From Parvibaculum indicum (GTDB lineage: Bacteria; Pseudomonadota; Alphaproteobacteria; Parvibaculales; Parvibaculaceae): 46,358 nt of DNA. The notes below the pieces were generated by a model. The model was not told the DNA's origin, searched no databases, and saw nothing but the letters and a program-made list of their open reading frames with translations. This document shows, in pieces, positions 1 through 46,358 of the stretch. The DNA lies in NCBI RefSeq assembly GCF_011762095.1, contig NZ_JAASQO010000021.1:1-46358 (forward strand). The letters are read 5' to 3'. The translations under genes and the position numbers were made by a program. How positions within the stretch are numbered: position 1 is the stretch's first letter; every line of letters starts with the position of its first letter.

Positions 1-258
1 TAGCCTCCATGGAGAAACTCCTTCCCGCCAATCAACGGGAAGCAAAATCAATCATCACCTCAAAATGCGAAAGGTGGGGCTACAACACCGCTTACACATT
101 TTTGACACGGCGGAGAGGCGAGAAGGGACCGTTACCGGAATATATTGCACCGCACACTGATTATGTGCAACGCAACATAAACTACTGTCGAATCGAATCT
201 GTCTTATGAGGTAAATGGACGCCCCCGACAGGCCAGCAGGCGAGCGGTTGGAAAAATT
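1..258. other. Gene-free left edge with one inverted repeat
   Basis: I see no convincing gene here. A 66-codon open frame exists at 9-209 but lacks family features, has codon use unlike the neighbours and has no good ribosome binding site. The stretch is AT-richer than the rest. It holds an inverted repeat TTGCAC (145-150) and GTGCAA (165-170) with a 14-base spacer, which could be a regulator site for a gene outside the window. Confidence 0.4.
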
Positions 259-909
259 TCAGGAAGAGGCTGTCCGTTCGCGCCCGGCAGAGGTAGCGTC
301 AGCCTCCTCGCCGGCTTCCCCGGCCGGCTCGCCGCGTCCGGCGACCGTATAGCCGGTCGCTTTCGCTTCGATCGCGCTCAACACGTCCAGCGCCGTTCGA
401 AGGTCCGATTTCGACAATCCGCCCGCCAGCCATTTGCCCGCCGGCGTCTCGCGGTCCCGCATCGCGCGGTAGGCGGCATAGCCACGCGGGGCGATGCGCA
501 CCAGCCGCGAACGCTTATGGGCGGGATTGTCGATATACTCCACCATCCCCTCTTTCAGCAGCCGGTTGACGAGCTTCTGGATGAACTGCCGGGAAACCGA
601 TCTGAGGCTCGCGAGCTGCGGCACGGTCCGCGGCCCCATCTCGATGAGATTGCGCAGCAACGCCCGGTGCGGCGCGCTGGCATCGGCCTCGCCATGAATA
701 CGCGCAGCCATCGCTCCCAGTTCGAAATGGAGCCGGTTCACCGTATCGATGAGTTCGAGAAGGGTCTGGAGCTTCTTGCCCTGCTGGCCCGGAATAAGGG
801 TCAGCGAACCGGGGACGGCACCTGTCGGTGCGTCCTCGGATCCTTTCGGGGACGCACCTTCGGCACTCTCCGGCTGTTCCCTTTCCGAATACTGACGCTT
901 CTTCCCCAT
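259..909 (-). CDS. MarR-type winged-helix transcriptional regulator
   Basis: The predicted 216-residue protein has a charged, low-complexity N-terminus (about 45 residues), then a winged-helix core of MarR type. The core shows a helix beginning LIDTVNRLHFELG, the recognition region TVPQLASLRSVSRQFIQKLV, and a wing around YIDNPAHKRSRLVRIAP. MarR proteins bind DNA as dimers and usually repress nearby genes until a small ligand binds; the ligand here is unknown. I chose the ATG at 909 because a GAGGG motif precedes it. A longer reading to 1134 would run through the promoter palindrome and is unlikely. The gene follows the HerA-like gene on the same strand but is separated by about 120 bases, so it probably has its own promoter. 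The C-terminal tail is Glu/Ala/Gly-rich and probably disordered. Confidence 0.8.
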   Translation of the reverse strand: MGKKRQYSEREQPESAEGASPKGSEDAPTGAVPGSLTLIPGQQGKKLQTLLELIDTVNRLHFELGAMAARIHGEADASAPHRALLRNLIEMGPRTVPQLASLRSVSRQFIQKLVNRLLKEGMVEYIDNPAHKRSRLVRIAPRGYAAYRAMRDRETPAGKWLAGGLSKSDLRTALDVLSAIEAKATGYTVAGRGEPAGEAGEEADATSAGRERTASS

Positions 910-950
910 CGGACCCTCGAGAATGCATGCAAAAATGCGTGAGAAAGCAT

Positions 951-966
951 ATGCGGATATCCGCAT
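951..966. promoter_or_regulatory. 16-bp perfect palindrome upstream of the MarR gene
   Basis: ATGCGGATATCCGCAT reads identically on both strands and lies 42-57 bases before the ATG at 909. MarR-family regulators commonly bind such palindromes in their own promoters, so an autoregulatory operator is a reasonable inference. Nearby ATGC-containing words (922-930 and 947-951) may extend the site. Confidence 0.5.
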
Positions 967-1027
967 CCTAGGGTCGGCTGTCGGCGTGTCAAACGACGTT
1001 CCGACGAAAGCTGTCGAAACGGGGTCG

Positions 1028-2788
1028 TCAGATTTCCTGGGGATCGCCCGGCTCGGCGGCCTCGCATTCGCGCCCGCTGACACGCCAGCGCGCCACGATC
1101 TGTTCCAGCCCCTGGCGGTCGAGATTGGGCGCACTCCACGATTGCGAGAAAGCCGCGTTCACGTTGCGCGGCAGCGTGTCGGCCGCGAGATCGTGGAAGC
1201 GGATACGCATCGGCATGGCGACGCCCTGCCCGAGGATGATCGCTTCGCGGTCGCCGAGCAGCGGCAGGAAATCGAGAAGGTCGAGCGCGCCGTCATGCGT
1301 ATTGGCCCGCATCACCTGCTGGTCGCGCTCGGTGGAAAGCCGCATGGCGACCGCCGTGGAACATTGCGACAGGATGGTCGGGTCGAGTTCGGAGGGCCTC
1401 TGGCTGACCAGCGCGAGCGACAAGCCGTATTTGCGGCCTTCCTTGGCAATACGCGACAGCGCCTGGCGCGTCGGCATGAACTTGTCGCCGCCATGAGCCG
1501 GTGCGTATCGATGCGCCTCTTCGCAGACCAGAAGCATGGGAAGCCCTCCCTTGCTCCAGACCGCGAGATCGAAGGCGATACGCGAAATCACAGACACCAC
1601 GACATCGAGAATTTCCGGCGGCACGGTCGAAAGGTCGATGACGGTGATCGGCTTGCCATCGCTCGGTATACGGAAGAGTTTGCCAAGAACGTCGGCCATA
1701 TTGTCCTGAACGGTCAGGCTGCCGAACATGAAACTGTAGCGCTGGTCGCTGACCATCGTTTCGATGCGGCTTTTGAGCCGGCGGTAGGGCACCGTCGTGC
1801 GCGTGCGTTCGAGCTTGCCGAGCTGATCGTCGATATAGAACAGCACGTCGGACAGACGGAAAGGCGTCGGCGTTTCGACGGTGATGCCTCCCGTCTCGCC
1901 GACGCGGCGCGCAATGGCGGCGCGGCCCGACGAGGCGTCGTGGAAACGCCGCTTCGCATAGAGAACCGCGTCGCTCAGAATTTCCACTTCGGCGTCGTAA
2001 TGGCCGTCATGGCTGACCAGCGCCGCCGTCAGCTCCTGAAAGTTCAGGAGCCAGAACGGCAGGTTGAGATTGCGGGCATTGATGAGTTCGGCCTGGTCAC
2101 CGAAAGCGCTGGGATACTCGTTGTGAATATCGAGGACCACTACATGCGCATATTCGTGACCGGCAAGCACACGCTGCAGGATACTCGTCAGCGCGCACGA
2201 CTTGCCGCAGCCCGTCGTCCCGACAACGATGAAATGCTTGGCCAGAAGGTCGTCGAGCAGAAGTCTCGCAGGCACATTGGCATCCTGAAACAGGCTGCCG
2301 ACTTCCACCGTCGCCTTGCCCGGCTGGTTGTAGACGCGCGTCAGGTCGTGCCGGTCGGCGAGCAGAACGGGATCGCCAAGCGTTGGAAGACTGGACACAC
2401 CGCGTTGAAACCTGAGCCTTCCGTCCTTGCTGTCGACAACCACTTCGCCGGCCAGGTTGATCTCGACCAGACCCATATCGACCTGATCGTCCCCATCCGA
2501 AGGCGCGGGCGCGCTGACCGCCGAGACGATCCCGACGACCTGATGTTCGCGCGTCGGCACCTTGACCAGCTGACCGATTTCGATGCGCCGGCGAAAACCG
2601 CCTTTGTCGCCCGGCAGCTTTTCCATCACGGCCACGGCCTGCGCGCCCGACACCGAAACGATATGCGCGATCCGCACCGGCGGCGAGGCGGGCTTTCCCC
2701 GCCGCTCCGAACCGTCGCCGCCGGCTTTCATGCCAGAACCGTCAGAGGTGCCTGACGAGGTGCTGTAATGCCCTTTGTCACGCTTCAC
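1028..2788 (-). CDS. HerA-like (DUF87) hexameric ATPase
   Basis: A 586-residue cytoplasmic P-loop ATPase of the HerA/FtsK class. The N-terminal third is a beta-rich HerA-type barrel region (about 40-170). Walker A GTTGCGKS lies near residues 190-197 and Walker B LLVCEEAH near 419-426. A glutamine-bearing sensor segment LALVSQRPSELDPTIL follows. HerA proteins pump or translocate DNA and in archaea act with the nuclease NurA in end resection; no NurA-like gene is present here. The start is uncertain. The GTG at 2788 overlaps the stop of the upstream histidine kinase gene by 11 bases, suggesting translational coupling. An ATG at 2731 is the alternative, but it has no clear ribosome binding site. 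ATPase family assignment is firm; the biological role is unknown. Confidence 0.85.
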   Translation of the reverse strand: MKRDKGHYSTSSGTSDGSGMKAGGDGSERRGKPASPPVRIAHIVSVSGAQAVAVMEKLPGDKGGFRRRIEIGQLVKVPTREHQVVGIVSAVSAPAPSDGDDQVDMGLVEINLAGEVVVDSKDGRLRFQRGVSSLPTLGDPVLLADRHDLTRVYNQPGKATVEVGSLFQDANVPARLLLDDLLAKHFIVVGTTGCGKSCALTSILQRVLAGHEYAHVVVLDIHNEYPSAFGDQAELINARNLNLPFWLLNFQELTAALVSHDGHYDAEVEILSDAVLYAKRRFHDASSGRAAIARRVGETGGITVETPTPFRLSDVLFYIDDQLGKLERTRTTVPYRRLKSRIETMVSDQRYSFMFGSLTVQDNMADVLGKLFRIPSDGKPITVIDLSTVPPEILDVVVSVISRIAFDLAVWSKGGLPMLLVCEEAHRYAPAHGGDKFMPTRQALSRIAKEGRKYGLSLALVSQRPSELDPTILSQCSTAVAMRLSTERDQQVMRANTHDGALDLLDFLPLLGDREAIILGQGVAMPMRIRFHDLAADTLPRNVNAAFSQSWSAPNLDRQGLEQIVARWRVSGRECEAAEPGDPQEI

Positions 2789-3647
2789 CGCCTTTTTCAC
2801 CTTGGAACGCTGCCATATTGGTCGCAGGCAGCGTGAATACGACTGTGGTGCCCTGCCCGGGCTCGCTGGAAATATGGAATTCGCCGCCATGCAGCCGCGT
2901 CAGCGCCGCGGCGATCGGAAGTCCCAGGCCGGTGCCTTCCTGACTGCGGGAAAAAGCCGACTCGACCTGACCGAACGGCGTCATCGCCCTGGCGACCTGC
3001 GTCTCGTTCATGCCGATACCGCTGTCGGCGACGGCAAAGCTGACGCTGTTGTTCCGGTTGCCCGCCACCACCAGCACGATCCGGCCGCCCGCGGGCGTGA
3101 ACTTGTGGGCATTGGACAGGAGATTGATGAGGACCTGCTTCACCCGCCGCTCGTCGAGCATCAGCGGGGGCAGGTCCGGCGTTACCTTGACCTCGAGCGC
3201 CTGGCTCTTCTCGCCGATCCGCGGACGCACCATGGAGACGCAGGATTCCACGATCTCCGCCGGATCGTGCCGGCCGAGATCGAGTTTGAAATTCCCGCTC
3301 TCGATTTTCGAGATGTCGAGAATATCGCCGATAATGTTGAGAAGGTGCCGACCCGCGCCGGAAATATGGGTGGCATATTCGACCACCCGATCCTGCTGGG
3401 CGGCGGTGTCCTGCATGTGCTGGATGAATTCGGAAAAACCGATAATGGCATTGAGGGGCGTTCTGAGTTCATGGCTCATATTGGCCAGAAACTCCGATTT
3501 CGCGCGGCTGGCGAGGTCGGATTCGAGCTTGGCTGCGCGCAGCGCCTCCTCGGAGCGCCGCCGCGACATCAATTCGCCCATGTTTTCCGTGTACTGAGAG
3601 AGAAGCGAACTTTGCCGCCGCTTCCGCCCCATGCGCTCCGCATACAT
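2778..3647 (-). CDS. Soluble sensor histidine kinase
   Basis: A 289-residue kinase with no membrane segment and no recognisable PAS or GAF sensor. After a short N-terminal coil (about 1-50) comes the dimerisation/phospho-acceptor domain with the H-box SHELRTPLNAIIGFSE (His59). The catalytic HATPase domain follows: N-box NLLSNAHKFTP, G1 DSGIGM, F-box FGQVES, G2 GTGLGLPIAAALT. All residues needed for autophosphorylation appear intact. No response regulator lies beside it, so its partner is elsewhere; alphaproteobacterial kinases of the PleC/DivJ type resemble this catalytic half. It is the first gene of a pair with the HerA-like ATPase, overlapping it by about 11 bases. The missing sensor suggests the signal comes from a protein partner, possibly via the coil. 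Confidence 0.9.
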   Translation of the reverse strand: MYAERMGRKRRQSSLLSQYTENMGELMSRRRSEEALRAAKLESDLASRAKSEFLANMSHELRTPLNAIIGFSEFIQHMQDTAAQQDRVVEYATHISGAGRHLLNIIGDILDISKIESGNFKLDLGRHDPAEIVESCVSMVRPRIGEKSQALEVKVTPDLPPLMLDERRVKQVLINLLSNAHKFTPAGGRIVLVVAGNRNNSVSFAVADSGIGMNETQVARAMTPFGQVESAFSRSQEGTGLGLPIAAALTRLHGGEFHISSEPGQGTTVVFTLPATNMAAFQGEKGGEA

Positions 3648-3837
3648 GCGAAAGGCCCCCGAAAGGCTATCAACAGGTCGCCTTGACCTTAGGACGCGCT
3701 TCGTTTCGGGGAGGTAAACGGGTCGTTAGGAAAAACGAGAAGTTTAAGGCTAAATCACATACGGGGCCGCGCTGCGAGGCCGCCGGGGCATGGCTCGCAG
3801 GCGACGCCCGGTGCCTGCCCGATCCGGCCTGTCCGCC

Positions 3838-4335
3838 CTAATCCAGGGCGTTTTCGTTCTGCTCGCCGGTCCGGATCCGGATCACCCGCTCCAGCGGCGT
3901 GACGAAAATCTTGCCGTCGCCGATCTTGCCCGTATGGGTGACCTTCTCGATCTCGGCCAGCGCCTTGTCCACCATGCCGGAGGGCACGGCGACATCGATC
4001 CGCAGCTTGGGCACGTCGGTCACTTCATATTCACGCCCGCGATAGATTTCCGTCTGCCCCCGCTGGCGGCCGAAACCGGCCACCTGCGTCTTGGTGATCC
4101 CTTCGATCCCCAGCGCCACCAGCGCATCGCGCAGCTCATCATACTTATGGGGCCGGATAATCGCCGTGATCATGCGCATGGGAAATTCCTGGTCGTATTG
4201 AAGGCCATAATGGACGAGCCGCCGGATCGCCTCCGACCGGGAGGGCAGGTCGGACTGCGCCCGTCTCCATTGATCCACCAGATCGTTGAACTCCCTGGAG
4301 GCGACGAGCTGGATGCGCTGATCCAGTTTTTCCAT
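3838..4335 (-). CDS. P-II signal protein with N-terminal ribbon-helix-helix domain
   Basis: One uninterrupted frame encodes 165 residues. Residues 5-45 match a ribbon-helix-helix DNA-binding domain: a strand RIQLVAS, a helix around EFNDLVDQWRRAQ, and a second helix after the turn, SRSEAIRRLV. Residues 53-165 form a complete P-II protein. With an offset of 52, residues matching the GlnB ligand site are present: Gln39 (Q91), Tyr46 (Y98), the uridylylated Tyr51 (Y103), Lys58 (K110), GKIGDGK (136-142), Arg101 and Arg103 (R153, R155). P-II proteins sense 2-oxoglutarate and ATP/ADP and control nitrogen metabolism by protein contact; a DNA-binding arm is not part of the normal family. The ATG at 4335 has GGAG seven bases upstream. 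An internal ATG before MRMITAI, with AGGAA upstream, might also yield plain P-II. No amt or glnA gene is adjacent. Confidence 0.88.
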   Translation of the reverse strand: MEKLDQRIQLVASREFNDLVDQWRRAQSDLPSRSEAIRRLVHYGLQYDQEFPMRMITAIIRPHKYDELRDALVALGIEGITKTQVAGFGRQRGQTEIYRGREYEVTDVPKLRIDVAVPSGMVDKALAEIEKVTHTGKIGDGKIFVTPLERVIRIRTGEQNENALD

Positions 4336-4504
4336 GAAACCACTCCGGCGCGGGGCCGACTTCGTCAGAATCCGCCCGCCTGACTCGACTGTCACATGAT
4401 GAGGCCGGCCCGGCGTGAGTGACCTAACCCCCTGCTATTCTTGACTTTCTAGCATCCGACGGGGGCCCTGTCCAAACTTTGTGAAATCGCACCAAACGCT
4501 GATA

Positions 4505-4535
4505 TTGACAAACTTACACATCTTACCCATATAAT
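4505..4535 (+). promoter_or_regulatory. Consensus sigma-70 type promoter
   Basis: A perfect TTGACA (4505-4510) and a perfect TATAAT (4530-4535) are separated by 19 bases, slightly longer than the optimal 17. Transcription would begin near 4542. The leader is about 80 bases and opens with a small hairpin, CGGACC/GGTCCG (about 4543-4562). Full-consensus boxes are rare in this GC-rich window, so the downstream micro-gene is probably well expressed. Confidence 0.75.
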
Positions 4536-4624
4536 GCTTGCAACGGACCGGAAGGGAGGTCCGGAAAGGAACAGCAAAGGCCCGCGCCAACCGCATTGAG
4601 AGGCCGGCCGATTTGGAGGATGCA

Positions 4625-4813
4625 ATGATGGACGACGAACTGAACTATCGCGGCGCGCATCATCATGGCGAAGCGAAGAAGGGCCCGAAGGGCAAGCCGA
4701 CCGACATGCACTATCGCGGCACCGACTTCCGCTCCGACAAGCAGCAGCACGCCGAAAGCCCTAAGAAGCGCGACCATGAGGGCCTGCTCTATCGCGGCGT
4801 GCAGCAGCACTGA
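4625..4813 (+). CDS. Micro-protein with three Tyr-Arg-Gly repeats
   Basis: A 62-residue, very hydrophilic protein rich in His, Lys, Asp and Glu. It contains three spaced copies of an aromatic YRG element: LNYRGAHHH near the start, MHYRGTDFR in the middle and LLYRGVQQH at the end. The linkers are charged (GEAKKGPKGKP and SDKQQHAESPKKRDHE). There is no signal peptide or membrane segment. GGAGGA at 4615-4620 sets the start; either of two adjacent ATGs (4625 or 4628) is possible, the second having the better spacing. It stands alone between a strong promoter and a terminator-like hairpin. The YRG word recalls the small DUF4278 proteins, but I cannot show homology. Function unknown. Confidence 0.72.
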   Translation: MMDDELNYRGAHHHGEAKKGPKGKPTDMHYRGTDFRSDKQQHAESPKKRDHEGLLYRGVQQH

Positions 4814-4943
4814 CCTTTGGTATCGGACGTGTCCGGGGCGTTACCCGGACGTAACTTGCTCGGATGCCGCCGCCGGCGCAGCATCCCGGCCGCTTCCCCC
4901 AGGGAGCACGACCAACAATAAAAAGCCGGACCAGACTCGAAAG

Positions 4944-4983
4944 GCCACTCCATGCGCCGGCACGCGCGGGAGTGGCTTCTGTT
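4944..4983 (+). terminator. Probable terminator after the YRG micro-gene
   Basis: GCCACTCC (4944-4951) pairs with GGAGTGGC (4969-4976) and is followed by a T-rich TTCTGTTT. A second hairpin, GTCCGGG/CCCGGAC (4831-4850), lies nearer the stop codon but has no T-tract. Confidence 0.55.
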
Positions 4984-5023
4984 TGTCCGAAGCCGGAAAA
5001 GATGAAGCGATTTCAGGGAAAAG

Positions 5024-5099
5024 TGGTGCCGCTTGGGTGACTCGAACACCCGACCCCATCATTACGAATGATGTGCTCTACCAACTGAGCTAAAGCGGC
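5024..5099 (-). tRNA. tRNA-Thr (anticodon CGT)
   Basis: The reverse complement folds as a full cloverleaf. The acceptor stem is GCCGCTT/AAGCGGC; the D-arm contains AGTTGGTAGA; the anticodon stem CATCA/TGATG encloses the loop TTCGTAA with anticodon CGT. The T-arm is GGGTG-TTCGAGT-CACCC. The discriminator A and CCA are encoded. It reads threonine codon ACG. Confidence 0.96.
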
Positions 5100-5233
5100 C
5101 CGCATGGCAGGCGTTTCGAAAACGCCGCCGAAAGAGGCCCTCAAATAACGCGGCGCGCGCCCTTTGGCAATATCCCTGCGACAGGGAAACGCGCAAGCCG
5201 CGAAGATTTTCCCGCAAAGACGCGGACGCCACC

Positions 5234-6232
5234 CTAAGGGGCGTCCGGCAAGGCAGGCTTCGCGGTCCCGCCCAGCGCGAAACTCAGAAACCCTCGCACA
5301 TCCGCCGCGCTTTTTTCCGGCACCTCTTCCATTGGCACATGCCCCGCATCGGGATAGGTGACGATTTGCGCCTGCGGAATACGCTTCTTGAACGCCGCCG
5401 CCACGGAAACCGGAATGAGATGGTCCTGCGCGCCCCACATCACCAGCACCGGCACCTCGATCTCCGGCAGCCTTACGGCGAGGCTGTCGTCGTCCGGCTT
5501 GAAACCGGCGAACCGAAGGGCCGTCGCCCGGCGATTGCCGTCGTAAAGCGTGAGATCGTAATAGCGGTCCACCATCGCCGGCGTCACCTTGGACGGATCG
5601 GCGAAGACGCTCTTCACGCCTTCCTCGACGAGGGCGCGCGGCGTTACCCAGCGCATGACGACGCGCCCGATGGAACTGCTGGCGAGTTGAAAGGCGAGCG
5701 GCGCCTTCTCGTCCTCGGAATGCCGGCGCGGAATACCGGCGGAATCGACAAGGATCAGCGCCGAGACCTTATCCGGATGGTCGACCGTATATTGAGCGGC
5801 AACCCCGCCGCCCATGGAATTGCCGCCGATAGCGAAACGGTCCATGCCGAGCTTCACCATCACCTCATCGACGAAATCGGCCATCCCCTTGCGGCTGTAA
5901 TCGTCGCCCGGCACGGCCCCGGTGAGCCCGTGCCCCGGCAGGTCCATGGTCACGATACGGTAGCTGTCGCCCAGTTGCGCCGCCCATGGCTCCCAGGTCT
6001 GGAGCGAGGCGTTGGACCCGTGCAACAACAAAAGCACCGGCCCGGCCTCATCGCCCTGCACCCGCACATGCGCATCCGCGCCTCCCGGCAGCTCGATGAA
6101 CCGCGATGGCGGCTGCGCATATTCGGCAACGAGTTCATCCCTGGGAATGTCGAAGCGGACCGCCGCGATGGCGATGACGACCAGCGCGGCAAGGACCAGC
6201 CCTGCGATCCCCCAGACAAAGCGTTTCACCAT
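5234..6232 (-). CDS. Membrane-anchored alpha/beta-fold hydrolase
   Basis: A 332-residue protein with one N-terminal membrane helix (about 5-26) followed by an alpha/beta-hydrolase domain. Visible elements are the oxyanion-hole HGSNAS, the nucleophile elbow GGNSMGGG (Ser in G-x-S-x-G), an acid in WGAQDHLIP and the catalytic histidine in DAGHVPMEE. The triad appears complete, so it is an active esterase, lipase or related hydrolase; the substrate cannot be read from sequence. Its ATG overlaps the stop of hemY by seven bases (ATGGTGA), so it is translationally coupled as the last gene of the haem/mic60 operon. The C-terminus ends in a Pro/Ala-rich tail. Confidence 0.88.
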   Translation of the reverse strand: MVKRFVWGIAGLVLAALVVIAIAAVRFDIPRDELVAEYAQPPSRFIELPGGADAHVRVQGDEAGPVLLLLHGSNASLQTWEPWAAQLGDSYRIVTMDLPGHGLTGAVPGDDYSRKGMADFVDEVMVKLGMDRFAIGGNSMGGGVAAQYTVDHPDKVSALILVDSAGIPRRHSEDEKAPLAFQLASSSIGRVVMRWVTPRALVEEGVKSVFADPSKVTPAMVDRYYDLTLYDGNRRATALRFAGFKPDDDSLAVRLPEIEVPVLVMWGAQDHLIPVSVAAAFKKRIPQAQIVTYPDAGHVPMEEVPEKSAADVRGFLSFALGGTAKPALPDAP

Positions 6233-7908
6233 TTCGTCGAGCCCTCCCGCGCCTCGTCCTCATCCCCATCGGGACCGGGATCGTCGGGCACGGGCGGCAC
6301 GATGACAAGGTCTTCTTCCGCTTTCGTCCCGTCTTTGGCGGGAGACGCCTTCGCGGGAGTATCGGGTTGCGGGGCGTCGGCTTTTTCCGGCGCGGATTTT
6401 CCGGCCGTCTCCGCGCTCGACGCGCCAGGTTGCGCGACCGGCGAGCGAAGCTTTTCCGTCACGTCCCGGGCATCGTCGCCCGGCGCGGAGAAGGGCTCCG
6501 GCTCGACCGCTTCGGTGACCACGCTCTCATGCCGGTCTTCCGGCGCGCCTTCCGCGCCGCCCGGCATGCCGGAGGCGGGCAGCCGGATGGACGGCGTCGC
6601 CCAGGTCAGCGCATCGAATTCGCCGGTGACGGGATTGATCGGCGACCAGCGCGGCGAGCGATAGGCCTCGCCCACCCATTGCGGATCGTCCGGCGCATGC
6701 AGCGCGCGGGCAAGCCAGCCGCGCGACGAGCCGCGATTGCCGAACTCGCCTTCCTCGATCTCCGCCATCAATTCGCAGACCCGGCGCGTCGGCGCCTCTT
6801 CCGCGCCGGGACCGGTAAAGGGAGCGAGCGCCTTGCGCGCGGCCTGCCAGTCGCGCGCGCCAATGGCCGCGCGCGCCACCAGGATCCGGCTCTCGGCATG
6901 ATCGGGCGCCAGCTTCTCCAGTTCATGGGCCCGCGTCAGACGGTCATAGGCGCTCTCGCCCTCCACCATTTCCAGCCAGGCGCCGGCAAGATCGGGATGA
7001 GGGTCATGCGCCCAGCCGTCCCGAACGAGCTTCATCGCCTTACGCGTCCGTCCCGTTGCCGCGGCGGCGCGCACGGCAAGCCCCATGGCCGGCGGGAAAT
7101 AGGGAACGAGTGACAGGGCTTCCGACGCCAGCCGATAGGCCCGGCCGAATGCCTTGCGGCCTGCATCGCCCGGCTGCATACGCGCGGCAACTTCCGCCTC
7201 CTGGGCCTGTGCCGTCAGCAGCACGGCGCGGCGCCTTCGGGCGCTCTCCCGGTCGACGAGCTTGGAAGCGAGCTCCGCGTCCAGCACGTCGAGCGCGGCC
7301 TTCCAGTTTTCTTCCGCCGCCTCGATCTCGAAAACGGCCTGCGCCGCCCAGGGCGTGTTGGGGCGCAGCTTGAAGGCACGCCTGGCGATCTTGAGCGCCT
7401 CATCGCGGTCGCCCGCACGCTTGGCCTGAATGAAAAGACCGCGAAGCCCGAGAAATTCCGTTTCCGGCGTCGCGATCATCTGGCGGAAATATCCCGCCGC
7501 GGCATGATCGTCGCCTTCAAGCTGAGCGGCCTGCGCCGACAAGAGTAGCGTCAGCGACGGCGCATCGAGAAGCTCGCGCGCATCCTTGGCAAAGCGTTTC
7601 GCATCGCCCGCATCGCCGGCGGCCACCGCCACCATGCCGCGCGAAAGCGCCAGGAAGCCCTTCTTCTGCCGTCGCTCCTGAAAATAGCGCGTCAGTTCCG
7701 CCGGGCTGCCCATCGCGCTGACGAAGAGGCGATAGATAAAGAGTGCGAGGAAAGCAACGACGGCGAGCAGCGCGATCCCGACAACGAAGCTCGTGCGGAT
7801 CTCATAGCCGCGCCAATGCATGACGAGCTGGCCGGGATTGTCGGCGAGCCAGATGCCGATGGCGGACAGCGCCGCGATCACGAGAAATATGTAAAAGGCA
7901 CGCAGCAT
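6226..7908 (-). CDS. hemY: HemY-type membrane TPR protein
   Basis: A 560-residue protein with two N-terminal membrane helices (about 4-22 and 40-65) followed by Ala/Arg-rich helical TPR-like repeats to about residue 400. An acidic, Pro/Ala/Glu-rich tail of about 130 residues is probably disordered. This matches the alphaproteobacterial HemY N-terminal-domain family found beside hemC and hemD. Despite the name it is not protoporphyrinogen oxidase; the biochemical role is unresolved, and a scaffold role for haem-pathway enzymes at the membrane has been suggested. It begins 8 bases after mic60 and overlaps the next gene, placing it firmly in one operon. Confidence 0.85.
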   Translation of the reverse strand: MLRAFYIFLVIAALSAIGIWLADNPGQLVMHWRGYEIRTSFVVGIALLAVVAFLALFIYRLFVSAMGSPAELTRYFQERRQKKGFLALSRGMVAVAAGDAGDAKRFAKDARELLDAPSLTLLLSAQAAQLEGDDHAAAGYFRQMIATPETEFLGLRGLFIQAKRAGDRDEALKIARRAFKLRPNTPWAAQAVFEIEAAEENWKAALDVLDAELASKLVDRESARRRRAVLLTAQAQEAEVAARMQPGDAGRKAFGRAYRLASEALSLVPYFPPAMGLAVRAAAATGRTRKAMKLVRDGWAHDPHPDLAGAWLEMVEGESAYDRLTRAHELEKLAPDHAESRILVARAAIGARDWQAARKALAPFTGPGAEEAPTRRVCELMAEIEEGEFGNRGSSRGWLARALHAPDDPQWVGEAYRSPRWSPINPVTGEFDALTWATPSIRLPASGMPGGAEGAPEDRHESVVTEAVEPEPFSAPGDDARDVTEKLRSPVAQPGASSAETAGKSAPEKADAPQPDTPAKASPAKDGTKAEEDLVIVPPVPDDPGPDGDEDEAREGSTKW

Positions 7909-7916
7909 GGGGCAAC

Positions 7917-9404
7917 TCAGCCTTTCAGTTCGGCAAGACGCGCCGTGACACGAGCCGTCAGCTCACGGACGAGTTTCTCCGCATCGAGACGCTTCCGCGC
8001 ATCCGCCATCCAGGGCGCCGCGGCGTCGGCGGCCGCGCCTTTCAGCGTCTCGCCCTGCGCCACCGCGCCGGCGAGGTCGCCTTCCTTCAGCTTTTCTTCC
8101 ATCCGCGCCACGACGGCTTCCGTGCTGTCGCCGGAAATCTCGCCGGTCCGCCGCACGGTGACGAGCGAGGCGGCATTGGCAAGGAAACGATCCCAGATGC
8201 TGCTGTCGCCTTCGCGGCGGGCGGCGTCGAAAATCTTCTCGATCAGCGGCTCGAAACGATCTTTCAGCGCCGCGCGCGTCGGCACGCCGTTCGCCGCCGC
8301 CTCGTCGAGCGCCGCCGGCACTTCCTCCTTCGGCAGGAAGGAGGAGACCGTCTCGAGCTCGGTCTCGAACGGGCCCGCCCCTTCAATGGCGCGGGAAAGA
8401 TTGGCCAACGCCAGCGCAAGCGCGGCACGTTGTGCGGCATCCGGATCGTCAGCCTTCTGCTCCAGCGCGGCGAGGCGCGTTTCCATCCGCTGAAGCTGCG
8501 GCTCCAGCTTCTCGATCTGGGCGCCGAGTTTGCCGATCATCGCATCGAGACGCGCCACCTTGTCGTCGAGACCGGCGGAGGGCAGTTGCGCCTGCATTTC
8601 GCCAAGCCGGTTCTGCGCGGCGACGGCGGCCTTGTTCGCCTCGGTGATCGTGTCCGCCAGCCCGGCATTGCGTTCTTCGAGCGCGTCGAGACGGGCGGTC
8701 AGTTTTTCCACCGCCTCCGTCGAAGCCCCGCCGCCCGCACCCGCGGTTTCGTCGCGCGCGGCCACTTCCTGTTCGAGACCGCCAAGACGCGCATCCAGAG
8801 GCTCAAGCGCCTTGCCGATGGCGGCCTGCACATCCGGCTGCCCGCTTTCCACGCTCTCCATCCTGTCGGCAATATCGGCGATGGCCTGCTTGTTCGCATC
8901 CACCGCGTCCGCCGTCCCGGAGGTGCCGTCGGGCTCGGCAATGCCGAAATGCCAGGCGATGACGACCACCGCCGCGGCGCCCGCGATCCCGGAAATGAGA
9001 CCGCTGATGAGGTGGAGATGGCTGGCCGGCGACGCGGCCAGCGGCGGCGGAGATTTCGCATCGTCTCCGCCATTGCCGTTACCGCCGCCCTTGCCGCCCG
9101 TTGAAGCGGTTTTCGGCTTGCCTGCTTCCGAGGCAGCGCTCTTTGACCCCGCACTTTCGGAAGAGCCCCCCGCCTTTTCCGTGCCTGCGGCCCCCTTCGG
9201 CGCGTCGGCCTTCACTTCCTCCGCCTTGCCGTCCAGCACCTTGGGGCGTTTCCGCTGGGGCTCTGCGCCGGCCCCCTTGCCCTGCCCCTGCGCACCGGGC
9301 TTCAGCACCTCCGCATCGGGAGATGCTTTCCCGCTCTCGGCACCGGCATCGCCGTCCGCGGGTTTCTGGGAGCCGGGTTTTTTCGGACCGTTCGCATCGC
9401 TCAT
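7917..9404 (-). CDS. Bacterial Mic60/mitofilin-like inner-membrane protein
   Basis: A 495-residue protein with the architecture of alphaproteobacterial Mic60. It has a long, disordered, Lys/Ala/Gly/Glu-rich cytoplasmic N-terminus (1-130), one membrane helix (about 133-152, [20 protein letters not shown]), an extended coiled coil (about 165-340) and a C-terminal mitofilin-signature region (about 345-495). Mic60 is known from mitochondria and from alphaproteobacteria, where it shapes intracytoplasmic membranes, and its gene commonly neighbours hemC, hemD and hemY, exactly as here. The disordered N-terminus is longer than the minimum needed. Start at the ATG at 9404; a GGATG word lies close upstream, a weak ribosome site. 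Confidence 0.86.
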
Positions 9405-9455
9405 CGGGGGGCATCCATCTATTTGTCGACTCGATACTATAAGGGCTCGGGGCCC

Positions 9456-10223
9456 TCAGGTCAGGTCGTCGCGGGCCGCAAGGCCCGTCTTGTTCACAAG
9501 CTCAATCAACGCGGCCTGTTCCGGCCTTGCGGCAACATGAACCCGCCTGAAGACGGCGGTTCCGCTTTCGCGCCCCGGGGCATCGGCCAGCGCCCCGGCA
9601 ACGGCGCCGGACAGGCAGAACGCCTCGAGCCCGGCCAGCGCCCCGTCGAGGCCCGCCTCATGCACCAGCGACATGAAAAGCGCCGCCGTGCGCGGCGAAT
9701 AGAGCAGCACGCCGTCCACATCGCGGGCCTCCAGCGCGGCATGCGCCACATCGGGCAGGAAGCGAACCGGGCGCGCCTCGTAAAGCACCGCGCGAACCAC
9801 CTCGAACCCCTTCACGCCCAGCATGGCCTGCAGGTCGCCCGCCGTCACGCTGCCCGCGACATGCAGAAGCCGCCCGGCACCGGGCGAAAGCTCGGCGCAG
9901 ACGAGATCGGCCAGCGCCTCCACATCGCCGTCGGCGCTGCGGACCCGGGCAAACCCCGCCGCGCGGGCCGCCGCCGCCGACGCCTGCCCGACCGCATATA
10001 CGGGAACGGCCTTCATCGCCATGGCCTCGCTGCGCGCCGCCAGCGCCCTGGCGCCATTGGCGCTGGTGACGAGGATCGCCTGCCACTCCCCCGCCGGCAG
10101 CTCGGCGGTGTCGTGAAAATCGATTTCCATCAGCGGGGCGAGAACGGCTTCATGCCCGCTTTCGGCCAGAGCCGCCATCAGCTTGCCCGCATCGGCTTCC
10201 GGTCTCGTGACGAGGAGCCGCAT
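9456..10223 (-). CDS. hemD: Uroporphyrinogen-III synthase
   Basis: This 255-residue cytoplasmic enzyme closes and rearranges hydroxymethylbilane to uroporphyrinogen III, the branch-point tetrapyrrole for haem, sirohaem and cobalamin. It begins with the typical [15 protein letters not shown] and has [30 protein letters not shown] and the C-terminal-lobe [15 protein letters not shown]. These fit the two-lobed HemD fold, a weakly conserved family best confirmed by its place next to hemC. GAGGCGAT precedes the ATG, which lies 6 bases after the hemC stop, so the two are cotranscribed and probably coupled. Length is normal for the family. Confidence 0.93.
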
Positions 10224-10229
10224 ATCGCC

Positions 10230-11156
10230 TCATACCGTCTGGAAGAATTGGGGGCCGGCGCGGGATTTGAGATCCTCGCCCGCTTCGACGCCAAGGCTTT
10301 CCGCCTCGCCGGCAAGGCCTTCTCGCGAGGTCTCGACGACTTCCGCCCCGTCCGGCGTCAGGATCATGCCGGTAAGCCGCATCCGCTTGCCGGAAATCTC
10401 CGCCAGCGCCGCGATCGGCGTGCGGCAGGACCCGTCCAGCACCCGCAGCAGCGCGCGCTCCGCCGTAACGCGCAACCCCGTCGCGGCATGATGGATCAGG
10501 GAAAGCGCTTCCGCCGCCTCGTCGTCATCGGCCCGGCGCTCCACGCCCACCGCGCCCTGGGCGACGGCGGGAAGAATTTCGTCCGCCGACAGCGGCGCCG
10601 TCACGCGGTCCGTCAGTCCCATGCGGGTAAGCCCCGCCATGGCCAGCAGCGTTGCGTCGGCCACGCCCTCTTCGAGCTTGCGCAGCCGCGTATCCACATT
10701 GCCGCGAAACGGAACGATTTCGATGTCGGGCCGGCGCAGCTTCACCTGCGCGGCGCGGCGCAGGGAAGACGTGCCGACCACCGCGCCTTCCGGCAGATCG
10801 GCCAGCGAACCCGCCTTGAACGACAGGAACGCATCGCGCGGATCCACCCTTTCCAGAATGCAGTCGATCAGCAGCCCGTCCGGCAGCACCGTCGGCATGT
10901 CCTTCATGGAATGGACGGCGATATCGATGCTCTTGTCGATGAGCCCGTCCTCGATTTCCTGCGTGAAAAGCCCCTTGCCGCCGAGTTCGGAGAGATTGCG
11001 GTCCTGCACCCGGTCGCCCTGCGTGGAGATGACGACGACCTCCGTCGCCTCTTCCACCGGACGGCCCAGCGCCGCCGCGAGCCGCGCCGCGACATCGTTT
11101 GCCTGAATGAGCGCGAGCCTGGACCCGCGTGTGCCGATGCGATAGCGGCGTTGCAT
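10230..11156 (-). CDS. hemC: Porphobilinogen deaminase (hydroxymethylbilane synthase)
   Basis: The 308-residue enzyme polymerises four porphobilinogens to hydroxymethylbilane. Conserved segments are [14 protein letters not shown] near the N-terminus, [23 protein letters not shown] with the catalytic Asp region, [19 protein letters not shown] and [12 protein letters not shown], whose cysteine anchors the dipyrromethane cofactor. A serine stands where many homologues have glycine just before that cysteine, a mild change. I prefer the ATG at 11156 ([12 protein letters not shown]); the upstream 15 residues of the open frame look unlike the family. It leads the hemC-hemD-mic60-hemY-hydrolase operon and is divergent from tsaD. 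Confidence 0.96.
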
Positions 11157-11176
11157 GCGTCTTACCGTTCCTGTAT

Positions 11177-11285
11177 GCGCCCCTTCTGGAGCGCGGACCA
11201 TTCCTGCAAGCGCCCGCTTTCAAAGGGGCGCCAAACTCCGACGCGCCCCTTATATAGTGTTTCGTCCCTCTTTCGAGAGGGGCGC
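11177..11285. promoter_or_regulatory. Shared hemC/tsaD control region with four AGGGGCGC-type words
   Basis: The core GGGGCGC occurs four times in 109 bases in alternating orientation: complement at 11177-11183, forward at 11225-11231, complement at 11243-11249, forward at 11279-11285. Words 1/2 form a 9-bp inverted repeat, and 3/4 an 8-bp one spanning the TATATA-like sequence at 11251-11256. The tsaD ribosome site (GAGAGGGG) lies inside a hairpin CCCTCT-TTCG-AGAGGG (11266-11281). The arrangement could be a regulator-binding array or alternative RNA pairings. No known regulator is recognised. Confidence 0.5.
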
Positions 11286-12422
<1,137 letters not shown>

Positions 12423-12443
12423 CCGCGTCTCCAATTAAAAAAG

Positions 12444-12473
12444 GCCCCGATACCGGGGAAACGGTATCGGGGC
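12444..12473 (-). terminator. Strong intrinsic terminator
   Basis: An 11-bp perfect stem, GCCCCGATACC (12444-12454) with GGTATCGGGGC (12463-12473), has an 8-base loop. Read on the minus strand it is followed by CTTTTTTAATT, an ideal T-tract, so it ends transcripts of the two small membrane-protein genes. It may also stop tsaD transcripts, as the genes converge here. Confidence 0.88.
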
Positions 12474-12588
12474 AAATGGACCTCATACAAGGCCCGGGGG
12501 GTCGCCGGCTCTCCAAAGGGGGAGGGTGAAAGCCGGCTGAGGGAACGCCCTTGAAAGGCGGAGGTCGGGGGGAGGATCGCCCCTCGCC

Positions 12589-12717
12589 TTACATGATCGT
12601 TGCAACGCCACCCGACAGCAGGATCAGCGACACCGCATAGGCTGCGAGGACCGCGGCGGCGGCGAGGCCGGTGCCCCTGTCCAGAAGCGCGTCCAGATTA
12701 TGTGCGGTGTGTTTCAT
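12589..12717 (-). CDS. 42-residue single-span membrane protein
   Basis: The short frame encodes a polar N-terminus (MKHTAHNLDALLDRG) and one hydrophobic helix of about 25 residues (TGLAAAAVLAAYAVSLILLS) ending GGVATIM. The start has GAGGATCGGAAG directly in front of the ATG, a convincing ribosome site. The hydrophobic core shares the pattern LAA-x4-LA[AS]YAV[AS]L with the product of the gene just upstream (12789-12896), suggesting ancient duplication. The pair sits between a regulated-looking promoter and a strong terminator. Function unknown; such micro-proteins often modulate a larger membrane complex. This gene is easily missed by annotation because of its length. Confidence 0.7.
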   Translation of the reverse strand: MKHTAHNLDALLDRGTGLAAAAVLAAYAVSLILLSGGVATIM

Positions 12718-12788
12718 CTTCCGATCCTCGATTGCGGCTGGCGGCCCGGCAGCCCGGCGAACCGGCCTGCCGTCGAATCTTCGGCGTC

Positions 12789-12896
12789 TCAGACGCCGTA
12801 CTGGGTGACGACCTGCGCAAAAAGCGCGACCGCGTAGCTCGCAAGCGTGAGGGCGGCGAGCTTGTAGGAAACCTTGCGGGGCTGAATGTTCATCAT
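12789..12896 (-). CDS. 35-residue single-span membrane protein
   Basis: The product starts MMNIQPRKVSYK and continues as a single hydrophobic helix LAALTLASYAVALFAQVV, ending TQYGV. AGGAG lies seven bases before the first of two adjacent ATGs (12896 and 12893). A longer reading to 13019 would run through the AT-rich promoter and is rejected. Its helix resembles that of the next gene (12589-12717), 71 bases downstream, with which it should form an operon. A small hairpin GGCGTC/GACGCC overlaps the stop codon. Function unknown. Confidence 0.7.
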   Translation of the reverse strand: MMNIQPRKVSYKLAALTLASYAVALFAQVVTQYGV

Positions 12897-12971
12897 GGGT
12901 CTTCTCCTGTGCCTGTAGGAGGGCAGCGTCTCGGCGCTCTCCAGTGCCGATGACGAGGATTTAGGAGACCC

Positions 12972-13016
12972 CTGAACGAAAAACAATGAACAAAACAAAA
13001 AATATTCACCGTTCAG
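12972..13016 (-). promoter_or_regulatory. Candidate TetR-controlled promoter of the micro-membrane-protein operon
   Basis: CTGAACG (12972-12978) and its inverse CGTTCAG (13010-13016) flank an AT-rich stretch with a further TGAAC (12987-12991). The word CAATGAAC also occurs in the control region of the adjacent TetR gene (13827-13834). The site lies 76-120 bases before the ATG at 12896 and coincides with the only strongly AT-rich segment (12960-13140) in this part of the window. Confidence 0.5.
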
Positions 13017-13152
13017 CATTCATGTTGCCGCGATGCAACAGATATTTACACGAAAAAATCAAGTAAATTAAGCAAAATCAACTACTTACGCAGCTTGCTG
13101 CAATCGCACCAAGCTGCGAAAAATTTTTGTGCAGTGCGAGAAAAAAGGCCCG

Positions 13153-13794
13153 TCAGGCCTCGACAGACGCGGTTTCCACAGCCGGAACGCCCGGATCCGC
13201 CATCTCCATACCGGCCCGCATGGCGCCGGCAATGAGCGCATAGACCCCTTCGAGTTCCCGCTCGAGCTGTTCGAGCGACAGGCTCGTGAAAAGCTGGGGA
13301 TACATGAACTTCATCGTGGCGGACTGGATGACCTCGGAGACGAAGGCGGGATCGGCCACCCGGAATTCGCCCGAGGCATTGCCGAACTCGATGATCCTGC
13401 GCAGCACCTCGCGCTCGCGGCTCAGGCCTTCATTGAAGAAATTCGGCCGCTCGGTCGCGACGATCTGGGCCATCTGAACGAGTTTCGGATCCTTCTCCAG
13501 CGTGTGGAACGTCTCCCGCAAATCCTCGAACAGGAAATCGTGCAGGCGTTCCGAAGCGCTGCGGCCCGGTTGCGTGAGGATACGGGAGAGCGCCGTCGCA
13601 TTCTGGATCGAGGCATTGCGGCAGATTTCTTCCGCAATATCGAGCTTGCCCGGAAAATAACGATAGATATTGCCCGGCGACATCTCGCAGTCTTCCGCAA
13701 GCTCGGCCATGGTTGTCTTCGTGTAGCCGTAATGCTTGAAACGGCTGCGGGCGGCTTCGATGATTTTTGTTCTGGGATCGTCGCTATCTGTCAT
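13153..13794 (-). CDS. TetR/AcrR-family transcriptional repressor
   Basis: A 213-residue protein with the canonical TetR N-terminal helix-turn-helix: KIIEAARSRFKHYGYTKTTM, then AELAEDCEMSPGNIYRYF and PGKLDIAEEI (residues about 10-55). A C-terminal all-helical ligand/dimer domain of about 150 residues includes LHDFLFEDLRETFHTLEKDP. The ATG at 13794 gives the usual family start about 10 residues before the first helix; an extension to 13884 would overlap the operator and gpsA. A TTGCTTATAAT segment lies directly upstream on its strand. It faces gpsA divergently and points towards the micro-protein operon, whose promoter carries the same half-sites. Ligand unknown. Confidence 0.9.
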   Translation of the reverse strand: MTDSDDPRTKIIEAARSRFKHYGYTKTTMAELAEDCEMSPGNIYRYFPGKLDIAEEICRNASIQNATALSRILTQPGRSASERLHDFLFEDLRETFHTLEKDPKLVQMAQIVATERPNFFNEGLSREREVLRRIIEFGNASGEFRVADPAFVSEVIQSATMKFMYPQLFTSLSLEQLERELEGVYALIAGAMRAGMEMADPGVPAVETASVEA

Positions 13795-13841
13795 TTGAAC
13801 GATTATAAGCAAGACCATTGAACGATCAATGAACCGTTCAA
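13795..13841. promoter_or_regulatory. Probable TetR operator between tetR-type gene and gpsA
   Basis: The element contains TTGAACG at 13795-13801 and 13818-13824 and the inverse CGTTCAA at 13835-13841. Within it TGAACCGTTCA (13830-13840) is a perfect odd-centred palindrome. The minus-strand TATAAT box (complement of 13803-13808) lies between half-sites, so binding would block the regulator's own promoter. The gpsA start is only 43 bases further, so gpsA may be affected as well. Confidence 0.65.
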
Positions 13842-13883
13842 TCTTCAGCCGCGTGTTCCGGGCGGCGAAATACGAGAGGTCCA

Positions 13884-14885
13884 ATGCGGCAGTTTGAAAA
13901 AATCGGCGTCATAGGCGCAGGCGCCTGGGGAACGGCGCTGGCACAGGTGGCGGCGGACGCCGGGCGGGACGTCACCATATGGGCCCGCGAGCCCGACGTC
14001 GTCGAAAGTATAAACGCCACACACGAAAATGCGACCTTTCTGTCCGGCGTGGACCTCGATCGCGGCATCGACGCAACCGGCGATCTCACCGCCGCCGCCC
14101 GCGCCGATGCGCTGCTGATCGTCACGCCCGCCCAGTTCGTGCGCGCCACGCTGAAAGAGATGGCGCCGCATCTGGCTCCCGGCACACCCGTCATACTCTG
14201 CGCCAAGGGGATCGAGCAACGAACTGGCTCCCTGCTGACGCAAGTGCTGACGGAGACGGTGCCGCAAGCCGCCGCAGCGGTTCTTTCCGGCCCGAGCTTC
14301 GCCCGCGAGGTCGCCATGGGCCTGCCCACTGCGGTGACGCTGGCCTGCGCCGACGAGACCCTCGGCCACGCACTGGCTAAGGCCGTCGGCTCGCGCACCT
14401 TCCGCCCCTATTACTCGACCGACCTCACCGGCGCCGAGATCGGCGGCGCGGTGAAAAACGTCCTCGCCATTGCCTGCGGCGTGGTGGAAGGCCGCCGGCT
14501 CGGCGCCAGCGCCCGCGCTGCGCTGACCACGCGCGGCTTCGCGGAAATGACCCGCCTCGGCCTCGCCCTTGGCGCGAAACGCGAAACGCTGACCGGGCTT
14601 TCCGGCCTTGGCGATCTCATCCTCACCTGCAACTCGCCTCAATCGCGCAACATGTCGCTCGGCATCGCATTGGGCGAGGGCAAACCGCTCGACGAGATCA
14701 TGGGCGCGCGCAATTCGGTGAGCGAAGGCGTCCATACCGCCACCGCGCTCGCCGACCTTGCCAATGCCAGGCAGGTCGATATGCCGATCGCGCAGGCCGT
14801 CGCGGCCATCGTGACGGGCCGCATGGAAGTCGACGAGGCGATGGTCGCGCTCCTCTCCCGCCCGTTCCGCGCGGAAGGCGAATAG
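13884..14885 (+). CDS. gpsA: Glycerol-3-phosphate dehydrogenase [NAD(P)+]
   Basis: A 333-residue enzyme that reduces dihydroxyacetone phosphate to sn-glycerol 3-phosphate, the backbone for phospholipids. Evidence is the Rossmann start [40 protein letters not shown], the catalytic lysine in [30 protein letters not shown] and the ending [22 protein letters not shown] precedes the ATG. In many alphaproteobacteria it follows tsaD directly; here the micro-proteins and TetR gene are inserted between them. It probably heads a run with the YciI, EVE and Rieske genes, though a hairpin lies just after it. Confidence 0.95.
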
Positions 14886-14894
14886 GCGACGCCG

Positions 14895-14928
14895 CCATGC
14901 CGTCGGGTCCGATCCCTCTTGGGCATGG
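14895..14928 (+). terminator. Weak hairpin after gpsA
   Basis: CCATGCC (14895-14901) pairs with GGCATGG (14922-14928) across a 20-base loop. No T-tract follows, so it may only attenuate or protect the message. Confidence 0.3.
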
Positions 14929-14981
14929 GGGCCGTTCCGGATAGTCTCGCGCCAAACCACGCCTATGGAAGGTTCCCCGAC

Positions 14982-15269
14982 ATGCTTTTCTGTCTCTACT
15001 GCACCGACAAACCGGATTCGGTCGATATCCGCCTCGCCAATCGCGATGCCCATCTGAAGTATTGGGCCGATGCGGGCTGCGTGAAGATCGGCGGCCCCTT
15101 CACCACCGATGACGGCGCCACCATGAACGGCTCGATGCTGGTGATCGATGTCGCGGACAAGGCGAAAGCCCAAGCGCTGGTCGAGAACGATCCCTACAAC
15201 AAGGCGGGTCTCTTCCAGTCCGCCGAAATCCGCGCCTGGAAATGGCTGCTGGGACCGCAACAGGGCTGA
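14982..15269 (+). CDS. YciI-family protein
   Basis: A 95-residue protein of the YciI/YCII fold (ferredoxin-like, dimeric). It begins MLFCLYCTDKPDSVDIR and carries the conserved DAHLKYWADAG with the putative His/Asp active-site pair, GGPFTTDDGATMNGSMLVID and NDPYNKAGLFQSAEIRAWKW. Family members are small enzymes or binding proteins; some catalyse dehydrochlorination, but most, like this one in the gpsA neighbourhood, have no proven reaction. I chose the ATG at 14982 because upstream residues are absent from the family. It is 17 bases before the EVE gene and likely cotranscribed. Confidence 0.88.
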   Translation: MLFCLYCTDKPDSVDIRLANRDAHLKYWADAGCVKIGGPFTTDDGATMNGSMLVIDVADKAKAQALVENDPYNKAGLFQSAEIRAWKWLLGPQQG

Positions 15270-15286
15270 CGGGAGGGACGAACGCG

Positions 15287-15715
15287 ATGGCTTACTGGCT
15301 TTTCAAATCCGAACCCGGCACCTGGTCCTGGGAAGACCAGAAAAAGAAGGGCGCCAAGGGCGAACCCTGGGACGGCGTGCGCAACTACCAGGCCAACAAC
15401 AATATGAAGGCCATGAAGAAAGGCGATCTCGGCTTCTTCTATCACTCGGTGAACGAGAAGCGGATCGTCGGCATCGTGCGCGTCATCGGCGAACATCGCC
15501 CGGACCCGACCGACGAGAAAGGCAAGTTCGGCCTCGTCGACATCGAAGCCGTCTGCGACATGCCGAACCCGGTAACGCTCGACGACGTGAAGGGCGAACC
15601 GGATCTGCATGAAATGTCGCTCATCAAGCAGTCTCGTCTTTCGGTCCAGCCCGTCGAACCCGATGCGTGGAAAAAGATCTGCGCCATGGGCGGGCTGAAG
15701 AAACTCCCCAAATAA
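15287..15715 (+). CDS. EVE-domain protein
   Basis: A 142-residue single-domain EVE protein (PUA-like fold, DUF55). Visible signatures are MAYWLFKSEPGTWSWED, WDGVRNYQANNNMKAM, KGDLGFFYHSVNEKRIVGIVRV and the end AWKKICAMGGL. EVE domains read modified bases in DNA or RNA; the stand-alone bacterial form is common beside gpsA/YciI in alphaproteobacteria and is inferred to act in RNA or stress biology. GGGAGGGAC precedes the ATG at 15287. It is followed only 4 bases later by the Rieske gene. Confidence 0.92.
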   Translation: MAYWLFKSEPGTWSWEDQKKKGAKGEPWDGVRNYQANNNMKAMKKGDLGFFYHSVNEKRIVGIVRVIGEHRPDPTDEKGKFGLVDIEAVCDMPNPVTLDDVKGEPDLHEMSLIKQSRLSVQPVEPDAWKKICAMGGLKKLPK

Positions 15716-15719
15716 ACCC

Positions 15720-16088
15720 GTGAAGAACCCGCTCGCCCGGCCCGGCGCGCCCGCCCCCGGCACGCGCCTCTGCGCGCTCGACGACATCGACGAACCGGGC
15801 GCCAAAGGGTTCCTTTTCGGCAAGGGCGCGGACCGCTTCGACATGTTCCTTGTACGGAAAAACGGCGCGGTCAGGGCCTACGTCAATGAATGCCCGCACG
15901 CCTTCACGCCGCTCGAGACATGGCCCGACAAGTTCCTGACGCTGGATGAGGAACGTATCATCTGCTCGACGCACGCCGCCCTCTTCCGCATCGAGGACGG
16001 CCATTGCACCTCCGGCCCCTGCGCTGGAAAATCGCTGATCCCGATCCCGGTCGAAGTCGTGGACGGCGAGGTAAGGATCGGGAGCTAA
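15720..16088 (+). CDS. Rieske [2Fe-2S] ferredoxin-like protein
   Basis: A 122-residue protein with one Rieske domain. Cluster ligands are Cys58 and His60 in NECPHAFTPLE and Cys82 and His85 in CSTHAALF. There is no membrane anchor, so it is a soluble electron carrier or the small component of an oxygenase. The start is a GTG at 15720, 4 bases after the EVE stop, with no good ribosome site of its own; translation is probably coupled. The N-terminal 20 residues are Pro/Ala-rich. No oxygenase partner is adjacent. Confidence 0.88.
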   Translation: MKNPLARPGAPAPGTRLCALDDIDEPGAKGFLFGKGADRFDMFLVRKNGAVRAYVNECPHAFTPLETWPDKFLTLDEERIICSTHAALFRIEDGHCTSGPCAGKSLIPIPVEVVDGEVRIGS

Positions 16089-16121
16089 AGCTTTCCGCCC
16101 GGACCGGCCACCCGCTGCAAC

Positions 16122-16150
16122 GTCGTCCCGGAGACAAGCCCGGAACGACA
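16122..16150. repeat. Dispersed palindromic repeat (CCGG-type), copy 1
   Basis: GTCGTCCCGG and its imperfect inverse CCCGGAACGACA flank a 7-base core agacaag. On the complementary strand it closely resembles the element at 33831-33859, so both are members of one intergenic palindrome family. It lies between the convergent Rieske and Doc genes. Confidence 0.6.
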
Positions 16151-16171
16151 AATGTCTTTGTCGCCGGCATT

Positions 16172-16546
16172 CTAAACCTTGCGCGTATTCTCCCTCAGCC
16201 ACGGCTCCAGCTTCTCGAAGCGGAATTCGCCGCGATCGAAGAGTCCGATCATGAAGTCATAGGCCTCGACCGGATCGGCCTCGAAGACATAGCCGTTGAG
16301 ACGGAGAAAAACATCTGCCGCCGCGAAGGCGATACGCTTGTTGCCGTCGATGAAAGGGTGATTGACCGCCAGGCTTTCGAGCAGCGCGGCCGCCTCCGCA
16401 ATCACGTCTTCGTAATAGCCGGTCTGCGGACGGAACAGGGCAGACTCCGCCGCCCCCATATCGCGCACGCCATGCGCGCCGCCATAAAGGTCGATCAGTT
16501 CCGCCTGCATGGCGAGGATTTCGGCCAGCGTCAGATAATCGGGCAT
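16172..16546 (-). CDS. doc: Doc-type (death-on-curing) Fic-fold toxin
   Basis: A 124-residue single-domain toxin. The Doc/Fic motif NHPFIDGNKRIA (residues 62-73) carries the catalytic histidine (His63), the Asp and the GNKR loop. Doc phosphorylates and inactivates elongation factor Tu; ordinary Fic enzymes AMPylate targets and have a second Arg motif. N-terminal YLTLAEILAMQAELIDLYGG and GVRDMGAAESALFRPQTGYY are typical of chromosomal Doc. It starts 10 bases after the stop of the small antitoxin gene, forming a usual antitoxin-first operon. Intact, so presumably active. Confidence 0.92.
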   Translation of the reverse strand: MPDYLTLAEILAMQAELIDLYGGAHGVRDMGAAESALFRPQTGYYEDVIAEAAALLESLAVNHPFIDGNKRIAFAAADVFLRLNGYVFEADPVEAYDFMIGLFDRGEFRFEKLEPWLRENTRKV

Positions 16547-16556
16547 CGCTCAGCCG

Positions 16557-16781
16557 CTATTTGGCGAGACGCTTGTAAAGCTCGGCGTTGCGCCGGACGC
16601 TGTCGCGGAAATGCGCCATGACCTGCTCGCGCGGACGCACGGCCTCCCGGCTTTCCAGATAGCTCCGGAATGCCTCTTCCACCACGGCCTGAAACTGACG
16701 ACCTTCCGTCTTGGCAAGCTCTCGCATCCTGGCGAGAAGCTCCGGATCGGCCTGGCTGGCAAATTTTTCACGCGCGGTCAT
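16557..16781 (-). CDS. Antitoxin partner of Doc
   Basis: A 74-residue protein with a helical segment DPELLARMRELAKTEGRQFQAVVEEAFRSYLESRE cut as a ribbon-helix-helix-like DNA-binding domain, followed by a basic tail RPREQVMAHFRDSVRRNAELYKRLAK. The tail probably wraps the toxin's active site. It is not a Phd-like protein, so this is a non-classical partner for Doc. Start is uncertain: ATG 16781 has GGGG eight bases upstream; ATG 16805 would add eight residues. Antitoxin and toxin are adjacent with a palindromic promoter. Confidence 0.8.
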   Translation of the reverse strand: MTAREKFASQADPELLARMRELAKTEGRQFQAVVEEAFRSYLESREAVRPREQVMAHFRDSVRRNAELYKRLAK

Positions 16782-16812
16782 GGAAACGACCCCATCAAGT
16801 TTCATCAAGCAG

Positions 16813-16822
16813 TATCATGATA
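16813..16822. promoter_or_regulatory. Palindrome at the toxin-antitoxin promoter
   Basis: TATCATGATA is a perfect 10-bp palindrome 31 bases upstream of the antitoxin start (16781), overlapping a further GATATC. It is a plausible operator for antitoxin autoregulation. Confidence 0.45.
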
Positions 16823-16848
16823 TCGCGTGAGGGGCGGATTTCAACCCG

Positions 16849-17595
16849 CTAACTCGCCTCGAACGCCCGGAAATCCTCGATCAGCGCCTTGGCCGACATC
16901 TCCAGCAGCACCTTGCCGTCTTCCGGCTTCGCCAGCGACGGGTCGGACCCGATCCGCCCGTCGGGAAATTTCGCGCGATAATCTTCGGCATCGGTAAAGC
17001 GGCCATTGGGCGCGACCTTCGGGTTCATCTCCACCTTTTTGATCGCGTCCGGATAGGCGTAATAGGTGACGGCGACTTCCGACGGTGTCGCATGGCTGCC
17101 ATGCGAGGCGCCATAGAGCTTCTTGCAATGGTCGAAGACCGGCTTGTAATCCCACCAGTTGACGCGCTTGAGCTTCACCGGCCCGCGATTGGACGCGGCG
17201 CGTCCGAGCGAGCGGTCGGCATAGATTTCGGCAAAGGCGGCATCGATGGTCGCGACATTCCCGCCATGCCCGTTGAAGAAATAGACTCGTTCGAAGCCGT
17301 GATGCGCGAGCGAGGCCACCCAGTCATAGATCGCGGCGATCATGGTGGAGGGGCGAAGCGTCATCGATCCGGCAAACCCCAGATGATGCTGCGCGATCCC
17401 GACATTGAAGGTCGGCCCGACGAGAATGCCCGCCTCCTCGCCCGCGCGATGGGCGATCGCTTCCGGACAGATCGCGTCCGTACCGATGAGCCCGTTGGGC
17501 CCATGCTGCTCGGTGGACCCGATGGGAATGACGATGCCCTTCGACCGCGTGAGATAGTCTTCGACTTCGGGCCAGCTCGATTTGTGCAACAGCAT
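16849..17595 (-). CDS. Creatininase-family amidohydrolase
   Basis: A 248-residue metal-dependent hydrolase. Metal-binding residues lie in GSTEQHGPNGLIGTD (Glu29, His31, Asp40) and FFNGHGGN; HGSHATPSEVA is the conserved C-terminal active-site segment. Family members cleave amide bonds: creatinine, formamides of purine/riboflavin pathways, and mycofactocin precursor. The exact substrate here is not clear because no pathway genes are adjacent. AGGAGG lies before the ATG at 17595, which decides the start over a longer reading to 17643. The divergent acetyltransferase begins 62 bases away. Confidence 0.88.
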   Translation of the reverse strand: MLLHKSSWPEVEDYLTRSKGIVIPIGSTEQHGPNGLIGTDAICPEAIAHRAGEEAGILVGPTFNVGIAQHHLGFAGSMTLRPSTMIAAIYDWVASLAHHGFERVYFFNGHGGNVATIDAAFAEIYADRSLGRAASNRGPVKLKRVNWWDYKPVFDHCKKLYGASHGSHATPSEVAVTYYAYPDAIKKVEMNPKVAPNGRFTDAEDYRAKFPDGRIGSDPSLAKPEDGKVLLEMSAKALIEDFRAFEAS

Positions 17596-17657
17596 GATTG
17601 CCTCCTGCGCCCTATTGTGACCGTTTAAGGGACCGATCTCCACCCGGGAGGGACATA

Positions 17658-18116
17658 GTGAGGATCAGACAGGCCGCAACAGCCGATGCCGATGCGCTCG
17701 CCGCTATCTTCATCGCCGCCCGCGCACACATGCCCTATCTCGATCCCGGCCTTCACAGCCGGGCGGAGACGCGCGGCTTTATCTACAATGTCGTCAGCAG
17801 TCAGACAGTCTGGATCGCGGAAAACGGCGGCATAGCGGGATTTGCCGCCATGGAGCCTCGAAGCGGCGACAACTGGCTCCATCATCTTTACGTCCGCCCC
17901 GACCGCCAGAACGCAGCGGCAGGCTCCCGTCTCATGGCGGAAGTAAAGAAATCCATGCCCCAAGGCTTTTCGCTCTGGGTTTTTCAGGCCAATCTCGGCG
18001 CGCGGCGCTTCTACCGGCGCCATGGCTGCCGTCTGGTCAAGGCGACCGACGGCGCCGAAAACGAAGAAAAACTGCCCGACATGCTGCTGCGCTGGCCGGG
18101 CCATAAGAAAATTTGA
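17658..18116 (+). CDS. GNAT-family N-acetyltransferase
   Basis: A 152-residue acetyltransferase with the GNAT order: N-terminal VRIRQAATADADALAAIF, strand 4 WLHHLYVRPDRQNAAAGSRL (acetyl-CoA pyrophosphate-binding motif, here Q-N-x-A-A-G-S rather than the usual Q/R-x-x-G-x-G/A), and the C-terminal ANLGARRFYRRHGCRLV. The start is a GTG at 17658 preceded by GGGAGGG. Substrate unknown. It lies 25 bases before the CoA-transferase gene and may share its transcript. Confidence 0.88.
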   Translation: MRIRQAATADADALAAIFIAARAHMPYLDPGLHSRAETRGFIYNVVSSQTVWIAENGGIAGFAAMEPRSGDNWLHHLYVRPDRQNAAAGSRLMAEVKKSMPQGFSLWVFQANLGARRFYRRHGCRLVKATDGAENEEKLPDMLLRWPGHKKI

Positions 18117-18141
18117 GAAAAGAAGTCAGGGAGTAGAGGCG

Positions 18142-19392
18142 TTGACGACAACGAATGAGCTGGCCGCCGAGAATACGGGCCCGCTGAAGGGCGTGCGCAT
18201 TGTGGATCTGACCGCTGTGGTGTTCGGCGCCTATGCAACCCAGATCCTGGCCGATATGGGCGCGGACGTGCTGAAGGTGGAAGCGCCTTCCGCCACGGGC
18301 GGCGGCGGCATGGGCGGCGACATCATGCGCTGGCCCGGCCACACGCCGGAAGGCGCACCCGCCGATCTCGGTCCGATCTTCATGACCATCAACCGCAACA
18401 AGCGCTCCGTCCTCCTGGACCTCCGCTCCGAGGAAGGCCGCGAGGCGCTGCTGAAACTCATCGCCACGGCGGACGTGCTGACCTCCAACATCCGCTATGA
18501 CGGCATGGTCCGTCTCGGCCTCTCCTATGAAGACGTGAAGGCGGTGAACCCGTCGATCATCTTCGTCCATGCGGCGGGCTATGGCTCCAACGGACCCTAT
18601 GCCGGTCTCCCCGCCTATGACGATCTCATCCAGGCAGGCTCCGGCGCGTCGGACCTGCTGCCCCACATGGACGGCAACGAACAACCCCGCTACATGCCGA
18701 CGATCGTCGCCGACAAGGTGTCGGGCCTCTTCATGGTCTCCGCTATCACCTCCGCGCTCTATCACAAGGAGAAGACCGGCCAGGGCCAGTTCGTGGAAGT
18801 ACCCATGTATGAGGCGGTCACCTCCTTCGTGCTGGCGGAGCATTTCTACGATCATGTCTACGACCCGCCCACGGGCGATTGGACCTATGGCCGCATCACC
18901 AATCCCGACCGCCGCCCCTACAAGACCAAGGACGGCTATATCGGCCTGCTGCCCTATTCCGACAAGCAGTGGGAACAGTTCTTCGAACTCGCCGGCCGCC
19001 TCGACGAATACAGGAACGATCCGCGCTTCAAGGACTACAAGACGCGCACCCAGCACATTCGCGAGCTCTATGCGATGATCGAGGAAACGACGCAGACCAA
19101 GACCACGCAGGAATGGCTCGAGGTGCTGCAGCCGCTCTCCATTCCCGCCGTGAAGGCGAACCGGCTGGGCGATCTGCAGGACGATCCGCATCTGAAGGCG
19201 GTGGATTTCTTCGCGCGCTACGAACATCCCGACGCAGGCGGTTATTTCGCGCTGCGCCCGCCGGTCCGTTTTTCCCAAACGCCCTCCACCATTCGCCGTC
19301 ACCCGCCGCGCCTCGGCGCGGACACCGAAGAGGTGCTGCGCGAGGCGGGCTTCAGCGAGGACGAGATTGGAAAGCTGAAACCAGAATCCTAG
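18142..19392 (+). CDS. Class III (CaiB/BaiF) CoA-transferase
   Basis: A 416-residue family III CoA-transferase, which moves CoA between carboxylic acids through a mixed anhydride at an aspartate. Supporting segments are GPLKGVRIVDLTAVVFGAY at the N-terminus, ILADMGADVLKVEAPS, MTINRNKRSVLLDLRSEEG, VHAAGYGSNGPYAGLPAYDD and the nucleophile region QAGSGASDLL. The start is the TTG at 18142, directly after GGGAGTAGAGGCG; no ATG suits. It is convergent with the broken sulfotransferase gene, their ends overlapping by 4 bases. Substrate cannot be deduced; these enzymes serve carnitine, oxalate, bile acid and aromatic acid catabolism. Confidence 0.9.
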   Translation: MTTTNELAAENTGPLKGVRIVDLTAVVFGAYATQILADMGADVLKVEAPSATGGGGMGGDIMRWPGHTPEGAPADLGPIFMTINRNKRSVLLDLRSEEGREALLKLIATADVLTSNIRYDGMVRLGLSYEDVKAVNPSIIFVHAAGYGSNGPYAGLPAYDDLIQAGSGASDLLPHMDGNEQPRYMPTIVADKVSGLFMVSAITSALYHKEKTGQGQFVEVPMYEAVTSFVLAEHFYDHVYDPPTGDWTYGRITNPDRRPYKTKDGYIGLLPYSDKQWEQFFELAGRLDEYRNDPRFKDYKTRTQHIRELYAMIEETTQTKTTQEWLEVLQPLSIPAVKANRLGDLQDDPHLKAVDFFARYEHPDAGGYFALRPPVRFSQTPSTIRRHPPRLGADTEEVLREAGFSEDEIGKLKPES

Positions 19393-20260
19393 TCTCGGCG
19401 CCAGCTTTCAGGAACACGCTCCCCGAACTCGGTGAAACAGAAGTCGTAGGCTTCGGCAAACCGAGCTCGGGCTTCGGCCACAAGATGCGGCGCGAGTGCA
19501 GTTCGCTCCGGCGCCGCATTGATCATCTTGCCATACGCACCCGGCTGGAAAGGGATACCAAGAAAATCGCACAGCCTTGCCACCTCGGCATCGCTGAAGA
19601 GGTTCTCGTAAAACCCGGTGAACACGCGATCGCGGGAGAAGACTGAATAAAGCCGTGTCAGTGTCTTGTGGTAGTAGCCGCGCTCCAGATAGACCGGATC
19701 TTCCAGCGCCTTGAGGAACGCCGCTTCCCCGTCGCTATGCGCAGTACCGTTGCGCTTGTGCATACGAAGCTGCGAGTAGACGCGCTCTACCGGGTCGCGC
19801 ATCAGGAAAATCACTTTCACTTCGTTGAACCGGCGAGCCACATCCTCAAAGCCGGCCACGGGGAGAAGCGAATAAGACGGCGTGATTTCACCGAACAACC
19901 GGCAACGCTTGGGTACATAACGCTCGAAATAGGCGCGATAGGCTTCCGGCTCTGAGATCATGCGGACGCGCCATGCAGCTTGCTTTCGCCCGCGCACTTT
20001 CTGCGACCATGGCGGGGACAATACCCTTAGCCGGGCTGCCGCCAAGTCGCGATAAACATCGTCGAAATGCGAGCAGAGATCGGGGCAATATCTGGCATCG
20101 AAATGGGGCAATATCTGGCATCGAAATAATGCAATTCTTTCCATGGCGAAGGCATAAACACCTCCGGGCGGCGCTCCAGATAATCATGCAGCCAACTTGT
20201 GCCCGCTTTCTGTGCGCCCACGCCGAGGATGAAACATTTATTGTCAAGTGAAGAGCCCAT
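19389..20260 (-). pseudogene. Sulfotransferase, frame-broken by a 23-bp tandem duplication
   Basis: The N-terminal part (from ATG 20260) reads CFILGVGAQKAGTSWLHDYL, containing the 5'-phosphosulfate-binding loop, and continues to KELHYFDARYCP. The remainder in another frame reads DLCSHFDDVYRDLA and holds the 3'-phosphate site VIFLMRDPVERVYSQL, YENLFSD and LCDFLGIPF. Both frames overlap in the same FDARYCP-coding 23 bases, which occur twice in tandem (20082-20127). Removing one copy restores a 282-residue PAPS-dependent sulfotransferase, the normal length. The frame after the duplication ends the N-terminal part after 77 residues. It is either a recent inactivation, a reversible switch or a sequencing artefact. 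The rest of the gene shows no other damage. Confidence 0.88.
20082..20127. repeat. Two tandem 23-bp copies inside the sulfotransferase gene
   Basis: Bases 20082-20104 are repeated exactly at 20105-20127. Twenty-three is not a multiple of three, so the second copy shifts the frame. No degeneration between copies, indicating a recent event. Confidence 0.97.
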
Positions 20261-20426
20261 GAAACCCTATTATCGATTTGTGGCGAAAAACGCTACCACT
20301 GCTGGAAATGGATGACGAGATACGGTGGCGAACCGAAATCGGCAACCACCTTGCTGCTCACTGTCCCGCTGCGCATAATGCCGCCAAAGAAGAAAAGCCC
20401 TCAATTTTCGGGAAGGAGGCGTCCCC

Positions 20427-22394
20427 ATGTCCAAGGCAGAAGCCGACACGCAACCGGCAACCGTAATCCCCGTCCCCGACGAGTGGAAAACGCGCGCGCT
20501 GGTGGATGAGAAGAAGTACCGGGAAATGTACGACGCCAGCGTCAACGACCCGGAAGGCTTCTGGCGCGAACACGGCCAGCGCATCGACTGGATCAAGCCC
20601 TATACCAGGGTGAAGGACACCAGCTACGATCCGCACAACGTGTCGATCAAATGGTTCGAGGACGGCTCGCTCAACGCCGCCGCCAACTGCATCGACCGTC
20701 ACCTTGAAAAAAATGGCGACCGGGTCGCCATCATCTGGGAAGGCGACGAGCCCGACCAGGACAAGAAGATCACCTATCGCGAGCTTCACGAACATGTCTG
20801 CCGCTTCGCCAATGTGCTGAAGGCGCGCAACGTGAAGAAAGGCGACCGCGTCACCATCTACATGCCGATGATCCCGGAAGCGGCCTATGCCATGCTCGCC
20901 TGCGCGCGCATCGGCGCGGTGCACTCCGTGGTGTTCGGCGGCTTCTCGCCCGACAGCCTGGCGAACCGCGTGGTCGATTGCGACTCGCGCTGTATCGTCA
21001 CGGCGGATGAAGGCGTGCGCGGCGGCCGCAAGATCCCGCTGAAAGCCAACACCGACGAAGCGCTGAAACAATGCCCGGACGTGGATACGGTCGTCGTGGT
21101 GAAGCGCACCGGCGGCAATGTGAACATGCAGTCCGGCCGCGACATCTGGTACGAGGAAGAAGCGGCGAAGGTCTCGCCCGATTGCTCGCCGGAAGAAATG
21201 AACGCGGAAGACCCGCTCTTCATTCTCTACACCTCCGGCTCGACCGGCAAGCCCAAGGGCGTGATGCACACGACCGGCGGCTACATGGTCTATGCGTCCA
21301 TGACGCATCAATATGTCTTCGACTATCACGACGGCGACATTTACTGGTGCACGGCGGATGTCGGCTGGGTCACAGGCCACAGCTACATCGTTTATGGACC
21401 GCTCGCCAATGGCGCGACGACGCTGATGTTCGAGGGCGTGCCGAACTATCCGGACAGCTCGCGCTTCTGGGATGTTTGCGACAAGCACAACGTCAACATC
21501 TTCTACACCGCTCCCACCGCCATCCGCGCGCTGATGCGCGAAGGCGAAGGCCCGGTGAAAAAGACAAGCCGCAAATCGCTGCGCCTGCTGGGTTCGGTCG
21601 GCGAGCCGATCAACCCGGAAGCCTGGCTCTGGTACCACAAGGTGGTCGGCGACGAGCGCTGCCCCATCGTCGACACATGGTGGCAGACGGAAACGGGCGG
21701 CATCCTCATCACGCCACTGCCCGGCGCGACCGACCTCAAGCCCGGTTCGGCGACGCGCCCCTTCTTCGGCGTGAAGCCCGTCATCGTCGATCACGAAGGC
21801 AATGTGCTGGAGGGTGCGACGGAGGGCAATCTCTGCATCGACGACAGCTGGCCCGGCCAGATGCGCACCGTCTATGGCGATCACGAGCGTTTCGTGAACA
21901 CCTACTTCATCCAGTATCCGGGCCGCTACTTTACCGGCGACGGCTGCCGCCGCGACGAAGACGGCTATTACTGGATCACGGGTCGCGTGGACGACGTGCT
22001 GAACGTCTCCGGCCACCGCATGGGCACGGCGGAAGTGGAAAGTGCGCTGGTCGCGCATCCGAAAGTCGCCGAGGCCGCGGTCGTCGGCTATCCGCACGAC
22101 CTCAAGGGTCAGGGCATCTACGCCTATGTGACGCTCAACGCCGGCGACGAGCCGAGCGAGGAGTTGCGCAAGGAACTGGTGCAATGGGTGCGCAAGGAAA
22201 TCGGCCCCATCGCCTCGCCCGATCTCATCCAGTGGGCACCGGGCCTGCCCAAAACGCGCTCCGGCAAGATCATGCGCCGCATCCTGCGCAAGATTGCCGA
22301 AGACGATTTCTCCAATCTCGGCGACACCTCCACGCTGGCCGATCCCGGCGTGGTGGAAGACCTCATCGACAACCGCCAGAACAAGGCCGGTTGA
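20427..22394 (+). CDS. acs: Acetyl-CoA synthetase (AMP-forming)
   Basis: A 655-residue enzyme making acetyl-CoA from acetate, ATP and CoA through acetyl-AMP. Features are the N-terminal [19 protein letters not shown], the adenylation P-loop [15 protein letters not shown], the acetate-pocket [28 protein letters not shown] in the hinge region and the C-terminal [15 protein letters not shown], whose lysine is the usual acetylation-control site. AAGGAGG precedes the ATG. It is monocistronic, ending at a good terminator, and is divergent from the sulfotransferase gene, leaving 166 bases for its promoter. Full length. Confidence 0.97.
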
Positions 22395-22416
22395 ATATCG
22401 TTACCTCGCGAAGCTG

Positions 22417-22445
22417 AAAGGGCCGCTCGTTCGAGCGGCCCTTTT
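22417..22445 (+). terminator. Intrinsic terminator of acs
   Basis: AAAGGGCCGCTCG pairs with CGAGCGGCCCTTT around a two-base centre, ending in TTTT. A long, near-perfect GC stem with a T-tract 23 bases after the acs stop. Confidence 0.92.
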
Positions 22446-22521
22446 GCCGGGAGCCATTGACGTGGCGGCTTCTCTCCGCGAGTAACGGGGAATCCGTCAT
22501 CTGCAAAGGAGGCCATGCTTC

Positions 22522-22953
22522 ATGTCCGACAAACCCGACCTGCTCTGGCAGGGCTTTCTTGGCCTTTGGGTGCTCGATCCCGAGAGCTGCCAGTACGAAC
22601 AGGGCGACCCGCCCCGCGCGGGCAGCTATCGGATCGAGGAAACGCCGGACGGTCGCTTGAGCTTTCACATGGAATGGGTGGACGCCACCGGCGAGGAACA
22701 CAAGGCAAGCTTCACCGGCACACCGAACGGCGAGCCTGAGCCTTTCGCGGGCGGCGACCTGGCCGATTCCCTGTCGGTCACGCCGGTCTCGGCGCGCGAG
22801 CTGAACTCCGCCGCTTTCTACAAGGGGCAGGAACGGATGATCGCCTCGCGCCAGCTCGACGACACGGGCGGCGCCATGCGCCTCATACAGGCCGTGCTGC
22901 TGCCCGACGGCACCAAGCCGACCAATATCTCGATCTATGTGAGAGCGCAGTGA
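22522..22953 (+). CDS. Conserved-looking protein of unknown function
   Basis: A 143-residue soluble protein without signal peptide or membrane helix. It alternates short beta-like segments with turns, for example LGLWVLDPESCQYEQGDPP, GSYRIEETPDGRLSFHMEW and FTGTPNGEPEPF, which would suit a small lipocalin-like barrel; that is inference only. AGGAGG nine bases upstream sets the ATG at 22522. Codon use matches the core genes. It stands alone between the acs terminator and the toxin-antitoxin pair. Confidence 0.72.
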   Translation: MSDKPDLLWQGFLGLWVLDPESCQYEQGDPPRAGSYRIEETPDGRLSFHMEWVDATGEEHKASFTGTPNGEPEPFAGGDLADSLSVTPVSARELNSAAFYKGQERMIASRQLDDTGGAMRLIQAVLLPDGTKPTNISIYVRAQ

Positions 22954-22983
22954 CCATTAATCCCCTGAAAACACGAAAGAATT

Positions 22984-23020
22984 AGTATCACCTAGCCAAG
23001 ATACTGATCTGGTGTAGAAT
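22984..23020 (+). promoter_or_regulatory. Inverted repeats and -10 box ahead of the VapBC45-like pair
   Basis: AGTATC (22984-22989) and GATACT (23000-23005) form a 6-bp inverted repeat; CACC/GGTG (22989-22992, 23011-23014) nests around it. TAGAAT (23015-23020) resembles a -10 box. Position suggests an operator at which the antitoxin represses its own promoter. Confidence 0.4.
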
Positions 23021-23057
23021 CTTCACAATACCGCAAGCTCGGACAGCGGATTTCACA

Positions 23058-23756
23058 GTGAACTTTGTCGAAAATAAAGCCAGCCTAGTAGGCATTGGTC
23101 TTTACACACCCAGTGAAGCGGCCCAACTCATTGGAGTTTCCGCACCCAAAATCACGCGTTGGCTTCGCGGTCACTCGATAGGCGACAAGACCTATGAACC
23201 ATTGTGGCACTCCCAAGTGAATCTTGAAGATGGTCACACCTATCTTGGCTTCAGAGACCTGATGGAAGTCCGTGTAGCGGACGCATTCATCCAACAAGGC
23301 CTGAGCGCTCACAAAGTGCGGCGCGCTATTGAAGTCGCCCGCGAAATGATCCGCGAAGAGCGCCCTCTTTCCACCACTCGTTTCCGAACGGACGGGCGAA
23401 GCGTCTTTCTTGAAGTACTTGCAGAGGACGGCGAAACGAAACTCATCGATCTTTTCCGAAGTCAATTCGCGTTCAAGAAGATAATCGAGCCGAGTCTACG
23501 AAATATCGATTTCGAAGATGGGGTTCCCGCCCGGTGGTGGCCGATAGGCAAGGGAAAGCACATCGTAGTGGATCCCGAGCGGTCCTTCGGGCAGCCGATA
23601 GATGATCAAAGCGGCGTCCCTGCCGACGTGCTGTTTCAGGCAGTGGAAGCCGAGGGTTCTATCGAAGCTGCCGCAACGGTTTGGCAAGTTCCGGTTTCCT
23701 CCATAAAACACGCCGTTGAATTCCGACAGCGCGTACAACCGCAAAAAGCAGCGTGA
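23058..23756 (+). CDS. VapB45-like antitoxin (HTH + DUF433)
   Basis: A 232-residue protein with a MerR-like helix-turn-helix near residues 15-35 (GLYTPSEAAQLIGVSAPKIT) and a C-terminal DUF433-type domain around KHIVVDPERSFGQPI, GVPADVLFQAVEAEGS and WQVPVSSIKHAVEF. This layout matches the VapB45 antitoxins of mycobacteria, which are much larger than ordinary VapB. The start is a GTG at 23058 without a clear ribosome site. Its stop overlaps the toxin's start as GTGA, implying coupling. The gene pair has lower GC content than its neighbours, consistent with horizontal acquisition. Confidence 0.8.
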   Translation: MNFVENKASLVGIGLYTPSEAAQLIGVSAPKITRWLRGHSIGDKTYEPLWHSQVNLEDGHTYLGFRDLMEVRVADAFIQQGLSAHKVRRAIEVAREMIREERPLSTTRFRTDGRSVFLEVLAEDGETKLIDLFRSQFAFKKIIEPSLRNIDFEDGVPARWWPIGKGKHIVVDPERSFGQPIDDQSGVPADVLFQAVEAEGSIEAAATVWQVPVSSIKHAVEFRQRVQPQKAA

Positions 23757-24163
23757 AGGTCTTTTTCGACAATTGCACTTCACCGGTCCTAGCCTCCACC
23801 CTCGGAGGCTTTCTAGACCATCTCGGTCATTCAGCAACTCACATCAAAGATGCTAAATGCGGGCGTAGTGCGACCGATATCGAATGGATCGAAATGCTCG
23901 CGAATGACAACTCCGTATGGATTGTGATTACGGGCGATACACGCATCAGAAAGAACAAGCCAGAACGGACAGCGTTTCGCCAGTCCGGATTGATCGGATT
24001 CGTTCTTAGCCCCGCCTACCAGAAGACACCGATGAACAAGGTAGCGTCATATTTGTTGTGGCGATGGCCAGACATTGAAAGATTGACAGGGATCGTCGGC
24101 GGAGGCTCATTGCATGAACTACCCATGAACTTCAAAGGCAAAATCAAGCAGATGCCTCTATAA
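23753..24163 (+). CDS. VapC45-like PIN-domain toxin
   Basis: A 136-residue PIN-like nuclease. It begins MKVFFDNCTSP with the first metal-binding Asp, has SATDIEWIEMLAND (acidic residues) and VWIVITGDTRIRKNKPE with a further Asp; these match the VapC45/PIN_8-like branch rather than classical VapC. PIN toxins cleave RNA. The start is a GTG overlapping the antitoxin stop. The gene ends one base before the converging extensin-like gene. It appears intact. Confidence 0.78.
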   Translation: MKVFFDNCTSPVLASTLGGFLDHLGHSATHIKDAKCGRSATDIEWIEMLANDNSVWIVITGDTRIRKNKPERTAFRQSGLIGFVLSPAYQKTPMNKVASYLLWRWPDIERLTGIVGGGSLHELPMNFKGKIKQMPL

Positions 24164-24859
24164 CTACTTGCAGAAGCTCCACCGCCCCATCTCCAGGTGG
24201 AAATGATTGGCGTGGAGCTTGTTGTAATCGGGGCCCAGCACGCCGCGAAAGACCCCGCAGGCGCCGTCATGCACACGCGCGAGGAACTGCCCCTCCGGCG
24301 TGTCCTTGCCCCAATCCTTCAGGACACTGATCTTCCGTCCATCCGCCAGCACGAAAGCGGCGATGTCGATGGCCCGGCCTGTGGCGTGGTATGAAAGCCG
24401 TGCGTCGGGATCGTGGTTGATATTGCGGCATTGATAGGTGCCGTAATGGACAATGCGGGTGAGCTTCGAGCCGAGAATTTCCGCCGCCGCCGGTTCGGCC
24501 ACATGCCGCTCCCAGATGAGGAGCGCCGTCATGGAGATGCAGGACAGACGCACCCCGCCGCCATAGCTCACATCCGAACGGTCGAGCGTCAGTCCGTCAT
24601 CCACGCCGCAGCCTTGCGTGTCGGAGGCGATCGGCGCGCGCACCACCTCGGCCCGTGAGCGCCGCACCGTGGCAACGCAGGCCTCCGGCCGATGTTCGAG
24701 AATGCGCATCTTGATAGGGGTGGCGAGCGTTGGCTTGTCGGCGATCTCGAGCGGAGAGAAGGGGTTGATGCTGTCGGGCAGGTTCCACAAGCCCCAGCCC
24801 GCCAGAAAAGCCATGCCGGAGAACAGGGCCACCCGCGCCGCGACAGCCCACCGGTTCAA
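24164..24859 (-). CDS. Extensin-like C-terminal-domain protein
   Basis: A 231-residue protein with an N-terminal signal anchor (about 7-25), then an extensin-like domain. Conserved motifs are SYHATGRAIDIAAF and the C-terminal NHFHLEMGRWSFC, resembling the metal-binding histidines and Asp of M15-type D-Ala-D-Ala peptidases, plus RLSCISMTALLIWE and several cysteines that may pair in the periplasm. It is likely a periplasmic cell-wall enzyme or binding protein; the exact substrate is unproven. Convergent with the VapC45-like gene and about 29 bases from the SDHAF4 homologue upstream. Confidence 0.85.
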   Translation of the reverse strand: MNRWAVAARVALFSGMAFLAGWGLWNLPDSINPFSPLEIADKPTLATPIKMRILEHRPEACVATVRRSRAEVVRAPIASDTQGCGVDDGLTLDRSDVSYGGGVRLSCISMTALLIWERHVAEPAAAEILGSKLTRIVHYGTYQCRNINHDPDARLSYHATGRAIDIAAFVLADGRKISVLKDWGKDTPEGQFLARVHDGACGVFRGVLGPDYNKLHANHFHLEMGRWSFCK

Positions 24860-24887
24860 CCCATCCTTATGACCGTCCTTGCGCCAT

Positions 24888-25115
24888 CTAGAAATCGGAA
24901 ATGATCCCCTTCACTTCCCAGTCGCCATAACGCGCCGGGTCTTTCCCGCCGCGCCCGTCGACCTCTTTCGGCGTGGGATTCTCGGCGGCGAGGCGGTCGG
25001 CCTCCTTCCGGCGCGCATCGGCTTCGGCCAGCGCGCGCTGCGCCGCCGGGGACAACTCCTTTTTCGGCGCGTTTTCCGGCTCTTCGTCGTTGTTACGGGG
25101 ATTTTCGACGCTCAT
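24888..25115 (-). CDS. Succinate dehydrogenase assembly factor 4 homologue (DUF1674)
   Basis: A 75-residue, highly charged protein ending in the diagnostic DGRGGKDPARYGDWEVKGIISDF. This C-terminal signature defines DUF1674, the bacterial relative of SDHAF4/Sdh8, which protects newly flavinylated SdhA before the complex is assembled. The N-terminus is Glu/Lys/Ala-rich and probably disordered. The sdh genes are not nearby; its place beside htpX and rsmB is common in alphaproteobacteria. Start ATG 25115. Confidence 0.9.
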   Translation of the reverse strand: MSVENPRNNDEEPENAPKKELSPAAQRALAEADARRKEADRLAAENPTPKEVDGRGGKDPARYGDWEVKGIISDF

Positions 25116-25249
25116 ATCCGCTCCGGATCTGCTTGAAGCCCATGACGATTGTCCACATATAGAGCGAGGTTCCGCCCCGCGCCACCCCGCGCCGACGGGA
25201 TCCCCGGATCGGACAACTCGGATCGAACAAAGGAGCGATAGACGAACAG

Positions 25250-26113
25250 ATGAACACGTTCAGGACCGGCATTCTGCTCGCCGCCATGACGGCCCTTTTC
25301 ATGGGGCTCGGCTATCTGATCGGCGGCGGCGCGGGCATGGCCTTCGCATTCATGCTTGCCGCGGGTATGAACCTCTTCGCCTATTGGAACTCCGACAAGA
25401 TGGTGCTGCGCATGTATAACGCGCAGCCCGTGGACGAGCGTACCGCGCCGGAATATGTGCGCCTCGTGCGCCGCCTGGCCGAGAATGCCGGCATCCCCAT
25501 GCCCGCCACCTATATCGTCGACACGCCCCAGCCCAACGCCTTCGCCACGGGCCGCAATCCGGACCACGCAGCGGTAGCGGCAACGCGCGGCCTCATCGAA
25601 ATGCTGACGCCGGAAGAGCTCGCCGGTGTCATGGCCCATGAGATCGGCCATATCCGCAATCGCGATACGCTGACCATGACCATCACCGCGACCATCGCAG
25701 GCGCGGTTTCCATGCTCGCCAATTTCGCGCTCTTTTTCGGCGGCAACCGCAATGCCGGCGGCATTATCGGCACGCTGGCGCTGGCGATCCTCGCCCCCAT
25801 GGCCGCGGGCCTCGTGCAGATGGCAATCAGCCGGACCCGCGAATATTCCGCCGACCAGGCGGGTGCCGAAATTTCCGGCCACCCCATGTGGCTCGCTTCG
25901 GCGCTGGAAAAGATCGAGAACTATGCCCACCGGTCACGCAACGACTATGCGGAAGCCAACCCCGCCACGGCGCATATGTTCATCATCAACCCGCTTTCGG
26001 GCGAAGGCCGCGACAGCCTCTTCTCCACGCATCCGGCAACCGCGAACCGGGTTACCGCGCTGAAGAAACTGGCGCAGGAGATCAACCGGGCAAACGGCCG
26101 CCCATGGGGATAA
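25250..26113 (+). CDS. htpX: Protease HtpX homologue (M48 zinc metalloprotease)
   Basis: A 287-residue inner-membrane protease with two N-terminal membrane helices (about 5-22 and 26-44), the zinc site HEIGH (130-134), a membrane region about 140-185 and [12 protein letters not shown] supplying the third ligand Glu. HtpX degrades misfolded membrane proteins with FtsH and is usually stress induced. AAAGGAG is 14 bases upstream, a long spacing, so expression may be modest. Full length; intact catalytic site. Confidence 0.95.
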
Positions 26114-26211
26114 GAGGCCGCGATGCCGCCGAAACGCAGCGTGAGCCATCCGTAGGCGGAAGGGCCTCTTCCATGCTTTCTTTCGCCTCCCCCTTGTGAT
26201 CTAACCCTGCC

Positions 26212-27546
26212 ATGTCCACACCGAACCGACAGAAAGCGCCGCAGGGCCTCGCGCCCCGCGCCGGAGCCGCCGCCTTGCTGCGCGCCGTCCTGCAAAAGCG
26301 ACGTCCGCTCGACGAAGCCTTCGCCGCGGAAGCGGCGAGCGGCAGGCTGGCCGGCTGCGAACCGCGCGACCGCGCTTTCGCCCGCGCGCTCGCCGCCACC
26401 ACGCTGCGTCGCCTCGGCACCATCGATTGCGTACTGGACGCTCTTCTGGAAAAGCCCCTGCCCGCCCGCGCCGGCCATGTCCGCAACATTCTGCGCATCG
26501 GCCTTGCCGAACTCCTCTTCATGGGCGTCGCGCCCCATGCCGCCGTCGGCATGGCCGTCGAAAGCGCAAATGCCAGCCGCGTCGCCCGGCATTTCAAGGC
26601 ACTGGTGAACGCCATTCTCCGCCGCGCGGACCGCGAACGCGAGACGCTGCTCGTCGGGCTCGACATGGCAAGGCTCGACACGCCGGACTGGCTCTTCGAA
26701 AGCTGGTCGCACGCATATGGCGACGTCACCGCGCAGGCCATCGTCGAAGCCCACTACGCCGACCCGCCTCTCGACATCTCGGTGAAACACGATCATGAAC
26801 GCCAGTACTGGGCGGACGAGCTGGGCGCGGAAATCCTGCCGACGGGCAGCTTGCGCCTCAGAGAAACGACGCGGGTGGAGACCCTGCCCGGCTTCGATCA
26901 GGGCGCCTGGTGGGTGCAGGACGCCGCGGCGGCCATCCCGGCGCGCCTGCTCGGCCAGATCGCCGGCGCCGAAGTGCTCGACCTCTGCGCCGCGCCGGGC
27001 GGCAAGACAGTGGAGCTTGCCGCCATGGGCGCGCGGGTCACGGCGCTCGATCGCTCCAGGGCGCGCCTTGAGCGCGTGAGCGAGAACCTCGCCCGCGTCA
27101 ATCTCGCGGCCGAACTGGTCGCCGCCGACGCCGCGCTCTGGCAGCCCAAAAGGCAATGGGCCCGCATCCTGCTCGATGCCCCCTGCTCGGCAACCGGCAC
27201 CGCGCGCCGCCACCCCGATGTGCTGCGCCTCAAAACGCCGGGCGACCGCGACAAGCTCGCCGCCCTGCAGGCCCGCATTCTGGCCCATGCATCCGGCCTG
27301 CTCGCACCGGGCGGCATCCTCGTCTACTGCACCTGCTCGCTGGAACCCGAGGAAGGCCCGCGCCAGATCGACACATTTTTGGCCGGACGACCCGGCTTTT
27401 CACGCCTGCCCATCCGCGCCTCGGAAGTCGGCGAGCTGAGCGCCCTCGTCACGGCGGAAGGCGATATGCGCAGCCTGCCCTGCCATCTGGACGACCGGGG
27501 CGGCATGGACGGCTTCTATGCGGCCCGGTTGATCCGGTCTAACTGA
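26212..27546 (+). CDS. rsmB: 16S rRNA (cytosine-967-C5) methyltransferase
   Basis: A 444-residue Sun/Fmu/RsmB protein. The N-terminal third (about 15-150) is a NusB-like RNA-binding helical domain. The methyltransferase follows: AdoMet motif I LDLCAAPGGKTVEL, motif IV DAPCSATGTARRHPD (Cys325) and motif VI YCTCSLEPEEG (catalytic Cys375). RsmB methylates C967 of 16S rRNA. No close ribosome site is evident before the ATG at 26212. It lies 98 bases after htpX, same strand, the usual pairing. Confidence 0.95.
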   Translation: MSTPNRQKAPQGLAPRAGAAALLRAVLQKRRPLDEAFAAEAASGRLAGCEPRDRAFARALAATTLRRLGTIDCVLDALLEKPLPARAGHVRNILRIGLAELLFMGVAPHAAVGMAVESANASRVARHFKALVNAILRRADRERETLLVGLDMARLDTPDWLFESWSHAYGDVTAQAIVEAHYADPPLDISVKHDHERQYWADELGAEILPTGSLRLRETTRVETLPGFDQGAWWVQDAAAAIPARLLGQIAGAEVLDLCAAPGGKTVELAAMGARVTALDRSRARLERVSENLARVNLAAELVAADAALWQPKRQWARILLDAPCSATGTARRHPDVLRLKTPGDRDKLAALQARILAHASGLLAPGGILVYCTCSLEPEEGPRQIDTFLAGRPGFSRLPIRASEVGELSALVTAEGDMRSLPCHLDDRGGMDGFYAARLIRSN

Positions 27547-27584
27547 AAAGAAAATAAATAATAATACTATAGGTATAATTCTTT

Positions 27585-27607
27585 CAATACTTACAGAACA
27601 AGTATTG
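27585..27607 (+). terminator. AT-rich hairpin after rsmB
   Basis: CAATACTT (27585-27592) and AAGTATTG (27600-27607) form a perfect 8-bp stem with a 7-base loop, followed by TTCTATG. It lies in an AT-rich island (27545-27655) unlike the rest of the window. Too weak in GC for a confident terminator call. Confidence 0.35.
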
Positions 27608-27617
27608 TTCTATGTAA

Positions 27618-27854
27618 ATTTTCCGAAATACATGGGGGCATTTTCCATCTAATCTTTCAGGATGGAAAACGCTTCCGATCCCGCAAGCCGATTTTCTGCC
27701 CCATCGCCTCACCTTCTTCGACAGCCCCTCGCTCACCGTGCTCGCCCGGCATATCGGCGCAGCCAAGGCACAAGGGGCCGCGCTGCGCGTTTGGAGAGAT
27801 CGGCCCAATTTGCTATCTATCGTCTCAAGTCGATGGGGGACATATGGCAAATAG
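27618..27854 (+). pseudogene. Possible gene remnant without start codon
   Basis: In this frame 78 codons run from a TAA to a TAG. From about 27678 the codons have the strong G/C third-position bias of real genes and read IPQADFLPHRLTFFDSPSLT and ARHIGAAKAQGAALRVWRD. There is no ATG, and GTG only deep inside, while the first 60 bases are AT-rich. It looks like the 3' end of a gene whose beginning was lost, or a very short gene with unusual start. It overlaps the next gene's start. I do not recognise the family. Confidence 0.35.
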
Positions 27855-28899
27855 AGGTCGGGGGACCGCTTCATCCGGTGCGGCGCGCAAGCGTATCGCG
27901 GTCTTTTCCGGGCACGACCAGCTCGGCGACGGACTTTTCAAACTCCCCTTCGTCCGAAGCCTGCGGGCAAGCTTTCCCGACGCGGAAATCCATTGGGTCT
28001 CGGCCTATCGGTGCACCTATTCGGGCGTTCTCGCCCCTCTGGTCGCCCCCTTCATCGACCGGGTCCACACCATGACGGGCCTGGCGAAAAACAAGCGCCA
28101 GCTCATCCTGCCGCCCCGCATCCCGGGAACGCCCTTCGATATCGCAATCGACACCCAGACGCTTTTCTGGAAATCGCTGGTGGTCAGGCGCGGACTCAAA
28201 CCGAAATGCTTCATTTCAGCGGCCATGGACTATCGGCTTTCCAGCATCCAGCCGCCCGACGACCGTCGCACCAAACCGCGGCACTTCGTCGAGCATCTGC
28301 TGCGGCTGGTCGAACTGGCGGCGGGTGAGGATTTCCGGCGCGACGACACGCCCGTCGAAATCCCCGCCGAACTCGACGATCTGGCCGGCGCGCTGCTGCC
28401 GGACTCGGCAACCGGCAGAGCCCCCTCCCCTTATATCGGCATCGCCCCCGGCTCGGGCGATCCGGCCAAGCGCTGGCCGCTGGAGCGCTTCATCGCGCTG
28501 GCCAGACATTTCGAGGACCGCGGCCTCCGGCCGGTCTTCATGGTCGGTCCCGGCGAAGCGGACCTGCTGGAGCCGCTGAGGATGGCCTTTCCGGAAGCGC
28601 TTTTCCCGGAGCAATCCCTGCCACCGGGCAAAAAGCCCGGTCCGCTCCTGGTCGCCGCTCTCGGCCGGCGTCTGGCAGGCTCCATCGCGAACGATTCCGG
28701 GCTCGGCCATTTGCTGGCCATTTCCAGCAAACCCCTCGTCCTGCTCTATGGCCGCCACACACCAGCCAAATACGCCCCGCTGGCGCCTGGCCTTAGGACC
28801 GTCTGGGCACAGGAATTCGGCGGCATGGACCATACGCTCATCCCGCTCGACCGCGTGGAACGGGAGATGGAAGCCGCGCTGGCGCAAACCGGGCCTTGA
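27844..28899 (+). CDS. Family 9 glycosyltransferase (heptosyltransferase-like)
   Basis: A 351-residue soluble GT-B enzyme of the ADP-heptose:LPS heptosyltransferase family. Family signs are the N-terminal GHDQLGDGLFKLPFVRSLRASFP, GIAPGSGDPAKRWPLERFIALA in the second lobe and the nucleotide-sugar site NDSGLGHLLAISSKPLVLLYG. It probably adds a sugar to lipopolysaccharide core or another envelope glycan. The ATG at 27844 has GGGGGAC in front. It is an isolated glycosyltransferase, with rpe following about 100 bases later. The acceptor is unknown. Confidence 0.87.
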   Translation: MANRGRGTASSGAARKRIAVFSGHDQLGDGLFKLPFVRSLRASFPDAEIHWVSAYRCTYSGVLAPLVAPFIDRVHTMTGLAKNKRQLILPPRIPGTPFDIAIDTQTLFWKSLVVRRGLKPKCFISAAMDYRLSSIQPPDDRRTKPRHFVEHLLRLVELAAGEDFRRDDTPVEIPAELDDLAGALLPDSATGRAPSPYIGIAPGSGDPAKRWPLERFIALARHFEDRGLRPVFMVGPGEADLLEPLRMAFPEALFPEQSLPPGKKPGPLLVAALGRRLAGSIANDSGLGHLLAISSKPLVLLYGRHTPAKYAPLAPGLRTVWAQEFGGMDHTLIPLDRVEREMEAALAQTGP

Positions 28900-29002
28900 C
28901 CGGAGCGGACGGGCTTTCTTGCGCCGATTCAAGGCGGGTGCTACTGAACGGAGATCAGGCTTTTTGCCGCAAGTCTCCCGCATTTCCGCCACCGAGTTTC
29001 AC

Positions 29003-29665
29003 ATGAGCGCCATCAAGATCGCCCCCTCCATCCTCGCCTCCGATTTCGCCCGACTGGGCGAGGAAGTGAGCGCCATATGCGAGGCGGGGTGCGACTATGT
29101 GCATGTCGATGTGATGGACGGCCATTTCGTGCCCAACATCACCATCGGCCCCTCGGTCGTGAAAGCGTTGAAGCCGCATTCGACGAAACCCTTCGACGTC
29201 CATCTGATGATCTCTCCGGTCGATCCCTACATCGCCGACTTCGCGGAAGCGGGCGCGGACATCGTCACCTTCCACCCGGAAGCGGGCCACCACCCCCATC
29301 GCACCATCCAGTCCATCAAGGCAGCGGGCTGCAAGGCGGGCCTGTCGCTCAACCCGGGCACGCCGCTTGAAATGCTCTGGCCGCTGCTGGGCGATCTCGA
29401 CCTCGTCCTCGTCATGTCGGTCAATCCGGGCTTCGGCGGGCAGAGCTTCATCGAAAGCCAGCTTGCCCGCATCGAAACCATCCGCAAGCGCATCGACGCC
29501 GAAGGCCTCGACATCGAACTGGAAGTCGATGGCGGTATCAATTTCGAGACGGCGCCCCGCGCGATCACGGCCGGCGCCAATGTCCTTGTGGCCGGCACCG
29601 CAACCTTCAAGGGCGGCCCGTCCGCCTATGCGAGCAATATCGCGGCCCTGCGCGACGAGAAGTAG
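29003..29665 (+). CDS. rpe: Ribulose-phosphate 3-epimerase
   Basis: This 220-residue TIM-barrel enzyme interconverts ribulose 5-phosphate and xylulose 5-phosphate in the pentose phosphate/Calvin pathways. Signature segments are IKIAPSILASDFARLGEE, HVDVMDGHFVPNITIGP with two metal-site residues, PFDVHLMI, LVMSVNPGFGGQSFI and LEVDGGINFETAP. The upstream part of the open frame to 28748 overlaps the glycosyltransferase and is rejected. The heparinase-like gene begins 65 bases later. Full length. Confidence 0.96.
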   Translation: MSAIKIAPSILASDFARLGEEVSAICEAGCDYVHVDVMDGHFVPNITIGPSVVKALKPHSTKPFDVHLMISPVDPYIADFAEAGADIVTFHPEAGHHPHRTIQSIKAAGCKAGLSLNPGTPLEMLWPLLGDLDLVLVMSVNPGFGGQSFIESQLARIETIRKRIDAEGLDIELEVDGGINFETAPRAITAGANVLVAGTATFKGGPSAYASNIAALRDEK

Positions 29666-29730
29666 GCGCCCTTTGACGGGACGTCGGCAGGGACGTCGTT
29701 CGGGACGTTTCAGGGAGGCGGTCACACACG

Positions 29731-31617
29731 ATGGCCGGTGAAAGCGCGAAAAAGGCATCGGCGAACGGCGGCCCGGTCTCGGGAAACCGGCTGATCGACC
29801 TTGCGTTCGCAGCGGCGGGCCGTATCCGCACCGCCGCCATGGACCGCTTCTACGGCACATGGGTCTACGGGCAGACGCTGCGCGGCCCCATGCCCGATCA
29901 CATGCTCCATTACCCTAGGGAACTGCGCCCGGGCCGCGCCTCGCGCGCCGACGCCATGTTCCAGGGCCGCTGGTTCCTGCCCGGCGGACAGGTCCGCGCC
30001 CCGGGCGGCTCCTCGCCCTTCGCCGCCGATCCGCCCAGCCTGACCTGGGCGGAAGAGCTTCACGGGTTCGCCTGGCTCCGGCACTTCTCGGCCGCCAACG
30101 CCCAGAACAACGGATCGGCCGCCCGGGAATATGCCCGCAAGCTGATGTCTGAATGGATCGAGGTCGAAGGGCGCTGGCACCCGGTCGCCTGGCGGCCCCA
30201 TGTCATCGGACGGCGCATCATCTCGCTGGTCTCCAACGGGCCCCTCATCATCGACGGCTCGGAACTCGTCTACCGCTCGACCTTGCTGCGCAACATGGCG
30301 CGTCAGGCCCGCCACCTCGCCCGCACCGCCCATCGCGCCCCCGACGGCGCACCGCGCATCACCGCGGCCATGGGGCTTGCCTTTTCCGGTCTCTGCCTAT
30401 CGGAAGGTCATCGCCGGCTGGACAAGGGCCTGAAACTGCTCTGCCACGAACTCGACCGCCAGATCCTGCCGGATGGCGGCCATGTCAGCCGCAACCCGTC
30501 GGCCCAGCTCTCCATCCTGCTCGACCTGCTCATGCTGCGCGACAGCCTGCGCGACCGGCATATGAACGTCCCCAAGCCCATCCGCGACGCGATCGACCGC
30601 ATGACGCCCATGCTGCGCTTCTTCCGGCACGGCGACGGCAGGCTCGCCCTTTTCAACGGCGCCAATGAAGGCCCGGAAGGCGCCATCGACGCCGCGCTGG
30701 ATCGCGACGACGCCAAAGGCCGCCCCTTCGGCTTCGCGCCCCATTCCGGCTATCAGCGGCTGGCGGCGGGGCCCGCCAATATCGTGGTCGATACGGGCCG
30801 CCCCCCGCCCGGCCCCTTCAGCCATGATGCCCATGCCGGTTGCCTCTCCCTCGAAATGAGCGCGGGCCGCGCCCGCATGATCGTGAATTGCGGCGCCACC
30901 CGCGTTCTCGGTCCCGACTGGGAGGCGGCAAGCCGCGCAACCGCGGCCCATTCCACCCTGGTGCTGGCCGACACCTCGTCGGCGCGCATGCTGCGTGGCC
31001 GCCTCTCGCGCCGTCTTCTGGGCGCGCGCATCATGGAAGGCCCGGCACATATCGAAAACCGCCGCAACGAAAACGAGGCCGGTATCTGGCTGGAGGCCGC
31101 GCATGACGGCTATGCCGCCGACTTCGGCCTGATCCATCGCCGCCGGCTTTACCTGTCCGGCTCGGGCGAAGACCTGCGCGGCGAGGATCTGCTCGAACCC
31201 CTGACCCACCCCATCCGCAAATGGCCGTGGCAGCCGCGCTTCTGGCGCAAGCCGCCCGAGGACCCGTCCTATGCGGTTCGCTTCCACATCCATCCCGATG
31301 CGCGCGTATCGCTCGCCCATGACCGCTCCAACGTGCTGGTGCTGCTGCCCAATGGCGACGGCTGGCAGTTCCGCGCCCGTGTCGCGGAAGGCGACTGCCT
31401 GATCGATATCGAGGAGAGCGTCTATCTGGGCTCGGGCGACACGACCCGCCGGGCCGAGCAGATCGTGGTCTCCGGGGAGGTCTTCCGGGGCGAGGCCAAG
31501 GTGAACTGGGCCTGGCGGCGGCTTTCCACCCGCAATGCGGGCAAGGAAAACGAGACCGCCGCCATGCCGGAACTCCCCGAACTCGCCATGCCGGACGAAA
31601 AGCCGGAAAAGGGCTGA
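29731..31617 (+). CDS. Heparinase II/III-family protein
   Basis: A 628-residue protein with an N-terminal helical (alpha/alpha toroid) region about 20-330 and a C-terminal beta-rich heparinase II/III domain from about 365, including SHDAHAGCLSLEMSAGRARM and RATAAHSTLVLADTSS. Such proteins are polysaccharide lyases or close relatives. No signal peptide is seen, so it is probably cytoplasmic. This gene is commonly placed between rpe and purH in alphaproteobacteria, which argues for a core rather than nutritional role. AGGGAGG precedes the ATG by about 12 bases. The substrate is unknown. Confidence 0.9.
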   Translation: MAGESAKKASANGGPVSGNRLIDLAFAAAGRIRTAAMDRFYGTWVYGQTLRGPMPDHMLHYPRELRPGRASRADAMFQGRWFLPGGQVRAPGGSSPFAADPPSLTWAEELHGFAWLRHFSAANAQNNGSAAREYARKLMSEWIEVEGRWHPVAWRPHVIGRRIISLVSNGPLIIDGSELVYRSTLLRNMARQARHLARTAHRAPDGAPRITAAMGLAFSGLCLSEGHRRLDKGLKLLCHELDRQILPDGGHVSRNPSAQLSILLDLLMLRDSLRDRHMNVPKPIRDAIDRMTPMLRFFRHGDGRLALFNGANEGPEGAIDAALDRDDAKGRPFGFAPHSGYQRLAAGPANIVVDTGRPPPGPFSHDAHAGCLSLEMSAGRARMIVNCGATRVLGPDWEAASRATAAHSTLVLADTSSARMLRGRLSRRLLGARIMEGPAHIENRRNENEAGIWLEAAHDGYAADFGLIHRRRLYLSGSGEDLRGEDLLEPLTHPIRKWPWQPRFWRKPPEDPSYAVRFHIHPDARVSLAHDRSNVLVLLPNGDGWQFRARVAEGDCLIDIEESVYLGSGDTTRRAEQIVVSGEVFRGEAKVNWAWRRLSTRNAGKENETAAMPELPELAMPDEKPEKG

Positions 31618-31620
31618 GCC

Positions 31621-32025
31621 TCAGCTCGATTTCGGCTGGAGAACCATCTGGCTCTGCGTGACCACGGCGCAAAGCCGCCCGTCGCCCCGCGTGATCTTCG
31701 TCTGCCAGACCATCAGCTTGCCGCCCTTGTGAAACGGCTCGCAACAGGCCGTCGCGACATCTCCCAAAACTATGGGCGCAAGGAAATTCGTCTTGCTCTC
31801 CACCGTGGTGGTGGTCGCGCCCTCGGGCAGGTTCAGCACGGTCGCCACCGCCCCTGCCGTATCGGCCAGCGACATGATGGCGCCGCCATGCATGATGTCG
31901 GGCACGGTGCAATGTTCCTTCTTTACCGCGATCGCGGCCACGACCTTGTCGGGACCGGCCTCCTTCAGTTCCATACCGAGACGGTTTGCGAAGGGAAGCT
32001 GCGATATATCGGGGCGTGTAGCCAT
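31621..32025 (-). CDS. PaaI-type hotdog-fold acyl-CoA thioesterase
   Basis: A 134-residue hotdog protein. The segment MHGGAIMSLADTAGAVATVL carries the conserved catalytic Asp and the Gly-rich turn; TTVESKTNFLAPI forms the following strand. PaaI-family enzymes hydrolyse acyl- or phenylacetyl-CoA. It is on the opposite strand inside the rpe-heparinase-purH run and converges with the heparinase-like gene, 3 bases apart. Substrate not predictable. ATG at 32025. Confidence 0.9.
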   Translation of the reverse strand: MATRPDISQLPFANRLGMELKEAGPDKVVAAIAVKKEHCTVPDIMHGGAIMSLADTAGAVATVLNLPEGATTTTVESKTNFLAPIVLGDVATACCEPFHKGGKLMVWQTKITRGDGRLCAVVTQSQMVLQPKSS

Positions 32026-32189
32026 CGGTTCGGCTCCATGTTCGGGGTTGTCGGGGCCGATGCTAGAGCGGGGCCGCAGGCGGTTCGATTACCTCGGGCG
32101 TATGATTCCGGCAATCGAGCCGGGCTTGGAACCACCCGGGTTTCGTGCTATCGCCCCCGCATCCCGCCACATATGCCCGAGGCACAGCC

Positions 32190-33803
32190 ATGGTCTCCAC
32201 CAAGCCCGCTCCCGACGCCGCCGATATCCAGCGCGTGCGCCGCGCCCTCCTGTCCGTTTCCGACAAGACGGGGCTCATCGAATTCGCCACCGCCCTGCAC
32301 GAGGCGGGCGTGGAACTGATTTCCACCGGCGGCACGGCCCGGGCGATCAAGGAGGCGGCGCTGCCCGTGCGCGACGTCTCCGAGGTGACGGATTTCCCGG
32401 AAATGATGGATGGACGGGTCAAGACCCTGCACCCCATGGTGCATGGCGGGCTTCTCGCCGTGCGCGACGACGCCGAGCATACGGAAGCCATGGAAAAACA
32501 CGGCATCGCCGGCATCGACCTTCTCTGCGTCAATCTCTATCCCTTCGAGGCAACCGTCGCGAAGGGCGCGGGCTATGGGGAATGCGTGGAGAATATCGAC
32601 ATCGGCGGCCCGGCCATGATCCGCGCCGCGGCGAAAAACCATGCCTATGTCTCCGTCATCGTGGAAGCGTCGGATTACGGCGCACTCATCGACGAGCTGA
32701 AGGAAAAGGGCGGCACCACGCTCGCCACCCGCAAGCGTCTCGCCCACAAGGCCTATGCGCGCACCGCGGCCTATGACGCGGCGATCTCCAACTGGTTCGC
32801 TCAGGAACTCGAAAACGACGCGCCGGAATGGCGCGCCTTCGGCGGCGAGCTGAAGCAGACGCTGCGCTATGGCGAGAACCCGCATCAGCATGCGGCCTTC
32901 TACGTCTCGGGCGACCGGCGCCCCGGCGTTGCCACCGCGACCCAGCTTCAGGGCAAGGAGCTTTCCTACAACAATATCAACGACACCGACGCCGCCTTCG
33001 AGCTGGTCGGCGAATTCGACCCCGCCGTCGCGCCCGCCATCGCCATCATCAAGCACGCCAATCCCTGCGGCGTCGCGACGGGCGCTTCGCTTACCGACGC
33101 CTACAAGAAGGCCTTTGCCTGCGACCCGGTCTCCGCCTTTGGCGGCATCGTCGCTTCCAACATGCCGCTCACCGGCGAGACGGCCGAGGAGATCGCGAAG
33201 ATCTTCACCGAAGTCATCATCGCACCCGACGCGGACGAGGACGCGCGCCGCATTATCGCCGCGAAGAAAAACCTCCGCCTGCTGATTACCGACGGCCTGC
33301 CGGACCCGCGCTCGCCGGGCCTCTTCTACAAATCCGTGTCGGGCGGTATGCTGGTTCAGTCCCGCGACAATGGCTGCGTCGACGATCTCGACCTCAAGGT
33401 CGTGACCAAGCGCGCGCCCTCGGACCAAGAGCTCGCCGACATGCGCTTCGCCTTCAAGGTCTGCAAGCATGTGAAGTCGAACGCGATCATCTATGTGAAG
33501 AACGGCGCGACCGTCGGTATCGGCGCAGGCCAGATGAGCCGCGTGGACTCAGCCCGCATCGCGGCCCGCAAGGCGGAGGACGCGGCAGAGGCGGCCGGCG
33601 AAAGCAAGCCTGCCACCATCGGATCGGTCGTCGCGTCGGACGCCTTCTTCCCCTTTGCCGACGGCCTGCTCTCCGCCGCCGAAGCGGGCGCCACCGCGGT
33701 CATTCAGCCGGGCGGCTCCATGCGCGACGAGGAAGTCATCGCCGCGGCGGACGAAAAAGGCCTCGCCATGGTCGTCACCGGCATGCGGCACTTCCGTCAT
33801 TGA
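32190..33803 (+). CDS. purH: Bifunctional AICAR transformylase/IMP cyclohydrolase
   Basis: The 537-residue enzyme performs the last two steps of IMP synthesis. The N-terminal cyclohydrolase domain (about 10-200) has [44 protein letters not shown] and [16 protein letters not shown]. The transformylase domain has [33 protein letters not shown] and the C-terminal FPFADGL, with [18 protein letters not shown] precedes the ATG at 32190. Full length, all motifs intact. Confidence 0.97.
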
Positions 33804-33830
33804 GTTGACGGCTTCTCGTCTCACGCTGAC

Positions 33831-33859
33831 TGTCATCCCGGCCTTGTGCCGGGGTGACA
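33831..33859. repeat. Dispersed palindromic repeat (CCGG-type), copy 2
   Basis: TGTCATCCCGGC (33831-33842) pairs with GCCGGGGTGACA (33848-33859) around a 5-base loop. Similar in design to 16122-16150. It lies between purH and the YbjQ gene and may act as a transcript-stabilising or attenuating stem. Confidence 0.7.
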
Positions 33860-33882
33860 TTTGGAGAATCAGGAGGCCCTCC

Positions 33883-34203
33883 ATGATCGTCACCACCACC
33901 AACACCATCGAAGGCCGCAAGGTCGCCGACTATAAGGGCCTCGTCTCCGGCGAAGCCGTGATCGGCGCCAATGTCTTTCGCGACGTCTTCGCCTCCATCC
34001 GCGATTTCGTCGGCGGCCGTTCCGGCTCCTACGAAAAGGTGCTGAAGTCCGCCCGCGACGAAGCGCTCCGCGACATGACCGAAGATGCCGAACGCCTCGG
34101 CGCCGATGCGATTGTCGGTGTCGATCTCGACTATGAGGTCGTCGGCCAGTCCGGTTCCATGCTCATCTGCATCGCCTCGGGCACGGCGGTCACGCTGGGC
34201 TGA
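33883..34203 (+). CDS. YbjQ-family (DUF74) protein
   Basis: A 106-residue protein covering the entire YbjQ/UPF0145 fold. Conserved parts are [49 protein letters not shown] and [17 protein letters not shown]. These form pentameric rings in solved members; the biochemical role is unknown, with heavy-metal binding suggested. AGGAGG precedes the ATG at 33883. The large palindromic repeat follows within 10 bases. Confidence 0.92.
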
Positions 34204-34211
34204 CGCCTCCT

Positions 34212-34294
34212 CGTCATTGCGAGGAGCGAAGCGACGAAGCAATCCAGCCCTTGCCGGGCCGCTTCTGGATTGCTTCGCTTCGCTCGCAATGACG
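34212..34294. repeat. 83-bp dispersed palindromic element
   Basis: The left arm begins CGTCATTGCGAGGAGCGAAG and ends AATCCAG at 34247; the right arm, 34265-34294, is its inverse with a small deletion (CTGGATTGC...GCAATGACG). The loop is about 17 bases. Elements with this CGTCATTGCGAG...AATCCAG design are widespread non-coding repeats in many bacteria. Here it separates two convergent genes and could fold to a long hairpin. Confidence 0.85.
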
Positions 34295-34336
34295 GAACCG
34301 GCTACCTCACGGCCTTCGGACCGGGGATCGAACGCT

Positions 34337-35761
34337 CTAATGCACCACCGCGCTGGCTCGCTCTTCCTTCACGAAGAGCAGCAGAACGAGGCCGGTGAGG
34401 ATCAACGGGATCGCCACCATCAGGCCGAAGCGCTGGTTCTGCGTCAGCTCCGTCACGATGCCGATGAAGAGCGGCGCGATCCAGGCGGTCGCCTTGCCGC
34501 AAAGCGCAAAGAGCCCGAAAAACTCCGTCATCATTTCCTTGGGCGAAATGCGCGCCATCATGGTGCGGCTCGATGCGATGACAGGCCCGACCATCAGGCC
34601 GAACAGCGCGATCATCACCAGGAAGAGCTGTTGCGGCAATGTGGAGAAAGCGGCCGCGTGTTCGGGCACCGGCACGGTGATGAAATAGAAGATCCGGTCC
34701 CTGTCGAAAGACAGGATGATGGCGAAGAACACCACCACGCCGACAATCGCCCAGACCAGCGTGCGTTTCGACCCGATCTTGAGATCGACCCAGCCGCCGA
34801 CGAAGCCGCCCAGCGCCGCGAAGAGCGTCACCCAGACGCCGTAAATCGCCATCTGCATCGCGCCCCATTGAAAGATGGACGCAGCCAGAATGCCGCCGAA
34901 GACGAAGATCGCCGTCATGCCGTCGTAAAACAGCATGCGCGCCAGCAGATAAAGCCCGACATTGCGGAAATGACGCACCGATTTGAGCGTTTCCCAAAGC
35001 CGTATCAGCCCGGCCTTCGCCGCCGCGCGACGCCCCAACCCCCTGGTCGCCTGATCGGGCACCAGAAAGAGAAGCGGCAGCATGAAGACGATGAACCATG
35101 CCCCCGAAATCGGGCCGACGATGCGGTCCGTCTCATGCGCGGCCTTGGACAGCCCGAACAGCGGTTCGGCGGGAATGAAGGATGCGCTCACTTCGCCGGG
35201 AAGCTGGAAAAAGATCAGTACGAGGATGAGCGCGGCAATCGCCGCGAGCTGGCCCATGCCGATACCGATGCCCGACAGGAGACCGATGCGCCGGTCCGAC
35301 GCGATGGTGGGGAGCATCGCATTGGCGAAGATGATGGCGAATTCCATCCCCACCGCCGCGACGATGAGCGACACCATGACATGAAAAAGCGGCTCGCCCG
35401 GGATCGCGAACCAGAGGCCGAAACAGCCCGCCGCGCACATCAGCATGGAAGCGACGATCCACGGTTTGCGCGGCCCCGCCGCATCCGCCATCGCGCCCAG
35501 AAGCGGGCTCATCAGCGCGATGGTGGCGCCGGCAATCGCCTGCACATAGCCCCAATAGGCCTGACCCTCGATCGGGGTCGCCGCCAGCACATTGGTAAAG
35601 AAGGGCGGAAAGAGAAAGATCGTGATGAGCGAGAAATAGGTCTGGTTCGCCCATTCATAGAGAACCCAGGCGCCCTGCGCCCAGTTGGAGGCCGGTTCCT
35701 TGCCGCCGGTGTCATGCGGCGGCTGCCATTGGGGCACGGCCCCCTCGACGATCTCACTCAC
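34337..35761 (-). CDS. UMF1/Atg22-like MFS transporter, second copy
   Basis: A 474-residue, about 12-helix integral membrane protein. It has the UMF1/Atg22-like signatures LYEWANQTYFSLITIFLFPP, MSPLLGAMADAAGPRKPWI and SRTMMARISPKEMMTEFFGL. The start is a GTG at 35761, whose G is also the last base of the upstream gene's TAG, so translation is coupled. It is paralogous to the upstream gene: same topology and matching motifs, presumably a tandem duplication. Atg22 exports amino acids from yeast vacuoles; bacterial members are mostly uncharacterised. The two may form a heteromeric unit or have different substrates. Confidence 0.88.
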   Translation of the reverse strand: MSEIVEGAVPQWQPPHDTGGKEPASNWAQGAWVLYEWANQTYFSLITIFLFPPFFTNVLAATPIEGQAYWGYVQAIAGATIALMSPLLGAMADAAGPRKPWIVASMLMCAAGCFGLWFAIPGEPLFHVMVSLIVAAVGMEFAIIFANAMLPTIASDRRIGLLSGIGIGMGQLAAIAALILVLIFFQLPGEVSASFIPAEPLFGLSKAAHETDRIVGPISGAWFIVFMLPLLFLVPDQATRGLGRRAAAKAGLIRLWETLKSVRHFRNVGLYLLARMLFYDGMTAIFVFGGILAASIFQWGAMQMAIYGVWVTLFAALGGFVGGWVDLKIGSKRTLVWAIVGVVVFFAIILSFDRDRIFYFITVPVPEHAAAFSTLPQQLFLVMIALFGLMVGPVIASSRTMMARISPKEMMTEFFGLFALCGKATAWIAPLFIGIVTELTQNQRFGLMVAIPLILTGLVLLLFVKEERASAVVH

Positions 35762-37254
35762 TACTCTGCTGCCTCCGCCCGTTCTTCCTTCACGAAAAGA
35801 ACGAGCCCCAGTCCGACGCCCAGAAGCACCAGCACGGAAGCAAAACCCACCCGCTGGCTCTGGAAGAAGGACGTTGTGAACCCCACAATCGCCGGCCCGA
35901 GAAAGGCCGTCGCCGTGCCCGATAGCGCATAGAGACCGAAAAACTCCGACATTTTCGTCGCCGGGGCAAGTCGCGCCAGCATGGTCCGGCTATTGGCATA
36001 AGCCGCGGTAATGAAAATCGCGATCAGCACCACCACCCCGACATAGAGAAGTTCCGGCACGGTCGCGAAGAAGGGCAGATCCCAGACTTTCGGCGCGTCC
36101 GCATCCCAGGGGAAGAAAAAGAAGAGTTCCGTCGGCGTAATCGAAACGGCGAGCAGAAGACCCAGCGACGTACCCCCGATGGAAACGAGGATCGCCGTCT
36201 TCGACCCGAACGTGTCGTCGAGCCAGCCGCCGAAGAAACCGCCGCCCACCGCGAAGATCGACAGCACGATGCCGTAGATCGTCAGCGTCAGCGCATCCCA
36301 GTGAAAGACGCCCGCCGCATAGACGCCGCCGAAGATGAGAATGGCCGTCTGCCCGTCATTGTAGAACATGCGCGCGATGAGATAGGTCGCCACATTGCGG
36401 TAATGCTTGAGCTGGCGCACCGTCTTCACCACCCGCGCCCCACCCTGCCGGATACTGTCCGCCAGACCGGGACGCGCCTCGCGCGGTCTGTCGGGCGTGA
36501 AGAACATCAAGGGCAGCGTGAAGAAGAACAGCCACAAACCTGCAATCGGCCCGGCAATCCGGCTGTTCTGATATGTACTCACATCGATGCCGAACAGCGC
36601 ATGGTCGGGGATGAACCCCCAGCTCACCCGGCCCGGCAGCATGAAGGCATAGAGCATGAAGCAGAGGATGAGCAGCCCGCCCGCATTGCCCAGCGCCAGC
36701 CCCAGCCCCGAAAGAAACCCGATCCGGTCGTTCGGCGCGACCGAGGGCAGCATCGAATTATGGAAGACTTCCGAAAAGGCGAAAGCCACCGAGACGATCA
36801 CGATCAGCGTGGCGATCGTCACGATGGACAGGCCCTCCGGCCCCGGCACCGCCCACCAGAGCGCGAATGTGGCCGGCGCCATGATCCCGACGAACACCGC
36901 GAGCCATGGTTTGCGCCGCCCGCCGGAATCCGCGATGGCGCCGAGAACGGGCGCGAGACAGGCGATCGCGAAACCGGCAATGGAATTGATATTGCCCCAT
37001 ATGGCCTGCCCCTTTACCGGGTCGCCGACCACCACATTGGTGAAATAGGGGGAGAAGATATAGATGGTGATGAGAAGGACGTAAGGATTGCGGGCCCATT
37101 CGAACACGGCCCAGCTCACCTGGCCTTTCTTGTCCGCCGCCCTGTCGCCCGTGGCCGACAGCGAATGTCCGTCATGACCGCTCGGCGGAAAAGACTCCGC
37201 CCCTTGCCGGCCCGCCTGCGCTGCGGGGCCCGCCTCCTTCGTTACATCGACCAA
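35761..37254 (-). CDS. UMF1/Atg22-like MFS transporter, first copy
   Basis: A 497-residue membrane protein with about 12 helices after a hydrophilic N-terminus of about 45 residues. Segments such as VFEWARNPYVLLITIYIFSP, LAPVLGAIADSGGRRKPWL and SRTMLARLAPATKMSEFFGL parallel those of the following gene. A TTG start at 37254 is likely since GGGAGGATATC lies in front and no better codon is available. The two-gene operon has its promoter within the 110 bases before the YchJ gene. Substrate unknown. Confidence 0.87.
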   Translation of the reverse strand: MVDVTKEAGPAAQAGRQGAESFPPSGHDGHSLSATGDRAADKKGQVSWAVFEWARNPYVLLITIYIFSPYFTNVVVGDPVKGQAIWGNINSIAGFAIACLAPVLGAIADSGGRRKPWLAVFVGIMAPATFALWWAVPGPEGLSIVTIATLIVIVSVAFAFSEVFHNSMLPSVAPNDRIGFLSGLGLALGNAGGLLILCFMLYAFMLPGRVSWGFIPDHALFGIDVSTYQNSRIAGPIAGLWLFFFTLPLMFFTPDRPREARPGLADSIRQGGARVVKTVRQLKHYRNVATYLIARMFYNDGQTAILIFGGVYAAGVFHWDALTLTIYGIVLSIFAVGGGFFGGWLDDTFGSKTAILVSIGGTSLGLLLAVSITPTELFFFFPWDADAPKVWDLPFFATVPELLYVGVVVLIAIFITAAYANSRTMLARLAPATKMSEFFGLYALSGTATAFLGPAIVGFTTSFFQSQRVGFASVLVLLGVGLGLVLFVKEERAEAAE

Positions 37255-37365
37255 GATATCCTCCCGTTCCGCTCACCGCGTGGGTGAACGGCCAATTTTT
37301 TTATAATTGGAGCATGAAAGGAGGATTGGGAAAAGTTATTCGGCCGTAACGTCGGGTGGCCCTGC

Positions 37366-37863
37366 CTAGGCCGCCTGCCCGCAGCATTTCTTGTATTTCT
37401 TGCCCGAACCGCAGGAACAGGGATCGTTGCGGCCGATTTTCTCGACCTTGCGCGGACGCGCGCCCATGATCCCGTCCACATACCACCAGCGCCCGTCCTG
37501 CTTCCTGAAGGTCGCCGTCTCGTGATGGACGCGGTCCTGATTGTCGGCCTGGAAATGCGCGACGAATTCGACGACGCCGTCCTCATCCCGCTCGCCGCCG
37601 GCCTCCGAATGGCGTACTTCGAGCCCCGTCCAGAGGCTGGATTTCGCCCATTCCAGCGCGGCGTCGCGGTCGAAATCCTCCCGCGTGCCGGGCAGCAGCG
37701 TCTCTTCCAGATAATCGGCATTATGCGTGGCAAAGGCCGTGTAGCGCGAGCGCATCAGCGCTTCGGCCGTCGGCGGCAGCGCCGCGCCGGAAAGGAAGGG
37801 ACCGCAGCATTCGCCGAACGTCTTGCCGGAACGGCAAGGGCAGGCATCGGTATCGGAAATCAT
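37366..37863 (-). CDS. YchJ-family protein with two SEC-C motifs
   Basis: A 165-residue protein. SEC-C zinc-binding motifs flank an NTF2-like YchJ core: CPCRSGKTFGECC at about 8-20 and CSCGSGKKYKKCC at the C-terminus. The core includes EALMRSRYTAFATHNADYL. SEC-C motifs bind zinc and, in SecA, contact SecB and the ribosome; a link of YchJ proteins to translation or secretion is inference. GAGG precedes the ATG at 37863; the upstream open frame belongs to antisense of the next gene. Single gene. Confidence 0.92.
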   Translation of the reverse strand: MISDTDACPCRSGKTFGECCGPFLSGAALPPTAEALMRSRYTAFATHNADYLEETLLPGTREDFDRDAALEWAKSSLWTGLEVRHSEAGGERDEDGVVEFVAHFQADNQDRVHHETATFRKQDGRWWYVDGIMGARPRKVEKIGRNDPCSCGSGKKYKKCCGQAA

Positions 37864-37943
37864 CGGGGCTTGGCCTCGGCAAGTAAGGGCGATGGATCGG
37901 CCATCCTCATAAGGCCCGCCGTGGAAAAATGCAAAACCCGGGA

Positions 37944-39161
37944 TCAGGCCGTATCGCGCAGGCTTCGCCGCACCGCCAGCCAGAGCGCGGCCAGCAGCAG
38001 CGGAAAGCCGATCTGCAGATGGGTCACGTCCGAAAAATAGCTGGTCAGGGGCGGCATCAAAACGAGCGCCAGCAGCCAGATCTTTTCGCCTCGCGAGGCC
38101 CCGGACACCGCCATATCGCTCGCGACAATGGCAAGCGGTATCGCCAGGAGCGCCATCTCGTAATCGAAGATATAGGGCGGCACGAGCAGGCTCGCCGATA
38201 CGAGCACCCCCCAGCTTGCCCGCGTCATGCCGATGCGCCGCCAGATAATGACGACCGTCGCCGCCGCGCCCAGCGCCACCAGCACCTGCAGCGCATAGGC
38301 GACATCGTCGCCCGCGCCCAGAAAGCGGAAGAAGACCCACGCGCTCGGCATCTTCGCCCAGGGCAGCAGCCCGTTCTCGAAGACCGTCCGCACCAGTGCC
38401 AGATTGTCGAAAAAGACCTGCCAGAGCCCGAAACCGAAGACGGCGGTGGCCAGACCGCAAAAGCCGAGCGTCGCCGCGGCCGCGGCAAAGAAGATACGCC
38501 ACTGTCCGGCGGCGATGAGGGCAACCGGAATGAGCAGGCCGAATTGCGGTTTGAAGGCGAGAAGCCCGATAAAGAGCCCCGCCCATAGCGCGCCCCGCCC
38601 GCCCCTTTCGCTTGCCAGCGCCGCGCCCGCGAAAAGCGCCGCCGAATAAAGCGAGTTCTGCCCCTGATAAAGGCACAGCAATGTTGCGGGAAACGCCGCC
38701 AGCAGCCAATAGGGGGTTGGCTGGTTGAGCAAGGGACGGCAGGCCAAGAGATAGGCGCCGAACCCCAGCGCGGTGAAAACGAAAAAGGAAAGCGCATAGG
38801 GCAGCAGGGCCAGCGGCGCGGCGAGGAGCTGGAAGGTCGGCGGATAGTGCCAGAGATAGTCGGCCCGTGTGGCCGGGACCGCCTTCCGCTGCGCTTCATG
38901 CCCCTCGTCCATGTCGAAGGCGGCCTCGGGCCGCCCGTCGAGCGTCAGCTCGGACGCCCCCCAGAATGTAATGAAGTCGTAGCCCAGCGGGCGGTCCTTC
39001 AGATCGAGCCCGTCATGCGAGGTGACCACCAGCAGGATCGCGGACAGCAGAAAGATCCCCACGACGATGCGCGGATAGTTGCGCATCCGCTCCAGGTCGA
39101 AAAGGGCGGGCGCGAAGACCGCACCTTCCTCGATTTCCTGCCGCGCGGGCGCTGTGGACAT
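37944..39161 (-). CDS. GT87-type polytopic glycosyltransferase (DUF2029)
   Basis: A 405-residue membrane protein with about ten hydrophobic helices. The first periplasmic loop contains YDFITFWGASELTLDGRPEA, and later LWHYPPTFQLLAAPLALLPY; these are characteristic of GT87/DUF2029 enzymes such as polyprenol-phosphate mannosyltransferases of actinobacteria. It likely transfers a sugar from a polyprenyl-phosphate donor to an envelope or exported acceptor. I prefer the ATG at 39161 with GGGA six bases upstream; 39167 is possible. Upstream 70 bases away lies exoD on the same strand. Confidence 0.84.
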   Translation of the reverse strand: MSTAPARQEIEEGAVFAPALFDLERMRNYPRIVVGIFLLSAILLVVTSHDGLDLKDRPLGYDFITFWGASELTLDGRPEAAFDMDEGHEAQRKAVPATRADYLWHYPPTFQLLAAPLALLPYALSFFVFTALGFGAYLLACRPLLNQPTPYWLLAAFPATLLCLYQGQNSLYSAALFAGAALASERGGRGALWAGLFIGLLAFKPQFGLLIPVALIAAGQWRIFFAAAAATLGFCGLATAVFGFGLWQVFFDNLALVRTVFENGLLPWAKMPSAWVFFRFLGAGDDVAYALQVLVALGAAATVVIIWRRIGMTRASWGVLVSASLLVPPYIFDYEMALLAIPLAIVASDMAVSGASRGEKIWLLALVLMPPLTSYFSDVTHLQIGFPLLLAALWLAVRRSLRDTA

Positions 39162-39231
39162 GGACATTCCCGGATCTGTCGTTCGGACCGCCAAGCATAG
39201 AAACGCAAACTTAAGGGAGACTTACGCGAAG

Positions 39232-39903
39232 TCAGAGATGCGGCACGATATACCAGACCGCGCCCACGGCGGAGCCCGCCGACAGGACGAACCCGATCAG
39301 CACCATCAGCCCGTCCGTCGCCGTCATGCCCAGCGCGAGGAAAAGCACCGCGCTCGCCGGCGCGATCACAGCGAAGGGCAGAAGCGCGGAAGGCAGCATG
39401 ATGAGGCCGAGCCCCACACAGACAAGCGCCGTCACCCAGGTGCCGGTCCTGCCCGTCAGAAAGACGACCCGCGTCCTGAACAGCCTGTCGATGACCCGGG
39501 CGGTTCCGCGCATTTTTTCGCCGCCCTTCTTCACGGTATCGGCATCGAGCCTGATGGCTTCGAGCCGCTCCGGCAGCCAGAAATGCTCAAGCCCGATCGC
39601 ACGCTGTCCGGCAATCATGACGACCAGCATCCCGGTCAGGATCGTCATGCCCGGAATGGCGCCGATCAGCGGCAGGACGGCAATCAGCGCAGGCACGACG
39701 AGAACGGGGCCGAAACTGCGCGAAGCCACCGCGTCCATCAGGTCGCCGACCGTAATGCTCTCTTCGTTTCGCGCCCGTTCGATCAGGAGTTCGATAATAT
39801 CCTCAAGCGATGCCGGCCCGTCCTTGTCCGGCGTCCGCGCCCGGTTCTTTCGCGGCCTCGCCGCCGCCTCGATCGCCCGGTCGTATCTTGTCCGTGCACT
39901 CAT
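39232..39903 (-). CDS. ExoD-family membrane protein
   Basis: A 223-residue protein of the ExoD family. A cytoplasmic N-terminal segment with GPASLEDIIELLIERARNEE and SITVGDLMDAVASRSFGPVL precedes about four or five membrane helices; WLPERLEAIRLDADTVKKGG is a typical cytoplasmic loop. exoD mutants of rhizobia are altered in exopolysaccharide and alkali tolerance, but the mechanism is unknown. Together with the GT87 gene just after it, an envelope-polysaccharide pair is suggested. Confidence 0.88.
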   Translation of the reverse strand: MSARTRYDRAIEAAARPRKNRARTPDKDGPASLEDIIELLIERARNEESITVGDLMDAVASRSFGPVLVVPALIAVLPLIGAIPGMTILTGMLVVMIAGQRAIGLEHFWLPERLEAIRLDADTVKKGGEKMRGTARVIDRLFRTRVVFLTGRTGTWVTALVCVGLGLIMLPSALLPFAVIAPASAVLFLALGMTATDGLMVLIGFVLSAGSAVGAVWYIVPHL

Positions 39904-40069
39904 GACTGCGAGTGTTCGGGTTGATATGGCGGGAATATGGCGAATGAAGCGGACGCAGCGTCATCAAATGCTTGCGTCGGCCGCCGCCGGCCCGCGCCGA
40001 CTTAGCGCTTGCCGCCCCGTCCGCTTCGGTCTAACCGGTCGCATAAGAGATAGAACGGAGGACCCAGAG

Positions 40070-41221
40070 ATGACGGAACGGGCACGCGAACTGGCCGCGG
40101 CGGTGGAAAAATTCATCCGCGAGGAAGTAATCCCCTTCGAGAAGGATCCGCGCAATGGCGGGCACGGCCCGACCGACGAGCTTGCGGATGAACTGAAGGC
40201 AAAGGCCCGCGCGGCGGGCCTCATCGCACCGCATGTCGGCGAGGAATGGGGCGGTCACGGCCTCACCCATTCCGAAATCGCCATCGTCTTCCGCGCCGCG
40301 GGCTATTCGCCGCTCGGCCCCATCGCGCTCAATTGCATGGCGCCGGACGAAGGCAATATGCACCTGCTGGAGAAGGTCGCCTCCACCGAACAGAAGGAAC
40401 GCTATCTGCGTCCGCTCGCCATGGGCGAAACCCGCTCCGCCTTCCTGATGACCGAGCCCGATGGCGGCGCGGGGTCCGACCCCTCCATGATGCAGACCGT
40501 CGCAAGGCAGGACGGCAATCACTGGGTGGTGAACGGGCGCAAGGCCTTCATCACCGGCGGCGAAGGCGCGACGGCGGCCATCGTCATGGCGAAGACGGAT
40601 GAAGGCGCGACCATGTTTCTTGCCGACATGGACACGCCCGGCATCCGCATCGAGCGCATTCTCGACACGCTGGACAGTTCCATGCCCGGCGGTCATGCCG
40701 TCGTCGCCCTCGACAATGTACGCCTCACCTCAGACCAGATTCTGGGCGAGGCGCATCAGGGCTTCAAATATGCGCAGGTGCGTCTCGCGCCCGCCCGCCT
40801 GACGCATTGCATGCGCTGGTGGGGCACGGCGAAACGCGCCCATGACATCGCGGCGGACTATGCCTGCAAGCGCCACGCCTTCGGCAAACCGCTCATCGAC
40901 CATGAAGGCGTCGGCTATCAGCTCGCCGACAACAAGATCGACCTCAAACAGGCCGAACTGATGATCGACTGGTGCGCGGGCGTGCTCGATACCGGCGCGC
41001 AGGGCACGGAGGAAAGCTCCATGGCCAAGGTCGCCGTCTCCGAAGCGCTCTGGCGCGTGGCCGACCGTTGCGTCCAGGTGATGGGCGGCACGGGCGTCAC
41101 CCGCGACACGGTGGTCGAGCAGGCCTTCCGGGAAATCCGCGCCTTCCGCATCTATGACGGCCCCAGCGAAGTGCATCGCTGGAGCCTTGCCAAGCGCATC
41201 AAGAAACAGTTCTCGCAGTGA
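40070..41221 (+). CDS. Acyl-CoA dehydrogenase, ACAD10/11-like
   Basis: A 383-residue FAD-dependent acyl-CoA dehydrogenase catalysing alpha,beta-desaturation of acyl-CoAs. Conserved segments are the FAD/substrate FLMTEPDGGAGSDPSMM, VNGRKAFITGGEGATAA, YACKRHAFGKPLIDHEGVGYQLAD and VMGGTGVTRDTVVEQ. The C-terminal IYDGPSEVHR has Asp where medium-chain enzymes have the catalytic Glu, a substitution shared with the ACAD10/11 group. GGAGG precedes the ATG at 40070. Monocistronic, ending in a strong hairpin. The preferred chain length is unknown. Confidence 0.92.
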   Translation: MTERARELAAAVEKFIREEVIPFEKDPRNGGHGPTDELADELKAKARAAGLIAPHVGEEWGGHGLTHSEIAIVFRAAGYSPLGPIALNCMAPDEGNMHLLEKVASTEQKERYLRPLAMGETRSAFLMTEPDGGAGSDPSMMQTVARQDGNHWVVNGRKAFITGGEGATAAIVMAKTDEGATMFLADMDTPGIRIERILDTLDSSMPGGHAVVALDNVRLTSDQILGEAHQGFKYAQVRLAPARLTHCMRWWGTAKRAHDIAADYACKRHAFGKPLIDHEGVGYQLADNKIDLKQAELMIDWCAGVLDTGAQGTEESSMAKVAVSEALWRVADRCVQVMGGTGVTRDTVVEQAFREIRAFRIYDGPSEVHRWSLAKRIKKQFSQ

Positions 41222-41225
41222 CCGC

Positions 41226-41257
41226 CGCCGGGTGTGAAATATGTTTCATGCCCGGCG
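41226..41257 (+). terminator. Long hairpin after the acyl-CoA dehydrogenase
   Basis: CGCCGGG (41226-41232) pairs with CCCGGCG (41251-41257), continued inward by TGAAA/TTTCA around a TATG loop. No T-tract follows, so termination is likely but not certain. Confidence 0.55.
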
Positions 41258-41339
41258 CAGGACACGCCCGGGGCGCCCGAGCGAGATAAATATTTTTTCA
41301 TGTTTGGCGCTAACCGCATGGCACAGCGGCACTTCTCCG

Positions 41340-41345
41340 TATAAT
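41340..41345 (+). promoter_or_regulatory. TATAAT -10 box, leader of the SYLF gene
   Basis: A consensus TATAAT lies 150 bases before the next start codon; no convincing -35 is found at the usual distance. It implies a long 5' leader for the SYLF-domain gene. Confidence 0.35.
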
Positions 41346-41494
41346 GACGATAGTGTGACCGGAAAAATCACAATCTCCGCACAATCCTCTCCCAGTTATT
41401 TCCTGTCGCCCGCCGGTTAGGGCGGGGCACGGAAGCGCTGATGAACATGTCGCGCATCCGGACTTGAAGGAAACAAACGGAAAGGAGAGAGATC

Positions 41495-42268
41495 ATGCGC
41501 AAGACAGCATCTCTTCTCGCAGCACCGCTGACCATGGGCCTGCTTCTTGGCGGAACGGCTCTGGTGTCCCCCAATCCGGCCGCCGCGGCGGACATGCAGG
41601 CAAAAGGCGCCGCCGGCGCTTCCGCCGAGATGAAGGCCGACAAGGGCCCGATGAAAACGACCGACACGGTTTCGGCCGACGCCGATGACGTGAAGGACGC
41701 CAACGACCTTGTTGCCGATGCGACCGGCGTCGTCGAAAAGATGCGCCAGACCGAAGGCATGGACGCATTGCTTGCCAAGGCGAAGGGCATCTACATCGTG
41801 CCCGAATACGGCAAGGCCGGCGCCGTGGTGAGCGGCGAAGGCGGCTCCGGCGTCCTCCTCTCGCATGAGGATGGCGAGTGGACCGCTCCCGGTTTCTACG
41901 ATTTCGGCGGCCTCAGCTTCGGCGCCGAAGCGGGCGTCAAGGGCGGCTCGGTGGCCTTCGTCATCCTGTCGGATGACGGCATGAAGGAATTCACGAGCGA
42001 CAACAATTTCTCGCTCGATGCCGATGCCGGCCTCACCATCGTAAACTACTCCGCCGACGCCAAGGCCTCCTATGGCAAGGGCGACATCGTGATGTGGTCC
42101 GACACCAAGGGTGCCTATGCCGGCGCCGGCGTGAGCGCGTCGAATATCGTGTTCAACAAGGAGAACACGAAGGGCTATTACGGCGAGAAGGTAACCCCCA
42201 ACCAGATCGTGTCGGGTAGCCTGGAAAGCGACAAGGCAAGCAAGCTGGAAGAGGCCCTCTCCGGGTAA
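41495..42268 (+). CDS. Secreted SYLF (YSC84-type) lipid-binding protein
   Basis: A 257-residue exported protein: signal peptide (about 1-32, hydrophobic stretch LLAAPLTMGLLLGGTALV, cleavage around AAAA-DM), an Asp/Ala/Lys-rich linker, then a SYLF domain from about residue 75. The domain has AKGIYIVPEYGKAGAVVSGE, GFYDFGGLSFGAEAGVKGG and LDADAGLTIVNYS. SYLF domains bind phosphoinositides in eukaryotes; bacterial members are often abundant periplasmic or outer-membrane-linked proteins of unclear role. AAAGGAGAG precedes the ATG. Its own terminator follows. Confidence 0.93.
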   Translation: MRKTASLLAAPLTMGLLLGGTALVSPNPAAAADMQAKGAAGASAEMKADKGPMKTTDTVSADADDVKDANDLVADATGVVEKMRQTEGMDALLAKAKGIYIVPEYGKAGAVVSGEGGSGVLLSHEDGEWTAPGFYDFGGLSFGAEAGVKGGSVAFVILSDDGMKEFTSDNNFSLDADAGLTIVNYSADAKASYGKGDIVMWSDTKGAYAGAGVSASNIVFNKENTKGYYGEKVTPNQIVSGSLESDKASKLEEALSG

Positions 42269-42306
42269 ACGGGGCCGAGCCCCCAAACCTCTTCGGAATA
42301 AATTCG

Positions 42307-42340
42307 CGGGTCGGCCTTCGGGCCGGCCCGTTTCCGTTTC
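42307..42340 (+). terminator. Intrinsic terminator after the SYLF gene
   Basis: CGGGTCGGCC (42307-42316), TTCG loop, GGCCGGCCCG (42321-42330) and then TTTCCGTTTC. A GC-rich stem with tetraloop and T-rich tail. Confidence 0.8.
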
Positions 42341-42423
42341 GGATCGCTGCCACGACCATACATTGTTTCAATCAATGCTTATCATGCAAATAATGTCTTT
42401 TTCAGGCATTACTGCCCGGGTCT

Positions 42424-43146
42424 ATGACTCAAGGCATGACACAGACCCTCGACCCCTCGCCGCGCAACGACGCGCAGTCCCCCTCACCGGTCCAGCTCGA
42501 CGATCTGGCCGGCGTCTGGAAACGCACGCTTCTCGTCGAGGCGGACGGCTCGCGCGACGACACCAGCATCGTCTACTGGCTCCAGCTCGGCTCGCTTTGC
42601 GGCGACATAAGGCTGCCCGCCTCGAAAGCGACAAGCGGCGCCTCGGCCTTTGCCGGCGCTCTGAGCGAGCGCGACGGGGTCTTCCGCTGGAGCCCGGAAA
42701 TCGCCGAGGGCATTCCCGCCGACGCCGATCCCGATGAAGGTACCCTCAAATGGGAGGGCGGCATATTGCGCGAGGATGGCGTGCGCCGCCCCTATCTCGA
42801 ACATTGGCACCGCGCGGCGACGCCTTCCCCCAGGGATTACGCGCTGCGCTTCCAGGACGACGGCGAATGCCGCGACGGCTATCTCATCCGCATCGCCGAT
42901 TTCGGATTTTACGCCTGTCGGCCCCGGAAAGGCGGCCGCCCCTGTTTTGCGCTTCTGCGGGAAACCGCCGGGGACTGGATTGTCGCCGAAGCGCTCTCCG
43001 ACACGCTCAAGCCGGGCGATGCTTTCGTCTGGCCCGACATCGCCCGCAGCATCGCCGACGCGCCGGGCCTGGCGGGCTGCAAATTCGGCGAGCGCGGCGT
43101 CGTCACCTTCGAAAGAATGCCCCTCCGCGGCGAGGCAATGTCATGA
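42424..43146 (+). CDS. Unknown protein, possibly HRI1-like
   Basis: A 240-residue soluble protein. The pattern LAGVWKRTLLVEADGS, TSIVYWLQLGSLCGDIRLP and later EHWHRAATP recalls the yeast HRI1 family, whose fold is two small lipocalin-like beta barrels; this is a suggestion from pattern only. Its stop overlaps the oxygenase start by ATGA. It begins a four-gene operon of oxygenase, permease and binding protein, so it may act on, or bind, the imported compound. Start ATG 42424 (42436 possible). Confidence 0.7.
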   Translation: MTQGMTQTLDPSPRNDAQSPSPVQLDDLAGVWKRTLLVEADGSRDDTSIVYWLQLGSLCGDIRLPASKATSGASAFAGALSERDGVFRWSPEIAEGIPADADPDEGTLKWEGGILREDGVRRPYLEHWHRAATPSPRDYALRFQDDGECRDGYLIRIADFGFYACRPRKGGRPCFALLRETAGDWIVAEALSDTLKPGDAFVWPDIARSIADAPGLAGCKFGERGVVTFERMPLRGEAMS

Positions 43147-44174
43147 CGGCCTTCCGCCATATTCCGCTTGTCGACATTTCCGGCCTGGGCGATCCCGACC
43201 CTGCGCGCCACGCCGAAACCGTCGAGGACATCCGCAAGGCGGCCTCGCAGGTCGGCTTTCTCTATGTCAGCGGCCACGGCATTCCGCCGGAAACCATCGC
43301 CCGCCTTCGCGCCGCCGCCGAAGCCTTCTTCGCGCGGCCGCAAGACGAAAAGATGAAGGTCTATATCGGCAAGTCGCGAAACCATCGCGGCTATGTGCCC
43401 GAAGGCGAGGAAGTCTTCTACGGCGGCAGCAAGGACAAGAAGGAAGCCTTCGACCTGTCCATCGACCTGCCCGCCGCCGACCCGGATTATGTAAGCGGCA
43501 ATCCGCTTCTCGGCCCCAATCAGTGGCCGGACGACATGCCCGAATTCCGCGATGCCGTCTCCGCCTATTACGACGCCGTCTTCGCGCTCGGCCATCGCCT
43601 GCTGCACGGCTTTGCCGAGGCATTGGGGCTCGAACCGACGGCGCTCGACGAATATTTCACCAAGCCGCCGTCGCAGCTCCGCCTCATCCATTACCCCTAC
43701 GATCCCGCCCCCGACGTTCAGGGTATCGGCGCGCATACGGATTACGAGGCCTTCACCCTGCTCCTGCCGACCGCGCCCGGGCTCGAGGTGATGAATGCCG
43801 AAGGCGAATGGATCGACGCGCCGCCGGTCGAAGGCGCTTTCGTCGTCAATATCGGCGACATGCTGGAAGTCTGGTCGAACGGCGTCTTCACCGCCACCTC
43901 GCATCGCGTCCGCAAGGTGCAGGAGGAACGCTATTCCTTCCCGCTCTTTTTCTCCTGCGACTACTGGACGAAGGTGGAACCGCTTCCCGCCTTCGTTTCA
44001 AACGACCATCCGGCGGCCTATCCGGCCGTCGTCGCGGGCGAGCATCTCCACGCACAGACCGTGCAGACCTTCACCTATCTGAAGGAGCGCCTGGCCCGCG
44101 GCGAGATCGACATGCCGAAAGGCAGCCTCGGCCTGTCCTCCTTCGGGCGCGAAGCCCGGGCGAGGGGCGCATGA
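43143..44174 (+). CDS. 2-oxoglutarate/Fe(II) oxygenase, isopenicillin N synthase family
   Basis: A 343-residue non-haem iron oxygenase. The iron ligands are His198, Asp200 (GAHTDYEAFTLL) and His254 (ATSHRVRKV); the co-substrate-binding RxS is Arg263 and Ser265 (ERYSFPLFF). The N-terminal DIN_C-type domain IPLVDISGLGDPD is intact. Such enzymes hydroxylate or ring-form small molecules using oxygen and 2-oxoglutarate. The gene overlaps both neighbours by 4 bases (ATGA), so it is a member of the importer operon. The imported compound may be its substrate; identity unknown. Confidence 0.93.
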   Translation: MTAFRHIPLVDISGLGDPDPARHAETVEDIRKAASQVGFLYVSGHGIPPETIARLRAAAEAFFARPQDEKMKVYIGKSRNHRGYVPEGEEVFYGGSKDKKEAFDLSIDLPAADPDYVSGNPLLGPNQWPDDMPEFRDAVSAYYDAVFALGHRLLHGFAEALGLEPTALDEYFTKPPSQLRLIHYPYDPAPDVQGIGAHTDYEAFTLLLPTAPGLEVMNAEGEWIDAPPVEGAFVVNIGDMLEVWSNGVFTATSHRVRKVQEERYSFPLFFSCDYWTKVEPLPAFVSNDHPAAYPAVVAGEHLHAQTVQTFTYLKERLARGEIDMPKGSLGLSSFGREARARGA

Positions 44175-45031
44175 CAGCGGAACCCGTCCTCGAAACATCC
44201 GCGCCGCGCCGCAAGCCGTCTTCGCCGAGGCCGCGCAGGAGCCTGTTCGAGGTCTACGGGACGATTTCCCGCCGCCGCCAGATCGCACTGGGCGTTCTGG
44301 GCGCCGGCGCCTTTCTGCTCTGCTGGCAGCTTGCCTCCACGCTGGGCCTCACCTCGCCCCGGCTTCTGCCCGCACCGCTTCAGGTCGGCAGCGCGCTCAT
44401 CGACCTGCTGGAAAACGGCTTTGCCGACGATGTAATGGTCAGCATCTACCGCATCGTGCTGAGCTTCCTGATCGCCACCGCGATCGCCTATCCGCTGGGC
44501 CTTCTCATCGGCACGCTGGCCGCGGTCTCCGCGTTCTTTTCGCCGGTCGTCTCCGCCTTTCGCTATCTGCCCGCGCCCGCCTTCGTCCCGCTTCTGCTGA
44601 TGTGGTTCGGCCCGGGCGACGAGCAGAAAATCGCGCTTCTCTTTCTCGGCGTGATCTGGTTCCTCATCACCATCATCGCCGACCATGTGCGCAGCGTGCC
44701 GCGCGAACTCGTGGAATCCGCCCGCACGCTCGGCGCCAATACACCCCTCGTCTTTATACGGATTATCGCGCCCGCTTCCCTTCCCCGCGTCTGGGACGGG
44801 TTGCGCCAGATGCTGGCGGTGAGCTGGACCTATCTCGTCATCGCCGAAATCGTCGCCGCCACGGACGGCATCGGCGCCATGATGATGCGCGCCCAGCGCT
44901 TCGTGCGCGTCGACGATGTGATGGCCGGAATCCTGACTATCGGCGTGCTGGGCGTCGTCTTCGATCTTCTGTTCCGCTTCGCCGGAAACATCCTGTTCCC
45001 CTATGAGCGCTTCGAGCGGGAACGCAACTGA
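44171..45031 (+). CDS. ABC importer permease, SsuC/TauC/NrtB family
   Basis: A 286-residue inner-membrane permease with about six helices. An N-terminal hydrophilic part (1-35) precedes the first helix; FRYLPAPAFVPLLLMWFG and the cytoplasmic coupling loop ESARTLGANTPLVFIRIIAPASLP with the EAA-type motif are clear. Related permeases import sulfonates, taurine, nitrate or thiamine precursors. The ATG at 44171 overlaps the oxygenase stop. It needs an ATPase, which is not in the window. Confidence 0.93.
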   Translation: MTAEPVLETSAPRRKPSSPRPRRSLFEVYGTISRRRQIALGVLGAGAFLLCWQLASTLGLTSPRLLPAPLQVGSALIDLLENGFADDVMVSIYRIVLSFLIATAIAYPLGLLIGTLAAVSAFFSPVVSAFRYLPAPAFVPLLLMWFGPGDEQKIALLFLGVIWFLITIIADHVRSVPRELVESARTLGANTPLVFIRIIAPASLPRVWDGLRQMLAVSWTYLVIAEIVAATDGIGAMMMRAQRFVRVDDVMAGILTIGVLGVVFDLLFRFAGNILFPYERFERERN

Positions 45032-45068
45032 GCGGCGGACGAATACCCGCCGAGCAAGGAGTATGACG

Positions 45069-46163
45069 ATGACTTACTCGATCAGGGGTTACATGCCGGG
45101 CCGGGCCTTTCGGCTGGCCATGATTGTCACCCTGCTGGCGGTCTTCACCGCCTCCGGCATCGCCCGCGCCGCCGAACCGGTGACCGCGCGCGTCTCTCTC
45201 TTTTCCTGGCCGGGCTATGCCTTCTGGTTCCTCGCCAAGGAAAAGAACCTCGTTCCCGAGGTTAATCTCGACATCCAGATCATCGAGGATCCCTATCAGA
45301 GCTTCGCCCTGATGGCGGCGGGCAAACTCGACGTGACCTCGAGCACCGCCGAATACGCACCGCTCGCCGCCGCCGAGGGCAACCCGGTGCGCATGGTCGC
45401 CTACACCAACCCCTCCTACGGCACGGACAAGATCATCGTCCGTCCCGAGATCGAATCCGCCGAGGATCTCAAGGGCAAGAGCGTCGCCGTGATGGAAGGC
45501 GGCCTCACCCAGATCTATATGGGCATCTGGCTGGAAGAGAACGGCGTCGCCATCGAGGACGTGAAATTCGTCAACCTCATCATGGACAGCGCCATGGCGG
45601 CCATGCTGAGCGGCCAGGTCGCGGGCGGCGAGTTCTGGGAGCCCTATGGCAAGAACGTGCTCGACAATCTGGAAGGCTCCAAGGTGATGGCGACCTCGGC
45701 CACGCCCTACTGGTCGAAGACCGGTCTCCTCGCCGACGCCATGTATATGCGCGAGGGCTTCATCGAGGATCCGAACGGCGCCGCCGCGCTCGCCATGAAG
45801 GCCTATTACGCCGCCGTGGCCTATTGGCGCGCGCACCCCGACGAGTCGAACGAGATCATCGCCAAGGCGCTCGGTTTTTCCGTCGAGGACGTGGAAGCCG
45901 TGATCGGTCCGGACGGCAAGCCGCACAAGGGCGGCATCGTCGTTTATGACTTCGAGGACAGCGCCCGCTTCATGGGCGTCAAGGAGGGCGATCCGGTCCT
46001 GGCCGGCCTCGGCCAGACCCATGGCCAGATCGAGGACCATTTCGACCTTACCGCGAGCTGGTGGGTGAAGTTCGGCCTGATCGACGAGAAACCTCCCTTT
46101 GATGGCGGCGTGTCGCTGAAGCCGATGCAGGCCCTCGCCGCGTCGGGCTTCGCCGCCGACTGA
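45069..46163 (+). CDS. Periplasmic substrate-binding protein of the ABC importer
   Basis: A 364-residue exported protein with a Sec signal peptide (hydrophobic AMIVTLLAVFTASGIARA, cleavage ARA-AE). The mature part is an NMT1/SsuA-like two-lobed binding protein: VSLFSWPGYAFWFLAKEKNL, LMAAGKLDVTSSTAEYAPLA, SAEDLKGKSVAVMEGG and GGEFWEPYGKNVL. AAGGAG sits seven bases before the ATG at 45069, better spaced than the earlier ATG at 45063. It probably delivers an aromatic or heterocyclic anion to the permease, by family analogy only. The ATPase gene may lie beyond the right edge. Confidence 0.93.
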   Translation: MTYSIRGYMPGRAFRLAMIVTLLAVFTASGIARAAEPVTARVSLFSWPGYAFWFLAKEKNLVPEVNLDIQIIEDPYQSFALMAAGKLDVTSSTAEYAPLAAAEGNPVRMVAYTNPSYGTDKIIVRPEIESAEDLKGKSVAVMEGGLTQIYMGIWLEENGVAIEDVKFVNLIMDSAMAAMLSGQVAGGEFWEPYGKNVLDNLEGSKVMATSATPYWSKTGLLADAMYMREGFIEDPNGAAALAMKAYYAAVAYWRAHPDESNEIIAKALGFSVEDVEAVIGPDGKPHKGGIVVYDFEDSARFMGVKEGDPVLAGLGQTHGQIEDHFDLTASWWVKFGLIDEKPPFDGGVSLKPMQALAASGFAAD

Positions 46164-46203
46164 CGAGAACGCCGGCGCGAAACATTGCCGGGGGGCAAAT
46201 GGC

Positions 46204-46255
46204 CGCCCCTCTCGCGGACCTCCGTTTAACGAGCGCGGAGCCCGCGGGAGGGGCG
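46204..46255 (+). terminator. Extended hairpin after the binding-protein gene
   Basis: CGCCCCTC (46204-46211) pairs with GAGGGGCG (46248-46255), and the stem continues inward for six more pairs. TTCCTGTG follows. It begins 40 bases past the stop, suggesting the operon ends here. Confidence 0.6.
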
Positions 46256-46358
46256 TTCCTGTGCTAGAGCGGATTCAAATTATTCCTGATCATATCCTGC
46301 GGCAGCGAAATAGTTTTTACACTCGGTGGGGGTGAAGGCTTGGATTGCGGATGCGATG

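What the first reader, a model, noticed from the sequence alone, without database searches (positions are those of the whole stretch)
3838..4335. P-II protein fused to a ribbon-helix-helix DNA-binding domain
Seen: one intact frame joins an RHH-like domain (residues 5-45) to a complete P-II protein with conserved 2-oxoglutarate and ATP residues and the uridylylatable tyrosine. Known: standard P-II proteins have no DNA-binding domain; NikR is an RHH domain joined to another ferredoxin-like sensor domain. Inference: this may be a transcription factor that reads 2-oxoglutarate or ATP/ADP directly. P-II forms trimers and RHH domains pair, so a dimer of trimers would be an unusual assembly. An internal ATG at residue 53 could yield P-II alone. 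I do not know of a described case.
Basis: partly seen in the sequence, partly recalled or inferred. Interest (0 to 1): 0.75.

Follow-up and report, generated by a model that had tools for sequence, protein, structure and literature searches.

The report
P-II nitrogen sensor fused to DNA-binder
Some alphaproteobacteria join a nitrogen-status sensor (P-II) to a DNA-binding domain in one protein and mostly keep it beside the gene of a tiny repeat protein, which points to a direct metabolite-reading gene switch that I found in no paper searched.

Summary
Window 4335..3838 (-) is one 165-aa frame: a ribbon-helix-helix (RHH) domain (1-50) running into a complete P-II protein (53-165). It is not an assembly error: the same gapless fusion occurs in 17 of 27 genomes of the genus and 14 of 18 genomes of a distant ~1.4-Mb family of the same class. 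Class and phylum samples found it in no other group.

The fusion is half of a two-gene module. Its partner encodes a ~50-60 aa protein with three YRG motifs (DUF4278). DUF4278 occurs in exactly the same 17 of 98 relatives, beside the fusion each time; YRG genes also adjoin it in 10 of 14 distant-family genomes, in another orientation. The intergenic region carries an inverted repeat, ATGTGTAA-N27-WTACACAT, found in 14 genus genomes and only there (degenerate in the window). A TGTGTAA half-site precedes the YRG gene in 9 of 9 distant-family loci that could be read.

Most likely the fusion is a 2-oxoglutarate/adenylate-responsive transcription factor controlling itself and the YRG gene; DNA binding, effector response and sign are inferred. 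Bolder reading: the YRG repeats copy the P-II T-loop tip (YRGAEY), making the small protein a T-loop mimic. My searches of the held library showed no description.

The parts
3838..4335 (-). RHH-P-II fusion gene, 165 aa
   Evidence: orthologues
4186..4335 (-). RHH domain, residues 1-50 (presumed strand 5-13, helices 14-25 and 33-50)
3841..4179 (-). P-II domain, residues 53-165; effector-binding residues and T-loop Tyr kept; T-loop Phe55 replaced by Asp
4479..4521 (.). putative operator: inverted repeat arms 4479-4486 and 4514-4521, 35 bp apart (2 mismatches to the genus form ATGTGTAA-N27-WTACACAT)
4505..4535 (+). putative promoter of the YRG gene, TTGACA 4505-4510 and TATAAT 4530-4535 (19-nt spacing; or CATATA at 17), overlapping one operator arm
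   Evidence: by eye and relatives; the consensus scan (spacer 16-18) did not call it
4625..4813 (+). small YRG/DUF4278 protein gene, divergent; likely start 4625 or 4628 after GGAGG (by eye); three YRG motifs
   Evidence: PF14105 28.8 bits, cut-off 25.3 (scanned on the longer frame 4538-4813)

Best explanation
The protein is a one-component transcription factor made by fusing a standalone RHH DNA-binding protein to a GlnK-type P-II protein (shown: architecture, homology, conservation). It binds the paired TGTGTAA-type sites between itself and the divergent YRG gene (inferred from the conserved, locus-specific repeat). It controls the YRG gene and itself, most likely repressing the YRG gene, because one arm lies between the presumed -35 and -10 elements of that promoter (inferred). 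ATP, ADP and 2-oxoglutarate bound by the P-II part change its DNA affinity (inferred from kept ligand residues). The YRG small protein is the output, acting on nitrogen metabolism (inferred from DUF4278 in cyanobacteria). Because strand 1 of the P-II fold starts on the T-loop side (established topology of the ferredoxin-like fold, recalled), the RHH domains should sit on the T-loop face, where effector-driven T-loop movement can reach them (inferred).
For: Fusion gapless in 17 of 27 genus genomes (one of them, G005, split at a contig edge) and 14 of 18 of the distant family, 6 of 6 among its near-complete ones. RHH identity. Residues 5-13 (DQRIQLVAS, the presumed DNA-reading strand) invariant across both lineages in alignment A2, though the proteins are 58% identical. 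DUF4278 at E up to 0.01 in exactly the same 17 of 98 genomes; YRG gene adjacent in 16 of 16 genus loci with upstream sequence, and in the 17th (G005) on the contig with its RHH half; in 10 of 14 distant-family genomes, on the other relative strand. Repeat with constant 35-bp arm spacing in 14 of 27 genus genomes, every match at this locus, 0 in the 10 genomes without the module, 0 for the reversed control; window copy with 2 mismatches, one site against 0.03 matches expected, though 1 of 100 shuffles reached as many. TGTGTAA before 9 of 9 readable YRG genes of the distant family against 23 of 2396 overlapping background windows. G018, nested in the module clade, lacks both genes at a clean site. 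P-II genes beside ammonium-transporter and glutamine-synthetase genes also exist in this genome, so this is an extra P-II.
Against: No binding, expression or effector data. The window's own repeat has a degenerate second arm and the strict pattern finds nothing in its genome; three of 17 module genomes (G000, G014, G015) lack the strict form. Three of 14 distant-family genomes show no YRG gene nearby and a fourth only a remnant, so the pair is not obligatory there. In the distant family no inverted second arm was found upstream of the YRG gene, and upstream of the fusion gene itself TGTGTAA occurs in only 1 of 14 (TGTGTGA in 5). Dinucleotide shuffles of those YRG upstream sequences give TGTGTAA in 13% (355 of 2700), far above the 1% of genomic windows. 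Loci within a lineage are not independent. RHH_1 Pfam score is below the curated cut-off. DUF4278 also occurs without the fusion in another family.
Confidence: 0.7

Rival explanations
1. The fusion acts by protein contact, not on DNA: the RHH part only dimerises P-II trimers or binds a protein partner, and the YRG protein is its binding partner.
For: T-loop kept with Tyr51 and Arg47, as in P-II proteins that act by contact. The review abstract PMC4285133 says all known P-II control is by direct interaction with targets. Adjacent small-protein gene in two lineages.
Against: Invariant RHH strand and the locus-specific inverted repeat are what a DNA-binding RHH regulator predicts; neither is expected from a pure protein partner.
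Confidence: 0.17
2. The repeat belongs to another regulator, and the fusion is a conserved bystander or a general nitrogen regulator with targets elsewhere.
For: The strict repeat is absent in 3 of 17 module genomes, window included. ATGTGTAA is absent from the two loci of the other P-II genes that were checked, so other targets, if any, may have other sites.
Against: The repeat is present only in genomes with the module and only at the module; the half-site recurs at the YRG promoter of a second lineage with a different gene order.
Confidence: 0.1
3. The frame yields mainly a P-II protein from the internal ATG; the RHH part is vestigial.
For: Met53 is invariant and in the window has AGGAA upstream.
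Against: The RHH part is about as conserved as the P-II part and its strand more so; the sequence before Met53 is not a conserved ribosome-binding site in the distant family.
Confidence: 0.03

Closest known systems
Canonical P-II proteins GlnK/GlnB (E. coli GlnK 1GNK/2GNK, Azospirillum GlnZ)
   Same: Fold and effector-binding residues kept; 58% identical to the P-II beside ammonium-transporter genes in the same genome; T-loop YRGxEY kept
   Different: N-terminal RHH domain; T-loop Phe55 replaced by Glu/Asp in all 35 fusion rows read (31 distinct genes, four fetched twice), Phe in all 27 canonical rows compared; sits with a YRG gene in most loci, not with amtB or glnA
NikR (RHH joined to a ferredoxin-like ligand-binding domain)
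   Same: Same logic, RHH plus ferredoxin-like sensor; best PDB sequence match of the RHH family profile, E=0.12, weak
   Different: NikR senses nickel with an ACT-like tetramer and its half-sites lie closer together (both recalled); here the sensor is a P-II domain and the arms are 35 bp apart
PII-PipX-NtcA and PII-NtrB routes (P-II control of transcription through partners; recalled)
   Same: P-II-type sensing used to control genes
   Different: There P-II has no DNA-binding part and acts through a partner; here sensor and DNA-binder are one chain
Cyanobacterial DUF4278 proteins, including the N-terminal part of IF17/GifB
   Same: The partner gene scores over the DUF4278 cut-off. In cyanobacteria glutamine aptamers are mainly associated with DUF4278 genes, and one such gene, PMM1846, also has an NtcA motif (PMC6316151, passages)
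   Different: No glutamine riboswitch found around the window gene; a P-II-type regulator sits beside it instead; whether an IF7-like part is present was not tested
Standalone RHH proteins of viral contigs (L192-L207)
   Same: Up to 65% identical to the fusion N-terminus
   Different: 15 of the 16 are frames of at most 88 codons with no P-II part; L204 runs to 240 aa with another C-terminal part

Membership tests
P-II (PF00543) family | Full-length P-II domain over the curated cut-off | tested here: met
P-II (PF00543) family | ATP/2-oxoglutarate residues (Q39, K58, B-loop, C-loop) and T-loop | tested here: met
   Positions 91, 110, 135-142 and 153/155 invariant in A2 except 138; roles of Q39 and K58 from PMC3198391 passages, the rest recalled
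P-II (PF00543) family | Homotrimer that binds ATP, ADP and 2-oxoglutarate | not testable with these tools
   only a monomer could be predicted
P-II (PF00543) family | Uridylylation of Tyr51 in Proteobacteria | not tested
   Tyr present (Y103); GlnD not searched for
Ribbon-helix-helix superfamily | Strand followed by two helices of RHH geometry | tested here: met
Ribbon-helix-helix superfamily | Descent shown by sequence profile | tested here: met
   hhalign 99.7%; E=3.9e-21 with the standalone profile; 13 of 14 standalone members match RHH_1 at E up to 0.1, best 1.2e-4
Pfam RHH_1 (PF01402) as a curated family | Score over the gathering cut-off of 20.5 | tested here: not met
   13.2 bits whole, 15.5 bits N-terminus alone; not filed under this Pfam family
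Ribbon-helix-helix superfamily | Dimerises and binds DNA by its strand | not testable with these tools
   only indirect: invariant strand, repeat
DUF4278 (PF14105), the partner | Score over the cut-off of 25.3 | tested here: met
   28.8 bits; 17 of 17 module genomes of the genus over the cut-off. Distant-family copies are weaker: of three matches in the class sample, one is over it with its neighbours in frame
GS inactivating factor IF17/GifB, for the partner | C-terminal IF7-like glutamine-synthetase-binding part | not tested
   whole protein is about 61 aa; that DUF4278 covers only IF17's N-terminal part is from PMC6316151 (passages)

The most novel reading that the evidence does not exclude
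The module is a self-contained nitrogen switch in which a P-II protein itself is the DNA-bound sensor, and its output is a decoy of P-II: the YRG protein carries three copies of the T-loop tip (P-II YRGAEY, residues 46-51; small proteins of relatives carry YRGASY, YRGSSY, YRGIKY). It would compete with the cell's canonical GlnK/GlnB T-loops for their targets, such as the ammonium channel into which GlnK inserts Arg47, or for uridylylation. DUF4278 proteins of cyanobacteria, near glutamine riboswitches there, would then be T-loop mimics too.
Probability: 0.2. Interest if true: 0.88.

Novelty: new variant of a known kind. Interest (0 to 1): 0.74.

Why it matters
P-II proteins are among the most widespread signalling proteins, and a review states that in all known cases they work by contacting a target protein (PMC4285133 abstract). 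A P-II that carries its own DNA-binding domain would read 2-oxoglutarate and ATP/ADP directly onto a promoter, in one chain. The recurrent pairing with a DUF4278 gene also gives a genetic handle on a small-protein family whose role is open, and the predicted operator makes the idea testable in one gel-shift experiment. A trimeric sensor joined to a dimeric DNA-binder raises a clear structural question about symmetry.

Tried and rejected
Assembly or frameshift artefact: rejected, since independent genomes carry the same fusion without gaps. Functional link to the downstream histidine kinase and HerA-type ATPase: rejected as part of the unit, because both stay in the 6 module-less genomes whose HerA was found (HerA was found in 22 of 27). 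Glutamine riboswitch near the YRG gene: Rfam search of 3500-5200 at E up to 1 found only the tRNA-Thr and a sub-threshold match at the same place. Fusion on plasmids or phages: tblastn matched 104 plasmid and 15 phage records, of which 12 and 12 were listed. Fourteen plasmid and three phage records had a place covering 80% or more of the query. I opened two: a Bradyrhizobium plasmid row is a separate 112-codon glnK, and a human-gut phage-labelled row is an ammonium-transporter/P-II fusion without RHH. The others were not opened. The fusion N-terminus alone matched one plasmid record, a hypothetical protein of Mesorhizobium. Among the 80 canonical P-II loci, 11 have an open frame of 40 or more codons before the P-II start, but none contains the RHH core motif that I looked for (S, one of E/D/A/K, A or S, I, R or E); 27 of the 80 served as canonical comparison in A3. 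A search for a near-perfect repeat in the window's own genome found none, because its second arm is degenerate. The sigma-70 scan found no promoter; promoters are named by eye. Foldseek on the RHH domain gave no E-value under 0.001. I looked whether the PII-interacting protein PirA is said to be a DUF4278 protein; the passages shown do not say so (PMC8092223), and the DUF4278 search did not list that paper. The first alignment (A1) and the script mixed strands, because loci from the genome search are not turned; redone and not used. One search was a wasted query; a script error, repeated. PMC6243067 was opened but holds none of the residue terms sought.

Full report

Distribution. Of 98 genomes (27 of the genus including the window's own, 13 others of the family, 58 others of the class) the fusion is in 17, 0 and 1 respectively (one of the 17, G005, is split over a contig edge, its RHH half found). 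A class sample gave 6 of 385: two genus members and four of one distant family with genomes near 1.4 Mb. In that family 14 of 18 have it, 6 of 6 of the near-complete ones. In a phylum sample of 398 only the window's own genome has it: fusions score at least 275 bits, the best ordinary P-II 173 bits. The fusion aligns without a gap through the joint in both lineages, at 58% identity between them. The window's genome also has a P-II gene between ammonium-transporter genes and one beside a glutamine synthetase gene (neighbours named by eye from their sequence), so the fusion is an additional P-II.

The P-II part. Residues that position Mg-ATP and 2-oxoglutarate in GlnK (Q39, K58; PMC3198391, passages) and the B- and C-loop residues are kept, except that position 138 varies. 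The T-loop keeps YRGxEY with Tyr51, but Phe55 is Glu or Asp in all 35 fusion rows read (31 distinct genes, four of them fetched twice), against Phe in all 27 canonical rows of alignment A3. The meaning of that change is unknown; a changed partner is a reasonable guess.

The partner gene. Divergent from the fusion in the window lies a gene for a ~61-residue protein that scores as DUF4278 (28.8 bits, cut-off 25.3), with three YRG motifs. DUF4278 was found at E up to 0.01 in 17 of 98 relatives, exactly the 17 genus genomes with the fusion, and in none of the 81 others, one of which (G087) has a fusion. It is next to the fusion in all 16 genus loci with upstream sequence, and in G005 on the same contig as the RHH half. 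In the distant family, 10 of 14 genomes with the fusion have a YRG gene starting within 700 bases upstream, on the same strand as the fusion, in tandem in two of them. One more has a remnant and three show none. Pfam sees these copies weakly. So the pair persists while its arrangement changed, which argues for a functional link. DUF4278 without the fusion exists in another family of the class, beside a hemF-like gene named by eye, so the small protein is not confined to this partner. In a HerA tree of 21 genus rows (15 with the module, 6 without), G018 lies inside the module clade on supported branches yet lacks both genes, with 238 bases between the two flanking genes. That is most simply a joint loss; the tree needs three changes in all and the place of G019 is unsure. 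The kinase and HerA genes downstream stay in genomes without the module and are not part of it.

The repeat. Upstream sequences of the genus share ATGTGTAA-N27-WTACACAT: 13 of the 16 loci read have it with an arm spacing of exactly 35 bp, while the spacer varies; the window, its close relative L114 and L120 have a degenerate form. Searched over whole genomes with a free spacer of 20-34, the pattern occurs in 14 of 27 genomes, each time only at this locus, never in the 10 genomes without the module, and never as the reversed control. The window copy (4479-4521) has two mismatches in one arm; 0.03 such matches are expected, though 1 of 100 shuffles had as many. One arm lies between TTGACA and the presumed -10 of the YRG promoter; the other lies just before the presumed -35 of the fusion gene (by eye; the promoter scan called none). 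In the distant family TGTGTAA stands 38-56 bases before 9 of 9 YRG genes whose upstream could be read (the tenth is cut by a contig end), against 23 of 2396 overlapping background windows; the full ATGTGTAA stands before 6 of 9, against 0 of 2396. Shuffles of those particular sequences give 13% and 4.6%, no inverted second arm was found, the half-site stands before only 1 of 14 fusion genes there, and the loci are related, so this is supporting rather than decisive evidence. The RHH strand, which reads DNA bases in this superfamily (recalled), is invariant (DQRIQLVAS) between the lineages, which fits a shared site.

Mechanism. Shown: the fusion, its conservation, the partner gene, the locus-specific repeat. 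Inferred: binding of the repeat by the RHH part; repression of the YRG gene (arm inside the presumed promoter); modulation by ATP, ADP and 2-oxoglutarate. In the ferredoxin-like topology predicted here (strands 53-60, 80-86, 109-118, 143-148) strand 1 runs parallel to strand 3 (recalled topology), which starts at the T-loop. The RHH domains should therefore emerge on the T-loop face, so that T-loop movement on effector binding could act on them. In cyanobacteria glutamine aptamers are mainly associated with DUF4278 genes, and one such gene also carries an NtcA motif (PMC6316151, passages; gifB as DUF4278 also in PMC11288750, passages). No riboswitch was found here, so a P-II-type protein sensor may fill that role.

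Boldest reading. The YRG motifs resemble the T-loop tip. P-II has Y46-R47-G48-A-E-Y51 (27 of 28 rows of A3 read YRGAEY, the window itself YRGREY). Of 15 genus YRG proteins tabulated, the second unit is YRGASY in 7, YRGATY, YRGTRY and YRGAPY in one each, YRGASH in 4 and YRGTDF in the window; three distant-family copies end in YRGIKY or YRGAKY, and the two copies tabulated from another family have YRGSSY with YRGTDY or YRGADY. First and third units mostly lack the aromatic end. In the window itself the units are less like the T-loop (YRGAHH, YRGTDF, YRGVQQ). Arg47 is the residue that GlnK inserts into the ammonium channel (PMC3198391, passages). The small protein might thus mimic the T-loop. A three-residue match can be coincidence; I give this about 0.2.

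Literature. Searches for PII protein with ribbon-helix-helix and 2-oxoglutarate, PII superfamily with DNA-binding domain and fused, GlnB with ribbon-helix-helix, P-II family nitrogen regulator with CopG, DUF4278 and T-loop mimic terms (8 of 10 papers listed) showed no title or abstract start about a P-II/RHH fusion or the T-loop idea. The single hits were seen only as listings. The library holds open-licence papers only, so this is not proof of absence.

Noticed in passing
L180, L181, L182 (around 1486-1737): In three genomes of another alphaproteobacterial family a DUF4278/YRG gene stands beside a hemF-like gene; no P-II or RHH gene was recognised in the 1.5 kb read on each side. Its regulator there is unknown.
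   Followed up: partly
L178 (about 530 to 217 bases upstream of the fusion; same genome as L151) and L159: The YRG gene is duplicated in tandem in two genomes of one genus of the small-genome family.
   Followed up: no
window 2778-3647 (-) and 1028-2890 (-): A histidine kinase core without an evident sensor domain is followed by a HerA-type ATPase gene; the pair is conserved in the genus independently of the module.
   Followed up: partly
window 5024-5099 (-): tRNA-Thr(CGT) close to the module; in G018 (L244) a tRNA-Thr(CGT) stays although the module is gone.
   Followed up: partly
distant-family loci such as L150, L155, L149, L130, 68-126 bases before the fusion gene: A block TATTT(G/C)AAAG-N-T precedes the fusion gene in all 17 rows (14 genomes) of the small-genome family, often followed by A(T/A)GTAAA(C/T)AA; it differs from the genus repeat and is unexplained.
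   Followed up: partly
L204 238-945: A viral-contig protein of 240 aa carries the same RHH N-terminus with a different, unidentified C-terminal part, so this RHH family may be fused to other domains too.
   Followed up: no
L278 1-1122 (MT835884.1, human-gut record labelled phage): One open frame joins an ammonium-transporter-like part to a P-II domain without RHH; the record is unverified and may be bacterial DNA.
   Followed up: partly
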